Below are positions 1 through 64,000 of a stretch of DNA of 64,000 nucleotides, one piece after another. The translations under genes were made by a program, and so were the position numbers. The DNA comes from a virus. The stretch is from IMG/VR virus record IMGVR_UViG_3300029993_000005, positions 1 to 64,000 of that record, one strand, 5' to 3'. A model generated the notes under the pieces. The model worked only from the letters and a program-made list of their open reading frames with translations. It ran no database searches and was not told where the DNA came from. The first letter of the stretch is position 1. Every line of letters begins with the position of its first letter.

Positions 1-353
1 TCTTTTAAGGCCTCCAGCTGCCGTTCGTGACGGGCAACTGCTAGCTTCCATTGGACGGGTTCCAAATCCTTCCCTATGGGGATTGCCTCCAATAAGTCAG
101 TACCAAATTGAGGAGCCTCTATAGCTGGCAAGCCTTCAAAAATAGAGTCAGCCAAATGTGCTAGCCATTGAGGCCTGATTTGTTTGGCAAAAGATTCATG
201 ATTGTATTCGTTCATTGTACAGCCGATAAAACAGCCACGTCCCCCTGAAAAACCCGTACCTTGGAGTACTTCATCAGCGACACGGTGTTGATCAAAACGC
301 GCTTGAAACATTTCTTTTACTTTGGGATCGTTTTGATAAGAAAGAATGGTCAT
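1..353 (-). CDS. Ser/Ala/Trp-repeat family paralogue, 3' part outside window
   Basis: The N-terminal 117 residues of a gene that runs off the left edge. It starts MTILSYQNDPKVKEMF and matches the genes at 55259-56008, 53510-54247, 47363-47845 and 47979-48656. Shared marks are the N-terminal (S)Y(H/Q)NDPxVK, a central Cys-x-(I/V)-GC-(T/M) motif, PxWLAxL and the phrase IPIGKDLEPVQWKLAVARHERQLEAL. The last phrase is almost identical in DNA to 55259-56008, so the two copies are recent duplicates. The ATG at 353 has an AAGGAAC ribosome-binding site and lies about 50 bases after a strong promoter. Function unknown. Confidence 0.75.
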   Translation of the reverse strand, partial: MTILSYQNDPKVKEMFQARFDQHRVADEVLQGTGFSGGRGCFIGCTMNEYNHESFAKQIRPQWLAHLADSIFEGLPAIEAPQFGTDLLEAIPIGKDLEPVQWKLAVARHERQLEALK

Positions 354-405
354 GATCTTGTTCCTTTAGTTGGGTTGTTGGTTCACGCTTCAGTGCAGTG
401 ATTCC

Positions 406-434
406 AGTATAATACAGATTGAAGCTGGTGCCAA
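406..434 (-). promoter_or_regulatory. Sigma70-like promoter, class A cassette
   Basis: On the minus strand: TTGGCA (429-434), a 17-base spacer, TATACT (406-411). An AT-rich stretch (TTTAAAATAATT) lies just upstream, like an UP element. The same layout recurs in front of at least seven other gene clusters in this window. It should drive the partial gene at 353. Confidence 0.8.
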
Positions 435-442
435 CAATTATT

Positions 443-895
443 TTAAATTACGCCAGCGTCCATTAGAGGTGGACGAGTCGCGAACACTCTGTGATTAAGA
501 TTAGGGTTCATCAGGCTCAACGTCACTTTTAACACTGGTCGCTGATCAGGGTACATTTCATCAATAAACAGAATGTGAGAAATGTGCATATTCGGAATGT
601 GATGCTTCAAGTCCAGCACGTTCATAAACAAAACTTTACGAGCGGTTAAGCGTTGTTCCTTCAGTGAATTCACAGTGAATCGCCACAAATTGTGCATAGC
701 CCTTGGTGCAACCACAATTATAGGTGACGACCGGTCAACCGGTACTTGACTCTCTAACGCGTCCAAGACAGCTAGGAAACGAGCCTCACGTTCGGGCGGT
801 GAACCCAGTTCGTGACCAGCGAATCGCGTGGTATTGTTAGCTAGTTTCTCGATTTCCTGGTCCGTGAGCTTTCGTGGATCTTTGTTTGAGTTCAT
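443..895 (-). CDS. Hypothetical protein, 150 aa
   Basis: I do not recognise this protein. It is soluble and has alternating hydrophobic strands (IIVVAPRAM, KVLFMNVLDL, HISHILFIDE), which could form an alpha/beta fold; LFIDE resembles a Walker B strand, but no Walker A is visible. The ATG at 895 has GAGGA six bases upstream, inside the end of the preceding gene, and the two overlap by four bases (ATGA), so translation is probably coupled. Confidence 0.65.
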   Translation of the reverse strand: MNSNKDPRKLTDQEIEKLANNTTRFAGHELGSPPEREARFLAVLDALESQVPVDRSSPIIVVAPRAMHNLWRFTVNSLKEQRLTARKVLFMNVLDLKHHIPNMHISHILFIDEMYPDQRPVLKVTLSLMNPNLNHRVFATRPPLMDAGVI

Positions 896-1125
896 GCAGG
901 TTCCTCGTTTCCTTTGTGCTTGTGTTGTTGATTGCTTGCTCGTGTTCGGTGTTTGAGTTTAAGCCAAATCCTGAACATAGGATAACACAAGATCACTATT
1001 AAAGAGGCTTGACCCAAGCCATACATAAAGGCTAGAACTAAACTGAGCTTCGGGTACATTGGAGCACCGCAGATGCTGGCCGTCAAGAATAGAACAGACA
1101 GACAGTAAATTAGTTTGGACTTCAT
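892..1125 (-). CDS. Small membrane protein, 77 aa
   Basis: Two hydrophobic segments (about residues 4-21 and 28-52) are followed by a basic, polar tail rich in Lys, His and Asn. It is probably an inner-membrane hairpin with a cytoplasmic tail. The start has GAGG eight bases upstream, within the last codons of the 28-residue reading frame before it. Function unknown. Confidence 0.65.
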   Translation of the reverse strand: MKSKLIYCLSVLFLTASICGAPMYPKLSLVLAFMYGLGQASLIVILCYPMFRIWLKLKHRTRASNQQHKHKGNEEPA

Positions 1126-1128
1126 GGG

Positions 1129-1215
1129 TTATACCTCAATTGTAGTCAAGCAGTAAGCGTGGTATACATCGCGTTTTTTGCGCCCGGTCCCGAGGTAATA
1201 AGTTTGATGAATCAT
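1129..1215 (-). CDS. Tiny reading frame, 28 aa
   Basis: Encodes MIHQTYYLGTGRKKRDVYHA and a short tail. It is the first frame after the promoter at 1250-1278, with a purine-rich GAAAGGGAAAATC just before the ATG. It ends three bases before the membrane protein's ATG and contains that gene's ribosome-binding site. It could be a real microprotein or a translational leader. Support comes only from position and signals. Confidence 0.45.
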   Translation of the reverse strand: MIHQTYYLGTGRKKRDVYHAYCLTTIEV

Positions 1216-1249
1216 GATTTTCCCTTTCGTTAGGACTTTCAATGAATTC

Positions 1250-1278
1250 AGTATAGTAAAGATTGAAGCTGGTGCCAA
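1250..1278 (-). promoter_or_regulatory. Sigma70-like promoter, class A cassette
   Basis: TTGGCA (1273-1278), a 17-base spacer, TATACT (1250-1255), minus strand. The leader contains the shared CCTAACGAAA-GGGAAA sequence. It drives the operon 1215 to 443. Confidence 0.8.
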
Positions 1279-1287
1279 CATTTATAT

Positions 1288-1398
1288 TTAAGTTTCGGTG
1301 AAGCTATCCAAAACAGCTTCCAAGTCTGCTAGGAGTATTTGCTGTTTTCCAGCAATTTGCTGTTTTCCAGCAGTTCGACTATAAATAGTGTCTAAGAT
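1288..1398 (-). pseudogene. Second copy of small paralogue, AUC at the start position
   Basis: This frame reads ILDTIYSRTAGK, then a duplicated AGKQQI segment, then LLADLEAVLDSFTET and stop. It aligns along its length with the 27-residue protein at 1510-1593 (MLETLSALTARK..LIADLQSALAAV). The start position is ATC in an otherwise similar context (CGCATCTTAGACAC against CGCATGCTTGAGAC), and no other start precedes it in frame. It is either a decayed duplicate or a gene using a non-canonical AUC start. The coding look of its 3' end argues against long decay. Confidence 0.5.
1338..1373 (-). repeat. Tandem 18-base repeat inside the small paralogue
   Basis: Two adjacent 18-base units (1338-1355, 1356-1373) differ at the last base. 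Each encodes AGKQQI, and each contains a small hairpin (TGCTG/CAGCA). The repeat keeps the frame open. Confidence 0.8.
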
Positions 1399-1513
1399 GC
1401 GTCTCTAGAACTTGAGTAGCTTTAGCATTGGCATTCGTCGTGTAACAGAAATGCACGAAAGCCATGATCAACAAGAGGGCTATTACAAACCCAAGGGTTT
1501 CGTCTGGGGTCAT
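1379..1513 (-). CDS. Single-pass membrane peptide, 44 aa
   Basis: Starts MTPDETLGFVIALLLIMAF: a short acidic head, one hydrophobic helix (about residues 8-24) and a polar tail. Its ATG overlaps the stop of the preceding 27-residue frame (ATGA), which suggests coupled translation. The 3' end overlaps the AUC-start paralogue in another frame. Function unknown; such peptides are common in phage accessory operons. Confidence 0.55.
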   Translation of the reverse strand: MTPDETLGFVIALLLIMAFVHFCYTTNANAKATQVLETHLRHYL

Positions 1514-1593
1514 TTTGTCACCACTGCAGCAAGTGCCGATTGTAAATCAGCTATGAGCTTTCGGGCCGTTAGTGCAGAGAGCGTCTCAAGCAT
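1510..1593 (-). CDS. Microprotein, 27 aa
   Basis: Encodes MLETLSALTARKLIADLQSA and seven more residues, probably one amphipathic helix. The ATG has a strong AAAAGGAGA site at good spacing. A second, altered copy lies just downstream (1288-1398). It is too short to assign, but the strong start signal and the retained duplicate argue that it is translated. Confidence 0.5.
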   Translation of the reverse strand: MLETLSALTARKLIADLQSALAAVVTK

Positions 1594-1615
1594 GCGAATC
1601 TCCTTTTGGTAGGGA

Positions 1616-1654
1616 AATGGGGATACCAACAGTGCAGTGAGTAGTATCCCCATT
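1616..1654 (-). terminator. Perfect 11-bp inverted repeat after the NAMPT gene
   Basis: AATGGGGATAC (1616-1626) pairs with GTATCCCCATT (1644-1654) across a 17-base loop, downstream of the nicotinamide phosphoribosyltransferase stop codon. There is no long U run, so it could be a weak terminator, an mRNA 3' stabiliser or a processing site. Confidence 0.5.
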
Positions 1655-1663
1655 TATTTACTA
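1655..1663 (-). promoter_or_regulatory. TAGTAAATA motif (candidate late promoter)
   Basis: Intergenic copy of the TAGTAAATA motif, between the NAMPT gene and the 27-residue frame. It is similar to the T4 late -10 element TATAAATA. See the finding on this motif. Confidence 0.35.
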
Positions 1664-1682
1664 CGTGCTATAATAGGTGTGA

Positions 1683-3074
1683 TTACTTCAGATTGCTATT
1701 TGCCCGGACTTGCGCAAAGGTCTGGTCGTTGTACGATACACCATTCTCGTACACAACACGCAGAAGATTCTGACTCTCAGGACGCGAGCCTTTCGGGACA
1801 GCAATCATTTTGCCTGTAGCGTCATATACAACCATCTGACGACCCTTCAGCGACGCTTTCTCAGGTGCAGTAATCGGACTCTTGTTGATACCCGTCCAAT
1901 GTTCACCATCAGCGGAAATCGCTGAAGCCTTCTGCGCCCAACCTAAGTCATCCCGCATAACTTCTTGCAACAGCGCACCACCCATACCGTACCCGTTATT
2001 CTCGATTGAGAGCTTGTTAAGCTCCAAAGCGTGACAGATACCGTTAATGGATGTACGGTTTACGCCGTCACCCTGGATAATGCGTGCTGCAGGGTTCACC
2101 ACATCGTAACCCTTCTTATTGGTGTGGAAACCGTAAGAGTTAGCGATAGACTTAACCGCGTAAACAACTTCTGCGATAGGCTTACCTGAGTCAAGACGGA
2201 TGACGGCGGTACCACCTTTCGCCAAGACCTTATCCTTCAACTGCTTGCCCCAGATGTTATCTACTGAGTTACGTTGATCGTAAGCATCGCAAACACACGC
2301 GTACTTCTTGCCTTCGCCACCATACACATCAATCATGCGTTCGTAAGCTTGGGCTTCCCTTTCACGACCCCATGCGGTCACGGTGAAATGTTCCATGGCA
2401 GGAATTGAATACCCCGCCATCCATTCATCGTAGAACTCGGTTGCGGCCTCTAAGGCTGGGACAGTATCAGTGCCCATAAAGTTGATCAAATGCGACATAC
2501 CACCAAGCGCAGCTGATTCTTCAGAACTGGCACCGCGACCCCCAAAGTCATGCAAGCGAAATGCAAGCTCTTCCTCGGGATTATCGCACGTTTGCTCTAA
2601 CCACTTACGCAAGTCCTGTTTGATATGCCAGCTCAGTGTAGCGACCGAAGACTGATACCATGCAGCACGCAGAATCTCGGTCTCAAGAAACGAACCAAGA
2701 GTCGGCAATAACGGGTCCGTGCTTACTACCTGATAACACGGGACACCGACCGGAACAATCAACCCCTCGGGAAGAGCTTCAATGCGAACCGGAGGCAGTC
2801 CGTTATGGACCTCAACGATACGCTTGAACTCTTCGTATGGAAAGATGCCGCAGTGCTCGACAATACGACGGTTTGCGTACTCCACACTTTCCATTGTCAG
2901 CGGATTCTTCATCAGCTTCCGCTTCCAACTTTGGAGACCAAACCACAGTACCTGCTTGTACATGTTCAGACTACGAGCTGAACCATAGTTACTGGCGTAT
3001 TTCAAATCGTCGGGCAGCTGCGGTCCATGCGAATACTTGTAGCTGTCCGACCCTAAAGCAAATCCGTAAGTCAT
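1683..3074 (-). CDS. nadV: Nicotinamide phosphoribosyltransferase (NAMPT/NadV)
   Basis: Converts nicotinamide and PRPP to nicotinamide mononucleotide (NMN), the first step of NAD+ salvage. The 463 residues match the family's usual length. Visible family motifs are HDFGGRGASS (about 175-184), the catalytic-His segment SIPAMEHFTVTAWG (His229), RLDSG (293-297), IIQGDG (332-337) and GYGMGGALLQ (361-370). The next gene upstream on the strand encodes the enzyme that turns NMN into NAD+, so together they form a complete two-step route, as in the NARP2 pathway of phages. The start is fixed by GGAGA eight bases upstream, inside a small hairpin that is also present before the partner gene. Confidence 0.95.
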   Translation of the reverse strand: MTYGFALGSDSYKYSHGPQLPDDLKYASNYGSARSLNMYKQVLWFGLQSWKRKLMKNPLTMESVEYANRRIVEHCGIFPYEEFKRIVEVHNGLPPVRIEALPEGLIVPVGVPCYQVVSTDPLLPTLGSFLETEILRAAWYQSSVATLSWHIKQDLRKWLEQTCDNPEEELAFRLHDFGGRGASSEESAALGGMSHLINFMGTDTVPALEAATEFYDEWMAGYSIPAMEHFTVTAWGREREAQAYERMIDVYGGEGKKYACVCDAYDQRNSVDNIWGKQLKDKVLAKGGTAVIRLDSGKPIAEVVYAVKSIANSYGFHTNKKGYDVVNPAARIIQGDGVNRTSINGICHALELNKLSIENNGYGMGGALLQEVMRDDLGWAQKASAISADGEHWTGINKSPITAPEKASLKGRQMVVYDATGKMIAVPKGSRPESQNLLRVVYENGVSYNDQTFAQVRANSNLK

Positions 3075-3075
3075 G

Positions 3076-3122
3076 GCAAATCTCCTTTGCAGTTTTTAAA
3101 GACCCAGGCTCTCTGCCTAGGG
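3076..3122 (-). promoter_or_regulatory. Structured 5' UTR before NAMPT: hairpin plus RBS in a hairpin loop
   Basis: GCAAAGGAGATTTGC (3076-3090) is an inverted repeat (GCAAA/TTTGC) with the Shine-Dalgarno GGAGA as its loop, ending one base before the ATG. Upstream is a 7-bp hairpin with one bulge and loop AGAGA (3103-3122). The same two-part arrangement precedes nadM (4278-4320). This suggests shared translational control. Confidence 0.65.
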
Positions 3123-3130
3123 TTTGGTCT

Positions 3131-3159
3131 AGTATAAACGACCGAACACGGAATTATTA
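3131..3159 (-). promoter_or_regulatory. Possible promoter for NAMPT
   Basis: A good -10 TATACT (3131-3136) with a poor -35 (TAATAA at 17 bases). The predicted transcript would begin at about 3124, so the AGAGA-loop hairpin would be the very 5' end of the mRNA. Read-through from nadM is also possible. Confidence 0.4.
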
Positions 3160-4275
3160 ATCACACGGAATCAAGTTAATCATCTTATGGATGATCCAGA
3201 AGTGATCCGAGTATAGCTCATGCGCTTGAAGTAGCCCGAGCGGTACCCACTTGACCTCTTCGAAATCATCGTTTGCCTCTACGAGAGGTAAAGAAGTATT
3301 GTCGTTCAGTAGATACAGATACGCATGCGTGATGATGCGTCCCCGGTCATCTGACCGATTCGGATCAGAGAACACGTGCTTGAACCTGAATGACAGGTCC
3401 AACATTGAACGCGGTAACTTAATGCGTGTTTCCTCGTGAGATTCACGCAATGAACTGTCAGCTAACACTTCGTCATCGTGTGCAAATCCACCTGGTAGCG
3501 CCCACAGTCCTTTACCAGGATTCAATTTGCGTTTACCCAGCAGTACGTGTGATGACTGAATGAACACTGAATCAGTAGTCGTCATTATAGGACGATAGGG
3601 TTTGTTGCCCGCATACTGGTGCTCAATTTTGTACTGAGCAGCAAAGTCACGCTGATCGCGCAAACCATCTATAAACTCAACGTTACGTGGAATCCAAGTA
3701 TCAAGATACTCCGCCACGGGTTCAGGTACGTGCTGCCGTGAATAGTTCCACGTACCGGCCAGAATGGAATCGCGTAGATCCGTTGCATTTAGAGTCACAC
3801 CTAAGCCGGGCATACCCAACTGTTGTACCTTGTAACCATGCACGTTGACTGAACCCCACTGCGGGAATTTCTTCAGATAGTACGAGGTATGGTCCTTAGA
3901 GAAACCAATCAGTCCTATAGTCCTAGGTATAGGCCAATCATCATCTGCAAGTTTGTTCTGAACGTAAGCAACCTTCTTATGGACATCCATACACCAGTGG
4001 AAATCGTGGTCATGCATGTGATCGTCTAAGAACTGAACGATGATGCGACTGTCTCTGATTTCCTGCTTGTACGTGCGCCATAGCATCTCTTCGACTTCAA
4101 CTGCCGTCCAGGGATTCTTTCGGGTACGAGGGCGGTTGGCTGAACCCGTCAAGACCAGTACATGACGCGCTTTCTTTAATGCTTCATCAATAACATGCTT
4201 GTGGCCATTATGTAAGGGGCGAAATCGACCAATGAACACAAGCATATCGAATTCATACTCATAGATGTTTGACAT
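3157..4275 (-). CDS. nadM: Bifunctional NMN adenylyltransferase / Nudix hydrolase
   Basis: A 372-residue two-domain protein. The N-terminal half is a nucleotidyltransferase fold with FIGRFRPLHNGHKHV (residues 14-28; HxGH motif) and NATDLRDSI near residue 185, and should join ATP and NMN to NAD+. The C-terminal third is a Nudix domain: GFAHDDE, then LRESHEETRI, matches the GX5EX7REUXEE pattern, although the usual Gly after EE is Arg. The same fusion is known in Synechocystis and in KVP40-like phages. In those proteins the Nudix part acts on ADP-ribose-type compounds; here that is inference. I chose the ATG at 4275 because of its GGAGA site; an upstream in-frame start at 4332 has none. Confidence 0.92.
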   Translation of the reverse strand: MSNIYEYEFDMLVFIGRFRPLHNGHKHVIDEALKKARHVLVLTGSANRPRTRKNPWTAVEVEEMLWRTYKQEIRDSRIIVQFLDDHMHDHDFHWCMDVHKKVAYVQNKLADDDWPIPRTIGLIGFSKDHTSYYLKKFPQWGSVNVHGYKVQQLGMPGLGVTLNATDLRDSILAGTWNYSRQHVPEPVAEYLDTWIPRNVEFIDGLRDQRDFAAQYKIEHQYAGNKPYRPIMTTTDSVFIQSSHVLLGKRKLNPGKGLWALPGGFAHDDEVLADSSLRESHEETRIKLPRSMLDLSFRFKHVFSDPNRSDDRGRIITHAYLYLLNDNTSLPLVEANDDFEEVKWVPLGLLQAHELYSDHFWIIHKMINLIPCD

Positions 4276-4277
4276 TT

Positions 4278-4345
4278 GCAAATCTCCTTTGCAGTTAATA
4301 AAAGAACACTCTCTGTGTTCAGTTTGATTCAATTTGTATTTACTC
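4278..4345 (-). promoter_or_regulatory. Structured 5' UTR before nadM, plus GAGTAAATA
   Basis: GCAAAGGAGATTTGC (4278-4292) places the GGAGA ribosome-binding site in a hairpin loop two bases before the ATG. Upstream is a 6-bp GAACAC/GTGTTC hairpin with loop AGAGA (4304-4320), followed by UUUUAUU. Both features copy the NAMPT leader. GAGTAAATA (4337-4345) resembles the TAGTAAATA motif seen before other genes. The hairpin with its U-rich tail could also act as a weak terminator. Confidence 0.6.
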
Positions 4346-4352
4346 CGCCGTT

Positions 4353-4670
4353 TTAATGACGAAAATCCTTAGGGTGTTGTCTCGTACTCCGACAGGAATG
4401 TGCGCACACGATGTAACCACAATTGTTTGTCTGACATTGAACGAACGTTTTTAGTTGGATGACGGTCATAATCACTGTGATATGCAGGCTTGAATAAATT
4501 AACTGCTTGAGTTGTCCCAGTTTTTCCTTAGGCACCAACTTCAGTAATTCAGCCGTGCGAGCTTTCTCGCTTTCAAGCTCGATGTTGGCCTGCATCCACA
4601 AATTCTTGAAATGCTCGGCCAGCGCGGCTTGGGAACGAACTCCGTTGCATAGGTCATCCGCGATTGACAT
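4353..4670 (-). CDS. Hypothetical protein, 105 aa; paralogue of 22839-23030
   Basis: The N-terminal 45 residues (AEHFKNLWMQANIELE core, charged, helical) match the 63-residue protein at 22839-23030, so both belong to one family with a predicted coiled coil. The C-terminal half is different, hydrophobic and then rich in Cys and His (CQTNNCGYIVCAHSC), possibly metal-binding or a frame that changed after an insertion. The start at 4670 is supported by GAGGA; a longer frame at 4730 has none. Confidence 0.6.
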   Translation of the reverse strand: MSIADDLCNGVRSQAALAEHFKNLWMQANIELESEKARTAELLKLVPKEKLGQLKQLIYSSLHITVIMTVIQLKTFVQCQTNNCGYIVCAHSCRSTRQHPKDFRH

Positions 4671-4678
4671 AGTAGTCC

Positions 4679-5029
4679 TCAGATTTGAGCCGAAACTAAC
4701 ATCTTCGCGAATTTGCAGGCGTTCGACCAACCGCTAGTAGTGGGTTGGAAACGAGCAATTGGACTAACCCCGGAGGACGCGAAGTGCGGGTCTAATTTGT
4801 TTTGTGCTTGGTCCAGAAGTTCAGCCACCGAGGAGTAACCAAGATAAACCAAGGTCTTCATCCCTTCATAGTTTTTGGCATCGGGGTAGTGAACTTGAAG
4901 AACCAACACGTCTTGGTCCAGGCCTGGGAATGTTCGCGAATTGATGATCTTGAAATTCGATGGACTTGGATTGCTGTTGGGTGCAGCGTAAGGAGACGAC
5001 GAGCAACTCTTTAGCGGTGAGAGTCCCAT
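4679..5029 (-). CDS. Hypothetical protein, 116 aa; paralogue of 12765-13121
   Basis: Shares CSSSPYAxxNSNPxPxNFKI at the N-terminus, HYPDAKNxEGxKxLVY in the middle and ARFxPTxxGWxNAxxFAKxLV at the end with the protein at 12765-13121. Length and order are conserved along the whole protein. Function unknown. The start has GAGGAG inside the last codons of the preceding gene, so the two are translationally linked. Confidence 0.7.
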   Translation of the reverse strand: MGLSPLKSCSSSPYAAPNSNPSPSNFKIINSRTFPGLDQDVLVLQVHYPDAKNYEGMKTLVYLGYSSVAELLDQAQNKLDPHFASSGVSPIARFQPTTSGWSNACKFAKMLVSAQI

Positions 5030-5031
5030 GA

Positions 5032-5625
5032 CTACTCCTCAAAGGGAATGAAACGGGAAAGAACCCGTTCAAGGTCAGCGAATAAAATTGAGTGACGACC
5101 TTCCTTTTCACTATTGACGGTGTACAGCGTAGGATTGGGCGAAGTATACCAACCGGGTGCAGCTTTGTAGGCTTTGACGAAGGCACGTAGGCGGGAAACT
5201 GCGTCCCTGCTCGTCCCACCAACCTTCTTTAGTGGTTGGTGGGAAGACACACTGGAGTCTACACGTTTAACTAAGGCCTCTGCCGTATGAACGGCATCAC
5301 GGGGACTTAAATACGGCCTATACTTAGCTGGTACTGTATCACACTTCGACACCCAGCGAATCGTAGTATCGTGCCAAGTGATCGTATGGATATACGCATC
5401 GGGCTTCTCGCTGCCCATCTCGTCCAGCTCTCTAAATGCGTCTTCAAGTTCTCTCGCTGCTTCTTCTGCACTGTCGTTCGCCGTTCGATCGGGATCCGGC
5501 TTGGATAGTGTCAGAAAGTTTGAAACAACGTGGTTGTTGACCGTAAGCTTAGCTTCAGCCACTAGCTCCGGACCAAGCTTGATGTTAGGAGCGCATAGAA
5601 TTGCAAGTGCATCAGTGATGTTCAT
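5032..5625 (-). CDS. Hypothetical protein, 197 aa
   Basis: A soluble, acidic protein with a Glu/Asp-rich helical stretch (about residues 50-75: SAEEAARELEDAFRELDE) and a mixed C-terminal half. I do not recognise the family. The start is supported by TAGGAAATTGAT. A frame at 4866-5222 overlaps it in another phase and is not supported. Confidence 0.65.
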   Translation of the reverse strand: MNITDALAILCAPNIKLGPELVAEAKLTVNNHVVSNFLTLSKPDPDRTANDSAEEAARELEDAFRELDEMGSEKPDAYIHTITWHDTTIRWVSKCDTVPAKYRPYLSPRDAVHTAEALVKRVDSSVSSHQPLKKVGGTSRDAVSRLRAFVKAYKAAPGWYTSPNPTLYTVNSEKEGRHSILFADLERVLSRFIPFEE

Positions 5626-5699
5626 ATCAATTTCCTAATAGACGTCTACGATTTCTACTGAGTTTTAAATGATCGGCTTCCGTTGGGTCCCATAGAATA

Positions 5700-6164
5700 T
5701 CATAGAATATGCTGGCGGAAGTCAATATCCCAGGTACGTGGTGCATGCATGGCGAAACGTGGGTGGTAACTATCAGATTCAGATTTCCTAATGTCGAGGC
5801 GTAAGATTTGTAGGTCTTTCTCTAGTGGCAGGCACGCGAGATCCAGCTCATTTAACATGAGCATCAGTCCGTAGTCAGTGGGGGCAAAGACCGGGCTTTT
5901 ATACGCGCAGTCCACTCCTCTAGGTGAGGTCCATGGCCTATAGACTTCACCGACGCGCACCATGAGACCCGCCTTTACCAGCGCCTTACACGTATTGGAT
6001 ATACCAAGTGCTACATAGCCCACACGCCACAAGTTGTCGAACGTCCGTGGGCTTAGCTTGTGAATGTGACGAGCTTGCAGCCCTCTCAAGTCCTTGAAGG
6101 TGGTCCATCTAGTGTAGAAGGTGAAGGCCCCGAGTACTGCCCTATGTTTTAGGTTGAGTTGCAT
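5700..6164 (-). CDS. Hypothetical protein, 154 aa, possibly winged-helix
   Basis: The first 90 residues alternate helices with a basic segment (FDNLWRVGYVALGISNTCKALVKAGLMVRVGEVYR), a pattern like a winged-helix domain in which SNTCKALVKAGLMVRVG would be the recognition helix and wing. No closer match comes to mind. It overlaps the 3' end of the preceding gene by 23 bases. The stop lies in an 11-base direct repeat (ATAGAATATC). Confidence 0.6.
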   Translation of the reverse strand: MQLNLKHRAVLGAFTFYTRWTTFKDLRGLQARHIHKLSPRTFDNLWRVGYVALGISNTCKALVKAGLMVRVGEVYRPWTSPRGVDCAYKSPVFAPTDYGLMLMLNELDLACLPLEKDLQILRLDIRKSESDSYHPRFAMHAPRTWDIDFRQHIL

Positions 6165-6779
6165 TATTGGTTAGTTCCTGCAATACGTGGTCCTCAATCG
6201 CACGGGCGAAGGCCTGCCGCAACATTGGTTCCCACTCTTTGTACGGCCGTCCGCTGTCTACGATAGCGCGTGGATCCAGCCCTTCCCACATGGCGCACAC
6301 CTGATTGGGTTCCAGCCGTTTGTAACCGGGGTCGTTGATGGATCGCCAAAAATCGTGGTCAAAACGTGAAGTGCCATGGCCATACGTGCTATGGTCTTTC
6401 CAGACTTCCCCCTCGGTGATCTGATGCTTAACTATATAGGCCTTAACTGCAGAAATAGATTCAAAATCTGGGTACGATTGTTGCGGATCATACGAGTAGA
6501 TATGATAGCTCGTCTGGTGACCCCAAGCGCGTTCAAGCTTCCATATGTGTCTACCACGGTAGTCCCTGAGCCGACGCCTGTCCACAATGCGTACCTCGCC
6601 ATAGCGACCGGGCTTGCGGTATATATATACCCACGCTTTATCGATTCGATAACACCGCCAACTAATACTTGGCAATACTTGTTACGGTCGTAGCTTATGA
6701 TCTCGACTTCGCGCACGGGTGCCTCTGCGTGCGGGCGGTCACCCAATTGGGTTATCGGATAGTCAGTCCAGGCTTTCAG
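6142..6779 (-). CDS. Conserved phage protein split by a (TA)5 frameshift
   Basis: Two overlapping frames make one sensible protein. The upstream frame (from 6779) gives LGDRPHAEAPVREVEIISYD, NKYCQVLVGG and IKRGYIY. The downstream frame continues RKPGRYGEVRIVDRRRLRDY to the stop at 6142. The frames meet at TATATATATA (6621-6630); with four TA units instead of five the protein would read straight through as GYIYRKPGRYGEV. The only start-like codons are CTG at 6779 (overlapping the previous stop, with GAGGA upstream), TTG at 6746 and TTG at 6675. I recall a family with the LGD...APxRxxxIxSYDxNKYC...KxGYxYxKPGRYGEV pattern in other phages (recollection, not searched). The cause may be phase variation, an inactivating indel or a sequencing error. 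Confidence 0.6.
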
Positions 6780-7153
6780 CGTAAGTAGTCCTCGTCGTCA
6801 TCGTCAACAACATTTATGACTCTGTAAATTTCTAACTCTGTACCATACAGTGCTTCAGCCTCCTTTATGAAAAAGTGCGTAGGACTCAACAAGAACGTAA
6901 CGCATACTTCATGCTCTGGTCTATGCTTGTCAGCTGGGTAACTATTGACCGCAATGTAATAACCACCGACCATCATGTTGAACGAAGCACGTCCTTCTGA
7001 GAGTGCGTCGTAATTCTCATCTATGATTTCCCGCATGTCTTTCAGAATCAGCTGCTCAATGTCCTGAACTGACCCGTAAGGGTACGCAGTCACCTGCCCC
7101 TTAAGCTTTAAGGCAACTACGCGAAGCTCGACTTCGTTGTAGGAGTATTTCAT
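6776..7153 (-). CDS. Hypothetical protein, 125 aa
   Basis: Begins MKYSYNEVELRVVALKLKGQ and ends in an Asp-rich tail. It has helix, strand and helix segments but no motif I recognise. It overlaps the next upstream gene by four bases (ATGA), and its own stop overlaps the CTG start proposed for the frameshifted gene. Confidence 0.6.
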   Translation of the reverse strand: MKYSYNEVELRVVALKLKGQVTAYPYGSVQDIEQLILKDMREIIDENYDALSEGRASFNMMVGGYYIAVNSYPADKHRPEHEVCVTFLLSPTHFFIKEAEALYGTELEIYRVINVVDDDDEDYLR

Positions 7154-7374
7154 TTCGTTTGGTTCTTCGGGTATAGTGCCTCGTTCAACTTATCGATGAT
7201 GTCCATACGTGCGCGCACTTGTGCCACGTGAAGGTCGTAGTCGGCAACACTAACATTGCCGGTAACACTGACGACACTACGCAAGCACTTTATCGCAGAG
7301 ATTATAACTTCTGCGTCGTCCTCGCGTAGGTCTTTGTCCAGCACAACTGTAAGAGAATGATAACGATCAGTCAT
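7150..7374 (-). CDS. Hypothetical protein, 74 aa
   Basis: MTDRYHSLTVVLDKDLREDD and a helical remainder, with a beta-alpha pattern. I recall phage proteins that begin with a similar YHxLTVVLxxDxREDDxExI(I)xAIxxLRxVxxV pattern, but cannot name a function. RBS AAAGGTAAATAAC. Confidence 0.65.
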   Translation of the reverse strand: MTDRYHSLTVVLDKDLREDDAEVIISAIKCLRSVVSVTGNVSVADYDLHVAQVRARMDIIDKLNEALYPKNQTK

Positions 7375-7385
7375 GTTATTTACCT

Positions 7386-7601
7386 TTAGCGTTTAGCTAG
7401 TTCCCGCCGACGGCGATTTCTTTCTGTTTTCTGTGCTGCTTCATCTAGATCAATTTCAAGCCCCAGCTCTTTCTGATAACTGATCAGAAAATCGCCTAAC
7501 GCTTCTTTCATAGTTCGACCCCGACCTACCGAGGGTGACCCACATTTTTCATAAGGATCAATTTCGAACGAACGTCCATGGTTAATTATGCGAATTTTCA
7601 T
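7386..7601 (-). CDS. Hypothetical protein, 71 aa
   Basis: Starts MKIRIINHGRSFEIDP and contains GRTMKEALGDFLISYQKELGL, which resembles small antitoxin-like or HicB-like proteins (MKEAL.DFL....E), followed by a basic Arg-rich tail. It lacks the rest of HicB, so the similarity may be trivial. I chose the ATG at 7601 over a TTG at 7616. Confidence 0.55.
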   Translation of the reverse strand: MKIRIINHGRSFEIDPYEKCGSPSVGRGRTMKEALGDFLISYQKELGLEIDLDEAAQKTERNRRRRELAKR

Positions 7602-7618
7602 AGCTTGTCTGTTCAATA

Positions 7619-7939
7619 TCAGGAAATGTTTTTTGAGTAGACTTGATAAAATGATGAGTCGTCTATTAAATCATTGGTGCCTAGAGCCTTAACTATTTGT
7701 CGGGCAATCAATGCAGCCTCTAACCAATCCTCATCATCAGCCGCTGATGAAGTCTTAATATAAACCTTGTTGAAGGCTTCGGTCAAGACCTGCATTCGTT
7801 TCAACTCTGACTTGAGTAGATAGCGAGTCACATAATCTTTTCGATACCAACGAAACCAAGAATAAGATATGGAGAATAAGCTCAGGGTTAGGGCAAGCAC
7901 AGCAAAAATCAGAGCTACTATTTGTGGATTATGGTTCAT
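7619..7939 (-). CDS. Single-pass membrane protein, 106 aa
   Basis: A hydrophobic helix at about residues 7-29 (IVALIFAVLALTLSLFSISY) is followed by an aromatic/basic stop-transfer segment (WFRWYRKDYVTRY) and a soluble helical domain, predicted cytoplasmic. Function unknown. Confidence 0.6.
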   Translation of the reverse strand: MNHNPQIVALIFAVLALTLSLFSISYSWFRWYRKDYVTRYLLKSELKRMQVLTEAFNKVYIKTSSAADDEDWLEAALIARQIVKALGTNDLIDDSSFYQVYSKNIS

Positions 7940-7943
7940 AGTC

Positions 7944-8405
7944 TTAGACCAAAACTTGATTGTGTTTAGTAAAGAATAGACGCATGCGCGATAAAAATAT
8001 TTGACGGTCGGTACAGGCAGACCAATCTACATAGTCCTCAATTTGTTCGTTAGTTTTTACTGAGTCAAAAAGTTCCCTAGCAATAAGGTCATAACAAGTC
8101 CTAGGAAAATTAAATAATTTCGACAGCGCGTTAAAACTATAACTCGGGTCCGCATCTTCTGATGTTCTAAACACTAGGTGGAAGTACGTCAGGTCGTCGT
8201 CAAAAAAACGCCTATCACGTTCTAGACGTAATCCAAGGTCTCTGAATTTCTTTGCCTGTGTTAACTTGCCAGCAGCACAGAACTGCGTTCCGCACACCCA
8301 GGTATCCAGGTTGATTTCCTCGTCAGGAGAATCTTTTATCACTTCGTAAGCAGCACGCAGCAGATCGAAGTTTGGGATCCCCTGGTCTTTCAAGACTGAG
8401 TCCAT
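7944..8405 (-). CDS. CGTxFCxAGKL family protein, 153 aa, tandem copy 1
   Basis: Shares NFDLLRxAxxVIxDSPxEEINLDxWVCGTQFCxxGKL at the N-terminus and CTDRQIFLSRMRxxF near the C-terminus with the adjacent gene 8414-8857; the middles differ. The CGTxxCxAG core resembles a small-protein family found in phages and bacteria (CGTxxCxAGWxA). The two Cys could bind metal. Function unknown. RBS AAGGACTCAA. Confidence 0.7.
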   Translation of the reverse strand: MDSVLKDQGIPNFDLLRAAYEVIKDSPDEEINLDTWVCGTQFCAAGKLTQAKKFRDLGLRLERDRRFFDDDLTYFHLVFRTSEDADPSYSFNALSKLFNFPRTCYDLIARELFDSVKTNEQIEDYVDWSACTDRQIFLSRMRLFFTKHNQVLV

Positions 8406-8413
8406 TTGAGTCC

Positions 8414-8857
8414 TTAAAGAGTTTGGCCTTCTCTGATAAAGTATACACGCATACGGGACAGGAAGATTTGACGGTCAGTACATTTCTCCCAGTCTACACT
8501 GCGTGGTTCGTCATGGTAATTATCGATAACGCTATCGAATAGAAATTCTGCGTCGGGATAGGGTATACCGAATAGGTTAGACAGGGCCTTAAATCCCAGA
8601 AAGTTATTACCATCCACAGACAGATACAACCAATCTGGTGGGTATCTCCGATCACCATATAGAGGTGTGAGTCCAAGACCTAGGTCTTGGAATTTCTTAA
8701 CCGTGGTTAGCTTACCTCCGGCACAGAACTGGGTGCCGCACACCCATTTATCTAGGTTGATTTCCTCTTCAGGTGAATCCTCAATAACTTTAAAGGCTTC
8801 ACGCAGAAGATCAAAATTAGGCCCAGATGCGGGGACTTCAGTATTCATGTAGCTCAT
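8414..8857 (-). CDS. CGTxFCxAGKL family protein, 147 aa, tandem copy 2
   Basis: A tandem duplicate of 7944-8405, with the same ends and a diverged centre (residues about 60-110). The start at 8857 is supported by GGGAGCG and overlaps the preceding gene by four bases. The pair was probably produced by local duplication. Confidence 0.7.
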   Translation of the reverse strand: MSYMNTEVPASGPNFDLLREAFKVIEDSPEEEINLDKWVCGTQFCAGGKLTTVKKFQDLGLGLTPLYGDRRYPPDWLYLSVDGNNFLGFKALSNLFGIPYPDAEFLFDSVIDNYHDEPRSVDWEKCTDRQIFLSRMRVYFIREGQTL

Positions 8858-9258
8858 GTGGCGCTCCCTTCTTTGTTGGCATTGGCTTTGCGGAAAAGCT
8901 CACGCATCCGCTGTTTGAGTGCGGCGTGTATTTTTGCGTATGCGTCTGGGTCGCGTAGTGAGTCACGGTTGTAAGACGACGCGAATTCGTAGACAAGCAG
9001 CATGTGTTCTTGCATATCCTTCTCTACTTTGGCTTCAGCTCTAACATCCTTGCCGTTGACCTTTACGATGTCCCGCACCAAAATCAAGATTGGGAACCCC
9101 GCTTTGACCCAAGGTGCCACATAAACCCACTCAGGCTCCATTGGGCGTCTAGCACCAGGATTTATACTAATGATGGTACCATCTTTAGTCGGCCTCGATT
9201 TTAATCCAGATCGGTCGCCGCCTAGCCAATGTATCTTGTCACCGACTTCCAACTTCAT
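8854..9258 (-). CDS. Hypothetical protein, 134 aa, SH3-like N-terminus
   Basis: The first 60 residues read like a small beta barrel (LEVGDKIHWLGGD..., DGTIISINPGARRPMEPEWVYV). The C-terminal half is helical and charged. The family is unknown to me. RBS AAGGAGACGGTC. It overlaps the next gene by four bases. Confidence 0.6.
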   Translation of the reverse strand: MKLEVGDKIHWLGGDRSGLKSRPTKDGTIISINPGARRPMEPEWVYVAPWVKAGFPILILVRDIVKVNGKDVRAEAKVEKDMQEHMLLVYEFASSYNRDSLRDPDAYAKIHAALKQRMRELFRKANANKEGSAT

Positions 9259-9698
9259 GACCGTCTCCTTAACTCACCTTTACGCATGGCTTCGAACTCA
9301 CCCTCTGATAGGAGTTGAAGCCCTCCCTTATTAAAGGCGACGTCAACTCTCTTCTGGATCTCGCGAGTGCGCTCTAGGGCCTTCACCTCGCGCAACATTA
9401 ATTCTTCTGAGGTCTCACCACCATCACCAACAACCACGGGTTTCTTTGGCGTCACGGACATATCAAACCGTGAGTGCAAAGTCCCGACATGGTGTACTTT
9501 GTTCTGTCGTGCGTAGACCGGTATCTTTGCGCGGTTATAGGCTTCATCCATTTCTGGCGGGCGCGGTGACCTGGCAAATCCTGCGGTCCTAGTCTTCAAT
9601 TCTGCTACGCGTGCATTTACTGCTGCAACCTCTCGTTCGCGTTGCAGTCTTAATTGCTCACGTTTCTTCTCTGCTTTAGCCTTCGATCTGAGGCTCAT
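9255..9698 (-). CDS. Basic coiled-coil protein, 147 aa
   Basis: The N-terminal 40 residues are a highly charged helix (SLRSKAKAEKKREQLRLQRE), probably coiled coil or nucleic-acid binding, followed by a proline/arginine linker and a second helix. The ATG at 9698 has GGGGG upstream and is preferred to an in-frame start at 9743. Confidence 0.6.
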   Translation of the reverse strand: MSLRSKAKAEKKREQLRLQREREVAAVNARVAELKTRTAGFARSPRPPEMDEAYNRAKIPVYARQNKVHHVGTLHSRFDMSVTPKKPVVVGDGGETSEELMLREVKALERTREIQKRVDVAFNKGGLQLLSEGEFEAMRKGELRRRS

Positions 9699-9789
9699 AG
9701 TGAATCCCCCAATTAGATTGATTGGTGTGAATGCGTGTGACACTTCAATTATACCACACGCACACTCAACCCGTCAGTCAGTCTCTTAA

Positions 9790-10203
9790 TCAATTCTGAG
9801 GTAGCGGCAATTGCGTTACCTTCAACATAAAGGCTTGGGTGTCGTCTATACCGAGCTGGATTCTGCGTATGTCTGCGCGATAGTCCTCGACAACTTCGCC
9901 TAGCTTTCGCTCCCAGCTCTTTTGGAAGCTCGTAAACGTACTGAACTTTATGGTAAAACGTGCGCCGTCTACGTCGGTATCCTCGTATGCAGTCCATAAC
10001 CACACATCAAGTAGGAAACTGCGACGACCACCCACACAGGTACTCAAATCTACCTGAATCACCAGATTATTTATATTCTGCGTGGGCCAGCTAACACCGT
10101 GTCCCGTGCCGTAATAAGATTCCAACTCATAGCCCGTACCTAGGAAGGAGCACAAGAAAGCCATCACCTTATCTATCTGCTTGTTGCTATTCTTTGTCGT
10201 CAT
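9790..10203 (-). CDS. Hypothetical protein, 137 aa
   Basis: Starts MTTKNSNKQIDKVMAFLCSF. Alternating strands follow, then a basic helix (SWERKLGEVVEDYRADIRR). It overlaps the end of the gene at 10187-10378 by 17 bases in another frame. A frame at 9749-10003 lies inside it and is not supported. Function unknown. Confidence 0.55.
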   Translation of the reverse strand: MTTKNSNKQIDKVMAFLCSFLGTGYELESYYGTGHGVSWPTQNINNLVIQVDLSTCVGGRRSFLLDVWLWTAYEDTDVDGARFTIKFSTFTSFQKSWERKLGEVVEDYRADIRRIQLGIDDTQAFMLKVTQLPLPQN

Positions 10204-10378
10204 GATATATGTCTCGTTCAGCGTACCCGGTCGTCCAGCCGTCTGCATAATCAAACCATGCCTGAGTATTTAGGTCTATGTAGTTCTGGGCGTACACACC
10301 TTTTAGACCATAGGTGTGTCCATCGTTCCAGGCGGCAGACATGCAGTCTGCGTTCGCGTAACAGGGTTTGTCGTTCAT
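10187..10378 (-). CDS. RMF/CrpP-like small protein, 63 aa (tentative)
   Basis: The pattern AWNDGHTYGLKG, then AWFDYADGWTTGYAER, recalls the ribosome modulation factor / CrpP superfamily (DG..AG..G, a spacer, AW..GW..G). That family binds ribosomes or is of unknown role in mobile elements. The similarity is a short pattern only. Start at 10378 with AGGG upstream. Confidence 0.5.
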   Translation of the reverse strand: MNDKPCYANADCMSAAWNDGHTYGLKGVYAQNYIDLNTQAWFDYADGWTTGYAERDIYHDDKE

Positions 10379-10391
10379 GGTAATCCCTAGA

Positions 10392-10455
10392 AACTAGGCA
10401 GCGTCAAACTCAGGGTCGTTCCAACACTTGAGAATGACCTTACGGTTCAGATTCA
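10392..10455 (-). pseudogene. Decayed 64-base fragment of the DUF4160-like gene
   Basis: On the minus strand this reads NLNRKVILKCWNDPEFDAA and then a stop. It aligns without gaps with 10968-11031 inside the gene at 10943-11296 (NLNRKVILKYWNDPEFDVAE), with about 56 of 64 bases identical, and a GAG-to-TAG change makes the stop. It directly follows the stop codon of 10453-10860, so the duplication point is probably there. Confidence 0.85.
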
Positions 10456-10860
10456 AGCTTCCGACTTACACCATTTAAGGAATTCCTCGACACCACCCGA
10501 GAACAACATTTCGGGCTTCCGACTAAAAACTTGAACGCGCAGAGTTGGGGCTTCAAGCCCAACCCAGGTTTCGACTCGAATATCGTATCTGAATTCTTCA
10601 GTCGCAGCTGCGTCATAAGCCCGAACATAAATATGGCCGGGGCATGTTTTGAGTGAAGCAATCAATTGGGCAGCCAAACAGCCAGCGCCGTTACAACTTC
10701 GTTGTGTATCAGCTGGACCTAACCCGGTAACTAAACGCTGGGTACTGAGAAATTCTGCCAGTGCCAGTCCGTGGCCCGAAGGATAGCCATCGCTATGAAC
10801 GTACAGGCTAACAAGAGGCTGTTGGTTTTCAAAAACATTGGTGATTGCTCGCGTACCCAT
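10453..10860 (-). CDS. MGTRxxT family phage protein, 135 aa
   Basis: Starts MGTRAITNVFENQQPLVSLY and contains HSDGYPSGHGLALAEFL, the signature of a widespread phage family (MGTRxLTxV...YxxxDGYPSGHGxxLAxFL). The family's function is not known to me. The ATG at 10860 has an AAGGAAG site within the shared leader; a longer frame to 10917 only translates the leader. Promoter at 10908-10935. Confidence 0.8.
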   Translation of the reverse strand: MGTRAITNVFENQQPLVSLYVHSDGYPSGHGLALAEFLSTQRLVTGLGPADTQRSCNGAGCLAAQLIASLKTCPGHIYVRAYDAAATEEFRYDIRVETWVGLEAPTLRVQVFSRKPEMLFSGGVEEFLKWCKSEA

Positions 10861-10907
10861 TTTATTCTTCCTTTTCGTTGGACTGTTTGCTTCAGTGCAG
10901 TGATTCC

Positions 10908-10935
10908 AGTATAGCACAATTTAAGATGGTGCCAA
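10908..10935 (-). promoter_or_regulatory. Sigma70-like promoter, class A cassette
   Basis: TTGGCA (10930-10935), a 16-base spacer, TATACT (10908-10913). It is followed by the conserved leader (TGGAATCACTGCACTGAAGC, then CCAACGAAAAGGAA). It drives 10453-10860. Confidence 0.75.
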
Positions 10936-10942
10936 CATCTAA

Positions 10943-11296
10943 TCAAATCTTTTTGAGTTTCGCCAGCAACTCGGCAACGTCAAACTCGGGGTCATTCCAA
11001 TATTTCAGAATGACCTTACGGTTCAGGTTCATCCATTCGATGACGGCCTTCACATCTTTCGGCGAAACCTTCACTTCGCCTTCGATAGACTCATCGTGAA
11101 GCGCGATTGAAAAATTGTCCTCGCCCGAGAACTTACCGCGTATATTGGAAACTTTCACACGACAAGCATGTGTTGGTTCCTTCTTTGAAATCCACACGAC
11201 AACATGAGGTATGCCCGTCGTCTTCGGATTCAAGTTAGCCATAGCCCCAACGAAGGACGTGGCAATCAATCGTTCTGCTGCCTTAACATGTGTCAT
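10943..11296 (-). CDS. DUF4160-like protein, 117 aa
   Basis: Pattern: GIPHVVVWISKKEPTHACRVKVS, FSIAL, then VSPKDVKAVIEWMNLNRKVI and LKYWNDPEFD. This resembles the DUF4160 family (small proteins often next to toxin-type genes), whose C-terminus reads V..W...hr..ll..W. Two larger relatives are at 35688-36182 and 36202-36702, and a fragment of this gene is at 10392-10455. Function unknown. RBS AGGACTTGAA. Confidence 0.65.
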   Translation of the reverse strand: MTHVKAAERLIATSFVGAMANLNPKTTGIPHVVVWISKKEPTHACRVKVSNIRGKFSGEDNFSIALHDESIEGEVKVSPKDVKAVIEWMNLNRKVILKYWNDPEFDVAELLAKLKKI

Positions 11297-11304
11297 TTCA
11301 AGTC

Positions 11305-11412
11305 CTAGCTAAGTTGAAAGAATATGGTGATGGCCAGAAGCATACCAAGGATACAGGCACCAAGCAGTCCCAAGGTAGAATTTAACTTGGATTGTTGTTC
11401 AAATTTGTACAT
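11305..11412 (-). CDS. Single-pass membrane peptide, 35 aa
   Basis: Starts MYKFEQQSKLNSTLGLLGA: a basic/polar head, then one hydrophobic helix to the C-terminus. RBS AAGGACCCAACA. It lies between a zinc-ribbon gene and the DUF4160-like gene with short spacers, so it is part of the operon. Confidence 0.55.
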   Translation of the reverse strand: MYKFEQQSKLNSTLGLLGACILGMLLAITIFFQLS

Positions 11413-11422
11413 TGTTGGGTCC

Positions 11423-11593
11423 TTAATATTCGTTGCTTTCGGCAATGCGGTGATGCTTGTCGATCTCGTACTGTTCCATGGACTCAGTAAAGTCTAGACT
11501 ACATTTACCGCATATACTTTGTTCCATCTCTTCGTCGTAACCAATATATCCAAATTTGTGGCAACGTTCACATAAGGCTTGCTTTAACGACAT
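11423..11593 (-). CDS. Zinc-ribbon protein, 56 aa
   Basis: Starts MSLKQALCERCHKFGYIGYD and carries CERC (8-11) and CGKC (28-31), a four-Cys zinc ribbon, followed by a charged helix. It could bind nucleic acid or protein; phages carry many such adaptors. The gene fills the gap between 11412 and 11603 and its ATG lies 9 bases after the preceding stop. Confidence 0.65.
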   Translation of the reverse strand: MSLKQALCERCHKFGYIGYDEEMEQSICGKCSLDFTESMEQYEIDKHHRIAESNEY

Positions 11594-11602
11594 GATAAAT
11601 CC

Positions 11603-12250
11603 TTACTGTTGATCCTGTACGATGATCTTCGTACTCTGAATTGGGGGGACGATTGAGTTGGAACTGTCGGCCTTGTTGTCGGCTTCAATTTCTTTCGTGT
11701 CCGTATCCTCATCGTCAGACTTTTCTTGTTCACTGATTTCAGCCTGTTTCTTATTCCAAGCCCAAGGATTCTTTGCGTACCAGTCGACCACGCATTGACG
11801 AGCATTGTTATCATTTCGAGCCATGCACTGGTCCAAAAACTGGTGTTCAACCTGTGACATCGGGGATGGTGCATTCGGGTTGCTGGACTCGTTTGCTGGC
11901 CCAGCCTCGTCGGTCTCTGCTGGTGTGGAACTCGCGCTCGCAACCGGAGGCACATCAGCATTTGAGATGGCAGACGAGGCTACGTCAGTAGCCTTGTTCA
12001 GGACGTCACCAACAGTTACTGGCGGAATGGTGATTAAATTCTGATTCAGCTTCGCATGATAGGCATCAACGGCTGAACCTAAGAAATCGGAGACCCCGGT
12101 CATCGGATCCGAACTGTGGCCCATGAACACGAGTACAACAACAATTAGGGCTGCTACCAAGGCAATTCGCCAGAAGGCGACGATCAAGGCACCAGCAATA
12201 ACAGCCACTAGGATTAGGGCTAAAATATGGGGGTCTACTGAATAGTTCAT
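11603..12250 (-). CDS. Membrane protein with disordered acidic tail, 215 aa
   Basis: Two hydrophobic helices at the N-terminus (about residues 8-25 and 28-43) are followed by an Ala/Ser/Pro-rich region and a charged C-terminal tail rich in Glu, Asp and Lys. It is probably anchored in the inner membrane with a long soluble tail. A short Cys pair (QCMARNDNNARQC) lies near residue 145. It has its own class A promoter (12306-12334). Function unknown. Confidence 0.6.
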   Translation of the reverse strand: MNYSVDPHILALILVAVIAGALIVAFWRIALVAALIVVVLVFMGHSSDPMTGVSDFLGSAVDAYHAKLNQNLITIPPVTVGDVLNKATDVASSAISNADVPPVASASSTPAETDEAGPANESSNPNAPSPMSQVEHQFLDQCMARNDNNARQCVVDWYAKNPWAWNKKQAEISEQEKSDDEDTDTKEIEADNKADSSNSIVPPIQSTKIIVQDQQ

Positions 12251-12305
12251 GATCTTTTCCTTTTTCGTTAGGACTTTGAATCGGTTATTACTTAACCATG
12301 AACCC

Positions 12306-12334
12306 AGTATAGACTAATTTGGTGCTGGTGCCAA
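12306..12334 (-). promoter_or_regulatory. Sigma70-like promoter, class A cassette
   Basis: TTGGCA (12329-12334), 17 bases, TATACT (12306-12311). It lies directly downstream of the tRNA, ahead of the gene starting at 12250. Confidence 0.75.
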
Positions 12335-12358
12335 CATTTATTTTAAATAGTTTATAGT

Positions 12359-12433
12359 TGGTCTGCCCTCTAGGAATCGAACCTAGACCCACAGCTTAGA
12401 AGGCTGTTGCTCTATCCGTTGAGCTAAGGGCAG
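12359..12433 (-). tRNA. tRNA-Arg (anticodon UCU), CCA encoded
   Basis: Folds as a full cloverleaf on the minus strand: acceptor CTGCCCT/AGGGCAG, D stem GCTC/GAGC, anticodon stem ACAGC/GCTGT with loop CTTCTAA (anticodon TCT), T stem CTAGG/CCTAG with TTCGATT, discriminator A and a genome-encoded CCA. It reads AGA (and by wobble AGG) codons, rare in many proteobacteria, so it probably supports the phage's own codon use. It should be co-transcribed with 12449-12670 from the promoter at 12718-12746. Confidence 0.93.
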
Positions 12434-12448
12434 ATTTGACACTAGATT

Positions 12449-12670
12449 TTATAGATCTTCTTCGTCCATGTGGGCATACTGGGGCGGAAAATCAGGATCG
12501 AATTCAACGTACTTGGAGACTTGGCTATAGTCACCATACATGTCAAGTGCTTTAGACTTGCATTCTTCTTTGTTATAACCACAAACTTCAAAAGTACGAG
12601 GAAGACGGTCGGCACCGGTTCTGTAATCAGTTCCACCGAAGGCTGTGATGGTGATTCGCGCGTGGATCAT
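12449..12670 (-). CDS. Hypothetical protein, 73 aa
   Basis: Starts MIHARITITAFGGTDYRTGA. It is a small strand-rich protein with two Cys (EVCGYNKEEC) and an acidic end. RBS AAGGAAG inside the shared leader. It is the first gene of the transcript that also carries the tRNA. Function unknown. Confidence 0.6.
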   Translation of the reverse strand: MIHARITITAFGGTDYRTGADRLPRTFEVCGYNKEECKSKALDMYGDYSQVSKYVEFDPDFPPQYAHMDEEDL

Positions 12671-12717
12671 TTTGTTCTTCCTTTTCGTTGGGTTGTTTGA
12701 TTCAGTGGAGTGATTCC

Positions 12718-12746
12718 AGTATAGTTTAGGTTGGTGCCAACGTCAA
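12718..12746 (-). promoter_or_regulatory. Sigma70-like promoter, class B cassette
   Basis: Here the -35 is TTGACG (12741-12746), 17 bases from TATACT (12718-12723), and the TTGGCACC of class A falls inside the spacer. Leader and downstream sequence match the class A copies. The same form occurs at 54290 and 57525. Confidence 0.75.
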
Positions 12747-12764
12747 CAATTATTTAGAGTTTAA

Positions 12765-13121
12765 TTAAGATTCTAGTCTAACCAGTAATTTAGCAAAGGC
12801 TAAAGCATTTCGCCAGCCTTTCTGCGTAGGCGGGAACCTAGCATCAGGACATGGTCCTGAATCATTGAAATGAGGATCGATTTTGTTACTCAGTTTAGCC
12901 AGTAGGTTATCAGCACCGTCTATATCACAATATACCAGTATTTTTATACCCTCAAAATTTTTGGCATCTGGATAGTGAATTTTAACAACTAAACAAACTT
13001 TAGAAGCATAGCGGGTCACCACAGACTGAAGAATCTTAAAATTATATGGATTCGGATTGCTGTTAGCTACAGCATAAGGTGAGCTGCTGCAGCTATCATG
13101 AAAAGGTTTCCAACCACCCAT
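12765..13121 (-). CDS. Hypothetical protein, 118 aa; paralogue of 4679-5029
   Basis: Full-length relative of 4679-5029: shares SCSSSPYAxANSNPxPxNFKIL, KIHYPDAKNFEGIKILVY, KIDPHF and GWRNALAFAKLLV. RBS AGGATTTCAAT. No catalytic motif is visible. The conserved Tyr, Pro and Gly-Trp positions suggest a structured domain rather than a disordered peptide. Confidence 0.7.
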   Translation of the reverse strand: MGGWKPFHDSCSSSPYAVANSNPNPYNFKILQSVVTRYASKVCLVVKIHYPDAKNFEGIKILVYCDIDGADNLLAKLSNKIDPHFNDSGPCPDARFPPTQKGWRNALAFAKLLVRLES

Positions 13122-13151
13122 ATTGAAATCCTAGATTAAATAATATTGCTA

Positions 13152-13208
13152 TTAGTTGGGACTGAGCAAGTAGTGATTGACCTGAACTTTCAGTATTTTG
13201 ATTTTCAT
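13152..13208 (-). CDS. Tiny reading frame, 18 aa
   Basis: MKIKILKVQVNHYLLSPN. The ATG overlaps the preceding stop as ATGA, the usual coupling in this genome, and the frame ends 31 bases before the next gene. No other support; it may be chance. Confidence 0.3.
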   Translation of the reverse strand: MKIKILKVQVNHYLLSPN

Positions 13209-13525
13209 GATAGCACATTTGAACGTATGTTATAGCCCGGGTTAGCTGCTTCCCAAGCTTCCAGCCTCTGGACTCCAACGTACAGTTCACCGTTCAAGAA
13301 CTTTTGATGTGCTTCTAGTTCCTGTTCTGGAGTCAATACCTCACAGCACGGGGGCGCGTGAGGGTATTCGTTGAGCCTGTTAGCACACGGAATACAGTAA
13401 TAAGTTTTAGTTGCTTTATTAAACACGGGTGCGAATTTTGAACTACAAGCATCGCGATTACATTTAGGTAACTGCAAGCTGCGTCCGAACTCTGCGTCAT
13501 AGCTATTCAGATTAACTAATGCCAT
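13205..13525 (-). CDS. Zinc-finger-like protein, 106 aa
   Basis: Starts MALVNLNSYDAEFGRSLQLP, then CNRDAC..., YYCIPCANRLN and a CC pair: four or more Cys in a zinc-binding spacing. The C-terminal half (EQELEAHQKFLNGELYVGVQRLEAWE) is helical. The ATG at 13525 has AAAGGAAAG upstream, while the longer frame from 13591 lies inside the previous gene. It may bind nucleic acid. Confidence 0.6.
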   Translation of the reverse strand: MALVNLNSYDAEFGRSLQLPKCNRDACSSKFAPVFNKATKTYYCIPCANRLNEYPHAPPCCEVLTPEQELEAHQKFLNGELYVGVQRLEAWEAANPGYNIRSNVLS

Positions 13526-13991
13526 ATCTTTCCTTTGGTTTGATGTCAAGCCAAGTGGCAACGTCCGTAATGAAGGCCATGAACTCGTCACTAGGCTTCA
13601 CGTTATGCACCTCGATGTAGTGTCGATAACCTTCGGGCCACACCCAGTCACCAACGTGGAATTCGCGGTAGCCCATATCACGACCCTGCGAATCACAGAT
13701 CCGACAATTAGACGACCCCATGTAACTAAGGACTAACGCTTCTTCGTATCGCGGCTGAGGGGGTCGGTTGTCGGGATGAATGCTGCCCCAGGTATCATAG
13801 TACTCTGCGTACTCCTTGTTGTGCGCTAGAACGGCGGACATAGCTTCAGCCAGTAACTTGTCCTCGAATGGAACTAACACTGCAAGAAATTGATAAGGGT
13901 TCCACCCATCACTAGCACTCACTGGGTGAGGCAGACCCTGTTCGTACTTCGAATACCAAAAACCTTCACGCTTGGTCAATGCTGATTCCAT
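13512..13991 (-). CDS. CRxC/HYVxxH family phage protein, 159 aa
   Basis: The C-terminal part SSNCRICDSQGRDMG..., DWVWPEGYRHYIEVHNVKPS matches 14665-14991. The pattern S.CR.C....G...G..xWPxGxxHYVxxHxVxP recurs in phage proteins as I recall. Cys-x-x-Cys plus two His suggests zinc binding. The N-terminal 80 residues are different and helical. Function unknown. Confidence 0.7.
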   Translation of the reverse strand: MESALTKREGFWYSKYEQGLPHPVSASDGWNPYQFLAVLVPFEDKLLAEAMSAVLAHNKEYAEYYDTWGSIHPDNRPPQPRYEEALVLSYMGSSNCRICDSQGRDMGYREFHVGDWVWPEGYRHYIEVHNVKPSDEFMAFITDVATWLDIKPKERYGIS

Positions 13992-14367
13992 GATTAAGTC
14001 TACCTCTCTTGTAGTCGTAATCTATAGCCGTGTAGAAGGCCCGTAGGTTAGGACGCGCATACCAAGGAAACGTATGCAATGGTGATATATCGGCGGTTAG
14101 AGCATAAGCTCTAACCTCGAACCTCAGGTGAATTTCGAAGTCAATAAGTCTGGCATGGTGAAACCGAATACCACCTAGGTGCTCAGTCTTCTTTTTCTTC
14201 TTGTTGTATATGCGTTCGACGTTACGCTCATCGAACGCGCCCATACTTACTACTTCTCTATAGAAACCTTTGTCCCTAACATTCAAGCGCGGTATGACGT
14301 GGACTGCCCGTTTCTCACCCTCGGCAGACTCTGTGAAATACCATAGGTCCTCATGCAGAATCATCAT
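13966..14367 (-). CDS. Hypothetical protein, 133 aa
   Basis: Starts MMILHEDLWYFTESAEGEKR: strand-rich, with a basic turn (NKKKKKTEH) and an aromatic C-terminal half. It overlaps the previous stop by 17 bases in another frame. The ATG at 14367 is the first plausible start; an in-frame start at 14406 lies well inside the previous gene. Function unknown. Confidence 0.55.
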   Translation of the reverse strand: MMILHEDLWYFTESAEGEKRAVHVIPRLNVRDKGFYREVVSMGAFDERNVERIYNKKKKKTEHLGGIRFHHARLIDFEIHLRFEVRAYALTADISPLHTFPWYARPNLRAFYTAIDYDYKRGRLNHGISIDQA

Positions 14368-14668
14368 TATACAACGCCTGCTCAACACACCAAACCGAAA
14401 TACCAAGCATCCTACCTATGGCACCATTGGAGTGACCAAGACTCACGAGCTTTCTAATCAGCGGTCGACGTTCTGTCGGTGTTAGAGAATCAGCACTACG
14501 CAGCTCATCATGCAGGAATAGAACAGTCTTGGTTACGCGCCCACCTGTTGAGGGACTATGCACAGAGTTCGCATACGTGAGTCCTGGACAACCTACAATA
14601 CTAAAGCCTATGACGGTGGGGTCACGAATCAATGCTTCTAAATAATTAGAGCTATTAATCATACTCAT
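14351..14668 (-). CDS. Protein with C-terminal helix-turn-helix, 105 aa
   Basis: The C-terminal 40 residues (SLTPTERRPLIRKLVSLGHS, then AIGRMLGISVWCVEQAL) fit a helix-turn-helix of the kind that reads DNA in resolvase/TetR-like or sigma region-4 domains. The N-terminal half is unrecognised. It could be a small regulator. RBS GGAGCATCTGAA. Confidence 0.6.
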   Translation of the reverse strand: MSMINSSNYLEALIRDPTVIGFSIVGCPGLTYANSVHSPSTGGRVTKTVLFLHDELRSADSLTPTERRPLIRKLVSLGHSNGAIGRMLGISVWCVEQALYNDDSA

Positions 14669-14991
14669 TTCAGATGCTCCCCAATTATAAATTCCTCAAA
14701 GGCCAATGAAGGCCTGACGAGATGGACCTCAACGTAATGTCGGAACCCAGAAGGCCAAGTCCACCCATCAGACGAATATTGTGAACAACCATTTCCTTTA
14801 TTGCAGATGCGGCACGTCGACCAACCACGGTACGAGGTACATAGTGTTGCTGCATCTTCCTCTTTGTCTTTTAACTTGTCAAGAAAACGTTGGTGCCCCG
14901 GCCAAGGCTTAGCTTTTGTCCTGGGAATCGGTAAGATCGAATCGGCACTATCTCGCCAGAATCCCTCACGTCTAATAAATGGTGTGGTCAT
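14665..14991 (-). CDS. CRxC/HYVxxH family phage protein, 108 aa
   Basis: A shorter relative of 13512-13991: shares the N-terminal REGFW and the C-terminal STCRICNKGN..., GWTWPSGFRHYVEVHLVRPS block with Cys-x-x-Cys and two His. It overlaps the next gene downstream by four bases. Probably metal-binding; function unknown. Confidence 0.7.
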   Translation of the reverse strand: MTTPFIRREGFWRDSADSILPIPRTKAKPWPGHQRFLDKLKDKEEDAATLCTSYRGWSTCRICNKGNGCSQYSSDGWTWPSGFRHYVEVHLVRPSLAFEEFIIGEHLK

Positions 14992-14996
14992 GTCTT

Positions 14997-16514
14997 TTAT
15001 TTATTTGCCAATACTAGACCTTCTGCGACTAAGCCTTTGATAAGGGTCTCTAACTCGGGTTCAGAAAAATCGGTGTCTTTAATGGTGATCGACCGGTTAA
15101 CCAGACTATTTTGGGCTGGAGCCACAACTTTACCATAACCCAAGTTCCGTAACTCGTGAACCAGTTGGCGGCACTCGCTTAGGCTGAGGGGCAATCCTTT
15201 AATACGAACAGTTAGGTCCAACAATGGTACTTCTTGGACTAAGGATTCGTGGACCCTGACCTGGACCAAAGATTTAGAAGCTGGTGTTTGTAGACTTTGG
15301 CTAGTGTTGACGCTGGGCATTTCAAGTTTCTCCGGTGCAATTTGCATTACTTGTTTTTCAAGTTCTTGCTTGTCAATATTTTTGTATTTATAGTTGGCAT
15401 CCGTTGTTGTGTAGCTATGCGGATCAACTATTTCAGGCTTGAGTCTCCACATTAATCCCGCGACAGCACCTTTAGTCAGGCCCGCTGCAGGTTCAGTAAT
15501 GAACCAGCCCTTGGCTTTCATTGTTGACATCGTGTTCTGAATACGTAGGGCCTTCAAGTCGGGTCTAACTGCCTGAATTAATGCCGCGATGTCAGCTGAT
15601 TTATAAGGCTTCCTATCGGACATCGCTTTCCATATCAGGACAATCAAGGGATCATCTTTTGACATTGAAGCTGAGTGATCGACAAATTGCGAATTAGTGC
15701 TGGCGCTGCCTTCAACTGAAATTGATTCCTGTACTACTTGCTTCCAACCCAGAGTCATATCCAGATTATTTGTTGGCGCTTTATGCTTTGTTTCGTGGCC
15801 CTGACTCTGATTATAGGCATCAACCTCGACCTTAGTGGGTTGTGTCTGGTCAACTAAATTTTCAGTAGATTTCAGCAAGGACGGCATCGGGAAATCCTTT
15901 CTCAATGTATAAGAAGTACCACTCCCTTTATGTGACCGGCGTTCAAACCATCGATTGGTTCTAATCAGGGTGTCCAATCGTTTGTCAGTAATCCGGCTAT
16001 CGAACTTGTATTCAGCTAGAATTTTTCGAATTTCATAAGCGGTACGTGGCTTGTAATCAGACATCACTTTCCAGATACCGATGTCTAGTCCCTCCTCCGG
16101 ACGAATCACGCCTTTCGGGTCAGGGGCCAGTCTAACATTCGGTTCTCGGTGAACCCGTTTAGCCCTATGCGCGGTAATTGTCGTGTCCAAGATTTTCTTC
16201 TTTAGAGTAAATGTCAATATTCCGTTCGCGCCACGGACAGCCTCCAGTCTACCATCGGCTGCGTATTTAGCCATAATCGTTGGCACCAGATAACATTCTG
16301 GGTGATCCGGTAGCCTTAATTGTACGTCATGCACGGTCCATCCGCGATAATTGTACATTAATCCTAATACAGCATCATGGATATCCTGAACAGGTTCTGG
16401 TTTATTTTGTTCCTCCTCCAGCATAAGCCCGAAACCTAGTTCCGGCTCTGACTCTGGCTCAACAAACAATTCTGGCAACTGTGTCAGGTCGTTGACTTTG
16501 CGACTCTTAGTCAT
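14997..16514 (-). CDS. Protein with repeated winged-helix domains, 505 aa
   Basis: At least three repeats of about 80 residues look like winged helices. Each has an entry helix ending in (A/K)VMSDxKPxxxxxI, a recognition helix and a Trp-containing wing (about residues 45-105, 140-205 and 285-355), joined by low-complexity linkers. The C-terminal segment LDLTVRIKGLPLS resembles LAEVTVRIKDLSS in the protein at 21023-21916. It is probably a DNA-binding scaffold or regulator. RBS GAGGAACACAT. Confidence 0.55.
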   Translation of the reverse strand: MTKSRKVNDLTQLPELFVEPESEPELGFGLMLEEEQNKPEPVQDIHDAVLGLMYNYRGWTVHDVQLRLPDHPECYLVPTIMAKYAADGRLEAVRGANGILTFTLKKKILDTTITAHRAKRVHREPNVRLAPDPKGVIRPEEGLDIGIWKVMSDYKPRTAYEIRKILAEYKFDSRITDKRLDTLIRTNRWFERRSHKGSGTSYTLRKDFPMPSLLKSTENLVDQTQPTKVEVDAYNQSQGHETKHKAPTNNLDMTLGWKQVVQESISVEGSASTNSQFVDHSASMSKDDPLIVLIWKAMSDRKPYKSADIAALIQAVRPDLKALRIQNTMSTMKAKGWFITEPAAGLTKGAVAGLMWRLKPEIVDPHSYTTTDANYKYKNIDKQELEKQVMQIAPEKLEMPSVNTSQSLQTPASKSLVQVRVHESLVQEVPLLDLTVRIKGLPLSLSECRQLVHELRNLGYGKVVAPAQNSLVNRSITIKDTDFSEPELETLIKGLVAEGLVLANK

Positions 16515-16523
16515 ATGTGTTCC

Positions 16524-16889
16524 TCATGTATATTTGTTAGACGCTCGTGTCAGTATCCTGTATATGCGGAATAATACGTATTCAACAGAACTAGGCATGT
16601 CCAGAGCTATACTAGGCCCACGTTGCTGGGCATAAATCGTTCTAATAGTGTGAGCCTCTAATTTTGGACTGTTCACTAGTATAGAATCTAAAATAGACAA
16701 ATTCAGTTTGCCTAGCCATCGCTCAGCAGCCAACAGTTTTGACAAAGAACGGGCCTCGGTAAATTGTCGAATCAGAAGTGACAAAATTGTAGCCAAGGTT
16801 TCAGCGTCTAAGTCCAAGTTCATACTTCTACCAACTGTATTTACACAGTGCAAAAGTTTTGGGTAGTCTTGCACAGTTTTAGGACTCAT
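16524..16889 (-). CDS. Hypothetical helical protein, 121 aa
   Basis: All-helical by eye, with Leu-rich stretches (ETLATILSLLIRQFTEARSL, WLGKLNLSILDSIL). Its ATG overlaps the ligase stop (AATGA) and uses GGAGTAA from the end of the ligase gene, so the two are translated together. It might assist the ligase; that is inference from position only. Confidence 0.6.
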   Translation of the reverse strand: MSPKTVQDYPKLLHCVNTVGRSMNLDLDAETLATILSLLIRQFTEARSLSKLLAAERWLGKLNLSILDSILVNSPKLEAHTIRTIYAQQRGPSIALDMPSSVEYVLFRIYRILTRASNKYT

Positions 16890-18820
16890 TATTTTACTCC
16901 GTACTTGATACAGAATTTATCCCAGGTAATGGCCTTGGCACCAGCTTTTTCGATTTTGTCCATAAACCTTGCAGTTTCGCGGTAAAGCAGGATGTCCATG
17001 GACGCACCGTATTTCACGATGTCGCCACCATTTTCTTCTACGGTTTTTTCTTCATCCTTTGATCTATAACTGGTCCAAGCAACTTTTAGTCCCGCCAAGG
17101 GCAGGCCCTTAGCCCTAACTTTTTTCTTGGGTATTTCGCCATCAACGTCCAGCATAGTCTTCACCCGCTTGTACCACTTGCGAAACTCAATAACACCAGC
17201 TACAAGAATTTCAGCAGTTGTGGTATTAAAACCTTTGATCTTGGGGACCTCGCTACGTATTGTCTCCGGGGACATAGTTAAGAGCTCGCCCATAGACAAG
17301 CCAGCGGCTTCCAGCTGTTCGAGTTTACGTTTGCCCATACCACCTTTTTCAAAACAGCCAGAGGCCACCATCAAAAGCTTGATTGGAATCTTGGACTTCA
17401 GGACACGGCACAACTCAACTACGATTTTGGCTGATTGTTTTTCACCTAAGCCTCCGTCAGTAACCAAAAAATTGGTCGCTACCGATTCATTGTAGTTGTA
17501 AACCAAATCAATATACTGCTCAGGTGAATCAAGTCCCGAATAATATAGTTTTTCCAAAGTCTTAGCGGCCAGGAACTCAACATCCAGTGTGGTCATGAAA
17601 TGATGGATGCCCCGCACATCGGATGCCTTGTCACCTTCTAACATCAAGAAATGCACACCTTCGATTTTGTAGGGACCAGGAGGCGGTTCGAATTTCGCGG
17701 TCTTGACGACACCAACAATCTTTGGTATGACACCACCTGAACGTAGGACCTTGATTATAGCTCCAGGCCCTATACCACGGTCCATCATCCACTTGGCGTT
17801 GTGTGCTGTCGCGTGTTCGACCATGGCACCGTCCATTAGTGTTGGGGGAATCTTAACCTTACCTATCCAGCGCTTTAAGCGAGTTTTCTGCCAAATAATG
17901 GATTCAACTTTGACTTGGGGTGCGTTATCCTCGTCATTGAACTTGAAGGCCACCAACTCTTTCGGCTTGTCGCTTGTTTTATAGTCCAGTACGAAATTAG
18001 CGGGGGCAATTACTAAACCGTCCATCTCGTAGTTGGAACTATCCTTATGAGCTGCGAGGTGTAAGGAGTGCGCCGCTGAACTACGACTGTCGACGACCAC
18101 AGAATAGCGCACTGTTTTAAATCCCCAATCTTTGGCAAGTTCCAAACCGCATTCAAGCTCCAGGCCGTACACACCCAACACAACCATATCAATTAATTCA
18201 AGGGCAGGGTGTGCCTTCTTCTGGTTGAAGAGGCCGTTAGTCATATTGCGTATATTGTCAAACCCCGTTTTGCCCTTGGCCTCGCGACTCCACCGAGCCT
18301 CAAAAGTTTTGACCCGCATCAAAGCTTCCAGCCGAAAGACCGTGCTTTCGTTTACAGGAATTTGTGGCGGTATGCGCCCCCACTTAACTAGAGCAGGAAG
18401 CAAGAAGCTGACGTCGCCACCAAGTGTGCCGTCACCGCGTGTGAATAATTTGTAGGGCTTACCCTTCTCATAAACGACCTGTAGGCTTGCACCATCCAGT
18501 TTATCCATCCAAATCCATTTACGTGTCCCTACCATGGTCATGCGTTTATAGAACTTGTCCACCCCATCTTCGTACATTTTGTTGAGAGACGGCATCAGTT
18601 CAAAAAGCGGGGCTTCAACCTTCTTATCTTCGACCTGCACGCCAGTCTTCTTGAGTCCTACCCATTTTGGATCAAGCTTACGAATCCTGTCCTCCAGAGC
18701 ATCAAACTCTGCATCGGACATCAACAGTTTTTTCTTGCTGCCGTCAGCACTGTAGTACGCGGCCTTGGCCTTCGTGTAGACCAGTTTCAGTTCGGCCAGT
18801 AGTTCTGCTTTGGTCTTCAT
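16889..18820 (-). CDS. ligA: NAD+-dependent DNA ligase
   Basis: Seals DNA nicks using NAD+. The 643 residues carry an Ia-type NMN-binding segment (AYYSADGS, MSDAEFDALEDRI; about 21-48), the adenylation site MDKLDGAS with Lys107, a nucleotidyltransferase core (LFTRGDG; YEMDGLVI near 265; VAFKF), an OB fold, helix-hairpin-helix repeats and a C-terminal BRCT-like domain (LPLAGLKVAWTSYRS onward). The four-Cys zinc finger of cellular LigA is not visible. A phage enzyme using NAD+ rather than 'the usual ATP' fits with the phage's own NAD+ synthesis genes (1683-4275). RBS AAGGGACTGAAT. Confidence 0.92.
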   Translation of the reverse strand: MKTKAELLAELKLVYTKAKAAYYSADGSKKKLLMSDAEFDALEDRIRKLDPKWVGLKKTGVQVEDKKVEAPLFELMPSLNKMYEDGVDKFYKRMTMVGTRKWIWMDKLDGASLQVVYEKGKPYKLFTRGDGTLGGDVSFLLPALVKWGRIPPQIPVNESTVFRLEALMRVKTFEARWSREAKGKTGFDNIRNMTNGLFNQKKAHPALELIDMVVLGVYGLELECGLELAKDWGFKTVRYSVVVDSRSSAAHSLHLAAHKDSSNYEMDGLVIAPANFVLDYKTSDKPKELVAFKFNDEDNAPQVKVESIIWQKTRLKRWIGKVKIPPTLMDGAMVEHATAHNAKWMMDRGIGPGAIIKVLRSGGVIPKIVGVVKTAKFEPPPGPYKIEGVHFLMLEGDKASDVRGIHHFMTTLDVEFLAAKTLEKLYYSGLDSPEQYIDLVYNYNESVATNFLVTDGGLGEKQSAKIVVELCRVLKSKIPIKLLMVASGCFEKGGMGKRKLEQLEAAGLSMGELLTMSPETIRSEVPKIKGFNTTTAEILVAGVIEFRKWYKRVKTMLDVDGEIPKKKVRAKGLPLAGLKVAWTSYRSKDEEKTVEENGGDIVKYGASMDILLYRETARFMDKIEKAGAKAITWDKFCIKYGVK

Positions 18821-18858
18821 ATTCAGTCCCTTATTCTGATGATCTTAGGTTTGAGTAG

Positions 18859-19566
18859 TCATAAACAAAACCATTGTTCGATGGCGGCTATTAATAATAG
18901 GTAGTTCTTGCCATACTTGTTATCCCGATGCTCGAAAATAACGCGTTCTTTGAACTCGGAAAGACTACCCACGAAACATCCTCTGTTCACCCATACCCAC
19001 TGGTCAGAGCATCGATAGGCAGTTAGTACCCCACCCTCAGACCCTACGCCGCCGTACCACTGCACGTCCTCATTGTGCTGTATGAAAGCAGTCCCTAATA
19101 GTCTAGCCATGCCACTCACTCTAGCAACACCTGCAATATGCGCGTCGTCTTCCATAACAACATTGTCGCTAATTCCGCCGTTTCCTGTGAGCTTTGATCG
19201 ACCGTGCATGACAGCGTTACCAGAAGCTACTGTGTAGTCGGTAACCAGAGCATGATCGAATAGTATAGCGTTACCAAGAACTCGTGCGTGACCACTTAGG
19301 CTTGCGTGGTCTGATATGCACGCAGTACCGTAGAGTTTCGCGTCTTCAGTAACACGACTATAACCGCAGGCTTTGGCCTCACCACCGACCCAGCACTGCC
19401 CTTCATGTGAGAGATTGTCTTCAGAATGTATGTATCCGCCTAACGCTCCGGCCTTGACAGAAGAGCTACCGCCGCCAAGACTTACTAAGGCACGGATACG
19501 ATACAGCTCGTATCCCTGGTAAGTGATAACGTCCCCGCTTACAAACTCATATTTTTTGGCTATCAT
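18859..19566 (-). CDS. Left-handed beta-helix (YdcK-like) protein, 235 aa
   Basis: Residues about 45-165 are a run of six-residue imperfect repeats with small or hydrophobic residues at fixed spacing (ARVLGNAILFDHALVTDYTV, GNAVMHG, SKLTGNGGISDNVV, AHIAGVARVSGMARL), typical of hexapeptide left-handed beta helices. The N-terminal ITYQGYELYRIRAL and the C-terminal CxxVGSLxEFxERV resemble YdcK-type proteins common in phages. Its ligand is unknown. Confidence 0.75.
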   Translation of the reverse strand: MIAKKYEFVSGDVITYQGYELYRIRALVSLGGGSSSVKAGALGGYIHSEDNLSHEGQCWVGGEAKACGYSRVTEDAKLYGTACISDHASLSGHARVLGNAILFDHALVTDYTVASGNAVMHGRSKLTGNGGISDNVVMEDDAHIAGVARVSGMARLLGTAFIQHNEDVQWYGGVGSEGGVLTAYRCSDQWVWVNRGCFVGSLSEFKERVIFEHRDNKYGKNYLLLIAAIEQWFCL

Positions 19567-20012
19567 TTTATTTCCGTATGCGTATAATTTCTAAGGGTCC
19601 CAGCGAAGTGCTCCCAAGGCTCATCATCCTCCAGACAATTAGCCAAGTGCAGGTACAGGCCTGTTGTCATGCTGTCTAATACGTGCAGATCTCGAATCGG
19701 AAACCTCTCCAGTTTAAGTTCGGGGTTTCCCACGATTACACCTTTATAAATCTTTTTAAGGCCCTCGCCCATAAGTGGTCTAATCAAGATATCGAAGTAG
19801 TCGTCAGCATTAAGCTTCTTGCCCTTCTTTATGTTGCTACCCGTATCCGCTACCGACGAGTACCAGGCATTAAGTTCCTTGAGCCAGCCTTTAGTATAGG
19901 TACAGTGCGGAAACAAAAATACCTTGATGATGTGCTCTGCGATTTTTGGGGCTAAGTTTCCAACATGTTTTAATGCGGTCCCCCGATTCAGTGACATAGC
20001 AAGAATTTTCAC
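19563..20012 (-). CDS. Hypothetical protein, 149 aa, GTG start
   Basis: Begins (GTG) MKILAMSLNRGTALKHVGNL: helical, with one Cys-Glu-Asp-Asp-Glu turn near residue 130. AAGGGAATTTC precedes the GTG. It overlaps the beta-helix gene by four bases. Not recognised. Its promoter is at 20088-20116. Confidence 0.6.
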   Translation of the reverse strand: MKILAMSLNRGTALKHVGNLAPKIAEHIIKVFLFPHCTYTKGWLKELNAWYSSVADTGSNIKKGKKLNADDYFDILIRPLMGEGLKKIYKGVIVGNPELKLERFPIRDLHVLDSMTTGLYLHLANCLEDDEPWEHFAGTLRNYTHTEIK

Positions 20013-20087
20013 TTTGAAATTCCCTTTTAATAATTTCTAGTTATTCCCGTTAAAAGACACCCAACTTAAAGTTGTTCGTTATATCTA

Positions 20088-20116
20088 AGTATATACTAAA
20101 TTAGGGTTGGTGCCAA
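20088..20116 (-). promoter_or_regulatory. Sigma70-like promoter, class A cassette
   Basis: TTGGCA (20111-20116), 17 bases, TATACT (20088-20093). The -10 lies in the palindrome AGTATATACT. It probably starts the operon 20012 to 14997 that contains the ligase. Confidence 0.75.
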
Positions 20117-20137
20117 CAATTATTTGCTGATATAGCA

Positions 20138-20333
20138 TCAACTAAAGTACAGCGGATTTTTGGTGACAGCTACTCGGATGTTACGCATAGCCGCAGCCGA
20201 TCCCCAAATCTGATTAAACTTTGCATTGAAATCTTCAATCGTTTTGACACGTACCACCTGAATAACTTTACTGCCTTTGATCAAGAACTATTTTCACAGG
20301 ATAATCCTGATAGCCGATAATTTTAGCCTGCAT
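20138..20333 (-). CDS. Small conserved-looking protein broken by a one-base shift
   Basis: The frame from the ATG at 20333 gives MQAKIIGYQDYPVKIVLDQRQ and stops at 20268. The next phase gives IKGSKVIQVVRVKTIEDFNA and on to NPLYFS, stop at 20138. Joined near 20284 they read YPVKIVLIKGSKVIQVVRVKT, a single smooth strand-rich domain of about 64 residues. The cause is a +1 frameshift (CUU-G context), an inactivating insertion, or a sequence error. The ATG overlaps the previous stop region, as is usual here. Confidence 0.55.
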
Positions 20334-21009
20334 ATGCAATACGCAATCCTGTTGGGGTCTCTAGATTGTGCTCAGCATACCATTTTATAATTTGGTCGTA
20401 TAGACGGAGTGCGGAAGCCTCATTAGAAATCACGATGACCGTATTGTGTTCACAGACGTCCTCAGATTCAAACATGGGACCATCTGATTCCGAAAAATGA
20501 ATCAGATGTCGATAGGTAGGACCTTGGTCACTCCAGTCAGCAAGGGACACCGGGACCACGCTTCGAATCACAATGAAGAACTTGGTATCCAAATGTGCAT
20601 AATTTGGTACTCGTCTTGATACACCTTTCTTTGATGTATAAGCCCTGTCCTTGGAGTACTCGGCAACCACTTTAAACGTTGACGATTGGTCTTTATTCTT
20701 TGAGACCTCAACAATACCTGCTTTCTTCAACAAAGATAGTGAGGAACTGATTGAGGCAAACGTAGGACGCTTACCGTATTGTAAGGACTCTTGGTTCTTG
20801 ACTATGTAGAAGATCGTACATCCAGCCGGTTGGACCTTCACGAAATCGTAGACACACTCAATCAGAGGTTTTCCTTTGGCCTCGGATTTGAATCCAGAAT
20901 CAGTTTCATTTTCCGTTTCTTGAAATACAGAACTGAGCAACAAACGCATTGCTTTTTTAGCTGATTTATCAGTGCCCGTGCCCACGCTCGTGACGACTTG
21001 ATTTAACAT
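20323..21009 (-). CDS. Winged-helix protein, 228 aa
   Basis: Residues about 50-120 fit a winged helix (KPLIECVYDFVKVQPAGCTI, SISSSLSLLKKAGIVEVSKN, STFKVV). The C-terminal half is strand-rich with acidic turns. The ATG at 21009 has GGAGTCTCAA, while a GTG at 21042 lacks a good site and would overlap the previous gene. It is probably a DNA-binding regulator or replication accessory; the target is unknown. Confidence 0.55.
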   Translation of the reverse strand: MLNQVVTSVGTGTDKSAKKAMRLLLSSVFQETENETDSGFKSEAKGKPLIECVYDFVKVQPAGCTIFYIVKNQESLQYGKRPTFASISSSLSLLKKAGIVEVSKNKDQSSTFKVVAEYSKDRAYTSKKGVSRRVPNYAHLDTKFFIVIRSVVPVSLADWSDQGPTYRHLIHFSESDGPMFESEDVCEHNTVIVISNEASALRLYDQIIKWYAEHNLETPTGLRIAYAG

Positions 21010-21022
21010 TTGAGACTCCAGT

Positions 21023-21916
21023 TCACGTATTATGGACAACACTGAGCTGCCTGTTAATGAGATTACGAAGGGTCTCTAGGCCACCCATAGTGCAGGTAAT
21101 CTTATCCAAAGACGATAACTTACCCTCAATGTTGGCCCACTTGGTTTTGTAGGTCCAGTCCATGAGTTCTACCGTTTTCTTTAATCGGTTAAATCCAATA
21201 TTACCGTCAAGAAAATGTAGGTCCAGCACATTAGCATATTGGTGCCTAAACAATTCTTGTTGAGAGGGCAGCAAACCTATGACACATACTTTAGGTAATC
21301 GAGTACGAGATACAGGGTCCTCAAAGTCGGTCCTTGGTTCTTCTGGTACGTCTGGTGCCAACACTCCGGGTAGTCGACGATTCAGCACGTCATTAACTTC
21401 CGATCTGATGAGGGTCCTCAGTTGTTCCGGACTAGAAAGGTCTTTGATGCGGACCGTTACTTCTGCCAATAGTTCGTCTAGGCTAAAAGTTTCCATACAG
21501 TGTGCAGCACTACATTGAGATTGAGAGTGGGTGTGGGCTTGAGCCAAGGCCTGTCTTTCGACTTCAGGAACAACCATTGGTTTGATTGCCTGATATTTCT
21601 CACTAGGGGCTGCGTCTACTCTTGCTGCAGATACAGGCAGCAAAGCCGACTCGGGATTGTCAGGATCCAGATGAAATGTAGATAAGCCTTGATTCTCGGC
21701 TGCTAGACCAGCATCAAAGATTTTCCACAGAGGCATCAACCAAGACATGTAGCTTTGCGACTGGCGGATGTCTCGGTGCCTAGAGCTTACGATTTGCTCT
21801 TCCATAGAGTCTCTAACGATTCGCGTCAAATTCCGGGCTGGGTGAATTTGACGCGTTAGCCAAGCGGCCAGAGCAATCTTGTGCTTCTCTTCCTTCGTCC
21901 ATATGATGTGTGCCAT
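21023..21916 (-). CDS. Hypothetical protein, 297 aa, possible DUF2325-like C-terminus
   Basis: The N-terminus (HIIWTKEEKHKIALAAWLTR) is basic and helical. The middle has an Ala/Gln/His-rich linker and the segment LAEVTVRIKDLSS, shared with 14997-16514. The C-terminal 95 residues (PKVCVIGLLPSQQELFRHQY, MDWTYKTKWANIEGK, ITCTMGGLETLRNLI) match the general layout of DUF2325 domains, Rossmann-like with a conserved sequence for a 'distance' and a final glycine loop. The assignment is tentative. RBS AAAGGCTGAA. Confidence 0.5.
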   Translation of the reverse strand: MAHIIWTKEEKHKIALAAWLTRQIHPARNLTRIVRDSMEEQIVSSRHRDIRQSQSYMSWLMPLWKIFDAGLAAENQGLSTFHLDPDNPESALLPVSAARVDAAPSEKYQAIKPMVVPEVERQALAQAHTHSQSQCSAAHCMETFSLDELLAEVTVRIKDLSSPEQLRTLIRSEVNDVLNRRLPGVLAPDVPEEPRTDFEDPVSRTRLPKVCVIGLLPSQQELFRHQYANVLDLHFLDGNIGFNRLKKTVELMDWTYKTKWANIEGKLSSLDKITCTMGGLETLRNLINRQLSVVHNT

Positions 21917-21997
21917 TTCAGCCTTTTAGTTCCATGTACTATGTAAATAAGTTTAAGTCTGAGTCTAAGTTCAGCACAACATAACTTATATGAAAAT

Positions 21998-22026
21998 ATA
22001 ATAGCACAAGTTTTTAAAAGTGTGAA
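21998..22026 (-). promoter_or_regulatory. Sigma70-like promoter with extended -10
   Basis: TTCACA (22021-22026), 17 bases, TATTAT (21998-22003) with TGC just before it (extended -10). It precedes the operon starting at 21916. It does not belong to the TTGGCA cassette family. Confidence 0.65.
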
Positions 22027-22071
22027 ATTTACGAGCCGACGAATGCGGATGAGAGGTTAAATGTAGAATTA

Positions 22072-22099
22072 GGCCTATAGATTTCATTTTCTATAGGCC
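22072..22099 (-). terminator. Hairpin terminator, 10-bp stem
   Basis: GGCCTATAGA (22072-22081) pairs with TCTATAGGCC (22090-22099) over an 8-base loop, directly after the stop of 22109-22525 and followed by a moderately U-rich stretch. It ends that transcription unit just before the promoter at 21998. Confidence 0.7.
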
Positions 22100-22108
22100 C
22101 TTCATAGT

Positions 22109-22525
22109 TTAGACTTCGCCGTCTATAAGTTTAGCATGACGAGTCTTGCGCGCTTTCTTTGTGCCTTTTTCGACTTGCGGGTTCTGACCAGAACTGTGAA
22201 ACGCGCTGGTTAGGGCTGCAAAGTTCAAGGCTAGTGCTCTTGCTAAATTATCCCAATCCACCTTTCCGTCCACGGGAATACCTCGGATGTCATCGTCGCC
22301 GTCACAACCGCATTCATCGTAGTCCTGGGCATGCTCATCATCGTCACACTCACACTCACAACCGCCACCGCCGTCAATAATGGTTGTTACCAGAGGTCCA
22401 AAAGTCTCAGTTACAGCCTGAATAAAGACCTTGTCTTGTGCTACATTTATCAAAAACTCGTAGTTGCTACACTCGGTATCCGATTCAAATATTTTGCCGT
22501 CTGCCGCTTGGTAAACTGTTTTCAT
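22109..22525 (-). CDS. Acidic Cys-rich protein, 138 aa
   Basis: The N-terminus (MKTVYQAADGKIFESDTECSNYE) follows a common phage pattern (MKTxYxAxDGxxFxxxxEC..YE). Residues about 53-78 are very rich in Gly, Cys, Asp, Glu and His (CECECDDDEH, DECGCDGDDD), an obvious metal-binding candidate; the tail is basic. RBS AAGGATTAAA. Function unknown. Confidence 0.65.
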   Translation of the reverse strand: MKTVYQAADGKIFESDTECSNYEFLINVAQDKVFIQAVTETFGPLVTTIIDGGGGCECECDDDEHAQDYDECGCDGDDDIRGIPVDGKVDWDNLARALALNFAALTSAFHSSGQNPQVEKGTKKARKTRHAKLIDGEV

Positions 22526-22584
22526 TTTAATCCTTGTTCGTTGATTCTGACTGAACTGGCGTTAAATGCCGATTGAGTTTACGG

Positions 22585-22836
22585 TTATTCGTCATCTGGA
22601 TCAAATAGCATGGATGCGTAAACTTGTATGTGCGATGCTACCCAACATTTGCTTGTCCGCTTGAACGCACGAATAGCTGAAATCTTAGTTTCGAATTCGT
22701 AAACGTAGGACGTGGCCGAGAGGCTTTTGGCTGCGTTCGTGAAGCCTCTAGTCGTTGTTGTGAACAGTACCGGGTATTTACGAGCACCCTCGGTATTAGG
22801 TAAGTCACAAAGTCCATCCCCTCCTGATGGCGGCAT
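22585..22836 (-). CDS. Hypothetical protein, 83 aa
   Basis: Starts MPPSGGDGLCDLPNTEGARK. The middle has a mixed strand/helix pattern (YPVLFTTTTRGFTNAAKSLS) and the end is acidic. Not recognised. RBS GAGGACCTGACC, which lies two bases after the previous stop. Confidence 0.55.
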   Translation of the reverse strand: MPPSGGDGLCDLPNTEGARKYPVLFTTTTRGFTNAAKSLSATSYVYEFETKISAIRAFKRTSKCWVASHIQVYASMLFDPDDE

Positions 22837-22838
22837 GG

Positions 22839-23030
22839 TCAGGTCCTCATTAATTTAAGATGGTGCTCATAAGATCTGGTAGTGGCCTTGTGCGCAATCT
22901 TCTCCTCAACTAGCTCGGCTTTGACGCGTTCCAACTCTTCGCTGGCTTGCATCCAAAGATTCTTGAAATGCTCAGCAGCTTCAACCTGAGACTTAACTTC
23001 TGCTGCTAGATCCTCCGCTAGAGTACCCAT
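22839..23030 (-). CDS. Coiled-coil protein, 63 aa; paralogue of 4353-4670
   Basis: Nearly all helix: AEHFKNLWMQASEELERVKA and a charged remainder with heptad-like spacing. Its first 45 residues match 4353-4670. RBS AAGGAATTTTT. It probably forms a homodimer or binds a partner; function unknown. Confidence 0.65.
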   Translation of the reverse strand: MGTLAEDLAAEVKSQVEAAEHFKNLWMQASEELERVKAELVEEKIAHKATTRSYEHHLKLMRT

Positions 23031-23060
23031 AAAAATTCCTTAAATTAGAAGTTTAGCACT

Positions 23061-23165
23061 TTAGATGCTACCAGTATGGTGAAACAGACTAGCAAAAAAC
23101 ACTGCGCAAATGAACAGAATGACGCCCAGCATCAAGGCGAAGGGTCCCCAATAGGGAAAGGTCAC
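23061..23165 (-). CDS. Single-pass membrane peptide, 34 aa, GTG start
   Basis: Starts (GTG) MTFPYWGPFALMLGVILFIC, one hydrophobic helix and a short polar end. The GTG directly follows the stop codon of the previous gene. No strong ribosome-binding site, so translation may depend on termination of that gene. Confidence 0.45.
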   Translation of the reverse strand: MTFPYWGPFALMLGVILFICAVFFASLFHHTGSI

Positions 23166-23396
23166 CTAGTACCAAGACCAATCGACAACTAGGGGCACGC
23201 GAAATATCTTAAGCATGGGTAGCGCGAAGTAAGAAATGGACCAAACGATGCCTAACAGACGTAGGAAATCAATCCTTAGTTTGTAGCCTACCTGTGAACC
23301 TGAACTAGCCTTGGTCCCCGTACCATACTTTTGATTACTGTCCATGAGTCTAGCCTTGTATTTAGCCTCAACATCAGAAATAGGTTTATGCCTCAT
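23166..23396 (-). CDS. Small membrane-associated protein, 76 aa
   Basis: A basic N-terminal half (VEAKYKARLMDSNQKYGTG) is followed by a hydrophobic C-terminal helix (FLRLLGIVWSISYFALPML) and an aromatic end. Probably one membrane segment with the basic part in the cytoplasm. Function unknown. Confidence 0.5.
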   Translation of the reverse strand: MRHKPISDVEAKYKARLMDSNQKYGTGTKASSGSQVGYKLRIDFLRLLGIVWSISYFALPMLKIFRVPLVVDWSWY

Positions 23397-23437
23397 ATTC
23401 AGTAGTCTCGGTTACTAGCTTGACTAGCTTGAATAAT

Positions 23438-23734
23438 TTAACGCTTACGCTTTTTATTTCCGTAGGCACTCAAGTTTAAGGCCAGATAGTTTTGTTTTGC
23501 CTCAACCGGCTTTGGCTTAGTTTTGGACTCGGACTTATCCCCAAACCTAGACTTCAAGCAATAGAAACAAGCATTTAATAAAGCTTCACTTTTTCCGGAC
23601 CGTCCTGCGCGGTAAGCCAACATCCTGAACACGTTAAGTTCCATGCTACCAAAGTCAATGTCTGATTTGAAGTCTACTAAGGAGCCGTCAGACAAAAGGG
23701 CGTCAGCTTTAGTCTGAAAATCAGGATCAGTCAT
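23438..23734 (-). CDS. Hypothetical protein, 98 aa
   Basis: A helical N-terminal half, ELNVFRMLAYRAGRSGKSEALLNACFYCLKSRFG in the centre (GRSGKSEA looks like a P-loop fragment, but the context is wrong for an ATPase), and a basic tail. RBS GGAGCCTTAATC. Overlaps the previous gene by eight bases. Confidence 0.55.
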   Translation of the reverse strand: MTDPDFQTKADALLSDGSLVDFKSDIDFGSMELNVFRMLAYRAGRSGKSEALLNACFYCLKSRFGDKSESKTKPKPVEAKQNYLALNLSAYGNKKRKR

Positions 23735-24071
23735 GATTAAGGCTCCGGTCCACCACTAACTGTTTATGCCACTTAACACACTCTTGGATTCCGTATTCAA
23801 AGGCCTGCGGTCCTGCTAATCTAGGACTCGGTCGTAAGTTACGTATGTCAACAACCCTTATAGGTGCTCCATCCATGAGTTCAAGATTGTGTACTTGGGG
23901 CACTGCATACAAGACAGGCATTGTCGAAACAAGTACCATTGTGAAAGTCATATTGAGGCTCCGAACGTCCACAGAATAATCACAGATGCCGCCGTTACGT
24001 GTTGATTGGATATCACCAGATACGGTTAGTCCATCACATAAACAACTGAAGGGCCGTGAATAAGTGGTCAT
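23727..24071 (-). CDS. Hypothetical protein, 114 aa
   Basis: Starts MTTYSRPFSCLCDGLTVSGD: strand-rich, with a Cys pair at 10 and 12, and a C-terminal helix. RBS GAGGACTAAAGA. It overlaps the genes on both sides by four to eight bases. Not recognised. Confidence 0.55.
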   Translation of the reverse strand: MTTYSRPFSCLCDGLTVSGDIQSTRNGGICDYSVDVRSLNMTFTMVLVSTMPVLYAVPQVHNLELMDGAPIRVVDIRNLRPSPRLAGPQAFEYGIQECVKWHKQLVVDRSLNHD

Positions 24072-24241
24072 TCTTTAGTCCTCAATTTAAAGGCTTTACT
24101 GTCGCGCTTGGCCTGAGCCTTTAACAACCGCTGTTTATCTTTCTCAGTTAAACGACCAGTAGTGAGACCAGGTCCGTTATGTTTCACGTGAGTCACTAAA
24201 GCTTCAGTAAGCTGAGCTAATTTCGTTTTAGATTTAATCAT
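24068..24241 (-). CDS. Small basic protein, 57 aa
   Basis: Starts MIKSKTKLAQLTEALVTHVK and continues with a Lys/Arg-rich helix (KDKQRLLKAQAKRDSKAFKL). It could bind RNA or DNA. The ATG at 24241 overlaps the previous stop (ATGA); an upstream TTG at 24250 is unlikely. Confidence 0.55.
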   Translation of the reverse strand: MIKSKTKLAQLTEALVTHVKHNGPGLTTGRLTEKDKQRLLKAQAKRDSKAFKLRTKE

Positions 24242-24351
24242 GTCGGGCAAGCCTCAGGACCACAGGTGTACACCGCGTGAATAGTCATACCCTCGTCGGT
24301 CTCGTTGATGCTGGTCGGCGTCCGGCCCGGAAGTCTCAGAATGTCCGTCAT
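24238..24351 (-). CDS. Small protein, 37 aa
   Basis: Encodes MTDILRLPGRTPTSINETDE, then TIHAVYTCGPEACPT. It fills the gap between two genes and its stop overlaps the next ATG (ATGA). The C-terminal CGPEAC could bind metal or form a disulphide. The layout supports it; function unknown. Confidence 0.5.
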   Translation of the reverse strand: MTDILRLPGRTPTSINETDEGMTIHAVYTCGPEACPT

Positions 24352-24358
24352 TGGGCTA

Positions 24359-24823
24359 TCAATTGTTCTGGATGGCTGGTGTTTCGCAGTTCTTCACTGC
24401 CCACTGCATCCAGAACTCAAGCCACATCAGCCGAGCAAGGTGGTAGTCATAGTTCGCGGACCCCTCGTAAGTCCAGTCCTTCTCAAATCCTGCGGGAAGG
24501 GTCGAGATCGACCGGTACCGATTCAACGCAGCAGTTACAAAGTCAGCATCTTCTTGCGTTATTCCGATACAGCCAGGATGATCTGCATGAAGGTGCCCCC
24601 GTGCATCGTAGAAAAATTCGTACAGACTAGTCGCACGGCAAAAATCTGACCACGCGGAATACGTCGGGCTCCGTGAATTGCTTTTTCCTGTCATCTCGTC
24701 ACCAGGAAACGATGGGGCCTCGTCAAGTTCCTTGCTCTCCACCTCCCATCTTGCGCTCAGGTGTGGGAAATAGTCTTTGTGATGCACGGGCACTGCGTTG
24801 CCAACCGTAAATGTGTAACCCAT
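24359..24823 (-). CDS. Hypothetical phage protein, 154 aa
   Basis: Starts MGYTFTVGNAVPVHHKDYFP. The central and C-terminal regions (HLHADHPGCIGITQEDADFV, LMWLEFWMQWAVKNC) are rich in aromatic and acidic residues. The opening MGYxFxVGNAxP recurs in phage proteins as I recall. RBS AAAGGAGCTGAT. Function unknown. Confidence 0.65.
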   Translation of the reverse strand: MGYTFTVGNAVPVHHKDYFPHLSARWEVESKELDEAPSFPGDEMTGKSNSRSPTYSAWSDFCRATSLYEFFYDARGHLHADHPGCIGITQEDADFVTAALNRYRSISTLPAGFEKDWTYEGSANYDYHLARLMWLEFWMQWAVKNCETPAIQNN

Positions 24824-24978
24824 ATCAGCTCCTTTCTACCAGTTAATCCGATTTCCTATTGTGCGGAGGAATCATGTTGTCTACCACTTATTCCGGAGAG
24901 CCACTATAGGCTCTAAACTATTCCTTATCCCAAATATATTATAGGGATATCCGCTGAATTGTTTATCAAGGCTCATGA

Positions 24979-25383
24979 TTATTCATCATCAACATGTCGG
25001 TCACCCGCTTGTAAGTCACGAACTGACTCAGTCAGAAGCACACCATTGTCAACGAACATGGTTAGGGCTTCAATAGCCATTTCGAACAACTTGGTTTCTG
25101 TCTTGGCCTCCATGACGAATGTATGAATGCTCAGTACGTAACCGTGGACATTACGCACATACAAATATCGAGATTGCCAAATTGTTCCGGATTTGTAGAT
25201 GATGAAATCGTAGTATGCAGAGGCCACCCTACACTTCACGTCAAATATGTAGTCTTTGATAGGCTTAGTTGAATCCGCAGCAACAGGCATCAAGCTTCGC
25301 GTAACCGTGCCCTCAACATTGAGGTTCGGTATGGCAAAGGCCTGGACTTCACCTTGTAAATCTAGCACTGTGGTTGCGGACAT
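24979..25383 (-). CDS. Hypothetical protein, 134 aa
   Basis: Largely beta-strand (VEGTVTRSLMPV, DYIFDVKCRVASAYYDFIIY), with a helical stretch and an acidic end. Not recognised. The 140 bases before it (24839-24978) hold two short inverted repeats (AGAGCC/GGCTCT, TATCCC/GGGATA) and a TATAAT without a well-spaced -35. Confidence 0.55.
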   Translation of the reverse strand: MSATTVLDLQGEVQAFAIPNLNVEGTVTRSLMPVAADSTKPIKDYIFDVKCRVASAYYDFIIYKSGTIWQSRYLYVRNVHGYVLSIHTFVMEAKTETKLFEMAIEALTMFVDNGVLLTESVRDLQAGDRHVDDE

Positions 25384-25391
25384 TAGATTCT

Positions 25392-25601
25392 CTATTTTAA
25401 GCCTAGTTGTTGAATTATACGATTAGCCGTGTCTACGGTCAGTCGTCCGCTCTTAGTCATTCGATGCAGGCTTCGAAACACGTCTATAGCCTTCACGTAG
25501 TCACCCGTTTCGTCTTCCACTAGAAGGTCTATGTCAGGCGGTCCATAGTTGGTGCACGGACGATAGCGCTTGCACTTCAAATCAGAAATAGCTTTTGTCA
25601 T
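25392..25601 (-). CDS. Hypothetical protein, 69 aa
   Basis: Begins MTKAISDLKCKRYRPCTNYG; then DIDLLVEDETGDYVKAIDVF and a basic helix. Cys at 10 and 16. The centre resembles phage proteins with (D/E)xxGxYVKxxD. It sits between genes with 1- and 8-base spacers. Function unknown. Confidence 0.55.
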   Translation of the reverse strand: MTKAISDLKCKRYRPCTNYGPPDIDLLVEDETGDYVKAIDVFRSLHRMTKSGRLTVDTANRIIQQLGLK

Positions 25602-25602
25602 G

Positions 25603-25950
25603 TCAGGCTACATTTGTCATGTCGGATGTCAATTCTGTTTCTTCTGACTCTGGCTCCTGACTCAGGGCCATCAGCAGAGCTACAGCAGCCCTTGACTCGC
25701 TTAATACCGGACTTACATTCAGACCCTTAGCTCTAAGAAAAGCACCCAGTTTGTGAACACCAACCTGAAGCCTAGTGAACTGAATTTCTGAGGACTCAGA
25801 GTTCCCGTCTGGCAAACATTCACTGAGAGAGTTTACAGCGTTTTTAATATTAGTCAAGGCATCTGCATAATCAATATTGGCGCTGAATCCTGCAGCCTCT
25901 GCCTTAGTCAAAGGGCTAGTGCTGAATCGACGTTTTACGTTTTGTACCAT
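25603..25950 (-). CDS. Hypothetical helical protein, 115 aa
   Basis: Starts MVQNVKRRFSTSPLTKAEAA: amphipathic helices, with an acidic Ser/Glu-rich C-terminus (SQEPESEETELTSDM). The ATG at 25950 has GGAG nine bases upstream; the longer TTG frame is unlikely. Not recognised. Confidence 0.55.
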   Translation of the reverse strand: MVQNVKRRFSTSPLTKAEAAGFSANIDYADALTNIKNAVNSLSECLPDGNSESSEIQFTRLQVGVHKLGAFLRAKGLNVSPVLSESRAAVALLMALSQEPESEETELTSDMTNVA

Positions 25951-25973
25951 GGTAGAAAGCTCCAATTAATATA

Positions 25974-26306
25974 TCAATATGAAAGACGTGGGAGTTGCCA
26001 TGTAATAGGCCACGTCGGTTTAAGCCAACCGAATTGTGAACTGGTGAAGGGCTTGCCGAAGCCATCGTTGTCCAACCAATTCTTGAGATGCAAATGCATA
26101 CGAGCCCTGAACTGCGTCTTGTGTTTCTTTACCTTCAGCAGTTCAAGGACCGTCACCAGTTCTTCAGTCCTACATACGTGTGTGAGCTTTAGAAATTGAG
26201 CCAACGTTAATCCAAATTTCGCGGCGAATACTTCTTGCCTTTCGCGTAGCGAATTCTGCAACTCGATTTCGCCTAGATCACGGTCACCAGCTTCATGCTC
26301 GTACAT
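25974..26306 (-). CDS. Hypothetical helical protein, 110 aa
   Basis: Starts MYEHEAGDRDLGEIELQNSL; the rest is helical and basic (LKVKKHKTQFRARMHLHLKN), then aromatic. GGAGAGTCC precedes the ATG at 26306. It follows the sigma-like gene directly. It might act with that protein, but only position suggests it. Confidence 0.55.
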   Translation of the reverse strand: MYEHEAGDRDLGEIELQNSLRERQEVFAAKFGLTLAQFLKLTHVCRTEELVTVLELLKVKKHKTQFRARMHLHLKNWLDNDGFGKPFTSSQFGWLKPTWPITWQLPRLSY

Positions 26307-26318
26307 AGGACTCTCCAT

Positions 26319-27269
26319 TTATCTTATGTGTTGTTGCAACCTTGTGAATAGTTTTTGAACCTGATTATCCGTGTACCCGAAGTAAGTTTGAGCCTTCTTC
26401 TGGTACCTGCTGAATGCTACATTATCAACTAATACCGAATTGTCGGATCCCAAGAATTCAGAAAATCCTTCATGGAAGTGTCCGGCACAACACAACAAAA
26501 ATTCTTGCGCGTCCTCACGAACCCTGTGCGATATATTTACTAGGGCCTCCAGATGCTCCTTAGCATGCGCTAAATAGGTGCTAGGGGCCTCCAAAGACAG
26601 TACTTCATCCACCTGTACATGATAGCTCTCGGTCATACCCTCGTGGTTGACGTACAAGCGTTGTCGTCCGGGACTCGTGTGATAAGTAATTAAGGTCTGT
26701 CCTGTGTTGTGAATCGCTGATTTTGCCGTGTTCTCAAAGTGCAGCAACGATTCAAAACGTGGGTACGACATATACAACGCCTTTATTGCTGCTGTCTCCA
26801 TGTCGGCTTGCAGATCATCCCTGCGTACACCATAACTCTTGATCAGAAAAGTCATCTTCTTGCTGATAAACTTTCCGATGTACGAGGACAAGGACTGACC
26901 AGTAATCGTGTCCGAGACTAAGGTATCGAAGTCCTCCACCGAGTATGCAGGATAAGTCAAAGGCAAGTGTTTCAGATTCAACCTAGATAGAAACTTAGCA
27001 TCTTTTAAAGTGACTCCAAAGTCAGAGGCCTTTGGCTTAGGTGAACCGAACCTAGATTTGTAGAAGGCCCAAGCATACAGCTTGCAGTTCTTTAACACCT
27101 CTCCGTCTGTTCGCACCATAGAGAGTACACGTTCGGCCTTCTCAGGGTCACCTACTAGTTTGACTAGTGTTCGTTGATCAATATCCGGTCTGTGAAACAG
27201 ATAAGCAAATAAAGCACCGCCAACATATGCCATCTCATGACTGGATAGCCCCAATTTATTTTGCAACAT
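26319..27269 (-). CDS. Putative sigma-70-like RNA polymerase factor, 316 aa
   Basis: The centre (residues about 135-210: FISKKMTFLIKSYGVRRDDL, AAIKALYMSYPRFES, ENTAKSAIHNTGQTLI, SPGRQRL) has the spacing and character of sigma region 2: a helix with D-L, a conserved aromatic Y-P-R-F and a second helix ending in basic residues. The C-terminal YFGYTDNQVQKLFTRLQQHI resembles a region-4 helix-turn-helix. I recall related proteins annotated as sigma-like in jumbo phages. If correct, it would direct host polymerase to phage promoters, possibly the TAGTAAATA sites. Start at 27269 with GGGGGACTTAAC. Confidence 0.5.
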   Translation of the reverse strand: MLQNKLGLSSHEMAYVGGALFAYLFHRPDIDQRTLVKLVGDPEKAERVLSMVRTDGEVLKNCKLYAWAFYKSRFGSPKPKASDFGVTLKDAKFLSRLNLKHLPLTYPAYSVEDFDTLVSDTITGQSLSSYIGKFISKKMTFLIKSYGVRRDDLQADMETAAIKALYMSYPRFESLLHFENTAKSAIHNTGQTLITYHTSPGRQRLYVNHEGMTESYHVQVDEVLSLEAPSTYLAHAKEHLEALVNISHRVREDAQEFLLCCAGHFHEGFSEFLGSDNSVLVDNVAFSRYQKKAQTYFGYTDNQVQKLFTRLQQHIR

Positions 27270-27310
27270 GTTAAGTCCCCCGACGAGTCTTGAATACGTA
27301 TAAGTACAAT

Positions 27311-28021
27311 TCAACGTGTGATATTGAAACTCAATTGATCCACAACATCGGCAACGCGACTTCGCCGGGACCTGGACTTAGAGCTAGTCTTGGACTTATC
27401 TTTAGTATCAAACATTTGGGGAAACGTATCGATAGTCGGCGGTTCATACGCATCGATAATAGAGTTTCGTACAATCACTTTATTATTGGGATCATGAATC
27501 TTGTTGGCTAGTTGCAGTTCAGTGCGCTTGACTCGCCACTGCTGGGCCGTCATAAGTCCTTCTGAATTTTGATTGATATAAGAAACAAAGGATGAGCCAC
27601 GTGTGCGCTTGTCAGGACTACCCATGAGTATAAGTTGACCACCCGAGGTATAACCCATGACGAAAGCAGCCAGATAGTTTGAAACGAAGTCGCGACCCAC
27701 CTTGAAATAGAGTTTGGTTCCCATCTCGAATTGACGCTTGCGCTGGTCCCTGAGCAAGCCTAGAAATATCTTACGTTCTTTGGTAGTGAAATTTTGAAAC
27801 AGAGAAGCAATCTGTACAAACTGATCGCTATTTTTAGCTACTTGAGTGACGTCAGGGGTGAAACAACGAGGGGCAATACCCACGCCCTTCACTCCCTCCT
27901 CGATACATACTTTGTCTCTACTTGAGTGTGCATGATGTTTGTAATGCAGACACTCGTTGCAGCGAAATGCTTCACTTAAGGACTTTGCGCTTGCAGTACC
28001 CAGCGAGTCTTTTTTCAACAT
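27311..28021 (-). CDS. Zinc-finger protein, 236 aa, partner of the sigma-like gene
   Basis: The N-terminal FRCNECLHYKHHAHSSRDKVCIEEGVKGVGIAPRCFTPD has Cys at a C-x2-C...C...C spacing typical of a zinc-binding module. The middle (SLFQNFTTKERKIFLGLLRD, YFKVGRDFVSNYLAAFVMGY) is helical, and the C-terminus is basic and low-complexity (SKTSSKSRSRRSR). It lies immediately upstream of the sigma-like gene, so a transcriptional role is plausible but unproven. RBS AGGATCACAGAGC. Confidence 0.55.
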   Translation of the reverse strand: MLKKDSLGTASAKSLSEAFRCNECLHYKHHAHSSRDKVCIEEGVKGVGIAPRCFTPDVTQVAKNSDQFVQIASLFQNFTTKERKIFLGLLRDQRKRQFEMGTKLYFKVGRDFVSNYLAAFVMGYTSGGQLILMGSPDKRTRGSSFVSYINQNSEGLMTAQQWRVKRTELQLANKIHDPNNKVIVRNSIIDAYEPPTIDTFPQMFDTKDKSKTSSKSRSRRSRVADVVDQLSFNITR

Positions 28022-28118
28022 GCTCTGTGATCCTAGTTAAGGCCTCAAACACTGTCTAGTATGAGTCCCTTAATGTGTAGCCTAGTCCCTAATCAAAGGT
28101 CTAGATCCCTTGTGAACT

Positions 28119-28156
28119 AATGTAGCCCCGAGTCCCAAGTATAGATGGGCTACATT
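28119..28156 (-). terminator. 10-bp inverted repeat after 28171-28545
   Basis: AATGTAGCCC (28119-28128) pairs with GGGCTACATT (28147-28156), loop 18 bases, 15 bases after the gene's stop. There is no U run; it may be a terminator or a 3' stabiliser. The rest of 28022-28170 shows no gene. Confidence 0.5.
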
Positions 28157-28170
28157 ACGCGTGGCCTACA

Positions 28171-28545
28171 CTACACAATAATACTGGATTTATTTTGCTG
28201 GGTCTGGGGCAGGGACTGGGCCACCTGAATACTGGTCGTTGCCTTGATGTAGTCATTGACCAAGGCTTGTGGCGCGGGCAGCATGACTAATACAAGGTCA
28301 TCGGGTAGAACCAATGATTCTAAGGTCGGTAGAAACCCACCTAGACTTAGCCAAGGGCTTAATGTAAGTGCAGGTGCCCCCGTTTGAGGGTTACGTGTGG
28401 GCACCACTTCTAAGGCTCTGTGAACCCGCAGTCCAGGACTTTCTTCGTCGCTTAGTTCTGATTCGAATGTGGCCTTGGTCAGCAGAACAACACCGGTCTT
28501 GAGATGGATAAGAACCACATCGCCGTCATTCATTTGCGCACTCAT
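28171..28545 (-). CDS. Hypothetical protein, 124 aa, Sm-like N-terminus
   Basis: The N-terminus MNDGDVVLIHLKTGVVLLTK and later LVLPDDLVLVMLPAPQALVNDYI suggest a small barrel that could be Sm-like; there is no clear family signature. It ends in a Gln-rich, disordered tail. RBS GGAGTACGCAAA. Function unknown. Confidence 0.55.
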   Translation of the reverse strand: MSAQMNDGDVVLIHLKTGVVLLTKATFESELSDEESPGLRVHRALEVVPTRNPQTGAPALTLSPWLSLGGFLPTLESLVLPDDLVLVMLPAPQALVNDYIKATTSIQVAQSLPQTQQNKSSIIV

Positions 28546-28575
28546 TTTGCGTACTCCGTTGTTGTCTTTGTGGAT

Positions 28576-29022
28576 TTAGTCTGAGAAGTGTCTACGGTAC
28601 AAATTGTCTAAGGCTAGATTAATCAAGGCCTCTCTACTGCGCAAGCTTGGATACACTTTCTTTAGTACTTCTAACTGATGCTGCTTTTTTCGATCAAGCG
28701 TTAGTATAACAACGACTCGTTTGTTTGGATCATTTTTTACAGCTTCGAACGCATTAAAAACACGTGTTGCCAACCACAATATTTTCTGTTTAGCCTCGTC
28801 CGGCTCACCTAGCAAAAGTTGAAAATAGGGTTTTTTAGACTTGATGCTCAGCGCGATTTTGTGTAGGCAAGTATGGTGTCCATCGCACAGAGACACCGTG
28901 GGCCCGTCAGAGCCGCCAGCTGCACGGGGGACTATATGATGTTCCTCTCTGTTGGCCGAGCCACCGCAGCCTACGAACTTAGAACGACACACCCAACAGT
29001 GGTCAAGAACTATTGAGTCCAT
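28576..29022 (-). CDS. HNH nuclease with ribbon-helix-helix C-terminus, 148 aa
   Basis: The N-terminal half is an HNH module: CWVCRSKFVGCGG, REEHHIVPRAAGGSD, VSLCDGHHTCLH, with CxxC and the second CxxxxxC for zinc and the HH-x-x-P and H residues for catalysis. The C-terminal half (RVVVILTLDRKKQHQLEVLK, RSREALINLALDNLY) fits a ribbon-helix-helix DNA-binding domain. The fusion looks like a sequence-specific nuclease. It could be a homing enzyme, a host-DNA nuclease, or a packaging/resolution factor. RBS GGAGTTAATC. Confidence 0.75.
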   Translation of the reverse strand: MDSIVLDHCWVCRSKFVGCGGSANREEHHIVPRAAGGSDGPTVSLCDGHHTCLHKIALSIKSKKPYFQLLLGEPDEAKQKILWLATRVFNAFEAVKNDPNKRVVVILTLDRKKQHQLEVLKKVYPSLRSREALINLALDNLYRRHFSD

Positions 29023-29045
29023 GATTAACTCCAGTTGGTTACAAG

Positions 29046-29450
29046 TTAAGACATGGTTGCTAACCAGTCAGCAGCCTGGTCACTATCGTCAGAGTCACAG
29101 CCAAGACCAATACCTAGAGCAGCTGCAATCTCATTGGCTAGTTCGTCACCAACAGCACTTCTGGGTGCTTCTAGGACAGAAACCTCAGCATTTGGATGTG
29201 CAGCTTTGAATAAATAGCCGAGAGGGTCGCGGACTAGTCCGCAAATAAATTTGGTTTCTGTTCTCTCCAGAGCTATACAAGGACCAGTAATACAGCCCAG
29301 GAATTCTTGAGCCAACATACAAGGTTCGACAGAACAGCAATAACCGCAACCATTACAGGATTCACCCATTTTTGGTTTTGCTAGACTTAAGCTGATTTGA
29401 GTCACGATTAATTTTAACTTTGAATTTATTTGGGATTGGGTTGGGGGCAA
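29046..29450 (-). CDS. Cys-cluster protein, YkgJ-like, 134 aa
   Basis: Contains CNGCGYCCSVEPCMLAQEFL, then CITGPCIAL, matching the YkgJ-type CxxCxxCC pattern that binds a metal or an Fe-S cluster. The C-terminal half is acidic (DSDDSDQAADW). The start is uncertain: a TTG at 29450 has AAAGG 14 bases upstream, while the internal ATG at 29369 has no clear site. The role in phages is unknown. Confidence 0.65.
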   Translation of the reverse strand: MPPTQSQINSKLKLIVTQISLSLAKPKMGESCNGCGYCCSVEPCMLAQEFLGCITGPCIALERTETKFICGLVRDPLGYLFKAAHPNAEVSVLEAPRSAVGDELANEIAAALGIGLGCDSDDSDQAADWLATMS

Positions 29451-29510
29451 GAACTGCCAGATAGCCTTTTCGATAGCTTAGATGAATTTGGTATGTGTGA
29501 AACTATAGTG

Positions 29511-29519
29511 TATTTACTA
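29511..29519 (-). promoter_or_regulatory. TAGTAAATA motif (candidate late promoter)
   Basis: Intergenic copy of TAGTAAATA about 60 bases upstream of the gene at 29450. See the finding on this motif. Confidence 0.35.
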
Positions 29520-29533
29520 GCTAGCTTTAAGTT

Positions 29534-30037
29534 TTAGCGTTGAGTCTCAGCCATCATTGATGCATAAAAATCTGCTTGAGGCACCGAATGAAAGTCAGAT
29601 GCTGAAATAAGCTCAGCGTCAAAAGTAAGGGGTTGATAAGAACCCTGCAGGCTGTTCGAAATACTGATAATAAAGCTGCGGTAAGACCGGCTCAACGAGG
29701 GCATATCTGTTTTGATCACTAAATGCGGAAAATAGTGATCACCGTAGAAAGCAGATGGTGCGTGCTCGCGGACTTCAAGACAACGGTCAGTTAGCGATCT
29801 ACTGGTCAACGGAAGTAACAAGGACGATGTCATAGTCGAGGTGTCAAAATATACTTTGGCCGTGCCAGCCTGAGCCTCATAGAATGCCTCTTGATCAACT
29901 TCCATTTCATGCGCCGAAGAATTGATTTCAACAAAGGTTTGGTTCAAGTTCAAGTCAAATGGACAGCCGCTAAAAACATTCGACAAATAGCTCAATGTTT
30001 CTTTGGATGGTAAAACCAATAATTGATAGACTAACAT
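29534..30037 (-). CDS. Hypothetical protein, 167 aa; weak 2H-phosphoesterase (Acb1-like) layout
   Basis: Starts MLVYQLLVLPSKETLSYLSN with a good GAGGCATCAA site at 30037. Later SLLLPLTSRSLTDRCLEVRE, then YGDHYFPHLVIKTDMPS, resembles the second motif region of T4 Acb1-type 2H phosphoesterases (PL..SL..R....Y...Y.PH.T). The first motif would be LNQTFVEI, where His is replaced by Asn, and the second reads HLV rather than HxT/S. If related, it is probably inactive as an enzyme. Low confidence; an unknown protein is equally possible. Confidence 0.45.
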   Translation of the reverse strand: MLVYQLLVLPSKETLSYLSNVFSGCPFDLNLNQTFVEINSSAHEMEVDQEAFYEAQAGTAKVYFDTSTMTSSLLLPLTSRSLTDRCLEVREHAPSAFYGDHYFPHLVIKTDMPSLSRSYRSFIISISNSLQGSYQPLTFDAELISASDFHSVPQADFYASMMAETQR

Positions 30038-30045
30038 TTGATGCC

Positions 30046-30627
30046 TCAAGTTTTGATCTGCAAAGGAATTTGGCTGATAGCTGCGAACGTCCTCAAATGT
30101 CCCGCTTCAGTGCCCCATAAATCCTTACGATGTTGAACCGCATCTTCTATAGAACGAAGCTCTATCAGTTTGTTTGGTGATGTCCTTCGGTTTAAGAAAT
30201 AAACCCGCAAATTGCTTTCCAGTGCACGATTAATAGCGTAGGTCCAAAATCTTTGGCCTTGTGAGGTCTGCTGCTTGTCTGCAATAAGTGCCTTGTACTT
30301 TGGCAGCAAATAGTCAAAGAAGATGTGGGCCGCAAACCCAGCAGAAGCGGGATCGGTTTTGTTGGACCACACCAAAACCTGACGCCCCAGCTCAAGCCTG
30401 TTGTGCTTCACGGCTTCATATCTAACGAAGTACAAGATTTCGTTATCACGTGCAAGAATAGAGTAGCCGTTCTGTTTGTCGCCGAGAAAATAAACGTCGG
30501 CTCCATGATATTTTGTTGTTGGCTTCGCCTTCTTCTCTCTTATTCTGGAGACAAGCAATTTCTTAACATACTCCACTAGGGAGTCGTCAAGTGGTTCTAT
30601 TAACTGAGTTGCAAGATGCTCTTCCAT
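30046..30627 (-). CDS. Hypothetical protein, 193 aa, possibly GNAT-like
   Basis: Alternating strands and helices (ADVYFLGDKQNGYSILARDN, VLVWSNKTDPASAGFAAHIF, YKALIADKQQTSQGQRFWTY, LRVYFLNRR). The pattern of FF..L...Y..LI.D..QT..G...W recalls acetyltransferase-like (GNAT) proteins of phages; I cannot show a catalytic site. RBS TAGGAAAAATC. It lies 8 bases before the Acb1-like candidate. Confidence 0.5.
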   Translation of the reverse strand: MEEHLATQLIEPLDDSLVEYVKKLLVSRIREKKAKPTTKYHGADVYFLGDKQNGYSILARDNEILYFVRYEAVKHNRLELGRQVLVWSNKTDPASAGFAAHIFFDYLLPKYKALIADKQQTSQGQRFWTYAINRALESNLRVYFLNRRTSPNKLIELRSIEDAVQHRKDLWGTEAGHLRTFAAISQIPLQIKT

Positions 30628-30646
30628 GATTTTTCCTAATCAAACA

Positions 30647-31642
30647 TTAAAAGGCTGGCCCCCAGGATTTCAACAGTATATGTGATCCTGGGAAGGCCTT
30701 GGCAAACAGCGTGACCTCAGAACTAGGCATGACCCAGAACCAGGCTCCACCAGCCATACCACAGGGCTTTTCTTCCACAAATGATAGCTTAGTTTTGAGC
30801 TGGAGTTCAATTAATTTTTTCACCGCGAACGCCACTTGTAGCCATTTGTCCCTAGGCACTTCCTGCCCGTCAGCATGGCGTTTGCTGAGCTTCACAGACT
30901 TGGGGTTGATGCCTATCACAAGCTGGCCGTGAACCACAGGGTAGCCACCAATCGAGTCAACGTTAAACCCATTGGCCTTGAGTGTTTCATAGTGCATGGA
31001 CTTTAGAGCAATCGGTATAACAGGAATTCTGGAGATTACAAAGTCTTTATCCTTCAGCGATTCTAGGTTCTTGCTGTCTTTAGAAAGACGTTCAATAATT
31101 GATGCGGCATCAACAGAAAACAGGGGATCGGCGTCTTCACCCAATAATAATCGTTGGTGCTTTGCTAAACTGGCTTTAGCCTTAACCAATTGTTTGTCGA
31201 TTTCTACTAAGGCCTTCGGCAACTCAGTCACTTCAAGCATAGACTCTTCTATGTCACCTATGAACACACCTTCTCTGAGTGTTGTGAGTTCATTCATATA
31301 TGATTTCAGGACCTTGCCTAGTCCGTGGGGGACCGGAGCCTTGAATAGGAGCTCAAGCTTACGCCTAGCAATCGTTAACTTCTTGAGCTTTAATTCTTTA
31401 GCTACAACTGGTAATGCCGCCAGACTGGCTGCGGATTTTCGCAGTTCAAATCTCAAGTCGGTTAGTGCTGAAACTCTACGTTCTAATTTGGTCCCTATCT
31501 GTGCGTCATCGGGTCCGGCCTTGGACCCGACTTGGAGTAAAGGTATGAGTTTCGTCAACTGCGATTGGTTCTTTGCTGATAAGCCTTGTCGTGCTTGATA
31601 ACGATCAAAATTTGAGTCAACAACCCGTGTCGCGTTTTTCAT
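30647..31642 (-). CDS. Hypothetical protein, 331 aa, helical N-terminal half
   Basis: Residues 1-190 are helical and rich in Leu, Lys and Ala (coiled-coil-like). The C-terminal half carries strands and a GxAGGAWFWVMPS turn. Lysine-rich throughout. Not recognised. It is bounded upstream by a strong terminator (31685-31728). Confidence 0.55.
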   Translation of the reverse strand: MKNATRVVDSNFDRYQARQGLSAKNQSQLTKLIPLLQVGSKAGPDDAQIGTKLERRVSALTDLRFELRKSAASLAALPVVAKELKLKKLTIARRKLELLFKAPVPHGLGKVLKSYMNELTTLREGVFIGDIEESMLEVTELPKALVEIDKQLVKAKASLAKHQRLLLGEDADPLFSVDAASIIERLSKDSKNLESLKDKDFVISRIPVIPIALKSMHYETLKANGFNVDSIGGYPVVHGQLVIGINPKSVKLSKRHADGQEVPRDKWLQVAFAVKKLIELQLKTKLSFVEEKPCGMAGGAWFWVMPSSEVTLFAKAFPGSHILLKSWGPAF

Positions 31643-31684
31643 ACGTTTCTCTAGTGGCTTGTACTAAAATTGAATTCCAAATAA

Positions 31685-31728
31685 AGAATGGGGCCGAACT
31701 CTTGACCTTGAGTAAGCCCCATTCTTTT
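31685..31728 (-). terminator. Strong rho-independent terminator
   Basis: AGAATGGGGC (31685-31694) pairs with GCCCCATTCT (31716-31725), with an inner ACTC/GAGT stem. On the minus strand the stem is followed by TTATTTGG, and on the plus strand by TTTTGTTT, so it may work in both directions. It ends the transcript of the histone-like gene at 31766. Confidence 0.8.
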
Positions 31729-31765
31729 GTTTCCTTCAGTTACCAAACGTATACTGATTCAGCTA

Positions 31766-32191
31766 TTAAATCAAGAAATCGTCCTTGCTGATTTTCTTGA
31801 CCTTGGTTTGCGCCGGAACTTTCGGACCCGGCTTTGTTGCTTGCGGACGGATCTTATTCTCAACTTTACCCTTGGTGTTGGCTACTTTAGCCTTCGGTGC
31901 CGGGGCAGCTTGGACTTTGGCGTTAGCACGAACCTTACGTACCGGCTCGTCATCTTCCTCAGCTGCACGCTTGGCACGCGGACCCTTCGGGGCACCCAGC
32001 TTCTTACCTTGGGTCGTGCCCTTAGCTTCAGCCTTTTCCTTAGCAGCTGCAGCGCGAGCCTTGATGTTTTCAATGCGTTCCGACAGCTTTTCATTCTGAG
32101 CTGTCAGCTTTGCATTTTCACGACTCAGATTTGCGACTACTGCCGCAATGTTCTTTGCTTGTTGCACTACGTTTTCTTGAGACGTTGCCAT
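31766..32191 (-). CDS. Histone-H1-like basic protein with coiled coil, 141 aa
   Basis: Residues 1-45 form a coiled coil (VVANLSRENAKLTAQNEKLS). The rest is a Lys/Ala/Pro-rich tail (KGKKLGAPKGPRAKR-type sequence, KAKVANTKGKVENKI) resembling histone H1 tails and phage/bacterial DNA-compaction proteins. It probably binds DNA without specificity. RBS AAAGGAAATTCAAA at the ATG 32191, preferred over a longer frame. Confidence 0.65.
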   Translation of the reverse strand: MATSQENVVQQAKNIAAVVANLSRENAKLTAQNEKLSERIENIKARAAAAKEKAEAKGTTQGKKLGAPKGPRAKRAAEEDDEPVRKVRANAKVQAAPAPKAKVANTKGKVENKIRPQATKPGPKVPAQTKVKKISKDDFLI

Positions 32192-32253
32192 TTTGAATTT
32201 CCTTTGAGGGAGGGGTTTTAATTGCATGCACGTTTATTGTAATGCACACATAG

Positions 32254-32262
32254 TATTTACTA
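32254..32262 (-). promoter_or_regulatory. TAGTAAATA motif (candidate late promoter)
   Basis: Lies 63 bases before the histone-like gene, in the 32228-32340 intergenic stretch. See the finding on this motif. Confidence 0.35.
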
Positions 32263-32340
32263 CAAGACAAACAATGTTGTTCGAGAAAATAAATTTGTTT
32301 TTAAATCCTCGAACTGAATCATTAAATTACGGTTTGTGCA

Positions 32341-33744
32341 TTATTCGGGAAACGGGTAGATACCAACCAAATCAGTCTGACGGAAACGACGTTTTGCTGT
32401 CGTGGACTTTGGGTGACTCAATGTCGCAAGCATAGCGAACGGCTCTTGACTATCACCACGGACCTCGCAGCGAATACCCGTTGAGTTACCGACCTTGATC
32501 CAGGTGCAACCAACATGAAGGAATGGGCGGAAGAATTCTAGTTCTTTAAACTTGATGCGTGCCTGTGCCTGACTCGGAGTTGGTTCTTCGGCTTCGGCTT
32601 CGCACTCATCTGAACTTTCGTCTCCGTCCTCATCTAGTTCAAGTTCTGAGGAAGGAACTAACGTTAAGCCAGGAGTTAGCACTTGTTCAAAGTCTACCAA
32701 GGTCACCAATGTTTTCGGATGGGTAGCTTCAACTACTACACCATTACCAAACACTTTGTGATAGACGGAGGTCCCAGAGGCCCACCAGGATTCAGGTATA
32801 ACGTCACACATCAAATGCTCAGTGGCATCATTGTCTTCATCGGATTTAGCAAAAGTGTCGTCAACCCAAACTGAGTGCCATTCGCAATAAGGATCAAAAT
32901 CAAGATCAACAATTAGACCAAGAAGTTCTCCACTAGACTTGTCTCTGGCTGCCATATCAACCGCGAACTTTACACCGTTGTGGACCAAGGACACGCACTT
33001 GCCGTTTTTGTAGACGACATCACTGATCACGGGTTTCTGGTTGGCTACTGTGACTGTGCAACTAGTCTGGTCCACGCTAGACCGGCTCTTCTTTGTTTTC
33101 TTGGTCGATTTTATAGCAGTCTTTGACAACAGATTAGAGATCTTGGCTTTATCAATTTCAGCATCAGTGGCTAAACTCAAGTGTTCTTTAAGAACGTAAC
33201 TTGTCTTATCTGAAAAGTTTAAGCGAATGTCCAAATCACTGGAAAACGGAAACTCCACCACTTGACCGGTACCATATTGAGGATGACTGTACCAATCACC
33301 GGGCCTGAAGTCCGGCAGTTTAACTTTTTCAGGAAATTCTACAAGCTGACTATTATTGACGACGCTCCCTGCCTTATTGACATCTGACCTAAGTGCTGGA
33401 GTAAGATCAGAAATCTCAACTAGATATTTCCCATCCAGAAAACTCAACCACGCATGGTTAGGATCGCAGTCTTGAACTGATAGCGCCTGTCCAGGCCCCC
33501 GTTTGGGATGAATGTACCAAGCACAAGCAATAATGCGAATATCTGGTTGATTTTTGGCCTGTGCTTTTTTCGCAGCCTCAATAGACTTGCGGGTCGGAAA
33601 CTGAAATGCAAGGGCCTTTACCTTATCCTGCTTTTGTTGATCGCTTACAGCCTGCGTGTCCAGTGTGAGCTTGTCCCCATCCCCACCTTTTGGCTTCAGT
33701 TTAGAACTACGATCAGTATCTTGCACAACATTAGATTTTGCCAT
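32341..33744 (-). CDS. Large hypothetical protein, 467 aa, repeated SH3-like modules
   Basis: Three places show the same short pattern of a Trp/Tyr strand followed by G-x-G-Q/V: WYIHPKRGPGQALSV (about 95), WYSHPQYGTGQVVEF (about 180) and VYHKVFGNGVVVEA (about 365), suggesting repeated SH3-like barrels. Between them are basic and acidic linkers, including an acidic run near 400. It could bind DNA or virion partners. The ATG at 33744 is chosen because the longer frame translates the leader. Confidence 0.55.
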   Translation of the reverse strand: MAKSNVVQDTDRSSKLKPKGGDGDKLTLDTQAVSDQQKQDKVKALAFQFPTRKSIEAAKKAQAKNQPDIRIIACAWYIHPKRGPGQALSVQDCDPNHAWLSFLDGKYLVEISDLTPALRSDVNKAGSVVNNSQLVEFPEKVKLPDFRPGDWYSHPQYGTGQVVEFPFSSDLDIRLNFSDKTSYVLKEHLSLATDAEIDKAKISNLLSKTAIKSTKKTKKSRSSVDQTSCTVTVANQKPVISDVVYKNGKCVSLVHNGVKFAVDMAARDKSSGELLGLIVDLDFDPYCEWHSVWVDDTFAKSDEDNDATEHLMCDVIPESWWASGTSVYHKVFGNGVVVEATHPKTLVTLVDFEQVLTPGLTLVPSSELELDEDGDESSDECEAEAEEPTPSQAQARIKFKELEFFRPFLHVGCTWIKVGNSTGIRCEVRGDSQEPFAMLATLSHPKSTTAKRRFRQTDLVGIYPFPE

Positions 33745-33767
33745 TCTTTTGCACTCTTCAATTGCCG

Positions 33768-33797
33768 GACATTCGATAGGGAGCCCGGCTAGCCCTT
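33768..33797 (-). repeat. Shared 5' leader element, copy 1
   Basis: The 20 bases GACATTCGATAGGGAGCCCG (plus strand), then a near-copy of GCTAGCCCTT, lie about 25-50 bases before the ATG at 33744 and again before the ATG at 34192 (copy 2, 34213-34243). On the mRNA it reads GGGCTCCCTATCGAATGTC. It may be a common operator or mRNA element. Confidence 0.7.
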
Positions 33798-33808
33798 TGA
33801 AATTAAGA

Positions 33809-34192
33809 CTATACGTGTTTACGATTACTGAACACGATGATGGACCCATTCTTGCCGTACTTATGAACAGAAGCTGTGTGGTTGTCACCAAATGTTACGA
33901 CCTTTATGTCCAAGACACCGCACTTATTACGTTCGATGGGGAACCCGCCCTTCCACCATTTGCTGGTTGAATACTTATTAATTCGCATCAACCGGGCGAT
34001 AACTTTCGAACGTTTGCTTGCCACGACCACGGACACCAGTGTGCGTGATTCGTTGGATTCCCTCTGCAGCCATGCGGTAACCGGATGTAACCCGGCTTCT
34101 CGGGCTAACAAAAAGGCCCGACCTACGACATCGGTTTCAAAGCCGATGCTCTGTAATCGGGTGGGAATTGCTGGCCTGTATTTTTGCATCAT
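33809..34192 (-). CDS. Hypothetical protein, 127 aa
   Basis: Starts MMQKYRPAIPTRLQSIGFET, then a basic helical middle (SKRSKVIARLMRINKYSTSK) and strands at the end. Not recognised. GGAGTACGA precedes the ATG at 34192. It is preceded by copy 2 of the shared leader element. Confidence 0.55.
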   Translation of the reverse strand: MMQKYRPAIPTRLQSIGFETDVVGRAFLLAREAGLHPVTAWLQRESNESRTLVSVVVASKRSKVIARLMRINKYSTSKWWKGGFPIERNKCGVLDIKVVTFGDNHTASVHKYGKNGSIIVFSNRKHV

Positions 34193-34212
34193 TCGTACTC
34201 CGTGGTATGCCT

Positions 34213-34243
34213 GACATTCGATAGGGAGCCCGACTAAGCCCTT
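34213..34243 (-). repeat. Shared 5' leader element, copy 2
   Basis: Copy of the element at 33768-33797; the first 20 bases are identical, then it diverges (ACTAAGCCCTT). It sits 21-51 bases upstream of the ATG at 34192. Confidence 0.7.
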
Positions 34244-34333
34244 GTACATTATTTACGAGCATATCAAAATCAAGAAATTGTTGTCAGGAAGTTGCGTAAC
34301 CAATTTTCATCAACGAGCTATGAAAGTGGGGGT

Positions 34334-35557
34334 TCAGCCCTTAACGCAGAGTACTTGTTTCAGCGTAGCCTTGATTTCTACCAATTCCGATTGTGCCTCC
34401 ATAACATCATCAATATTTTTATAAGCACCTGGAATTTCGTCCAACACGCTACTATCTTTTTTGCATTCAACACCGGCTGTTTGTGTAGCAATATCGGCTA
34501 ACGAAAAACTACGTTTTGCTTGCCCGCGAGACATGACGCGACCGGCCCCATGACTGCAAGAACAATAAGCTGCTTCATGTCCCTTACCACAGACAATGAA
34601 AGAACGGGCACCCATGGATCCAGGAATGATACCCAGTTGACCTTTGTACGCACCTACAGCACCTTTGCGGGTGATCCATAGAGGGCGTCCACCAAATTCC
34701 TCTTTAGACAGAAAGTTATGATGGCAGTTTACGGCTTCGTTCACCAAAGTGAAAGGTTTAATTGTGCGCTCAACAGCGGACAAAACAAGCATCAGCATGA
34801 GGTCACGATTCAGCTTCGCGTATTCTTGGCTCCACAGCATGGCTTCAACGTACTCATCAAATAGCTCGGTGCCCTCAGCGAACCAGGAAAGATCCTTGTC
34901 TGGCAAATTGACGTGCTGCCTGTACAGCTCTTCTTTTGCCAAGTTGGTCGCGGCCTCACCCACGGTCTTGCCAACATTACGACTACCCGAATGCAACATC
35001 ACCCACACATTTTGGTTTTCATCCACGCACAACTCGATGAAATGATTGCCACCACCCAAAGTACCTAACTGCATGTTCATACGAGCTTCGTCAAAACGTT
35101 TGATACGTTTCATGATACGAATTGAGGGAAATCTAGATAACAGTTCCGCACGACGACGGCTGAGTTCCATGCCGACTAAACCTTGATGACGCAGGTGAAT
35201 ATCCCGTTGATGGTAGCTAAAACCTACAGGTACATCGCGTTCGATTTGATGACGGACACCAACCAAACTATCAGGAAGGTCAGAGGCCTTAAGTGACGTC
35301 TGTACAGCACACATGCCGCATCCGATGTCGACTCCAACAGCTGCGGGTATAACTGCCCCAGTCAGAGGTATAACGGAACCAACAGTTGCACCCATACCAA
35401 AGTGTACATCAGGCATCACCGCAACGTGTCCACCAAGAATAGGCAGGTTTGACACGTTGCGTAATTGATCAAGGGCCGTCTGTTCCACGGGCATATTGCC
35501 CGTCCACAGTTTGATTTTACCGCCAAACATTTGCTCATAAACTTCGTTCTGTTGCAT
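34334..35557 (-). CDS. rtcB: RtcB-type RNA ligase
   Basis: Joins RNA 2',3'-cyclic phosphate or 3'-phosphate ends to 5'-OH ends with GTP and Mn2+. The 407 residues carry the metal-binding MPDVHFGMG (48-56), VGVDIGCGMCAV with the conserved Cys (74-85), GTLGGGNHFIE, HSGSRNVG and the guanylylated His in SHGAGRVMSR. The length matches the short RtcB form of E. coli. In phages it can repair tRNAs or rRNA cut by host anticodon nucleases. The promoter at 35621-35648 is directly upstream. Confidence 0.95.
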   Translation of the reverse strand: MQQNEVYEQMFGGKIKLWTGNMPVEQTALDQLRNVSNLPILGGHVAVMPDVHFGMGATVGSVIPLTGAVIPAAVGVDIGCGMCAVQTSLKASDLPDSLVGVRHQIERDVPVGFSYHQRDIHLRHQGLVGMELSRRRAELLSRFPSIRIMKRIKRFDEARMNMQLGTLGGGNHFIELCVDENQNVWVMLHSGSRNVGKTVGEAATNLAKEELYRQHVNLPDKDLSWFAEGTELFDEYVEAMLWSQEYAKLNRDLMLMLVLSAVERTIKPFTLVNEAVNCHHNFLSKEEFGGRPLWITRKGAVGAYKGQLGIIPGSMGARSFIVCGKGHEAAYCSCSHGAGRVMSRGQAKRSFSLADIATQTAGVECKKDSSVLDEIPGAYKNIDDVMEAQSELVEIKATLKQVLCVKG

Positions 35558-35620
35558 AATAATCCTCTATTTAGTGATCGGAGTATTTTTACTGCTAGTT
35601 TTAATTACTTAACTTGGTCT

Positions 35621-35648
35621 AGTGTACACCAAGTCTTTCCACTGACAG
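35621..35648 (-). promoter_or_regulatory. Promoter upstream of rtcB
   Basis: CTGTCA (35643-35648), 16 bases, TACACT (35621-35626). The flanking sequence AACATTAAA...GTGGAAAG is shared with the region at 36749-36775, so the two may form a second promoter family. Confidence 0.5.
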
Positions 35649-35687
35649 ATATTTAATGTTGGAGCCTAAATTAAAGATCCGTCAGTC

Positions 35688-36182
35688 TTATTTACGATCA
35701 GGAAACAGCTTGGAATTAGTATCAATAATTAGGTCGACTGCGTCTACTGGGACTTCCATTTGCGTGCTGATTTCTTGTTTGGTTGCTTGAGAAACCCACA
35801 TAGAACGCATACGGCCTATGATTTGGTCAAAGGTTTTGCCTTGGTCTTTACCATCAATCAGATGCTGTTCTACCTTACGTGTTTCAGTCTCAATACCATA
35901 CCAATATTTTAGAAGCATGGACCGGTTGGTACTTACCCACTCAGCAACAGATGCTAAGTCCTGATGCGACATACCTTTTGGGATTTTAGTTAAGGCTTCT
36001 GGATGTGGTGCTATGGACAACGACATGTTCAGACTATTGTTTTTGAAATCTGTCGTAGCTTGTGCAACCTTAATACGCGGTACCTTTTTGTTTGATGGTG
36101 CGTCACTGATCATAACAGCCAAGGGCAGACCCGTATCATTTCTTGATAGTCTGGACATGCCGGTTATTTCATGTTTGCTCAT
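35688..36182 (-). CDS. DUF4160-like protein, 164 aa, tandem copy
   Basis: Starts MSKHEITGMSRLSRNDTGLP. Shares the sequence MSKHEIxGMSxLxxxxTGLPLAVMxxxAPxNKKxPxxKIA and ...VAxWVxxNRSxLLKYWYGI with 36202-36702, and the core (GLPLAVMI, VAEWVSTNRSMLLKYW) with 10943-11296. Function unknown. The ATG at 36182 has GCGGAAAATAAA. Confidence 0.65.
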   Translation of the reverse strand: MSKHEITGMSRLSRNDTGLPLAVMISDAPSNKKVPRIKVAQATTDFKNNSLNMSLSIAPHPEALTKIPKGMSHQDLASVAEWVSTNRSMLLKYWYGIETETRKVEQHLIDGKDQGKTFDQIIGRMRSMWVSQATKQEISTQMEVPVDAVDLIIDTNSKLFPDRK

Positions 36183-36201
36183 TTTATTTTCCGCACACCA
36201 G

Positions 36202-36702
36202 TTATTTACGAACAGGAAACAAAGCTCGATTTCGTTTAACGATAAGCTCAACAGCCTGAATATTTATTTTAGCTAAAGCTGCCCGGGCCTGCGGCGTCAA
36301 AGATAGGTTCCACGCAGTACGTAACAGGTCTAAGGTAGTGTCAAAGGGCACACCGTAGTCTTTGTTCGAAATAAGCAAATTCTGTACAGTAATGCTGTCC
36401 GTGGTTATACCATACCAATATTTCAGGAGTAGCGAGCGATTCGACACAACCCAATTCGCAACTTTTCTAACGTCGCTAGCTTTAAACTTTATGCCTACAG
36501 GTGGGTCCATCAATTTTTTAGGCTCAAGACTAATAGACAATGAAAAATTCGGGCCTTTGTCGACTAAGCCGTCAGTGGAGTGTGCGATCTTGACGCTAGG
36601 GTCTTTCTTATTTTGAGGTGCTGCGCGAACCATCACAGCAAGAGGCAATCCTGTATGCTGTTGGGCCAGATTCGACATACCAAATATTTCATGCTTGCTC
36701 AT
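36202..36702 (-). CDS. DUF4160-like protein, 166 aa, tandem copy
   Basis: Tandem paralogue of 35688-36182; the two end alike (NIQAVELIVKRNRALFPVRK against VDAVDLIIDTNSKLFPDRK). The additional C-terminal 40 residues are absent from 10943-11296. AAAGGA precedes the ATG at 36702. Promoter-like sequence at 36749-36775. Confidence 0.65.
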   Translation of the reverse strand: MSKHEIFGMSNLAQQHTGLPLAVMVRAAPQNKKDPSVKIAHSTDGLVDKGPNFSLSISLEPKKLMDPPVGIKFKASDVRKVANWVVSNRSLLLKYWYGITTDSITVQNLLISNKDYGVPFDTTLDLLRTAWNLSLTPQARAALAKINIQAVELIVKRNRALFPVRK

Positions 36703-36748
36703 TTTCATTCCTTTGACTGGGACTTAGCCACTAACTATTTGACTCTAT

Positions 36749-36775
36749 CCTATACTAAGACTTTTCCACTAGCAA
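36749..36775 (-). promoter_or_regulatory. Possible promoter for the DUF4160-like pair
   Basis: TTGCTA (36770-36775) and TATAGG (36749-36754), a 15-base spacer (17 if TAGGAT is used). Shares AACATTAAA...GTGGAAAAG with the rtcB promoter. Confidence 0.4.
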
Positions 36776-36798
36776 GACTTTAATGTTGGCCCCAACAG

Positions 36799-36831
36799 GG
36801 GGTTGCTTTTCGTGACCTATAAAGCAACCCC
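36799..36831 (-). terminator. 11-bp hairpin after the GyrA-like gene
   Basis: GGGGTTGCTTT (36799-36809) pairs with AAAGCAACCCC (36821-36831), loop 11 bases, 9 bases after the stop. Probably a terminator or 3' structure; the downstream sequence is not U-rich. Confidence 0.55.
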
Positions 36832-36839
36832 ATCCAGAT

Positions 36840-38369
36840 TTAAATAACTTTGAGCTTACGTGTATCCTTGTTGGCCTGGAACGAACGATCTTTTAGAATC
36901 GCTGCCTTTACCTCAGCCAAGTCCAGCAGGACCTTGGATCGGGGTCGTTTAAGCCATTCATCCAGTTGCTTCAAAACTAATCGCTGTTCTTTCAGCTTGA
37001 GCTTAAGTACCTCTTGATCCAGTTTTGAAAGTTGCCTGACCCTGAGTTCAAGAATCTGCTTTGCCTGATCCCCATCGATTTCTAGATTCTTGGTGAGGAA
37101 CATATCAGGGTCCTTTGCTCGCAGGGCCTTGACTATGATATCAAGTTTATCACAGGCATAAATCAAGAGTTCCGAATAAGCAATAGCTGCTCGTTGCTTA
37201 GTCTGCCTGTAGGCCAAACTCTTGCGTTCCAACTCGATACGCATTACCAGCCACTGCTTAAGCAACTCAGGTACAGACAGTGCAAGAAACTCAGTCTTGA
37301 ACGTGGTGACGCCATCCAGGATCTGGGCCTTACGTTTCGTCACATTGAGTTTGAAACTCACGCTCTTGCGGGTAGCCAGCCTAATCTTTTCCACATATTT
37401 CTCAAACTGCGTCAGATTGTACGCCGGTTTGCATTCAATGGTAAGCGTGGCTGAACCCTTCGAATTGAAGCATCGTAGAGTCTCAGGCATAGCCCGAACC
37501 TTCTCTACAAATTTCTGTAGGTTGGTGCCCGGAGGCCAGTCATTGATTATCAGTTTCTTGCGGTCTAGTTCTACTTGAAGTTCGGACTCGAACTTAACTT
37601 GGGTCTCGCTGCCGGTGAAAAGCCCCATCCACCCTTTTTTGTTCTCCGGAGTCTTGAGTAATTGACCACCCCATTTGTGCGCAAACTTCAGGGTTCGTGC
37701 ATAATCCGTTGGGGCCAGCACTTCACCTTTGAGCATGCGTTCTAGAATCAGAATTACGGAGTCCGGGGTAAAAGTAGGAATCAATGTCGTGATGCCAACG
37801 CCAATTCCTTCGCCACCATTAAGAATTACATTAGGCAATTGAGCGGGTAGTGTTACAGGCTCCACTTCTTTGTTATCGTAGTTAGGTACAAAGCTAGTGA
37901 CGGATGCATGTAGGTAATTGGGATCAAAGAATGTTTGCCCGTATGCTGATAATTGCATGTTCGTGTAGCGCATGGCCGCCGCACCATCAACCATGTTACC
38001 CCAGTTACCTTTTCCGTAGAACACAGAAGTTGGGTGGTTGACCATGGTGGTTATAGCATCGCTAATTGACTTGTCGCCATGTGGATGATATCGACCTAGT
38101 ACAACGCCTACAATACGAGCTGTCTTTTCAAACGATGAAAAAGCTTCCTTTGCCGTCCCATACATATTGCGGCGCTGTACAGGTTTAAGCCCGTCATACA
38201 TATCAGGTACAGAGCGGTCTAGATTAACAGAGATTGCATAGGTAGTCATACGACTACGACCAAAATCTCTTAACGTGGAAGATTTAATGTCATTGTCTTT
38301 TGTGGGCACCAAATCTGCAGAACTTACGGTTTTACGTGATTTCGTCGTAATTCGACGTTTGGCTATCAT
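36840..38369 (-). CDS. Type II DNA topoisomerase subunit A (GyrA/ParC), no C-terminal domain
   Basis: Cuts and rejoins DNA together with the B subunit, so the pair can relax or decatenate DNA. Motifs: SVPDMYDGLKPVQRRNMYG (about 54-72), RYHPHGDKSISDAI (about 92-105), the catalytic Tyr in AAMRYTNMQLS (Tyr135) and a coiled-coil/gate domain up to the end. It stops at 509 residues, so the beta-pinwheel domain needed for negative supercoiling by gyrase is missing; a topoisomerase IV- or T4-like activity is more likely. The ATG at 38369 has AAGGAATAAG. It follows the B subunit at 38422. Confidence 0.9.
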   Translation of the reverse strand: MIAKRRITTKSRKTVSSADLVPTKDNDIKSSTLRDFGRSRMTTYAISVNLDRSVPDMYDGLKPVQRRNMYGTAKEAFSSFEKTARIVGVVLGRYHPHGDKSISDAITTMVNHPTSVFYGKGNWGNMVDGAAAMRYTNMQLSAYGQTFFDPNYLHASVTSFVPNYDNKEVEPVTLPAQLPNVILNGGEGIGVGITTLIPTFTPDSVILILERMLKGEVLAPTDYARTLKFAHKWGGQLLKTPENKKGWMGLFTGSETQVKFESELQVELDRKKLIINDWPPGTNLQKFVEKVRAMPETLRCFNSKGSATLTIECKPAYNLTQFEKYVEKIRLATRKSVSFKLNVTKRKAQILDGVTTFKTEFLALSVPELLKQWLVMRIELERKSLAYRQTKQRAAIAYSELLIYACDKLDIIVKALRAKDPDMFLTKNLEIDGDQAKQILELRVRQLSKLDQEVLKLKLKEQRLVLKQLDEWLKRPRSKVLLDLAEVKAAILKDRSFQANKDTRKLKVI

Positions 38370-38421
38370 CTTATTCCTTGTTGATTTGGGCTGGGGCTTG
38401 AACTTCAATCAGTCAGCAGAC

Positions 38422-41400
38422 TTAGCCCTCGCTATCACAGTTTCCACCCGTAGCATTTGCGGGCAAGCCTAACATGTCCCTGCGATAAGCTACGTCTTCA
38501 TTCATGAGTCTGACAAAATCAACGTGGTCCTCGGACTCAAGAGCCTTGATTTTTATCAGGGATCTAGTAGCTGGATCCATAGCCATGATACGCATCAAGT
38601 CTACATCAATCTCACCGTACCCTTTAACGTGATTTATTAGCGTTGATGATGGGGCTTTAATTTTCTTGAGCTTAACCTGAACTTGACTTAAGGTCTCACC
38701 GCACACTAATTGGTCCTTATGAATAGCATAAAACTCAGGGCTGTTAGCCACGTAGATCAAACCTCGGGTGAACAGGTCCGGCAGATACTTATAAAACAGA
38801 GATAGGAGCAAAGAGTTGATGTGACAATTGCTGGACACGACTCCTGACGGCAGGACGAACGAATGATAGCGTGGGACTGTCAAACAATAGACGGGCACCG
38901 GCTCTTTCAGTTCTTGAACTCTAAGCTTGGATACCGCTTGGTAACCCAATCCACTTTCTTTGTCTGTTAAAGCCTGGTCTTTCAGATGATTGTTTGAGGG
39001 ACACCACACACGATCACCGACCTTCATATCCTTGGACTTAACGTACACAAGTTTTTCATGCTCTGGATGTGGTTCAGTATCACGACCATACATTGCTCGG
39101 GTTACTACACACACCCATTTATGATTTTCATCAACTCTGAATTTCGAACGTCCGATTTCAAAAGCCATTAGTCGGTCTACGTTTTTGACCAATTGCGCGG
39201 TTGCTGGTGCCCAGATTTCTTTTCCGTGGTGCCATACAGGCACCTCAAACACTAGTTGTTCTGCAGTGTTTCCCCGTTCCTGAGTTAAAGAACTATTAGC
39301 GAGGCCTCTAATAGTTGCCGTATGCTCAGTCCAAACAAAGTCCTCTGATTTTGACTGGCTGCGGGCCATACTCCTGACCCGAATTTGAGTGTCGCCAATA
39401 AATGGGCCATCTGGATCCGGGTCAGCCAAACAGATGATTTTGCCAACCGTGAGTTTTGCACAAGGGTCTACGGCCTTTGCGTCATATCCAATAGCTGCCA
39501 GAATATTAACAATTTCTTCACTTTCCAGTGTTGTACCTTTTTTATCCTTTTTTAGTGCATTTTTGACTTTGCCTTTTAATGGCAGTACAGCCTGGTAGGG
39601 GAACCTGGCCTCTTTGGCCGAGCCGCCTGCCGATTCCCCTTCTACGATAAAGAGTTCACGATCCGCAACTTTGGTACGCATATCAAATGAAGCATATTTG
39701 GCGGGCAGTCCATTGCGCTTCACAGCATTCAACGTGGCTGCTGCCTTTTTCGACATCGTGAATTTGGTCTTCAACTCATTGAGCTTAGTCGCTCTTTCAC
39801 ATAAGCGTGAAGCCAATGCTTTATTAGCCTTGAAGAATTCTATGGTGGCTACCGTTAATTTCTTTTGAAATTCAGGACCCATGCGCTCATCGCTAAGTTT
39901 TACCTTATCCTGGGAATTGAACTTGGCTTTATGCAATTTTGCGTTGACTAGGCCAACCAAGCCTTCTTTGAAATCCGATTCACGGAAAGGCAGAATTACT
40001 TTTCCTTTGACCGTTCGGGTCTTGATATGGGGCTTTAAACCCGCGTATAGGGCGCTGACAACGCTATCAACGTGCTTGCCACCCTGGCTATTGGGTAGCC
40101 CGTTGGTGAACCCCCTGAGATCACATCCATCGTAATTGGAGAACGACACAACTACGTCTGCTGCATTCGGATCACCGGGTTCTGATTTATACTCGAAATA
40201 TTTTGATTCGGCACCAACTTTAAACTTGTCTAAGCGTGCTTGAACATACTCAGCGACACCTGTCTTTGACAAGAACTGACGCTTGCCCCTGGGGGTGGAA
40301 ATAATGATGGCGAAACCTGGATTGAAATAAGCCATGATTTCAGCCCATTCAAGTGCTAGTGCCCCAGGGAACTTGTTGGTCGAGAAAATTGAAGCATCGG
40401 GCTTGAAATGAATAACCGTACCCTTCTTGACCAGTGTGCCGTCCGGACCTTTCGGAGCCTTACATTTTGCAACGGGGGATGTTAGCTTACCTTTCTTGAA
40501 ACCTACCGAGTACCATTGGTTCTCGTAGAAAGTATGAACATCAAAGAATTCGGCGGTAGCATTAGTTCCTTTAGCGCCAATACCATGAGTATTTGATACC
40601 AGCACTCCGGGTTCAATAAAATAAGTATGTTGGTTGTCAACAGTCATGCCGTAAACAGGCACGGGTTCTGTTGTGTGGAAAGTTTCCACACTAATGACCG
40701 TGAGCTCACTGTGCGTATACGGCGTGATCAGCATTTGTCCAGGTTCCAACTGTTGGGCCTGAACTTTCAACGTCCAGTAATCAGTGCGAACGTAGTACGG
40801 ATGGTCGGGAGTATTCTCAATAACCGAACCATCGCTTAGGGTTACGCGCACCAATTCATCAACGTATTTGGTTAGTTGTACATGTGATATGAAAGACTGT
40901 GCCTGGACATCATTATCAACGTCCCAAGCAACGATAGGAATTGGTTCTTTATTCGTGGTCCAACGTTCGTATAGTTCTTTGAAGGCTACGGTGTTTCCTT
41001 TAGCTATTCTGACTTGTGTTGAACCAACAAAGCAACCAATCGACACCTCGTAGGCTTCGCTATCATACTTACCTGACGTGTGCAAGGCACCAAAAGCCGC
41101 CTGCATCGTGTCCATTTTGTTGACGACATCCTTGCCATTCACATGAATGTGAGTTTTGGTCACGCCTTGAGGGATGCCGTGGCCCCTATCCAGTACCCAA
41201 AAACTACCGTCGCTATCTACGTGCAACAATACTGCATCGTTACGACCGGCCAGCCCTTCGTCCAACCCGTTGTCCATAAGCTCACGTACAACTAACCACA
41301 ATCCCGACGAATCAGTACCCCCAATGTATTGACTTGCGTTTTTGCGAATAGTGTCAGGCCAAACAAGAGTTTCAATATTTTTACTGGTGTAGGCTGCTAC

Positions 41401-41445
41401 TTTCTTTAACGCTGGATTTGCTTTTGTATTTGGTGTAAGGGCCAT
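38422..41445 (-). CDS. Type II DNA topoisomerase subunit B (GyrB/ParE) with two inteins
   Basis: 1007 residues in total, 666 after removal of two inteins (138-285 and 681-873). Extein motifs: RELMDNGLDEG (ATP-binding Asn near 59), VLDRGHGIPQG, YEVSIG/THGIGAKGTNA (ATP lid), FIVEGESAGGSAKEAR (TOPRIM Glu), and LADPDPDG/CHINSLLLSLFYKYLPDLF (TOPRIM metal site). With the A subunit it forms an ATP-dependent topoisomerase. Both inteins interrupt essential motifs, so the enzyme is inactive until protein splicing. RBS AAAGACC, weak. Confidence 0.92.
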   Translation of the reverse strand: MALTPNTKANPALKKVAAYTSKNIETLVWPDTIRKNASQYIGGTDSSGLWLVVRELMDNGLDEGLAGRNDAVLLHVDSDGSFWVLDRGHGIPQGVTKTHIHVNGKDVVNKMDTMQAAFGALHTSGKYDSEAYEVSIGCFVGSTQVRIAKGNTVAFKELYERWTTNKEPIPIVAWDVDNDVQAQSFISHVQLTKYVDELVRVTLSDGSVIENTPDHPYYVRTDYWTLKVQAQQLEPGQMLITPYTHSELTVISVETFHTTEPVPVYGMTVDNQHTYFIEPGVLVSNTHGIGAKGTNATAEFFDVHTFYENQWYSVGFKKGKLTSPVAKCKAPKGPDGTLVKKGTVIHFKPDASIFSTNKFPGALALEWAEIMAYFNPGFAIIISTPRGKRQFLSKTGVAEYVQARLDKFKVGAESKYFEYKSEPGDPNAADVVVSFSNYDGCDLRGFTNGLPNSQGGKHVDSVVSALYAGLKPHIKTRTVKGKVILPFRESDFKEGLVGLVNAKLHKAKFNSQDKVKLSDERMGPEFQKKLTVATIEFFKANKALASRLCERATKLNELKTKFTMSKKAAATLNAVKRNGLPAKYASFDMRTKVADRELFIVEGESAGGSAKEARFPYQAVLPLKGKVKNALKKDKKGTTLESEEIVNILAAIGYDAKAVDPCAKLTVGKIICLADPDPDGPFIGDTQIRVRSMARSQSKSEDFVWTEHTATIRGLANSSLTQERGNTAEQLVFEVPVWHHGKEIWAPATAQLVKNVDRLMAFEIGRSKFRVDENHKWVCVVTRAMYGRDTEPHPEHEKLVYVKSKDMKVGDRVWCPSNNHLKDQALTDKESGLGYQAVSKLRVQELKEPVPVYCLTVPRYHSFVLPSGVVSSNCHINSLLLSLFYKYLPDLFTRGLIYVANSPEFYAIHKDQLVCGETLSQVQVKLKKIKAPSSTLINHVKGYGEIDVDLMRIMAMDPATRSLIKIKALESEDHVDFVRLMNEDVAYRRDMLGLPANATGGNCDSEG
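38827..39405 (-). other. Intein 2 in the TOPRIM motif: class-3-like mini-intein, 193 aa
   Basis: Starts PFIGDTQIRV and ends SGVVSSN before +1 Cys (CHINSLLL). Position 1 is Pro, not Cys or Ser. The block B region (VDENHKWVC) has Trp at intein residue 97, and block F (VYCLTVPRYHSF) has Cys at residue 174. Pro at position 1 with Trp in block B and Cys in block F is the pattern of class 3 inteins, which use the block F Cys as first nucleophile. The usual third residue (Thr, block G) is Ser. No LAGLIDADG or HNH domain, so it is not mobile by itself. The penultimate residue is Ser, not His. Confidence 0.8.
40591..41034 (-). other. Intein 1 in the ATP-lid motif: class 1 mini-intein, 148 aa
   Basis: Starts CFVGSTQVRIAKG with Cys1, has block B TPDHP (His78), block F VYGMTVDNQHTYF and ends GVLVSN before +1 Thr. 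It lies between SIG and THGIGAKG, the loop that closes over ATP. The residue before the final Asn is Ser rather than the usual His, which often means slow or partner-dependent splicing. No endonuclease domain. Confidence 0.85.
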
Positions 41446-41458
41446 GGTCTTTATTAAG

Positions 41459-42070
41459 TTAGGCAGCGATTACGAAACGATAGGTAAATGGTGTAATTGC
41501 TTTCTCTAGTTTGGATTCGAAAGCTATAAATTGAGTATGAACGTCTCTAGCGGTTGGTCCCCACAAGTCAAGAACGTTATCCACTAGTACTCCAACTCTG
41601 TGTCCTGCATCAGTTTGATGTGCAAGTCGGTCTCCCCAGAAATACATACCATTAGCATCCGATGATAGTCTTAGACTCGAACACACGTAATTACCAGTTT
41701 TCAACAGCTCACGAATAAACCAATCATTGGGGCTAGTGGGTCCTCCCAGATCAGCAATGAGTTCCCGCCATACTTCTACCTGAATGGCTATTCTAGGTAG
41801 CACGGTATTACGCAAGACCAGCATGTGGACTAACCAACGTATCTCTGGATCGCAATAGGGTTCTTCCGTCGAGTGTATCAAATAGACTTCGTTGTGGGCT
41901 AAACTGAATTCCTCGAACTTGTTCCCGTTAAAATAGTTGGTGCTCAACAATTTATAGTCTTTACGGAAACGCTGGAGCTCAGCTGCATTAAACGCAAGAT
42001 GACCTTCGGCATTAGCCTTACCTAGACCCAAGTCGAGTAGATATGCAGCAGACGCAACATCGCAGCCCAT
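41459..42070 (-). CDS. Hypothetical protein, 203 aa
   Basis: Starts MGCDVASAAYLLDLGLGKAN. Mixed helix and strand; contains EVYLIHSTEEPYCDPEIRWL and MYFWGDRLAHQTDAGHRVGV. No motif I recognise. It lies 13 bases before the GyrB start and has AGGAGAACCTAAC upstream. Its His, Asp and Glu distribution gives no clear enzyme class. Confidence 0.6.
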   Translation of the reverse strand: MGCDVASAAYLLDLGLGKANAEGHLAFNAAELQRFRKDYKLLSTNYFNGNKFEEFSLAHNEVYLIHSTEEPYCDPEIRWLVHMLVLRNTVLPRIAIQVEVWRELIADLGGPTSPNDWFIRELLKTGNYVCSSLRLSSDANGMYFWGDRLAHQTDAGHRVGVLVDNVLDLWGPTARDVHTQFIAFESKLEKAITPFTYRFVIAA

Positions 42071-42088
42071 GTTAGGTTCTCCTGTCTA

Positions 42089-42919
42089 TCAGTCAGCAGT
42101 GTTGTCGAAATTATGCTCGTCTTTGTCCAAGACCGACATCAAGGCATTCAGCATAGGCCTAACACTCGATACCTGGCTATAGAGACAGCGCGTCGTATGC
42201 AGCGGTGTAAAATTACCACCTTGGCTGATCTCAATCGCAGTATCAATGTACTTGGTCCCGAACTGCAGGGTAATTCTCGTGAATCCAAGCTTAAGCTGGA
42301 TCTTGGGTAGCGGTTTAGGTTCTTCTTCCAAGACCACGATGGGTAGCTTCTGGCTATCATACCAGTACTCTACATTTAATTTACAACGACCACGACTTTC
42401 GCTGTAGTCAAAGGTCGAACTGTAGCCCCAACGCTGAAAGAACGCACGCAGCTTTTCCTCCATTTGGGGCACCCAGCGCTTGGCCTTGTCCAACACTTCC
42501 GGTTTCAGGGTCTCGAACTTCATTGTTCGGTTCCCAATCGAGGCTTTAAAAAATTCTTTACTGTTCCAGGCGGTCCCCACCTTGTCTAAGAACGGATCCA
42601 GAATTTCGTCTTTGAACGAAACCTCGGTACCTCGCAGTTTATGCTTGTTGGCCAACAACTTTACCGCTGGCATAAAGTTAATGTGGATACGTGTCAAGGG
42701 TAGTCCAATTTCCTTGAGCGCGGTGTACGACTCAGCATCGGCAGGCAAGTACCACTGCTTGATACGCGTAAGCCTGACTGGCTGCTTTTTGTGTCCAGTC
42801 TTTGACGCTGGCTGGACGCTAGGCTCCGACGTGTCGTCGCTATCGTCAGCGTCGAGGTCAGTATCTAAGGAATTGGGGGCTTGGGATGGAGCTTTCGTAA
42901 CTCCAGATGGGATATTCAC
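42089..42919 (-). CDS. Hypothetical protein, 276 aa, GTG start
   Basis: A disordered Ser/Asp/Pro N-terminus (residues 1-50) and a structured remainder with helices and strands, including RFxxxxxYxxTFDYSESRGRCKLNVEYW. The GTG at 42919 overlaps the previous stop (GTGA) and has GGAG eight bases upstream. Not recognised. Confidence 0.55.
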   Translation of the reverse strand: MNIPSGVTKAPSQAPNSLDTDLDADDSDDTSEPSVQPASKTGHKKQPVRLTRIKQWYLPADAESYTALKEIGLPLTRIHINFMPAVKLLANKHKLRGTEVSFKDEILDPFLDKVGTAWNSKEFFKASIGNRTMKFETLKPEVLDKAKRWVPQMEEKLRAFFQRWGYSSTFDYSESRGRCKLNVEYWYDSQKLPIVVLEEEPKPLPKIQLKLGFTRITLQFGTKYIDTAIEISQGGNFTPLHTTRCLYSQVSSVRPMLNALMSVLDKDEHNFDNTAD

Positions 42920-43227
42920 TCGGGCGTCTCCGGTGTTGTCTCAATAGCTGAATAGAAGCGTTCTTTGAAGGCCTCTGTTTGGGTCACAACAAAGGCTAAG
43001 ATACGAGCCTCACTTACAGCATCACGTGCATTACGCGCTTTCTTTATTTGTTCGGCCAAACGATAGGCCTTACCCACAACAACGATCTGAACTTCTTTAG
43101 CTGGACAGTAAGGATTGCCTTTTGTGTGATGGCACGAACTCCACTTTTTAGACTCAGCAGGGTCAAGGTGTCCACATTTCTTGCAATTTACTGAATACAG
43201 CGCGAGGTGATCTCTAGTGTCCACCAT
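42916..43227 (-). CDS. Zinc-ribbon-type protein, 103 aa
   Basis: CKKCGHLDPAESKKWSSCHHTKGNPYCPAK has Cys/His at C-x2-C...C-x-H-H...C positions, typical of a zinc site. The rest is helical and charged. It could be an adaptor protein. An extended -10 promoter (43241) lies upstream. Confidence 0.6.
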   Translation of the reverse strand: MVDTRDHLALYSVNCKKCGHLDPAESKKWSSCHHTKGNPYCPAKEVQIVVVGKAYRLAEQIKKARNARDAVSEARILAFVVTQTEAFKERFYSAIETTPETPE

Positions 43228-43240
43228 TACCCCTACTTTA

Positions 43241-43291
43241 AGTATAACAAATGAAGATAGGGCTAGGATCTACAAAAAGACCCCAACCCTA
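43241..43291 (-). promoter_or_regulatory. Extended -10 promoter next to a 13-bp hairpin
   Basis: TGT-TATACT (43241-43246 for the hexamer) with no clear -35. Just upstream, TAGGGCTAGGATC (43258-43270) and GACCCCAACCCTA (43279-43291) pair over 13 positions in the transcript (three G-U pairs), 8-base loop. The hairpin probably ends or processes the transcript of the preceding gene (43316-44314). Confidence 0.5.
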
Positions 43292-43315
43292 AGTTTACTC
43301 TAAAATGGCAACAAA

Positions 43316-44314
43316 TTAATCATCGGTATCAAACAAATCTTCTTCGGTATCATCGCTATCATCGCCGGAATCCGAATCATCGTCATCGTACTCCGAATCC
43401 GAGTCCTCGTCGTTATCAGAATCGTCATTGTCAGAGTCATCGTAATCTTGATCTTCGTCATCGTCCGGCGCTAGTTCATCGTCATCCGAGCTATCGTCGT
43501 CATCGTCATCCGAGGACACATCCAGTTCATCTTCGTCATCGGCGGTATCATCCGAATCGTCGTCTGAGTAATCATCAGCGTCATCCGAATCGTCGTTGTC
43601 TAAATCGACCTGATCTTCGTCGTCGCTGTCATCCGAGTCATCGTCCTCACTATCCGAATCCTGATTCTGTTCGTCATCCGCAGCTGCTGCAACACCGCTG
43701 ACGAACACATAATTAGGATCCAGGGCAATTACCGGTCCTGCCTTTGTGACGTAGATGAAAATACCGTCTTGCAATTGCACATCGTCAATCGTACCCACTT
43801 GTTGCAAAATTTCGTGATAGATCAGGTTGCCGACAACTGCCTTTACCGTTGAGCGCGGAATAACCAATCCACCGGCACCGAAGTACGCAACTTTTGAAGG
43901 CTTGCCCGAGGCTACAGTAGTCGTAATCACCCGGATAAACACTTGAGAACCCGTTTTAAGGGCCTCAGCTACAACAGACTGGGTGCTAGCCTTCGGACGA
44001 CCAGGCTTAGCCTTTGGCGTGGACTGGGCTTGGGCCTGTGCCTGACGTGCGGCCTTGGCACCAGGCTTCGGACCACGACGCTTGACTTCAGGTTCCGGCT
44101 GGGCCTTCGGACGCCCTGGTTTAGCTTTGGCCTTATTGGCCTGAGCCTTACGCGCTGCCAGCGCATCTGCTTTTTCTTGAGCCAGGGCTTCGGCCTTGCG
44201 CTTAGCCAGAACTGCAGGGTTCACTTTCTTCTGGACCTGCTCTTGAGGTTTCGGGCCTCGGCGTTGTTGCTGTTGTTGAGCCGCAGGACGTCCGACTTTT
44301 TTCTGAATTGCCAT
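43316..44314 (-). CDS. AT-hook-like protein with extreme acidic tail, 332 aa
   Basis: The first 115 residues hold five or more GRP/RGP motifs (VGRPAA, RRGPKP, KPGRPKA, KRRGPKP, KPGRPKAS) like AT hooks, mixed with Ala/Lys/Gln helices. Residues about 115-205 form a compact domain (VFIRVITTTVASGKPSKVAY, VIPRSTVKAVVG). Residues about 212-332 are almost only Asp, Ser and Glu. A basic DNA-binding head plus a long acidic tail is rare in phages. It may be a chromatin-like or histone-chaperone-like protein, a DNA mimic, or a regulator of the phage nucleoid. RBS AAAGGATTTCAAAA. Confidence 0.6.
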   Translation of the reverse strand: MAIQKKVGRPAAQQQQQRRGPKPQEQVQKKVNPAVLAKRKAEALAQEKADALAARKAQANKAKAKPGRPKAQPEPEVKRRGPKPGAKAARQAQAQAQSTPKAKPGRPKASTQSVVAEALKTGSQVFIRVITTTVASGKPSKVAYFGAGGLVIPRSTVKAVVGNLIYHEILQQVGTIDDVQLQDGIFIYVTKAGPVIALDPNYVFVSGVAAAADDEQNQDSDSEDDDSDDSDDEDQVDLDNDDSDDADDYSDDDSDDTADDEDELDVSSDDDDDDSSDDDELAPDDDEDQDYDDSDNDDSDNDEDSDSEYDDDDSDSGDDSDDTEEDLFDTDD

Positions 44315-44404
44315 TTTTGAAATCCTTTGTTTAACGCGTTAATTAATTAGTTATAACTAGTTGGTGTTGTGACGGACACCCACATAAACCGTTTCTTCAC
44401 TTCT

Positions 44405-44413
44405 TATTTACTA
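44405..44413 (-). promoter_or_regulatory. TAGTAAATA motif (candidate late promoter)
   Basis: Lies about 90 bases before the AT-hook-like gene. See the finding on this motif. Confidence 0.4.
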
Positions 44414-44418
44414 GGGTC

Positions 44419-45018
44419 TTAATTTTCGAACAGACTTTCCCCTTGAGCTATTAGTTCAGTCTCGTAGGCTCTTGCAATGATATGCAGATCGTCAGGTGTT
44501 ACTTGCTCGTTGACCAACATATAGTCCAAGGTCTCCAAGGCTGATGCCTTTTGGTTCTCTTTGATTTCTTTCTGTTTGAGAGACCCTAAATGTTTAAGCA
44601 CCAACGCTAATTGAGACTTAGACAAAATACCTAACATAGGCAATACGCTGTGCAGTCTGCGTGTGATAAGTGCCGTGGACTTGAATTGAAACGAGATCAA
44701 ACCTGAGTCCTCATTTCGTACTTCTTTTACGTTGGTGTCTGTCCTACGAAGATTATAGCTGGGTACCAAGATCGGGGCTTTTGATTCAACTAATCCGTTT
44801 AATGTTGGCTTTGTTGATCCTTCTACTAAGGGAAACACAAATAAGGTACCGTCGTCACTGATCGTATAACCTGGGGTCAATGTCTGTTTCTGTGTCTTGC
44901 GATTAGCCTCCAAGGACGCAAGCTGGAGTTCATGAACTTCAAATTCCTGGTCTTTTCCGAACTCCAACACTTTTGGTATAAAAACAAGGCTAGTGAACCG
45001 TTCAACTTTGGCTGTCAT
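44419..45018 (-). CDS. Hypothetical protein, 199 aa
   Basis: Starts MTAKVERFTSLVFIPKVLEF. Strand-rich N-terminal half, then helices with Lys/Leu (SQLALVLKHLGSLKQKEIKE). Not recognised. The ATG at 45018 (GAGG twelve bases upstream) is chosen over a TTG at 45036. Confidence 0.55.
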   Translation of the reverse strand: MTAKVERFTSLVFIPKVLEFGKDQEFEVHELQLASLEANRKTQKQTLTPGYTISDDGTLFVFPLVEGSTKPTLNGLVESKAPILVPSYNLRRTDTNVKEVRNEDSGLISFQFKSTALITRRLHSVLPMLGILSKSQLALVLKHLGSLKQKEIKENQKASALETLDYMLVNEQVTPDDLHIIARAYETELIAQGESLFEN

Positions 45019-45053
45019 GGCTGTATGGAACCTCAAAGGGTGTTGTTGACATG

Positions 45054-45062
45054 TATTTACTA
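45054..45062 (-). promoter_or_regulatory. TAGTAAATA motif (candidate late promoter)
   Basis: Lies 36 bases before the ATG at 45018. See the finding on this motif. Confidence 0.4.
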
Positions 45063-45092
45063 GCTTGAAATTAAAAGCTCACAACTAGCTAT

Positions 45093-45863
45093 TTACTCTG
45101 CTTCTTGAGTCTCAGCATTTTGTCCGCGTGTGCGCTTCGGTGGCATCAATACGTCCTTGAATGCAGCGGGCAACGTGCGCGAGGACTTACGGAAAGAGCG
45201 ATAAACCGGATCACTTTTTTCCAGGTCAACAATGACGGGACGTCCCGTTTTTTCATTCTTCGTGATTTGCTGAATGTACTTGAAGAGCACAGACAATGAA
45301 CCATCAGCGGCCTTGCGGTTGACGCGCAGGATCAGACGAAATACGGTGTTGGCAGGAAGTCGCATTGCGCCCTTGACCTCGGTACGACCTTTAATTTGAG
45401 TTGGAAATTTCTTGTCATTGGTTGCCTTGAACAAAGGTCCCGAGATACGAGCCATCAAGCCATTCAATGTACGTGGATCATAGGATCCCAAATCTGCTTT
45501 CTTGTTGTCCGCTGCGTTGACATCATAACGACCTTGATAGCGAATGGCGCGAACGGCGTTACCCAAGAGTCCATCTTTTTCGGTACGGACCGTGACTTCA
45601 AGAAAATGCGGTTTGAAATCCGCTGGTGCCTGGAACGTAGGTAGTCCTTTGCGGGCCACTGTTTTTGCTGCAGGCTTAGCCTTTGTTTTTTGGTTTGTTG
45701 ATGTGGTGGCGTGGGCTTGGATGGGTGCTGATGTCGGACTTTTGGATTTCAGCTTTGGACTTGAACTTGATGACTTTGTGGATGAGCTACTGGCTACTTT
45801 CTTTTGTGTCGGTGCTGGGTGCTGGGTGGAAGCTTGATTCTTCGCTACTTTCTTGTTGATCAT
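45093..45863 (-). CDS. Hypothetical DNA-binding-type protein, 256 aa
   Basis: A Ser/Thr/Lys-rich disordered N-terminus (residues 1-75), then a strand-rich domain (FLEVTVRTEKDGLLGNAVRA, MRLPANTVFRLILRVNRKAA, VLFKYIQQITKNE) and a basic end (LMPPKRTRGQN). The overall shape could be a single-strand or double-strand DNA binder, but there is no family match. It overlaps the previous gene by 77 bases. Confidence 0.55.
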   Translation of the reverse strand: MINKKVAKNQASTQHPAPTQKKVASSSSTKSSSSSPKLKSKSPTSAPIQAHATTSTNQKTKAKPAAKTVARKGLPTFQAPADFKPHFLEVTVRTEKDGLLGNAVRAIRYQGRYDVNAADNKKADLGSYDPRTLNGLMARISGPLFKATNDKKFPTQIKGRTEVKGAMRLPANTVFRLILRVNRKAADGSLSVLFKYIQQITKNEKTGRPVIVDLEKSDPVYRSFRKSSRTLPAAFKDVLMPPKRTRGQNAETQEAE

Positions 45864-46548
45864 GGTTATTTCCTGTTGTGTTTGAAACTGTCAATAGTGA
45901 ATGAAGCTCTGCATTTAAAGTTACGATCAGTTCCAGCAATCTGGTTTGAGCCAGAATAGATGCTCCTTTGTGATCCCCTTTCATGTGCAATCTGCAGATT
46001 TCAAATTCCGGTGTTGTCTGCAGAATTTTGGTGCTCACTTGCGGACGATCTACTTCTTGCTGCATATACAATAGGCCGTCTCTACAGCGCCAGAACGGAT
46101 TGTCAACTTTCAACGTAATATACAGCTCTTGGAGGAAAGTTAAATCCTTGAGTCTGTATGCTGCATTTACTAGCTGAAATAATTCAGGGTCTCCACCCCT
46201 ATCTGGATGCACTAAAGAAGCAACCATTCGATACGCAGCTTGTACCAAATGAGATTCCGCGTTGTATAGCTGCTCGGTGCCAAAACTAATGTATCCAGCA
46301 GTTGTTATAGCGTCCTGTGCAATTGTTTGTGGCGTGCCTTTGGTTGCGAGTCGGATTTCACGGCGCAATCGAATGACTGTTTTTGCTTCGGGTAGGGCAT
46401 CAAAATATAAATTGGCGAATTTCAGGACCTGTGTATGGAGCTTGTAGTATTTCTGACGATTGGCCTCCATCCTTGATTTTAGAATTCGATAATGATGAAG
46501 CTTAGCCAAGTCAATTGATGATCGTTCATAAACAGTTAATTGTCCCAT
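45787..46548 (-). CDS. J-domain (DnaJ-like) protein, 253 aa
   Basis: Residues about 100-135 are a J-domain core: AYRMVASLVHPDRGGDPELF with the HPD signature, then QLVNAAYRLKD. The rest is helical, with a Ser-rich end. J proteins stimulate host DnaK (Hsp70). In a phage it could recruit the host chaperone for assembly or replication. There is no Gly/Phe or zinc region, so it is a J-domain-only type. Confidence 0.75.
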   Translation of the reverse strand: MGQLTVYERSSIDLAKLHHYRILKSRMEANRQKYYKLHTQVLKFANLYFDALPEAKTVIRLRREIRLATKGTPQTIAQDAITTAGYISFGTEQLYNAESHLVQAAYRMVASLVHPDRGGDPELFQLVNAAYRLKDLTFLQELYITLKVDNPFWRCRDGLLYMQQEVDRPQVSTKILQTTPEFEICRLHMKGDHKGASILAQTRLLELIVTLNAELHSLLTVSNTTGNNHDQQESSEESSFHPAPSTDTKESSQ

Positions 46549-46907
46549 GACTTTTCCGAAATTTCAGCGTAAGCACCGCAGCCATGGGCCTGAATTTCGT
46601 AGATGCGGATGACAAAGAATTCGCGATTCGGTGGTGCCTCTTCCAAGAACACAATAATACCTAGGTGACCTGTGCTCAGTACAGATTCCCAATTGTTGGA
46701 ATTCTTGTTGAACCGCGAAGCCGTAACCCAGTTATCATTTGTTACGTCATAAGCAATACGACACAGGTAGTTTCGACCATCAGTAGACAAGGTGATGTCG
46801 TCTGAGCTCAACGTAACTTCCGTACCTAGTTGCGGTACATTCTTGAACTTAGGAATCGGCGGCTTAACGAAAGGTTTTTCTTGCGTGTTCGTGTTTGAGG
46901 TGGTCAT
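46536..46907 (-). CDS. Hypothetical protein, 123 aa
   Basis: Starts MTTSNTNTQEKPFVKPPIPK: a disordered N-terminus, then a strand-rich domain (NYLCRIAYDVTNDNWVTASR, FFVIRIYEIQAHGCGAYAEI). It overlaps the J-domain gene by 13 bases. Not recognised. Confidence 0.55.
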   Translation of the reverse strand: MTTSNTNTQEKPFVKPPIPKFKNVPQLGTEVTLSSDDITLSTDGRNYLCRIAYDVTNDNWVTASRFNKNSNNWESVLSTGHLGIIVFLEEAPPNREFFVIRIYEIQAHGCGAYAEISEKSWDN

Positions 46908-46949
46908 TTTAGTGTCTGGTATTTTGGTACTGATTAAATTCTATTTAGG

Positions 46950-47288
46950 CTAGGCTAGCACACCACGGGCTGGCGGCTTCAACAATCGTGCTTGATCCGA
47001 CGAAGCTTCGATGAATGCTTTTATTTCTGAGGGCTGGCGAACAACGGGCAGGCACTCAGGCAGATTGTCCGCGATCCACATATCGGCTTCGCCCTTAGTC
47101 TTGAAACTGTCGATAGCCGGACGCTTTTGAATTTCTACACCGAATTCATCCTGCACTGAAATGCTACGTGTTTTTGAGCGCAGGGCAGTCCATTCTTTGT
47201 GCCCTGGATTCTTGATGAGAACCACCCAGTGCGGACTATGATATTCGATACAGACTTCAAGTTTCGGACTTTTCTGTGCACGCCACAT
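46950..47288 (-). CDS. Hypothetical protein, 112 aa
   Basis: Strand-rich first half (KLEVCIEYHSPHWVVLIKNP), then helices (EADMWIADNLPE). Not recognised. AAAGGA lies between the TAGTAAATA motif (47302-47310) and the ATG. Confidence 0.55.
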   Translation of the reverse strand: MWRAQKSPKLEVCIEYHSPHWVVLIKNPGHKEWTALRSKTRSISVQDEFGVEIQKRPAIDSFKTKGEADMWIADNLPECLPVVRQPSEIKAFIEASSDQARLLKPPARGVLA

Positions 47289-47301
47289 AAACTGTATCCT
47301 T

Positions 47302-47310
47302 TATTTACTA
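47302..47310 (-). promoter_or_regulatory. TAGTAAATA motif (candidate late promoter)
   Basis: Lies only 14 bases before the ATG at 47288. If it is a T4-type -10 element, the transcript would begin within or after the AAAGGA site, so this copy argues for caution. See the finding on this motif. Confidence 0.3.
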
Positions 47311-47362
47311 GGCTAAAAATGGTGATTGGGTGAAAGCTGTAATTAGTGTTGTTTTTGTCTAT

Positions 47363-47845
47363 TTACCGGGCTTGAATTTCTGCTCCTGCCTGGTCCAATA
47401 ATTGAAACAACCCGTCACGACACTTTAAAGCTCTTCCTTGCGAGTCAGTGGTACTCTTACGATCAACTGATCTATAATAATCAAATAATAAATCAAGATC
47501 AGCACCAACAGGGATCCTTTCGCGTAATTGCACATGGAAGATCTCACGTTCGCCTGCGGGCAGAGCTTCGAACATGGTGTCGTTTAACTCCACAAACCAA
47601 ATAGGCCATCCAGCGCTCTCAGCCACGATTTCATGTAAAAAATCTATATTAGTGTGAAAATTGGGTTTGAGCTCATATGCCATGCATCCAACGCTACAAC
47701 CCTTGAACTTTTGTCCCTTGATTGCAGGGAGAATACCGTAGGTGCCGGACATAAGCATATCCAGCTCGTAGTGCTTCTTGGCTAGATTGACGTGCAGTTC
47801 TTTGACTTTGGGATCGTTGTGATAAGACAGAATCTTGTTGGACAT
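47363..47845 (-). CDS. Ser/Ala/Trp-repeat family paralogue without the repeats, 160 aa
   Basis: Shares SYHNDPKVKELHVxxAKKHYELDMLxSGTYG, CSVGCMAYEL, HIVAESAGWPIWFV and the RIPVGADLD block with 55259-56008, but it ends soon after, without the Ser/Ala/Trp tail. The lost 3' part suggests truncation. RBS AAAGGAAACCGAA in the shared leader. Confidence 0.7.
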   Translation of the reverse strand: MSNKILSYHNDPKVKELHVNLAKKHYELDMLMSGTYGILPAIKGQKFKGCSVGCMAYELKPNFHTNIDFLHEIVAESAGWPIWFVELNDTMFEALPAGEREIFHVQLRERIPVGADLDLLFDYYRSVDRKSTTDSQGRALKCRDGLFQLLDQAGAEIQAR

Positions 47846-47888
47846 TTCGGTTTCCTTTTCGTTGGGTTTTTGTTTGGTAACTGCTAAT

Positions 47889-47897
47889 TATTTACTA
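47889..47897 (-). promoter_or_regulatory. TAGTAAATA motif (candidate late promoter)
   Basis: Lies 44 bases before the ATG at 47845. See the finding on this motif. Confidence 0.4.
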
Positions 47898-47978
47898 TAC
47901 ACTACTATTTCTCGCAGGCAGCAAAAATGTGTCAAGAACAGTTTTGTTGGGCAGTATAGACCTTTTAAACGTTTGAAT

Positions 47979-48656
47979 TTAGGTTGGTGCCGGAATAGGT
48001 GCTTTAGCCAGCAGGTAAGTAAGCATCAAGGATTCGAACACATAGTAATCAACTTCGGGTTGTCCACGAAATACTTGGGCTGCGCTAACTGTAGCACGGG
48101 ATGAACGTGTTAAGGATTGTACTGCAGACTGAGCCGCTGATTGATAGGACCAAGCCTCAGGATTTGTTTGAGACAACGCTAGTCTAGCATGGGCCGCCGC
48201 TTGTTCACAGGCGTCAATAGCCTCCACTAATTTCGAATATACAGGGTTACCAGTTAGCACCGAATTGCAGTAATCCTTGCACAGTTCAATAGCGGCACGG
48301 GTCTCCTTAGCGTAGTCCTCATCATTGTTGGTCAGGGCCGTCAACGTTTTGTTGGCCCTAACGATTGCCAATTGCCATTCAACTACAGACAGATCGGCAC
48401 CAACGGGAATTGCTTTCAGAGTTTGTACCAAATAGGCCCCTGAGTTGTCAGCCGGTTGTCCATCCAAAATAGCTGACACCAACCGAGCTAGCCACGATGG
48501 GATTCCCAGTTTATTTACTTTTTGCTCGGTAAAGGCTCCACCATACATATTTTGCTGTTGAATTAAACCTATTACTTCACGCACGTAATCAATGTCTGTT
48601 GTCAGTTGAGCAAGGCACTGGGCCTTGACTAAAGGATCACTATTGAAGGCTGGCAT
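47979..48656 (-). CDS. Ser/Ala/Trp-repeat family paralogue, 225 aa
   Basis: Shares SDPLVKAQCLAQL, LGIPSWLARL, LKAIPVGADLSVVEWQLAIVRA and NDEDYAKETRAAIELCKDYC with 53510-54247 and 55259-56008. The central CSVGC segment is missing and the C-terminal tail is only a degenerate Ser/Ala run (SYQSAAQSAVQSLTRSS). A -10-like TATACT (47953-47958) lies just downstream of the stop. Confidence 0.7.
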   Translation of the reverse strand: MPAFNSDPLVKAQCLAQLTTDIDYVREVIGLIQQQNMYGGAFTEQKVNKLGIPSWLARLVSAILDGQPADNSGAYLVQTLKAIPVGADLSVVEWQLAIVRANKTLTALTNNDEDYAKETRAAIELCKDYCNSVLTGNPVYSKLVEAIDACEQAAAHARLALSQTNPEAWSYQSAAQSAVQSLTRSSRATVSAAQVFRGQPEVDYYVFESLMLTYLLAKAPIPAPT

Positions 48657-48733
48657 TTTGTTTTCCTATTTTCGGTTAGGTTTTGATGTAATAATTTTGT
48701 TAAGACTAGCACAGCACAAAAGATTCAACTAGA

Positions 48734-48979
48734 CTATTGTTGTTGCTTAATTTCATCGCGTTGAAAAATCAAATTACTAATCTGGTCTTGCATATCATCT
48801 GCTTGCTGTTGAAGCTCGTCAACTTGTTCTTGAAGAGCCTCATGTTCTGATTGTAGGTCAATCAGATCATTAGTTTTAGACCCATACTTGTTATCCATAT
48901 AGGTGTGGAAAGCATCGGCTAGCATCATGGCGCAGAAAAACAAAAAGGCGCAAATTATAAGTACGTTGAGACTGTTCAT
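48734..48979 (-). CDS. Membrane-anchored coiled-coil protein, 81 aa
   Basis: A hydrophobic N-terminal helix (residues 5-24) and a long coiled coil (residues about 38-81: QSEHEALQEQVDELQQQADD). The layout matches an inner-membrane spanin (Rz-like) but also other phage membrane proteins; no partner o-spanin is visible. The ATG overlaps the previous stop (ATGA). Confidence 0.55.
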   Translation of the reverse strand: MNSLNVLIICAFLFFCAMMLADAFHTYMDNKYGSKTNDLIDLQSEHEALQEQVDELQQQADDMQDQISNLIFQRDEIKQQQ

Positions 48980-49125
48980 TTGGACTCGTCCTTAGGAAAT
49001 TTTGTGGACAGCATCTCTTCTAGTTTAATACAATCCTCTAGGTTAGATGTCAGCATCCAATGGTTAAATAGTTTTCTCAGTCTGCCCCGTGTTGTTTTAT
49101 TTGCTTCTGAGTTCGGGGGCCTCAT
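48976..49125 (-). CDS. Small basic protein, 49 aa
   Basis: Starts MRPPNSEANKTTRGRLRKLF and continues with a helical, acidic end (SNLEDCIKLEEMLSTKFP). Its stop overlaps the ATG of the coiled-coil protein (AAATGA). The ribosome-binding site is weak (CTGAGA). Supported by gene-end overlap. Confidence 0.45.
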   Translation of the reverse strand: MRPPNSEANKTTRGRLRKLFNHWMLTSNLEDCIKLEEMLSTKFPKDESK

Positions 49126-49152
49126 TCTCAGGGTATTGTTTCGACGCAGCCC

Positions 49153-49746
49153 TTATTTATCGTGGGCAATAGCGATGGCTTCAATCTCAGAAATGGCTTC
49201 ACGTAGAGCCTGCACATATGAATAACAGGCAACGCGGTCAAACGAGAAGTACGAAGACGAACGAATTTCTGGGGAAGTCTGCCGCTTACTTACGTTCAGA
49301 CAAGCGTGTGGGTTACCAAGCTGGGTTACTACGTTTATAGACAATGTGTATTCTTCCAGCTTATGGACGATCCAATCGATCAAGCCTGCCTCAACCTTGA
49401 CAACAGGTTGACCGAACGGCCGTTCAGTGTTCGCCATCCGGGTCACAGGAAATCCCTGTTCAATGTTTATACCACGAGAATTGAGGGCCATCGTCAAGTA
49501 AGCTGAAAATTCAATAACCGACATTTTGGCGACTGCACGCTTGCCGATCAGGGTATTGGCGTATCGGGTGTAAAGGACGGCACATAATTCCTTGACCTCT
49601 TTTATGGTCAGATGACTGCCGATCAATTCGTTAGTACCAATACGGTTTGTATCTGCAGATACCTCGCCTTTACGATTGTTGACGATGACGCGCATGTTGT
49701 TCAACACATTAAACTGGATCAATTCAAATTTCTGTTCGAAATTCAT
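49153..49746 (-). CDS. Hypothetical protein, 197 aa
   Basis: Starts MNFEQKFELIQFNVLNNMRV. Contains helices around residues 45-85 and a strand-rich centre. The C-terminal SYVQALREAISEIEAIA loosely resembles DYVRALHLAIEDFE in the gene at 50724-51617. Function unknown. Confidence 0.55.
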   Translation of the reverse strand: MNFEQKFELIQFNVLNNMRVIVNNRKGEVSADTNRIGTNELIGSHLTIKEVKELCAVLYTRYANTLIGKRAVAKMSVIEFSAYLTMALNSRGINIEQGFPVTRMANTERPFGQPVVKVEAGLIDWIVHKLEEYTLSINVVTQLGNPHACLNVSKRQTSPEIRSSSYFSFDRVACYSYVQALREAISEIEAIAIAHDK

Positions 49747-49832
49747 TTGCTTTCTCTTCTTGGTTGTAAGAGGGTTAGACCGGCTTGGCCCTAGCGGTGT
49801 TGTCTGTGAACTCTATTTCAAATGTCCATTAG

Positions 49833-50708
49833 TTACGAAATGTTGAAGCCAGCCAGTGTCTTGGCACGCACACGTTCACCGAGATCGCGATTTTCAAAAC
49901 GTTGTGCACGGATGCTGGGTGGTGCACCAAAAAATCCCTGTGCTACGTTGAAGCCATCGGCTACACCCGCTTTGACAGCCGCTAGGATGTCATCCTTAGT
50001 CCAGGAAAAATTCTGTGTACTGGGGTTGCGAACCTCGCGAACTCGATCAAGCATGAAATCAAACTTGATTTCCTCCTCTAAGGAATAGAAGGTAACGGGT
50101 AGGTGGCGGTAATGATTGTATATGACACCACGTTTCACTAGATGCATATCGATGTCACGGTGCATTTGGCTGAAGGCCCGACCCTCAGGAGTATAAGCAC
50201 CAACGTCATAGCAATAGCCACGATCATCGCGTTCCATATAATACTGGATAGACTGGATAACCCAAGTGTAGGTTAAACGTTCCTTAGCAGTCTGCTGTTG
50301 AACCCAAACTTCGTCACCTTCCCAAAATTTGGTATCAGGTAATGGTCCGACGTAAGAACGGTTCACGAGTTTATTTTGCAAATCGTTGTAATTGTCCTCC
50401 TTAAGAAGACTGGCATATTCTTCTTGGTAGCGACGGTCGTCTTCTTGTTTGTCTATCAGACAGATAGAGTAACCATCACTGTTTTCAGTGACGCCGTTGT
50501 CCCAAGACACCACGGCTACCCCGTCTTGTTCATACACGCCTTGTTCGCGACACAGATAACCAATGCGTTCTCGATATGACAGAATACGCGTCTTGGATAG
50601 TATGGTGCCCTCTGTGCCATCGGCTACGCCCCGGCGACCCCAGACACGAGCCTCGTTATCCATTTGCATTACGACGCGATCACCGACACGAAGTTGTGAA
50701 CTTAACAT
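49833..50708 (-). CDS. Hypothetical protein, 291 aa
   Basis: Starts MLSSQLRVGDRVVMQMDNEA with SH3-like strands (GDRVVM, DGTEGTILSKTR, VAVVSWDNGVTE) and repeated aromatic segments later (YTWVIQSIQYYMERDDRGYC). It ends in a helical region (FSWTKDDILAAVKAGVADGF). Not recognised. RBS GGAGTTAATCAA. Confidence 0.55.
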   Translation of the reverse strand: MLSSQLRVGDRVVMQMDNEARVWGRRGVADGTEGTILSKTRILSYRERIGYLCREQGVYEQDGVAVVSWDNGVTENSDGYSICLIDKQEDDRRYQEEYASLLKEDNYNDLQNKLVNRSYVGPLPDTKFWEGDEVWVQQQTAKERLTYTWVIQSIQYYMERDDRGYCYDVGAYTPEGRAFSQMHRDIDMHLVKRGVIYNHYRHLPVTFYSLEEEIKFDFMLDRVREVRNPSTQNFSWTKDDILAAVKAGVADGFNVAQGFFGAPPSIRAQRFENRDLGERVRAKTLAGFNIS

Positions 50709-50723
50709 TTGATTAACTCCAAA

Positions 50724-51617
50724 TTAGGAAATGAGGCGCATGAGGCGCTTCAAGTCGAGTAAGGCTTTCAGGGTTGCGGCGGTGAAAGACTCGGTATCCT
50801 CAGATGCGTATATACAGCGCTTGCTGGCGCGACCTTTGGCGAAGGTCTGCACATACATACACATACCGTACTCGAGACCTACCAAGTCGCGCTTGATCGA
50901 GATCTGAGGATTGAGCTCAGCTACTAGCCGCATAATTTCTGACAGGTTCGCAGCGGTCCCCGTAGGTTCAGGCTTTTCGAAATCCTCGATTGCGAGGTGC
51001 AACGCACGTACATAATCAGCTGTGACCGAAGGTTCATACAGAACCCAAAGCTTGGGTTCGCTGCCGAAGGTGTGGACGCCTAGGTAATGTCCATCGTCTT
51101 CCTTTATGGATACAGCCAATCCGTTGTGCGCCAGTCTATGGATCAAGCTGGTTTGATCGAGGTGCTCGTCGGTCGGGTCAACGGCTTTGTCGTTCGTAGG
51201 TTCGTCTTCGGAAGACTTGCCCAACGACTCGCGCGTGGCTTTCTGATTTGCGACGGCCAAACGTACCGAACGTTCAACTTTGCTAAGTCCCTCCTCACCG
51301 TGGATGGCGAGAATCTCGTAGAAGACCAGAAGCAATTGCTGTACGAATTCCTCGCCGGTCTTGGACCGGTAGCCTTTAAATGTAGTGAACGGGACCCGCA
51401 GGGCGGAAGTCAGGAACCGAATAAAGAACGAATGGTCTTCTATGCAACGAACAAATCCTTTGAGCTCAAACTGCAAATCACATTCGGTGTACACTATGAA
51501 TTCGGTATGAGTACGCTTAGCTTGTCTTAAGCTTAAGCAGTTTAGGGCAGTCAAAACCAGGCTACAAACCAGGCTACGGATGAGGTTGGTGTCTTCTGTT
51601 AAGTTGCGTGAGGTCAT
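50724..51617 (-). CDS. Hypothetical protein, 297 aa
   Basis: The N-terminal half is hydrophobic and helical (NLIRSLVCSLVLTALNCLSL), and the middle is acidic and disordered (SSEDEPTNDKAVDPTDEHLD). The C-terminal half has strands (KLWVLYEPSVTADYVRALHL). RBS AGGACTTCATAAC. Function unknown. Confidence 0.5.
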   Translation of the reverse strand: MTSRNLTEDTNLIRSLVCSLVLTALNCLSLRQAKRTHTEFIVYTECDLQFELKGFVRCIEDHSFFIRFLTSALRVPFTTFKGYRSKTGEEFVQQLLLVFYEILAIHGEEGLSKVERSVRLAVANQKATRESLGKSSEDEPTNDKAVDPTDEHLDQTSLIHRLAHNGLAVSIKEDDGHYLGVHTFGSEPKLWVLYEPSVTADYVRALHLAIEDFEKPEPTGTAANLSEIMRLVAELNPQISIKRDLVGLEYGMCMYVQTFAKGRASKRCIYASEDTESFTAATLKALLDLKRLMRLIS

Positions 51618-51647
51618 GTTATGAAGTCCTGTCTTTGATTGTTGTGG

Positions 51648-51959
51648 TTACGCGGGAGCGCCGTTTACCATCCAACGGGCACAGAGGATACGGTCGTCAT
51701 GTAGCAACGATATACGAGCATTGACCGGAAAGACAAATTCAGGGCGGTTGCGAACCAAGGCCCCATACAGGGGGATCGAAGGCTGCGCCAATGCAGCGGC
51801 CATACTTTCGGACACAACCGGTTTGGAGTCGGCAGAAGCCAGTGTTAGGTACACACATTTTTGTGTGGATTCGACCACGCGTCGAGCCTTTTGTTGGTCG
51901 ATCGCACAGAAGCTACAGACATTAACATATGCGTGTTGGTGCGTTGAGCAGAACGGCAT
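51648..51959 (-). CDS. Zinc-ribbon-like protein, 103 aa
   Basis: Starts MPFCSTHQHAYVNVCSFCAI: Cys4, His7, His9 and the pair Cys15-Cys18 form a plausible zinc site. The rest is a small mixed domain. The ATG at 51959 has AAGGAAG within the shared leader; a longer frame to 52055 is not supported. Confidence 0.6.
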   Translation of the reverse strand: MPFCSTHQHAYVNVCSFCAIDQQKARRVVESTQKCVYLTLASADSKPVVSESMAAALAQPSIPLYGALVRNRPEFVFPVNARISLLHDDRILCARWMVNGAPA

Positions 51960-51993
51960 GGTCTCTTCCTTTTCGTTGGGGTGCGGTTCATGA

Positions 51994-52395
51994 CTATGAA
52001 TAATAGTTCTCAGTGCGTGATAGGTAATCCACGAATTTTTCGGGGCCAGCGGCACGTGCTTTCACAAAAGCTGGATAGTCCTGTAGATGCTGCAATACAT
52101 GAAGAAGATCTTGAATAGTACTGCCGTAGCTATCGGAGATAATATAAGTATGATCGTCATATTTGCCCAAACCCAGTTCCCAACGTTCATCTTTGGTGGC
52201 GGTGTATAACAATTCGCCTCGAAACATCGGTTCTGAGTAGTCCACATTATCGTCCAGCTTGTCTGTGAGGGTTAGAGTTAGGCGGGACTCTGCGTGTTCG
52301 ATAGTTATTTTGTTTGCATTGTCCTTACGCTCAATAGTTAGACCCCATGCTTTTGCGAACTCTCTGAATACTATTGACGGTTTGTTGATTTTCAT
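51994..52395 (-). CDS. Hypothetical protein, 133 aa
   Basis: Starts MKINKPSIVFREFAKAWGLT; strands in the middle (NKITIEHAESRLTLTLTDKL) and a helical end. Not recognised. RBS AAGGAAATCAAA in the shared leader, promoter at 52430-52458. Confidence 0.6.
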   Translation of the reverse strand: MKINKPSIVFREFAKAWGLTIERKDNANKITIEHAESRLTLTLTDKLDDNVDYSEPMFRGELLYTATKDERWELGLGKYDDHTYIISDSYGSTIQDLLHVLQHLQDYPAFVKARAAGPEKFVDYLSRTENYYS

Positions 52396-52429
52396 TTTGA
52401 TTTCCTTTTCGTTAGGACCTAGTCACTAC

Positions 52430-52458
52430 ACTATAATTTATATTGCAGCTGGTGCCAA
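52430..52458 (-). promoter_or_regulatory. Sigma70-like promoter, class A cassette
   Basis: TTGGCA (52453-52458), 17 bases, TATAGT (52430-52435). It drives 51994-52395. Confidence 0.7.
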
Positions 52459-52461
52459 CCT

Positions 52462-52563
52462 TTATTTTACAAATCCAATGACATCAGCCAGTAACTGAGC
52501 CAAAAAATGAAGGGCATCTAACTTAGACAGCTCGGTATGAGTTGGGCTTAAACTCACGTTCAC
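52462..52563 (-). CDS. Small protein, 33 aa, GTG start
   Basis: (GTG) MNVSLSPTHTELSKLDALHF and a helical end. The GTG overlaps the stop of 52560-52886 (GTGA). There is no independent ribosome-binding site, so it depends on coupled translation. Confidence 0.4.
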   Translation of the reverse strand: MNVSLSPTHTELSKLDALHFLAQLLADVIGFVK

Positions 52564-52886
52564 GCTTGTGCGTAACGCACTTTAACTTCAATCCACTCTT
52601 CAGTTTTGACCGGCGGTTGTTCTTGAATGTCCTCGAAATGGGCACGTACTAAATCTTCGTCTAGGATTTGGTTCGAACGGTCCTTGAATTCGAGTTCCAT
52701 CAAATAACCTTCATCACCATTGAACTGGAAATTCTGACCTTTAGCCTTATCGTACACGAACTGTTCCAAGCTCTCGATTTCGGTCTTGATATCTTTAAGC
52801 TGGGCTACTAAGGCCGCTCTCTTGACGCGTAGACTATATAATTCGTTGGCACGTTCACGTATCGTTTTGTTGTTAATGAACTTCAT
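52560..52886 (-). CDS. Hypothetical coiled-coil protein, 108 aa
   Basis: An N-terminal coiled coil (residues 5-50: NELYSLRVKRAALVAQLKDI, KTEIESLEQFVYDKA) and a strand-rich second half. It may dimerise. Function unknown. Confidence 0.55.
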   Translation of the reverse strand: MKFINNKTIRERANELYSLRVKRAALVAQLKDIKTEIESLEQFVYDKAKGQNFQFNGDEGYLMELEFKDRSNQILDEDLVRAHFEDIQEQPPVKTEEWIEVKVRYAQA

Positions 52887-52888
52887 AA

Positions 52889-53137
52889 TCAGTCCTTACA
52901 ATGGAGCGGGGCAAAGAACAAGTTAAGTAGATCGGACATTTGCATGTTGAAACCAGCGTAGGCCTCGTTTTCAACATAGTCAACTTTATGTTTGAGTAAG
53001 CACAAACGGAAGCACGAGGCATTATTTCTCTCAAAGCTCCAGAACCTGGACAAAAATTTTATAGCTACGTTATTGTCTGCAAAGCCATCATAGGAATCCC
53101 ATACAATTTCTACTGCTGGGTTCCCTCTCAAAAGCAT
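52889..53137 (-). CDS. Hypothetical protein, 82 aa
   Basis: Starts MLLRGNPAVEIVWDSYDGFA; mixed, with Cys residues near the middle and end. The start is weakly supported (no good ribosome-binding site), but the frame is open to the previous gene and has sensible composition. Promoter at 53172-53200. Confidence 0.45.
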   Translation of the reverse strand: MLLRGNPAVEIVWDSYDGFADNNVAIKFLSRFWSFERNNASCFRLCLLKHKVDYVENEAYAGFNMQMSDLLNLFFAPLHCKD

Positions 53138-53171
53138 ACCCGGAAGTTTTAGAATCTCTTTTTCCAGGATA

Positions 53172-53200
53172 AGTATAACTATAGCTTTTTAGTTTGAGAA
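53172..53200 (-). promoter_or_regulatory. Possible promoter
   Basis: TTCTCA (53195-53200), 17 bases, TATACT (53172-53177). It overlaps the end of the 21-residue frame and lies ahead of 52889-53137. Confidence 0.5.
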
Positions 53201-53244
53201 TTCAGTGCTAATAGCTCATTGTATAAATCGAGATTGGTTTTCAC
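53179..53244 (-). CDS. Tiny reading frame, 21 aa, GTG start
   Basis: MKTNLDLYNELLALNSQTKK and Leu. The start has an excellent AAAAGGAGAAATT inside the shared leader (CCTAACGAAAAGG), the strongest argument that it is translated. Confidence 0.45.
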   Translation of the reverse strand: MKTNLDLYNELLALNSQTKKL

Positions 53245-53287
53245 AATTTCTCCTTTTCGTTAGGTAGTTTAGTTGGTGCCTAGGAAT

Positions 53288-53470
53288 TTATGTTACCAGT
53301 TCCCACTTGAGTTCTGAACCGGGCAGGAAATCCTCTTCAAATACAAGTTGCTCAAAAATTGAGCCATCAAAACGTATGACTAAAGCCTCTGCTTGACCCC
53401 TGAACTCGGGCACCTGACGTTCGGTAATAACGAATGACTCCAAACTAGAAAACACAACAACGTAGAACAT
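53288..53470 (-). CDS. Hypothetical protein, 60 aa
   Basis: Starts MFYVVVFSSLESFVITERQV; strand-helix-strand pattern. Not recognised. It has a short leader from the previous gene. Confidence 0.5.
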   Translation of the reverse strand: MFYVVVFSSLESFVITERQVPEFRGQAEALVIRFDGSIFEQLVFEEDFLPGSELKWELVT

Positions 53471-53509
53471 GGTAACTCCTAATTAGGATCGTATAAATTC
53501 AAATAGACA

Positions 53510-54247
53510 TTAAATTTCTACAGGCATGGGCACAGGCACGGACGCAGCAGATAGCAAGTTTAGAAGTGTGTCGCGCTCCCAGAGCCAATGAGCTTCAGCT
53601 GAATCTGCTGCTGAGTATGCTGAATCTATTGCTGAGTATGCTGAATCTGATAATGACCAGTAGGCTGACCGTGCTGCTGACTCTGCTGACCAGGATGCTG
53701 ACTCTGCTGACCAGGATGCTGACCAGTAGGCTGACCGTGCTGACTCTGCTGCTGACTCTGCTGCTGACTTTGCTGCTTCTTTAGCCCTCAGTCTTTGTTC
53801 AGGATTAGCTAAATTTGCAATTTCGGCCTCAAAATAAGCCACGCATTGTTCAATTGCGCTAACACAAACGATGGCATACTCGGCGGGGTTCAAACGCAAA
53901 GGGACAAGTGTATGTTCTGCCCTAGCCTTTGCTAACTGCCATTTAACTTTAGAAACGTCGGCGCCTACGGGTATTACAGTCAAAAAGTCTACCGCAAATT
54001 GTTGAGCATCAATGGGAGAAAGATTCTCAAAAATAGTGTCCTCAAGTCGCGCCAGCCACACGGGTAGACCAAGTTCGATTGGATACTGATCGTGATCGTA
54101 GCTCTCCAAGGTACAGCCAACAGCGCATCCATGTTTAGCTTCAGGGTCCCAGCCTACACGCTGCATGATATTGTCTGCTTCATGATGAGCTTTAAGACGC
54201 GCTACGTATTTAGCTTTAATTGCAGGGTCGCCGTGAAATGCTTTCAT
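53510..54247 (-). CDS. Ser/Ala/Trp-repeat family protein, 245 aa
   Basis: The N-terminal half carries the family blocks (GDPAIKAKYVARLKAHHEAD, GCAVGCTLESY, LGLPVWLARLED, LTVIPVGADVSKVKWQLAKA). Residues about 165-230 are an imperfect repeat of (A/S)-(A/S)-E-S-A and SAYWSASW, a low-complexity tail with Trp/Tyr every 4-8 residues, ending with AEAHWLWERDTLLNLL. The same tail occurs in 55259-56008. The function is unknown; related sequences are common in phages. The ATG at 54247 has AAGGAAC. A longer frame merely translates the promoter. Confidence 0.75.
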   Translation of the reverse strand: MKAFHGDPAIKAKYVARLKAHHEADNIMQRVGWDPEAKHGCAVGCTLESYDHDQYPIELGLPVWLARLEDTIFENLSPIDAQQFAVDFLTVIPVGADVSKVKWQLAKARAEHTLVPLRLNPAEYAIVCVSAIEQCVAYFEAEIANLANPEQRLRAKEAAKSAAESAAESARSAYWSASWSAESASWSAESAARSAYWSLSDSAYSAIDSAYSAADSAEAHWLWERDTLLNLLSAASVPVPMPVEI

Positions 54248-54289
54248 GATCTTGTTCCTTTTCGTTGGGTTGTTTGATTCAGTGATTCC

Positions 54290-54318
54290 AGTATAGTTTA
54301 GGTTGGTGCCAACGTCAA
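54290..54318 (-). promoter_or_regulatory. Sigma70-like promoter, class B cassette
   Basis: TTGACG (54313-54318), 17 bases, TATACT (54290-54295), with TTGGCACC in the spacer. It drives 53510-54247. The leader is the common type. Confidence 0.75.
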
Positions 54319-54326
54319 CAATTATT

Positions 54327-54893
54327 TTAAATAGTCTCGTCAATCTGAGATTCGGCATCAAGCAACAAGCGTGTGAGAACCTGGGTCTTGTTCAATTTCC
54401 AAGTCTTGGCTAGGGCCTCCAAAATTTTTGAGGTTTCGGGACTAAGTGTACTACCGGGCAGGCGCTTGCCTCCAGCTTCTTTCAGTGATGTATAAGCATT
54501 GGTCTTACGAACTCGCTGTTTTGGTTCGGTCTTGGGTTCAATCACGGAGTCATCACTGGTCAGGAGTCTCGCCAAATAGGCGGTCTTTGCATATTGATAC
54601 TCATAGGCGGTCTTTGCATATTGATACTCGGTGAACATAAGTTCAGAGACTTCTTGAGCATACTCAGCAGTACGCAGACTTGCTGAGAAAGTACTCCAAT
54701 TAGGGGCCTCCGGGTAAACCGAGCTATACAGAGAAGTGCTTTTGTCAGCCACAGCTGCTTCAACCAAGCTGAGCATGTCGGCCTGAACTAAATCTGCCTT
54801 GAGTGTTATTTTGTCAAAGAAATCATGACCATCAGCATACGTCGCGGTCAAAATTTCCACCAGTGAGGCAGCGCTATAATATTGTGTGTTCAT
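54327..54893 (-). CDS. Hypothetical protein, 188 aa, with 27-base tandem repeat
   Basis: Helical and acidic N-terminal half, then the duplicated nonapeptide EYQYAKTAY (residues 89-106), a linker, and a C-terminal stretch (SPETSKILEALAKTWKLNKT, RLLLDAES) that may be a ribbon-helix-helix. RBS AAGGAAAGATA. Function unknown. Confidence 0.55.
   Translation of the reverse strand: MNTQYYSAASLVEILTATYADGHDFFDKITLKADLVQADMLSLVEAAVADKSTSLYSSVYPEAPNWSTFSASLRTAEYAQEVSELMFTEYQYAKTAYEYQYAKTAYLARLLTSDDSVIEPKTEPKQRVRKTNAYTSLKEAGGKRLPGSTLSPETSKILEALAKTWKLNKTQVLTRLLLDAESQIDETI
54576..54629 (-). repeat. Perfect tandem 27-base repeat
   Basis: Two exact copies (54576-54602 and 54603-54629) within 54327-54893, each encoding nine residues with Tyr, Gln and Lys. 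The exactness suggests a recent duplication. Confidence 0.95.
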
Positions 54894-54937
54894 TATCTTT
54901 CCTTAATTACGATTTATTTTGTTTTATTACCTACGTT

Positions 54938-55192
54938 TTACTTCGAGCTGGCACCAATACGCTTAGCCTGACGAATCAACGATTCTTCGATAGCCGAACG
55001 CTTGGTCCCATAGTGTTCGGTCAATGTAGCTAAGGCTGCGCTAGCCTCAGCGTTGATGCGGACGGTTCCTAGTCGCTGTCCACCATCTGCAAACAGTGAA
55101 TTCTCCATGGCTTGTACGCGCTCGTTAGCCGTCATGGCTGTGCCTGTGAAAGGACGACCGCGCTTGACTACTATGTTTTTAATTTTTTTCAT
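54938..55192 (-). CDS. Ribbon-helix-helix protein with basic N-terminus, 84 aa
   Basis: MKKIKNIVVKRGRPFTGTAM resembles small phage proteins with an AT-hook-like RGRP. The C-terminal LGTVRINAEASAALATLTEH, SAIEESLIRQAKRI fits a ribbon-helix-helix (Arc/MetJ) DNA-binding fold. It is probably a small repressor or nucleoid protein. RBS GGAGCATGCAAA. Confidence 0.65.
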   Translation of the reverse strand: MKKIKNIVVKRGRPFTGTAMTANERVQAMENSLFADGGQRLGTVRINAEASAALATLTEHYGTKRSAIEESLIRQAKRIGASSK

Positions 55193-55241
55193 TTTGCATG
55201 CTCCAGTTGTTTATTGATCGTTGGTGCCGTGCCTTGCCCTA

Positions 55242-55269
55242 ATTATAGCACAGAGGATTTAGGCTTCAA
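55242..55269 (-). promoter_or_regulatory. Promoter inside the end of 55259-56008
   Basis: TTGAAG (55264-55269), 16 bases, TATAAT (55242-55247). It would give the RHH gene its own expression. Confidence 0.55.
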
Positions 55270-56008
55270 TCAACAGCTTCAGTAAGGTATCGCGCTCCCA
55301 GAGCCAATGAGATTCAGCTGAATTGGCTGACAGTGCTAACTCTGCTGATGACCATACTGCTGACCAGTAGGCTGAAAGTGCTAACTCTGCTGACCAGGAT
55401 GCTGACTCTGCTGACCAGGATGCTGACCAGTAGGCTGACCGTGCTAAATCTGCTAAACGTGCTGACTCTGCTGAATCCGCTGCTGAATCTGCTGCTTTTT
55501 CAGCTTCTTTACGCTGGTCCTCCGTAGCTGTTCCCTCAACCTTAGCTTTGCAATAGTTGATTACCAGATGGAGGGCTTGGTAGCATTTAACAGCGTAGTC
55601 CTCTTTGTTATATTTTAATGCTTCCAGCTGCCGTTCGTGACGAGCAACTGCTAGCTTCCATTGGACGGGTTCCAAATCCTTCCCTATGGGGATTGCTTCC
55701 CTCAAATCTACATGGAATTTAGCTCTAAGGTCTGCGGGCAATCCCTCAAACATTGACTCACTCAAGTATGCTAGCCACAAGGGCCATCCGGCATGATCAG
55801 CTACTGTCTTGTGCTTGTCCTCACTATCTGGGTCAATATCGTGCGCCATACAACCAATACTACAGGCTACAAATACTTCGTGGTCGTCACGCTTCTCTAA
55901 GTTACCGTATGTACCGGAACGAAGAATATCAAGTTCGTAATGTCTACGGGCCTGAGCTACATGGTAGTCTTTTACTGCTTGATCGTTGTGATAAGAAAGT
56001 ACGGTCAT
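55259..56008 (-). CDS. Ser/Ala/Trp-repeat family protein, 249 aa
   Basis: The fullest member: SYHNDQAVKDYHVAQARRHY, GTYGNL, CSIGCMAHDI, VADHAGWPLWLAYLSESMFE, IPIGKDLEPVQWKLAVARHE, then a Ser/Ala/Trp-rich tail (residues about 175-235). It ends with SHWLWERDTLLKLL like 53510-54247. The DNA tail repeats (tgctgaccaggatgctgac-type units) are shared with 53590-53775. Promoter at 56049-56077. Confidence 0.75.
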   Translation of the reverse strand: MTVLSYHNDQAVKDYHVAQARRHYELDILRSGTYGNLEKRDDHEVFVACSIGCMAHDIDPDSEDKHKTVADHAGWPLWLAYLSESMFEGLPADLRAKFHVDLREAIPIGKDLEPVQWKLAVARHERQLEALKYNKEDYAVKCYQALHLVINYCKAKVEGTATEDQRKEAEKAADSAADSAESARLADLARSAYWSASWSAESASWSAELALSAYWSAVWSSAELALSANSAESHWLWERDTLLKLLIEA

Positions 56009-56048
56009 TTTAAGTTCCTTAGTGGTTTAAATTTAGTGCAGTGATTCC

Positions 56049-56077
56049 AGTATAGCTCAACTTAACGATGGTGCCAA
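56049..56077 (-). promoter_or_regulatory. Sigma70-like promoter, class A cassette
   Basis: TTGGCA (56072-56077), 17 bases, TATACT (56049-56054), preceded by TTTAAAATAATTG. It drives 55259-56008. Confidence 0.8.
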
Positions 56078-56080
56078 CAA

Positions 56081-56329
56081 TTATTTTAAATAGTCTTGAG
56101 CTTTTACCATCAGGGTCTCGAATTCTGAGGCAGTTAATCCAGTATTCATGCCACAACCACCGTCGCAGGTATCCAGGAATTCGGAAATCTCTAGAACGTA
56201 GGGGTCAGTGCCGTAGACAATCAAACAGTGGTCAATGATGCGTTGACGAGCTACGAACGCATCATTGTTGGATTCAGCCAAAATTCTTAAAGCTGAATTC
56301 AGGTTAGCCTTTGAAAGTTTGGTCTTCAT
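56081..56329 (-). CDS. Hypothetical helical protein, 82 aa
   Basis: Starts MKTKLSKANLNSALRILAES. It has one CDGGCG turn, and the C-terminus reads LTASEFETLMVKAQ. The ATG at 56329 lies four bases after the previous stop. Not recognised. Confidence 0.55.
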   Translation of the reverse strand: MKTKLSKANLNSALRILAESNNDAFVARQRIIDHCLIVYGTDPYVLEISEFLDTCDGGCGMNTGLTASEFETLMVKAQDYLK

Positions 56330-56332
56330 CAA

Positions 56333-56545
56333 TTAGTCCATAGGTGGGTCAAAGGAACGAGCCTCTATGCACAGTGTATGGGCTTCGCTTAATGCCTTTT
56401 GCCCCAGTTCAAAGCCATTACCGTTGCGGTCATTTCCGTGATGCATCAAAGCCGTACCTATAAGCTTCTGCAATTCAGTGATAACCCTTAACAGGTCCTT
56501 ACGTGTGGGCTTACGTGTGGGCGCGGGCTTGGACTTGGTCCTCAT
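56333..56545 (-). CDS. Small basic protein, 70 aa
   Basis: A basic head (MRTKSKPAPTRKPTRKDLLR), then helices. RBS GGAGAATGAGTT; it overlaps the previous gene by four bases. Function unknown. Confidence 0.55.
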   Translation of the reverse strand: MRTKSKPAPTRKPTRKDLLRVITELQKLIGTALMHHGNDRNGNGFELGQKALSEAHTLCIEARSFDPPMD

Positions 56546-56991
56546 AACTCATTCTCCGGTTGCCAATCATGACCGCACTTAACACAACGCTTGTACGCTG
56601 CGGTGCCACATCTCAGACTGTAACTGGTTCCTGCGCGGCCTCGACCCTCAGCACAGACCGGACATTTCGGCCAGTGACTAGGTTGATACACAACGTCATC
56701 TTTAATGTCTAAGTCCAAAAGTACCAAAGTTGTAACAAGTTCTTGGATAACCTCATGGGCTACCAAATGATTTACAAAATCGGTCAACAGTACCGCGCAG
56801 TGGTTTAATCCCGAACTCTTCTTAGACTCAAATAATTGGGTTCTGTAGTGTTTAGCCAGATCATCAAAGTCTAGGCCTACAGGACCTAGATAAGGGCCCA
56901 GTTCGTAATAATCGTCAGACGGGCCTTCGCCAAACATATAAAGAGTCATACCCTCGGGAATCAAAGTTGACGCGATGTTTGAGACGTTCAT
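56542..56991 (-). CDS. Protein with C-terminal zinc ribbon, 149 aa
   Basis: A helical N-terminal 100 residues followed by CPVCAEGRGRAGTSYSLRCG, YKRCVKCGHDW, a CxxC...C...CxxC arrangement typical of zinc ribbons. It could bind RNA, DNA or a polymerase subunit. RBS TAGGAGTTTC. Confidence 0.65.
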   Translation of the reverse strand: MNVSNIASTLIPEGMTLYMFGEGPSDDYYELGPYLGPVGLDFDDLAKHYRTQLFESKKSSGLNHCAVLLTDFVNHLVAHEVIQELVTTLVLLDLDIKDDVVYQPSHWPKCPVCAEGRGRAGTSYSLRCGTAAYKRCVKCGHDWQPENEL

Positions 56992-57010
56992 TTTTTGAAA
57001 CTCCTAAATT

Positions 57011-57039
57011 AAATAGGCTTAAACATCGGTTGGTGCCAA
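57011..57039 (-). promoter_or_regulatory. Weak class A promoter
   Basis: TTGGCA (57034-57039), 17 bases, CTATTT (57011-57016). The -35 half of the cassette is conserved, but the -10 is poor. It may be degenerate. Confidence 0.35.
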
Positions 57040-57049
57040 CTTTTTACGG

Positions 57050-57253
57050 CTAATCTTTAACTATACTTTTGTGGGTCAGATGAATTTTACGCTTAACGCA
57101 TGTCGGGCAATAGTCCAAGGTTCCAACGGAATACCAACCTCTGGTCTTAAGATCAGTCCTAAATTGAGCCTTAGTTGTATTTGGGCTATTCGTGTTATCC
57201 ACTCGGTGAGGATCGTCACAGCCCTCGCAGGAAATTTGAAGCCAGACCTCAAT
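57050..57253 (-). CDS. Zinc-binding-type protein, 67 aa, start codon unclear
   Basis: Reads (ATT) EVWLQISCEGCDDPHRVDNT, then TLDYCPTCVKRKIHL: CxxC...CxxC, a treble-clef-like pair. There is no ATG, GTG or TTG at a natural position. The ATT at 57253 overlaps the previous stop (ATTGA) where ATGA is usual here; a TTG at 57289 is the only other choice and lies well inside the previous gene. A non-canonical start or an unrecognised indel is likely. Confidence 0.5.
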   Translation of the reverse strand: MEVWLQISCEGCDDPHRVDNTNSPNTTKAQFRTDLKTRGWYSVGTLDYCPTCVKRKIHLTHKSIVKD

Positions 57254-57482
57254 CCTGATTTGACTCAGGAACAAAGTATGAGCCGTCAATGCAGATAGCG
57301 CCGCTAGCCAGATGCACTTCGTATATACCGTTGTGGTAATGCCTCAAAACAGTAACTGAGAACCCACTATAGGTTCCACGTTGACCTGGAAAAAGTACAA
57401 CAGGTTCAAGACCACGCTGGTCCATGCTCGCTACCCAATCAGCATCGGTTCTGTGTGTCTTGGCAAATTCTGCTGCTTTCAT
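57249..57482 (-). CDS. Hypothetical protein, 77 aa
   Basis: Starts MKAAEFAKTHRTDADWVASM; strands later (GTYSGFSVTVLRHYHNGIYE). AAGGAAG precedes the ATG in the shared leader. A longer frame to 57599 only translates the promoter. Function unknown. Confidence 0.55.
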   Translation of the reverse strand: MKAAEFAKTHRTDADWVASMDQRGLEPVVLFPGQRGTYSGFSVTVLRHYHNGIYEVHLASGAICIDGSYFVPESNQD

Positions 57483-57524
57483 TTTGCTCTTCCTTTTCGC
57501 TAGGTTGTGCGCTTCAGTGATTCC

Positions 57525-57553
57525 AGTATAGTTTAGGTTGGTGCCAACGTCAA
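57525..57553 (-). promoter_or_regulatory. Sigma70-like promoter, class B cassette
   Basis: TTGACG (57548-57553), 17 bases, TATACT (57525-57530). It drives 57249-57482 and the genes beyond. Confidence 0.75.
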
Positions 57554-57556
57554 CAA

Positions 57557-57886
57557 TTATTTTAAATAATTTATAGTTGCTTCGTCGGAGCCTTGCCATT
57601 CGGCAAACAAGAAGTCTGTGTTCTCAGTGTTCAAGCGTTCGTTCATGCGAATTCTGATGAATTCAAGTTCGCGTGCAGACTGAGCGTTACCTACGTGATG
57701 AACGAAACCCCGAATACACATGTCAGCCAGTCTACGCAGTCTTTGATCGCTAACACGTTGGGCTATCAACTTCTTGTTGATCATCACTTCTTGTTGGGCC
57801 TTGAAATTGTTATACAGCATGTCACTGGTGATCATGGACAGAAGTTGCGGGGCTGTCAACTTTGCCTTCTTGGATCGGTAGCTCAT
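57557..57886 (-). CDS. Hypothetical helical protein, 109 aa
   Basis: Starts MSYRSKKAKLTAPQLLSMIT: basic head, then helices (VSDQRLRRLADMCIRGFVHH, ARELEFIRIRMNERLN). It could bind nucleic acid. RBS AAAGGGAAGACTAAA. Promoter at 57938-57965. Confidence 0.6.
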   Translation of the reverse strand: MSYRSKKAKLTAPQLLSMITSDMLYNNFKAQQEVMINKKLIAQRVSDQRLRRLADMCIRGFVHHVGNAQSARELEFIRIRMNERLNTENTDFLFAEWQGSDEATINYLK

Positions 57887-57937
57887 TTTAGTCTTCCCTT
57901 TCGTTAGGAACTTAATTTAAACTTGGTGTATGTACTT

Positions 57938-57965
57938 ATTATACACAGGACAAAACGAAAAACAA
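57938..57965 (-). promoter_or_regulatory. Promoter with consensus -10
   Basis: TTGTTT (57960-57965), 16 bases, TATAAT (57938-57943). Upstream is CCAACATTAAATA, shared with the rtcB promoter region. It drives 57557-57886. Confidence 0.6.
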
Positions 57966-58013
57966 GTATTTAATGTTGGTGCGTGCGTGGGTGGATGCCT
58001 GCTTAGAATTATA

Positions 58014-58097
58014 GACCCCTGATTAGAACCGAAATAGACGCGCCACGTGCTGTTTTGAGGCCCTTTTGAGGCCCGTGGCGACCCTAAATTGGGGGTC
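58014..58097 (-). ncRNA. Possible structured RNA with competing stems
   Basis: In the 322-base gap 57887-58208 between a terminator and a promoter, the minus-strand RNA can form CGCCACG/CGTGGCG (58074-58080 with 58041-58047) around two direct copies of GGGCCTCAAAA (58053-58074). Outside it the 5' GACCCC (58092-58097) can pair with the distal GGGGTC (58014-58019), or GACCC with the nearby GGGTC (58080-58084), but not both. A weak promoter (TTTTAC-16-TATGTA) lies just upstream. It could be a small RNA, a riboswitch-like leader or a DNA structure. No protein frame is convincing here. Confidence 0.35.
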
Positions 58098-58160
58098 CTT
58101 GGTATTTGTACATAAACCGAAGTTTTGCCCGTAAAAGCATCAATTTGAGCCTCGAATGGG

Positions 58161-58205
58161 AAAAGGCTGCAGGAATCCACTAATCAAGGATTCCTGCAGC
58201 CTTTT
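58161..58205 (-). terminator. Very strong bidirectional terminator, perfect 18-bp stem
   Basis: AAAAGGCTGCAGGAATCC (58161-58178) and its exact complement (58188-58205) with a 9-base loop. A-tract and T-tract at either side make it work in both directions. It ends the operon of 58209-58676. Confidence 0.9.
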
Positions 58206-58208
58206 CTA

Positions 58209-58676
58209 TTAACGAACAATACTTTCTGTTATTACCTGAATTCGTTTATTTAAATAATGCAAGTTATTGAGCTGACGATTAATTGAATGTACTGTAGACG
58301 AAAGTTCTGAACCATGTTGGTTAAACGGAGAGATTTCACAATCACCTTGTTGAGCTTCTTTGTCCTCGAGCCAAGAACGGGGAAGATAAGGTTCAAGAGC
58401 TTGGACTAGACTTTTGATGTTCTCCTCTGCTGATGAAACTTGTGCCTCTAAATTGTATAGGGCTTCGTCCATAGGTCCTTGAAACTGAGTTTCCGCCGCA
58501 TCATAGTCCTCGTCGTAATCTGGAGCTTGGGTAACGTCAACGTCATCTTTACATTTGGGTTGGTGTTTAGTCATCTCTGCATAAACTCCTTTTAAGCCAC
58601 GGTTAATTGATTCCTGATCCAATCCGCTGAAAGCATCATGTAAATCAATAGACGCATATTTGTCATTAGCATACAT
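58209..58676 (-). CDS. Hypothetical protein, 155 aa
   Basis: Starts MYANDKYASIDLHDAFSGLD. Acidic middle (DVTQAPDYDEDYDAAETQ), then helices and a coiled-coil-like end (SSTVHSINRQLNNLHYLNKR). It is the last gene before the strong terminator. Not recognised. RBS AAAGGAACAAGCG. Confidence 0.6.
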   Translation of the reverse strand: MYANDKYASIDLHDAFSGLDQESINRGLKGVYAEMTKHQPKCKDDVDVTQAPDYDEDYDAAETQFQGPMDEALYNLEAQVSSAEENIKSLVQALEPYLPRSWLEDKEAQQGDCEISPFNQHGSELSSTVHSINRQLNNLHYLNKRIQVITESIVR

Positions 58677-58747
58677 CGCTTGTTCCTTTTGAACTAGCCT
58701 TTGGATATTGCGAATCTCTGGGCAGGGCTAGGCTAAGTCAAAAATCT

Positions 58748-59482
58748 TTATTTAGCTACTTTGGACGCAGCAATAAAAGACTTAACAGCAGCCACAGCTT
58801 TCGGATGATTCTTCAGGTTGTCACGGATGAACCGCAATTCTTTACGGCTGAACTTCGAACGTGTGCGAATCGCGTTTAAGGCCGAGATATCGTTCTCGGC
58901 CTTAATCTTGTCGACAAACATTAGGAACGATGGTTTGTAACCATCGTTGTCCTCAATGCCAGCTAGTGCAGCTTTCGCCACATTAACTTCTTCGTAGTCC
59001 TGTCCGTAGACGTCAACACGCAAGTCCTCGTCGTCCTTGTCCTTGCCGCCCTGCGAATTTGGCACATACATATCAACGTTAGAGTCACTAATGGTCCGGG
59101 CTGTCCCTGCCTGACGCACGTGACGATCAGAAGCTAGCAAACGTTGCTGTTCCTCACGTGCACCTTCACGTTCAAGAATTTTTTGAGCTTGGACCGGGTC
59201 AACCAGCGATAATAGACCGCTGTTAATTGCTGACCTGAATTCAGAACTCTCCAGCAGACGTTCTTTGGGGAACTTGGAGCTTGCGTCAAATGGGAGCCAG
59301 GATTCTTGAATAATCAGCGGGTCACCACCATTACCATTTAGTTTCGGAATACTAACAATAACGTTGCCACGGAAACCATGAACAGAGACTGCAGCGGCAG
59401 CAGAAGTAGACGCAGTATTCAGCACCCACACTGAACCCTTGACACCCTGCTCTTCAAGTTGCGATACGGTAAGAAATTTCAT
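58748..59482 (-). CDS. Putative virion-associated protein, 244 aa
   Basis: The central SIPKLNGNGGDPLIIQESWL, then SSEFRSAINSGLLSLVDPVQAQKIL, matches 62996-63592 (SVPKFNGADEARHLIAIKIP, AAWIPIDLT...). I recall this phrase from structural proteins of jumbo phages. The C-terminal helix pair (KFSRKELRFIRDNLKNHPKA) is basic. RBS GGAGTTTTACTT. A virion role is inference. Confidence 0.6.
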   Translation of the reverse strand: MKFLTVSQLEEQGVKGSVWVLNTASTSAAAAVSVHGFRGNVIVSIPKLNGNGGDPLIIQESWLPFDASSKFPKERLLESSEFRSAINSGLLSLVDPVQAQKILEREGAREEQQRLLASDRHVRQAGTARTISDSNVDMYVPNSQGGKDKDDEDLRVDVYGQDYEEVNVAKAALAGIEDNDGYKPSFLMFVDKIKAENDISALNAIRTRSKFSRKELRFIRDNLKNHPKAVAAVKSFIAASKVAK

Positions 59483-59592
59483 AAGTAAAACTCCATCTAT
59501 TTAATAAGTTTGCGCTTTAGTCTGTGGATTTGTGGGGTGGGTAGGTTTTGTTTTAAAAGCCGTCTGTTAAACAGATCTTTGCTTATGCACTT

Positions 59593-59601
59593 TATTTACT
59601 A
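59593..59601 (-). promoter_or_regulatory. TAGTAAATA motif (candidate late promoter)
   Basis: Lies about 110 bases before the virion-type gene at 59482, directly after the Thg1-like gene. See the finding on this motif. Confidence 0.4.
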
Positions 59602-59614
59602 GCGGAGTAGAACT

Positions 59615-60466
59615 TTAGTCCAAAGGTGTAATCCTTGGTTTTATAGAGCCTTCAGGTTCCATGTGGTTCATCAATTCAGTCCAATTGCCGTAGGCTGTTA
59701 GAGGTTCCATATTTAGGGCTACTACTTTTGTCCTAGTAATGGGTCCTAACGGACGGTTCTTCTCCGGAATTCTTTCTATTTCAGCTTCAGTTAAATATTC
59801 TTGTACCTTTACCCTGCTGACATAAGTTCCACGTTTGAAGAACTGCGGGTAGTCGTTCCAATTGACACCCTTAGCAATCATCAGGTCATGCATATTAGCC
59901 GTATTCTTTTTATGCAGTTCTTTCTGCGTGTACAGAGCCTGTGCCGCCATAGACACACTATTCTTTGTCGCATCCAGTTCTCGCCACAAGAAATTATTGT
60001 AGACTTCCGTCGTATTCGGCAATTGAAATACGCGACAATCGAAAATAGGGCTCAGATGATTGCACTTGGGTAGAAAAAATCCAACCTGCTGATTGAAATT
60101 AACACTGGCACCAGCAGCTAATAGCGACGTCCATTTCTGGATACGTCCGTCAAACATCATCTCTGCGGGGGTAGGCATTGGCTTCTCCTCATCCCACTTT
60201 TCATTACGCCAGAATAAAGTTATTTCGTCACTCTGAGTGTACCCAAGATGAGCCTCAAATTTGTCTACCAAATAACGCGTGGTCTCGATCATGCAGCGAC
60301 TAAAACCTGAGTCATAAGGAAGGTCTAGTCCTTTCGTGAACGTGTGAAAAGAACGACCATCTAGTCGTGCCATGATAGGCAATCGCTGCATTAGTCGACG
60401 GCCAGCATTCTCCATTTCATAGCGCTTCATTCGGTCACCCAGCGGGTCTTTCTTGTTACTTGGCAT
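59615..60466 (-). CDS. Thg1-like (tRNA-His guanylyltransferase family) protein, 283 aa
   Basis: Family motifs: DPLGDRMKRYE (8-18), IMARLDGRSFHTFTKGL (31-47; metal-binding Asp), GYTQSDEITLFW (about 75-86; second metal Asp/Glu) and NFNQQVGFF. Such proteins add nucleotides in the 3'-to-5' direction (Thg1 adds G-1 to tRNA-His); Thg1-like proteins repair 5'-truncated tRNAs. The phage version could repair tRNAs cut by host defences, together with RtcB and the tRNA-Arg. The family assignment is strong; the substrate is inference. RBS GAGGACTATTACAAAT. Confidence 0.9.
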   Translation of the reverse strand: MPSNKKDPLGDRMKRYEMENAGRRLMQRLPIMARLDGRSFHTFTKGLDLPYDSGFSRCMIETTRYLVDKFEAHLGYTQSDEITLFWRNEKWDEEKPMPTPAEMMFDGRIQKWTSLLAAGASVNFNQQVGFFLPKCNHLSPIFDCRVFQLPNTTEVYNNFLWRELDATKNSVSMAAQALYTQKELHKKNTANMHDLMIAKGVNWNDYPQFFKRGTYVSRVKVQEYLTEAEIERIPEKNRPLGPITRTKVVALNMEPLTAYGNWTELMNHMEPEGSIKPRITPLD

Positions 60467-60671
60467 ATTTGTAATAGTCCTCAGTGTTCAGCAGGTTGTG
60501 GATTATACGTTGCCAGTCTTCTTTTGGAAACTGTGCATGAAACTTAGCCTTCTGTTCTTTATACAGCTTCTCGCTTAACGTTGCATCATCCGCTTCAATA
60601 ACTGACATGAGGATCGTGCCTGAGCTAACAATCATGCCGTGATAAACAACTGAACCTTTGTGCCTACTCAT
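60456..60671 (-). CDS. Hypothetical protein, 71 aa
   Basis: Starts MSRHKGSVVYHGMIVSSGTI: a strand-rich head and a helical, basic end (EDWQRIIHNLLNTEDYYKYA). It overlaps the Thg1-like gene by 11 bases and provides its ribosome-binding region. Not recognised. Confidence 0.6.
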   Translation of the reverse strand: MSRHKGSVVYHGMIVSSGTILMSVIEADDATLSEKLYKEQKAKFHAQFPKEDWQRIIHNLLNTEDYYKYAK

Positions 60672-60955
60672 TTGGTCAACTCTTTTTGTAATTGGTTTAC
60701 AACAGAACGTTTGAGCACCGCTTCTAATGAAGGATCCAACAAAGGTAGGCCAACAATCGAGGCATAAGTGTTGGCACTAAACTTAGAACTGGCAAAATTC
60801 TCGTCATAAGTACAACGACCATGAACCCGGTGCTTCCACATGCAGCTATTTTTTGGGAGCGGGCAATTGGCAACTGCTATTTGCTGCTGGATAACCACAC
60901 AAAAAGTTCCACGTTCAGGATCAATTTTCGGAGTCAGAGTCAGAGTATTTTGCAT
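60668..60955 (-). CDS. Hypothetical protein, 95 aa, Cys cluster
   Basis: Starts MQNTLTLTPKIDPERGTFCV and contains NCPLPKNSCMWKHRVHGRCT, Cys/His spaced as in small zinc sites. CGGAATATCAA precedes the ATG at 60955; a GTG at 60976 is possible. It overlaps the preceding gene by 35 bases. Confidence 0.55.
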   Translation of the reverse strand: MQNTLTLTPKIDPERGTFCVVIQQQIAVANCPLPKNSCMWKHRVHGRCTYDENFASSKFSANTYASIVGLPLLDPSLEAVLKRSVVNQLQKELTK

Positions 60956-61571
60956 TTGATATTCCGTTTTGTACACTAGCCATAAGTTCGGTCAAGGCCT
61001 GCATCTGCGCCAAGCTAAAGGAACCGTCGAGATGGATACGATCTTTATCATACTCGTCCCGCACGTCGTAACGTGCGTAGTCCAGTTCACGAACTTCGGT
61101 ATGGACGCGTGACAGCTCTGCATCGATGGCGTCCTGGGTCCAGGTTTTGTACACCGGCAGTTCGCTGGACTTTAATCTCGGGCATTTAGAACTAATCAGT
61201 TCTAGGAACTGGGCACCACTGTTTATATGAAAACGGACGTCGACAACCACGTGCATTTCCACACGTTGGATAATATCGTTCTGATCCACATACACAGTGA
61301 CCGCGTTGTTAGTACCCATGTCCGCCAGTATCTGATCAATCTCTACAACACGCAGGGCCACAGGTCGCAACGTTGAGATGGCAGACAGCGCAATATGGTC
61401 CCACTTCGTACCCTTCAAATATTCACAGACCGGAAGCTTGATAAATACCTGACTCAATGGTGTGGATCCGGCAATAGTCTCTGGACCTACAATCGGCTTC
61501 GGTTCCGTTGGAACATCATGTAGAGCTTTGTATTGGCAGAACTCGCCGTTCTCGTTTTTATAGTTGATCAT
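60921..61571 (-). CDS. Hypothetical protein, 216 aa
   Basis: Starts MINYKNENGEFCQYKALHDV. Strand-rich first 130 residues (IVEIDQILADMGTNNAVTVY, RVEMHVVVDVRFHI), then a helical acidic region and a Ser/Asp end. It is next to short 'N(Y/F)P' paralogues. No match comes to mind. RBS GGAGATATTT. Confidence 0.6.
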   Translation of the reverse strand: MINYKNENGEFCQYKALHDVPTEPKPIVGPETIAGSTPLSQVFIKLPVCEYLKGTKWDHIALSAISTLRPVALRVVEIDQILADMGTNNAVTVYVDQNDIIQRVEMHVVVDVRFHINSGAQFLELISSKCPRLKSSELPVYKTWTQDAIDAELSRVHTEVRELDYARYDVRDEYDKDRIHLDGSFSLAQMQALTELMASVQNGISNAKYSDSDSEN

Positions 61572-61756
61572 AAATATCTCCAGCTGGTGACCAGCCGTCC
61601 AACAGAATTGTCCACATCATGGTCAAAGAGCCAGCCGTAATGACCGCAAAGCAAAGTGTAGCGAGCAGTGGTAATGCGTCCGTTGGAGAACTGGACTTCG
61701 ACCTTGACGTCTGTGGCGGGATAATTAAAAATAGTCCATTCGCGGTCGCTGGTCAT
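61568..61756 (-). CDS. Small WxxYNYP family protein, copy 1, 62 aa
   Basis: MTSDREWTIFNYPATDVKVE, VQFSNGRITTARYTLLCGHY, GWLF. Together with the next gene it has (W)xxNYPxxxxxVExxxxxGxxxxAR followed by aromatic residues. The ATG at 61756 has GGAG nine bases upstream and overlaps the previous stop (ATGA). Probably a small beta protein; function unknown. Confidence 0.6.
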   Translation of the reverse strand: MTSDREWTIFNYPATDVKVEVQFSNGRITTARYTLLCGHYGWLFDHDVDNSVGRLVTSWRYL

Positions 61757-61974
61757 TCGATGTATCTCCACCTTTGGATTTCACTTGGGCTTATGTGCAT
61801 GTGTGGCGCGTCGTCGGACATCCACCAGTCGACAAGCCCATGATGATGTATGCGCGCCTTGATAAATATTCCGGTCTTCATTTCGAGCTCGACCAAGCGG
61901 CCTACCACTGGATAATTGTAGGTCATCCACGTGTTACACTGCTTGGTCTCGAAGTCTTGAGTTGGAAGATACAT
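61753..61974 (-). CDS. Small WxxYNYP family protein, copy 2, 73 aa
   Basis: MYLPTQDFETKQCNTWMTYN, YPVVGRLVELEMKTGIFIKA, RIHHHGLVDWWMSDD. A diverged tandem duplicate of 61568-61756. RBS AAAGGAATCCTAATC. Function unknown. Confidence 0.6.
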   Translation of the reverse strand: MYLPTQDFETKQCNTWMTYNYPVVGRLVELEMKTGIFIKARIHHHGLVDWWMSDDAPHMHISPSEIQRWRYIE

Positions 61975-61976
61975 GA

Positions 61977-62996
61977 TTAGGATTCCTTTGCATTGTTAAG
62001 CACCCGCCTACGGACTTGGCACACGTGCTTACGTGTCTCTACATCAACGTCTAAGCCCCGGACCCAGGTTTGAAAGAAGTCCTCTGTCTTGATGATCAGT
62101 TCTTTACATTCGGATAAATCTTCAGTCAGGACCAGGGCTAAGTCAGATTTTGATTTGTAGTTCTTAATAATTGCGATGTTAGTCAGGGACGCCCAATCAG
62201 AAGGTCCTACATCAGCACCATCTTGAATCACCAACTTTACCAAATCGAACTTCGAGTGCGGTATCAGTTTCAAGTCTTCTCTATGCTCCAACACAATATT
62301 GTGCAACTTGTATTTCGGCTCGTGATTGACCAATGTTATGTTGAAATCTTGAGCACTATTGAACTCGATATGATGGAAATACTTGGGTAGGGACTCTCCA
62401 AAATTAGTCTGATACAGGGTGCCGCAGTAATGCGTGTTACGAATCCTGTGTGCCGTATGTAAGTGACCGCCAATTGCCACAGCCTTTGACTTGGACAATG
62501 ACTCATCGGTAGCTAAACGTCCGCTATCACCTTTCGAGCCATAGACCTCGTTGTGAAATATGTTAAGGGCATTAGGATCGAAATTGGTAGAAGGATAAGG
62601 CAAGAATCTTACGTCCACACCATCAACGGTTATTGATTTAGGACGGGTAAAATATCGAACATTGGGTTGCTTGAAATTCTGTAGAATTTGAAGGCTGTGA
62701 CCGGTGTCCGGGGTCAGTCCGTAGAGATCATGATTTCCAGTCATCAAATAAAACGTAAAATCAGGATTGCTGGAAAACAGTCCCGAGAGAGCCAACATGC
62801 CAGGATAGCTCCCCCTAGGCCCGTCAAAGATATCACCAGGAAATATGATTTTGTTCAGGCCTTTTGAACGTCCATAGGCCAGTACTTTATCAACCTCAGA
62901 AACTACAAACTGGTCGGGGTCCTCTATGTATTTCGATAGTCCACCAGTTCCATCTGAGGCGGTAAGATGCAAGTCACCAACGCAAAGCAGCTCCAC
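61977..62996 (-). CDS. Mre11/SbcD-type metallophosphoesterase, 339 aa, GTG start
   Basis: Metal-site motifs in order: GDLHL (7-11), GDIFD (53-57), TGNHDLYG (84-91) and GGHLHTAHR (about 174-182), as in T4 gp47, SbcD and Mre11. It should act as a DNA nuclease in recombination or repair with an SMC-like ATPase (gp46/SbcC), whose gene is not in this window. The GTG at 62996 is the only usable start and has GGAGCAAATA upstream; it overlaps the previous stop. Confidence 0.9.
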   Translation of the reverse strand: MELLCVGDLHLTASDGTGGLSKYIEDPDQFVVSEVDKVLAYGRSKGLNKIIFPGDIFDGPRGSYPGMLALSGLFSSNPDFTFYLMTGNHDLYGLTPDTGHSLQILQNFKQPNVRYFTRPKSITVDGVDVRFLPYPSTNFDPNALNIFHNEVYGSKGDSGRLATDESLSKSKAVAIGGHLHTAHRIRNTHYCGTLYQTNFGESLPKYFHHIEFNSAQDFNITLVNHEPKYKLHNIVLEHREDLKLIPHSKFDLVKLVIQDGADVGPSDWASLTNIAIIKNYKSKSDLALVLTEDLSECKELIIKTEDFFQTWVRGLDVDVETRKHVCQVRRRVLNNAKES

Positions 62997-63592
62997 TATT
63001 TGCTCCGTTTACGTCGTGATAAAATATTCCAATAGCCAGATGCCTGGTCCTCCTCAGGTTCTAGCTCAGGTTCAAGATTTGGAAACGGATGAAATGCTGG
63101 TTTCTGTGTCGGATAGGAATGGTCACTATCAGACAAGACGCGATCAATAATAGGTTTGGGTTCTGTATCAAAGAGTCTTTGACGCTCTACAAGTCCTTCT
63201 TTGGACTTCAGCAAAAGCTTGGTGCGCCACTCAGGAATCACACGTAGTGAATCCCGTTCAACCAAATTAATGAAATCTGCGGTCCAACCAAAATTAGTTA
63301 GTGGTGCTTGCATTGTCAGATCAATGGGTATCCACGCAGCAGGAATCTTAATAGCGATGAGGTGTCTGGCTTCGTCAGCGCCATTAAACTTAGGAACCGA
63401 AAACAGAATCTCTGCCTGCTGGTGGCGAGCATGGGGAATCTGCGATGTTTCCCACGTACTAAGTTGGTGACTATTCACCACGTACAGAGGACCTTTAGCT
63501 TTAGCTAGGATCCCGCGTACCTTAGCCAAAGACTGACCCTTCAACAACCACAGAATGTAGCTCTTACGTAAATTAGCAATAATTTGTTTCAT
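62996..63592 (-). CDS. Putative virion-associated protein, 198 aa
   Basis: Shares (V)PKFNGADEARHLIAIKIPAAWIPIDLT, FINLVERDSLRVI with 58748-59482. The C-terminal half is proline/glutamate-rich and disordered, and ends with a basic tail (ILSRRKRSK). A structural role is inferred from the relative. RBS AAAGGAGTTCTCA. Confidence 0.6.
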   Translation of the reverse strand: MKQIIANLRKSYILWLLKGQSLAKVRGILAKAKGPLYVVNSHQLSTWETSQIPHARHQQAEILFSVPKFNGADEARHLIAIKIPAAWIPIDLTMQAPLTNFGWTADFINLVERDSLRVIPEWRTKLLLKSKEGLVERQRLFDTEPKPIIDRVLSDSDHSYPTQKPAFHPFPNLEPELEPEEDQASGYWNILSRRKRSK

Positions 63593-63619
63593 TGAGAACT
63601 CCTTTGTATAATTACTTTT

Positions 63620-63628
63620 TATTTACTA
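63620..63628 (-). promoter_or_regulatory. TAGTAAATA motif (candidate late promoter)
   Basis: Lies 28 bases before the ATG at 63592; an A/T-rich stretch and then AAAGGAG follow. See the finding on this motif. Confidence 0.4.
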
Positions 63629-63636
63629 GACTCGAA

Positions 63637-64000
63637 TTAGTTACTATTGTGGAGATAGTGTGCCAACGCATTAAAATCTTTAGCACTTTTGAGTTCGGAT
63701 ATCAATTTAGGATGAATAACTAATATAGGGTTGCGTGCAAATTCAGTAGCGCCAAGAATGTAGACCGCTGGTTCCAACACAAAACCGTGTATTAAATTTA
63801 ACTTTTCTTGTTGGCGATTAATCCACCACTGGGGATGGAACCACTTTTTGTTGAAAATTACTTTTGGAATCGTTCCTGTCTTGGTCGCTAAATCGGAGAC
63901 CCTGAAGTCTAAGCCTAGTATTTGATTGTGAGTCTTAACGTTGGTCCTCAACATCAAGTCCCTCACCTCGTTGATAGATTTAAGAATATTGTCAGTAGCT
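63637..64000 (-). CDS. Hypothetical protein, 5' part outside window
   Basis: The frame is open from the right edge to the stop at 63637 and reads, in part, NILKSINEVRDLMLRTNVKT, KVIFNKKWFHPQWWINRQQE, KLNLIHGFVLEPAVYILGAT. A GTG at 63966 (GAGG upstream) could be a start, but the open frame to the edge makes a longer gene more likely. Not recognised. Confidence 0.5.
   Translation of the reverse strand, partial: ATDNILKSINEVRDLMLRTNVKTHNQILGLDFRVSDLATKTGTIPKVIFNKKWFHPQWWINRQQEKLNLIHGFVLEPAVYILGATEFARNPILVIHPKLISELKSAKDFNALAHYLHNSN

Follow-up and report, generated by a model that had tools for sequence, protein, structure and literature searches.

A Pro1 intein in the TOPRIM metal site of jumbo-phage topoisomerases: candidate class-3-type splicing in a class 1 sequence background

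How might an intein splice when its first residue is proline, and from which class of inteins does it descend? These questions are raised by a type II topoisomerase gene in a 64,000-nucleotide stretch of viral DNA (IMG/VR record IMGVR_UViG_3300029993_000005, positions 1 to 64,000; hereafter the window), the large subunit of which contains two inteins, the second beginning with Pro. Class 3 inteins have been reported as a clade of single origin (PMC3196547, PMC4031507). Furthermore, a WCT motif engineered into a class 1 intein gave no splicing, and it has hence been argued that an evolutionary path from class 1 to class 3 is not possible (PMC7664689).

An intein within the TOPRIM metal-binding motif

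The topoisomerase precursor matches the Pfam gyrase B, TOPRIM, and GyrB C-terminal domains (PF00204, PF01751, and PF00986) as well as phrog_543 (E 1.5e-106); its features are listed in Table 1. Intein 1 is an ordinary class 1 intein with Gly at F:4, and it was not found in those other phages with a homologue of intein 2 for which the GHKL region was read. Near the topoisomerase gene pair, an RtcB-type RNA ligase gene is encoded (window positions 34334-35557, minus strand), the family match of which shows no intein.

For intein 2, the preliminary description had proposed 193 residues at 38827-39405 with the motifs PFIGDT, HKW, VYCLTV, and SSN/C, all of which are present in the sequence. Its placement exactly in the metal-binding motif of TOPRIM was likewise borne out: the insertion point lies directly after the DxD metal site (LADPDPDG/Pro1...Asn193/CHIN), and intein-free relatives (L030-L033) are continuous across the empty site, reading DADDDG/AHIA, DADVDG/RHIE, DPDVDG/HHIN, and DADPDG/SHIN. 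An intein-free allele with a DPDG/CHI site gave no match in viral contigs. Intein 2 matched the intein C-terminal region model TIGR01443 with 26.2 bits (cut-off 15.6), and all 8 members of the family described below gave a match to this model. An AlphaFold model built from the alignment of this family (mean pLDDT 84.9) matched the fold of solved inteins and BIL domains at an E of about 1e-7. The fold search did not tell intein classes apart, and class 3 backbones have likewise been described as not distinguishable by fold (PMC7664689). In a sequence search of the PDB, Pho RadA was the only match, and a weak one, and no homing endonuclease was found in intein 2. With the splicing motifs A, B, F, and G and a predicted HINT fold between contiguous extein sequences, the sequence and the model together identify intein 2 as an intein.

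Table 1. Features of the topoisomerase locus, in window coordinates.
Feature	Position	Strand	Description
Topoisomerase precursor ORF	38422..41445	(-)	1007 aa, uninterrupted; type II topoisomerase large (GyrB-like) subunit, two inteins
GyrA-like subunit	36840-38408		Next after the large-subunit ORF
Intein 1	40591..41034	(-)	148 aa; Cys1; ends VSN/Thr; in ATPase domain
Middle extein	39406..40590	(-)	Ends in TOPRIM DxD motif LADPDPDG
Intein 2	38827..39405	(-)	Precursor residues 681-873; 193 aa, Pro1 to Asn193
Pro1 codon (CCA)	39403..39405	(-)	Class 1 inteins have Cys/Ser here
Asp92 (B:7)	39130..39132	(-)	Class 1/2 comparison set: always Thr
His95 (B:10)	39121..39123	(-)	Invariant in Pro1 family
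Trp97 (B:12)	39115..39117	(-)	
Cys174 (F:4, TGT)	38884..38886	(-)	Invariant; proposed initiating nucleophile
Ser191 (G:5)	38833..38835	(-)	Invariant; TCN and AGY codons across Pro1 family
Ser192 (G:6)	38830..38832	(-)	Replaces penultimate His
Asn193 (G:7, AAT)	38827..38829	(-)	C-terminal Asn, would cyclise
Cys+1 of C-extein (CHIN, TGT)	38824..38826	(-)	Invariant in intein-bearing phages
C-extein after Cys+1	38422..38823	(-)	HINSLLL..., DNA_gyraseB_C

A family of Pro1 inteins in jumbo phages

Homologues of intein 2 were found at the identical TOPRIM site in at least 7 other jumbo phages, and we refer to them collectively as the Pro1 family. By tblastn, two cultured phages of Burkholderia, BcepSauron and BcepSaruman, were found to carry members, and scans of viral contigs revealed further ones (L008, L009, L011, L012, L013/L014, and L015), with L012, a 231,255-bp record, probably representing Ralstonia phage RSL1. 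For most of these phages, a search with PF14890 indicated that the Pro1-family intein is the sole intein in the record. Neither Burkholderia phage record names an intein, and no report of one in the topoisomerase of these phages was found in the openly accessible literature; our results suggest that the topoisomerase annotations of BcepSauron, BcepSaruman, and probably RSL1 contain an unannotated intein. The family was absent from bacterial and archaeal genomes in a profile search, and nine DNA matches of the VPVYC[FILMV][TS]VP type in the bacterial and archaeal search were judged from their ORFs to be chance.

The eight distinct Pro1-family sequences share 34-61% identity within the intein (mean 48%). 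Six residues are invariant in all eight, namely Pro1, His B:10, Cys F:4, Ser G:5, Asn G:7, and Cys+1, and in L013 and L015, Cys F:4 is the sole Cys of the intein. Thus, the replacement of the first nucleophile by Pro and the Cys in block F, both pointed out for the window member, extend to the whole family, as do its two reported deviations from class 3, Ser for Thr at G:5 and Cys at +1. The Trp that had been counted together with Pro1 and Cys as a class 3 signature proved not to be a family feature: B:12 is Trp in 5 members (window member included) and Phe in 3. Two further traits had gone unnoticed. The G:6 His is absent, being replaced by Ser in 7/8 and by Ala in 1/8, the Ala occurring in the Burkholderia phages (BcepSauron), and B:7 holds Asp (5/8) or Ser (3/8) instead of the class 1 Thr.

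Pro1 is encoded by CCA, CCG, or CCC across the 8 members, and Ser G:5 by both TCN and AGY codons, which are not joined by any single base change. Since the codons for Pro1 and Ser G:5 vary synonymously, these residues are under selection and are not sequencing errors. Of the 162 ungapped columns, 35 are invariant, and these include all five named catalytic positions, which would occur by chance with a probability of about 4e-4 if columns are taken as exchangeable. With regard to vertical inheritance, intein and extein identities across the family correlate with r 0.67, but with a Mantel p of 0.086. As part of what we regard as the best explanation of these data, intein 2 has probably been a long-term resident of the TOPRIM DxD site in one lineage of jumbo-phage topoisomerases.

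Class-3-type splicing as the favored reading

As Pro at position 1 is unable to form a thioester, class 1 chemistry is out, and the invariance of Pro1, Cys F:4, Ser G:5, and Cys+1 makes a class-3-type reaction the best guess. We consider it likely that intein 2 is functional and that its splicing is begun by Cys174, with the N-extein passing to Cys+1. His95 would activate Cys174, assisted by Ser191 in the place of the usual Thr, and Cys174 would attack the Gly-Pro1 bond, so that the N-extein would be held as a block F thioester. Subsequently, the N-extein would be transferred from Cys174 to Cys+1, cyclisation of Asn193 without a penultimate His would free the intein, and an S-to-N shift would restore LADPDPDGCHIN and hence the metal-binding site. 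In this scheme, we infer splicing itself, the initial attack by Cys174, and the succession of branches.

The preliminary description had already suggested a possible class 3 form, in which the block F Cys takes the first step, and the invariant residues make this the best guess. It should be noted, however, that many class 1 inteins have a Cys at F:4 as well (PMC4031507), including some in our comparison set, and that it is not necessarily a nucleophile there; therefore, Cys F:4 alone is no proof of mechanism. Against class-3-type splicing, Ser G:6 together with Cys+1 is a class 2 pattern as well, and neither Trp B:12 nor Thr G:5 is conserved. On the other hand, Asp or Ser at B:7 resembles class 3, with Asp in 6/7 of the canonical class 3 inteins compared and Thr in all class 1 and class 2 inteins compared; within class 3, B:7 is not a conserved position, and inteins carrying Gly or Asp at it have been investigated (PMC7891396). 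The Cys-His-Thr triad of MchDnaB1 is completed by its Thr at G:5 (PMC7664689), a role that the invariant Ser G:5 of the Pro1 family could take over.

Two characterized class 3 inteins offer close parallels. Bvi IcmO shares with the Pro1 family a position 1 without nucleophile, Cys F:4, and Cys+1, and its Cys F:4 is needed first and cannot be replaced by Cys+1 (PMC5222942). By description, it differs in having the class 3 signature of His65, Trp67, and Cys122, compared to Pro1, Ser G:5, Ser/Ala G:6, and Trp/Phe B:12 in the Pro1 family. The AceL NrdHF split intein (MCT; 6zgq), which is among the significant fold matches of the intein 2 model (E 1.2e-5), is a class 3 intein in which B:12 is Met and the G:6 His is missing; exchange of its G:5 Thr for Ala slows splicing about tenfold without abolishing it (PMC7891396). 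It resembles the Pro1 family in lacking the G:6 His and, like the three members with Phe, in lacking Trp B:12, and its contig might be from a phage (PMC7891396); unlike the family, it is split, has Ala1, Thr G:5, and Ser+1, and resides in nrdHF. Thus, with Cys+1 in Bvi IcmO and the non-Trp B:12, missing G:6 His, and altered G:5 in AceL NrdHF, each oddity of the Pro1 family has an experimental precedent in class 3.

With regard to formal classification, Pro in 8/8 members sets the family apart from class 1, which has Cys, Ser, or Thr at position 1. Of the WCT class 3 features, the non-nucleophilic position 1 and Cys F:4 are present, but Ser is invariant where Thr G:5 is expected and Cys is invariant at +1 in place of Ser/Thr, to which Bvi IcmO is the one known exception in class 3 (PMC5222942). 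An operational rule defines class 3 by the lack of Cys at the intein N-end together with Cys at C2:4, and 1701 such inteins were counted by 2020 (PMC7891396); the Pro1 family conforms to this rule, and some members may be among the 1701. The best reading of the sequences is that Pro1-family inteins would work in a class-3-like manner, yet they are not filed here as canonical WCT class 3 because the defining Thr G:5 is replaced.

The main alternative, although a rather improbable one, is a class-2-like reaction, in which Cys+1 would attack the Gly-Pro1 bond directly and Cys174 would only assist, without a block F branch. The class 2 pattern of Ala1, Ser G:6, and Cys+1 (PMC4031507) is indeed approached by the lack of a nucleophile at position 1, the invariant Cys+1, and Ser G:6 in 7/8 members, and the window member shows it in full except for Pro1 in place of Ala1. 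However, class 2 KlbA inteins require Thr B:7 and Asp F:4, the latter in an assisting role (PMC4031507), and the Pro1 family has Asp or Ser at B:7 and always Cys at F:4 (Asp92 and Cys174 in the window). Moreover, G:6 is Ala in the Burkholderia phages, Mja KlbA did not resemble the family in the hhalign profile comparison (E 0.18), and the host gene is a topoisomerase, which argues against orthology to KlbA inteins.

It is very unlikely that intein 2 is a splicing-dead or cleavage-only relic, with the topoisomerase left split or the host enzyme sufficing. Loss of the first nucleophile does stop class 1 splicing unless compensated (PMC3196547); yet dead inteins decay (PMC3196547), and here the catalytic set is conserved with synonymous codon change, the extein reading frames are intact, and the insertion falls within a metal-binding motif. 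Finally, the chance that the intein starts elsewhere, or that an erroneous Pro codon masks the Cys1 of a class 1 intein, is practically nil, as nothing was found in its favor, the PF[IV]G[DE]T motif of block A can be matched ungapped to CF[IV]G[DS]T, and the misread Cys codon named in the preliminary description is in effect excluded by a second record with the same sequence and by homologues encoding Pro in 8/8 members.

The small, endonuclease-free inteins of this family, which would join a Gly-Pro splice junction to Cys, have potential as tools. For a class 3 intein in mycobacterial DnaB, oxidation was found to trap the Cys at F:4 (PMC6195587). Redox control of the topoisomerase via intein 2 is conceivable, with a thiol as the proposed nucleophile and the metal site interrupted until excision.

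Class 1 or class 3 ancestry

The preliminary description had considered a divergent class 3 form; as a statement on descent, this was not supported, since profile comparison placed the Pro1 family near class 1 phage inteins and not near canonical WCT class 3 inteins. For this analysis, seven canonical class 3 inteins, plasmid-borne ones included, served as the comparison set. In hhalign profile-profile comparisons, the Pro1 family matched class 1 with E 2e-18 and class 3 with E 0.07, a contrast in which class 1 is favored by its broader profile. Free of that bias, single class 1 sequences matched the family with E 1e-10 (L009 split intein), 6e-10, and 6e-9, and single class 3 sequences with E 0.002-0.5.

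The motifs point in the same direction. The canonical class 3 inteins compared share an ALALDTP.PTP.GW block A and a DN..HLYLAG..PTHN block F/G, both missing from the Pro1 family, whose corresponding sequences, PF[IV]G[DE]T in block A and EPVPVYCLTVPRYHxFxLPSG in block F/G, are reminiscent of class 1 phage inteins. Alignment with class 1 and class 3 inteins, suggested earlier as a check, supported His B:10 and Cys F:4 and revealed no profile similarity to class 3. Canonical WCT inteins (MchDnaB1, MsmDnaB1, mycobacterial DnaB, and phage TerL) have in common with the family the missing first nucleophile, Cys F:4, His B:10, and Asp B:7, but differ in Trp, Thr, and His being invariant in 7/7, in the ALALDTP block A, and in the PTHN/S or T end. 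The best profile matches were class 1 phage inteins (E 6e-9 to 1e-10) from NrdA (L016/L017), L009, and a DNA polymerase (L051), with a similar block F, in L009 also a similar block A, and in some cases Cys F:4; they differ in having Cys1 and Thr B:7, and the L009 intein has Asp F:4 and an HN end. Class 2 KlbA inteins resemble the family in lacking Cys1 and in Ser G:6 and Cys+1, but have Ala1, Thr B:7, and Asp F:4 and show no profile similarity.

Trees were calculated from 41 columns, with catalytic columns removed, and from 135 columns covering the whole splicing domain. In both, the Pro1 family and class 3 came out as separate starred clades, and the rows nearest to the family were class 1 inteins; forcing the Pro1 family and class 3 together was not rejected by the AU test (p-AU 0.42 and 0.28). 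Overall, these sequence comparisons suggest that Cys1 may have been lost independently in an ancestor of the Pro1 family that belonged to class 1. We tentatively propose a second origin of splicing initiated by Cys F:4: a phage class 1 intein at the TOPRIM site would have lost Cys1 and adapted its Thr B:7, Val G:5, and His G:6.

Alternatively, and compatible with a class-3-type mechanism, the family could be a true descendant of canonical class 3 that diverged at Trp, Thr, and His, a possibility that we place on the unlikely side. The shared lack of a position 1 nucleophile, Cys F:4, and Asp B:7 are consistent with it, as are the single clade that the AU test did not reject (p-AU 0.28-0.42) and the deviations at Thr and Trp known from 4.6% and 6.1%, respectively, of class 3 inteins (PMC7891396). 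Weighing against it are the class 3 E-values given above compared to the profile match to class 1, and the absence of the class 3 block A and block F/G signatures.

The second origin that we tentatively favor would, if true, represent a natural counter-example both to a single origin of class 3 and to the view that class 1 could not give rise to it. As the family combines a class-3-type active site (Pro1, Cys F:4, and Cys+1) with a class 1 sequence background, this evolutionary question becomes directly testable through exchanges of a few residues with its class 1 neighbors, one of which resides in the same topoisomerase gene (L009).

Several other inteins were noticed. The topoisomerase class 1 intein of L009 (about 3500-4110; also L067 and L069) is inserted at EGDSAGG/S, ranks with those class 1 sequences that are nearest to the Pro1 family, and consists of two frames with stops between, being either naturally split or frameshifted. 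The mini-inteins in ribonucleotide reductases of L016 and L017 (L073 and L074) have Cys1, Cys F:4, Thr G:5, and Gly G:6 and are, as read from sequence, class 1 inteins already carrying part of a class-3-like set. A scan for ribonucleotide reductase inteins returned only two, both already known. At G000:C1:126069-130466 (L034, L036, and L084), a split intein seems to interrupt a second gene of the phage from which the window derives: an open stretch of 519 codons terminates in its N-half (CLIGSTQIKL...), an open frame of 661 codons follows, and the gene continues from a C-half, VYDIAMAKDEDPSFIANGIIVHN/T; the sequence between the intein halves may encode an endonuclease. Furthermore, an AAA ATPase of a Streptomyces plasmid (L040) contains two inteins, the first of class 3 with Leu1 and Cys at B:7, and the second possibly starting at CIDSTQVPV.
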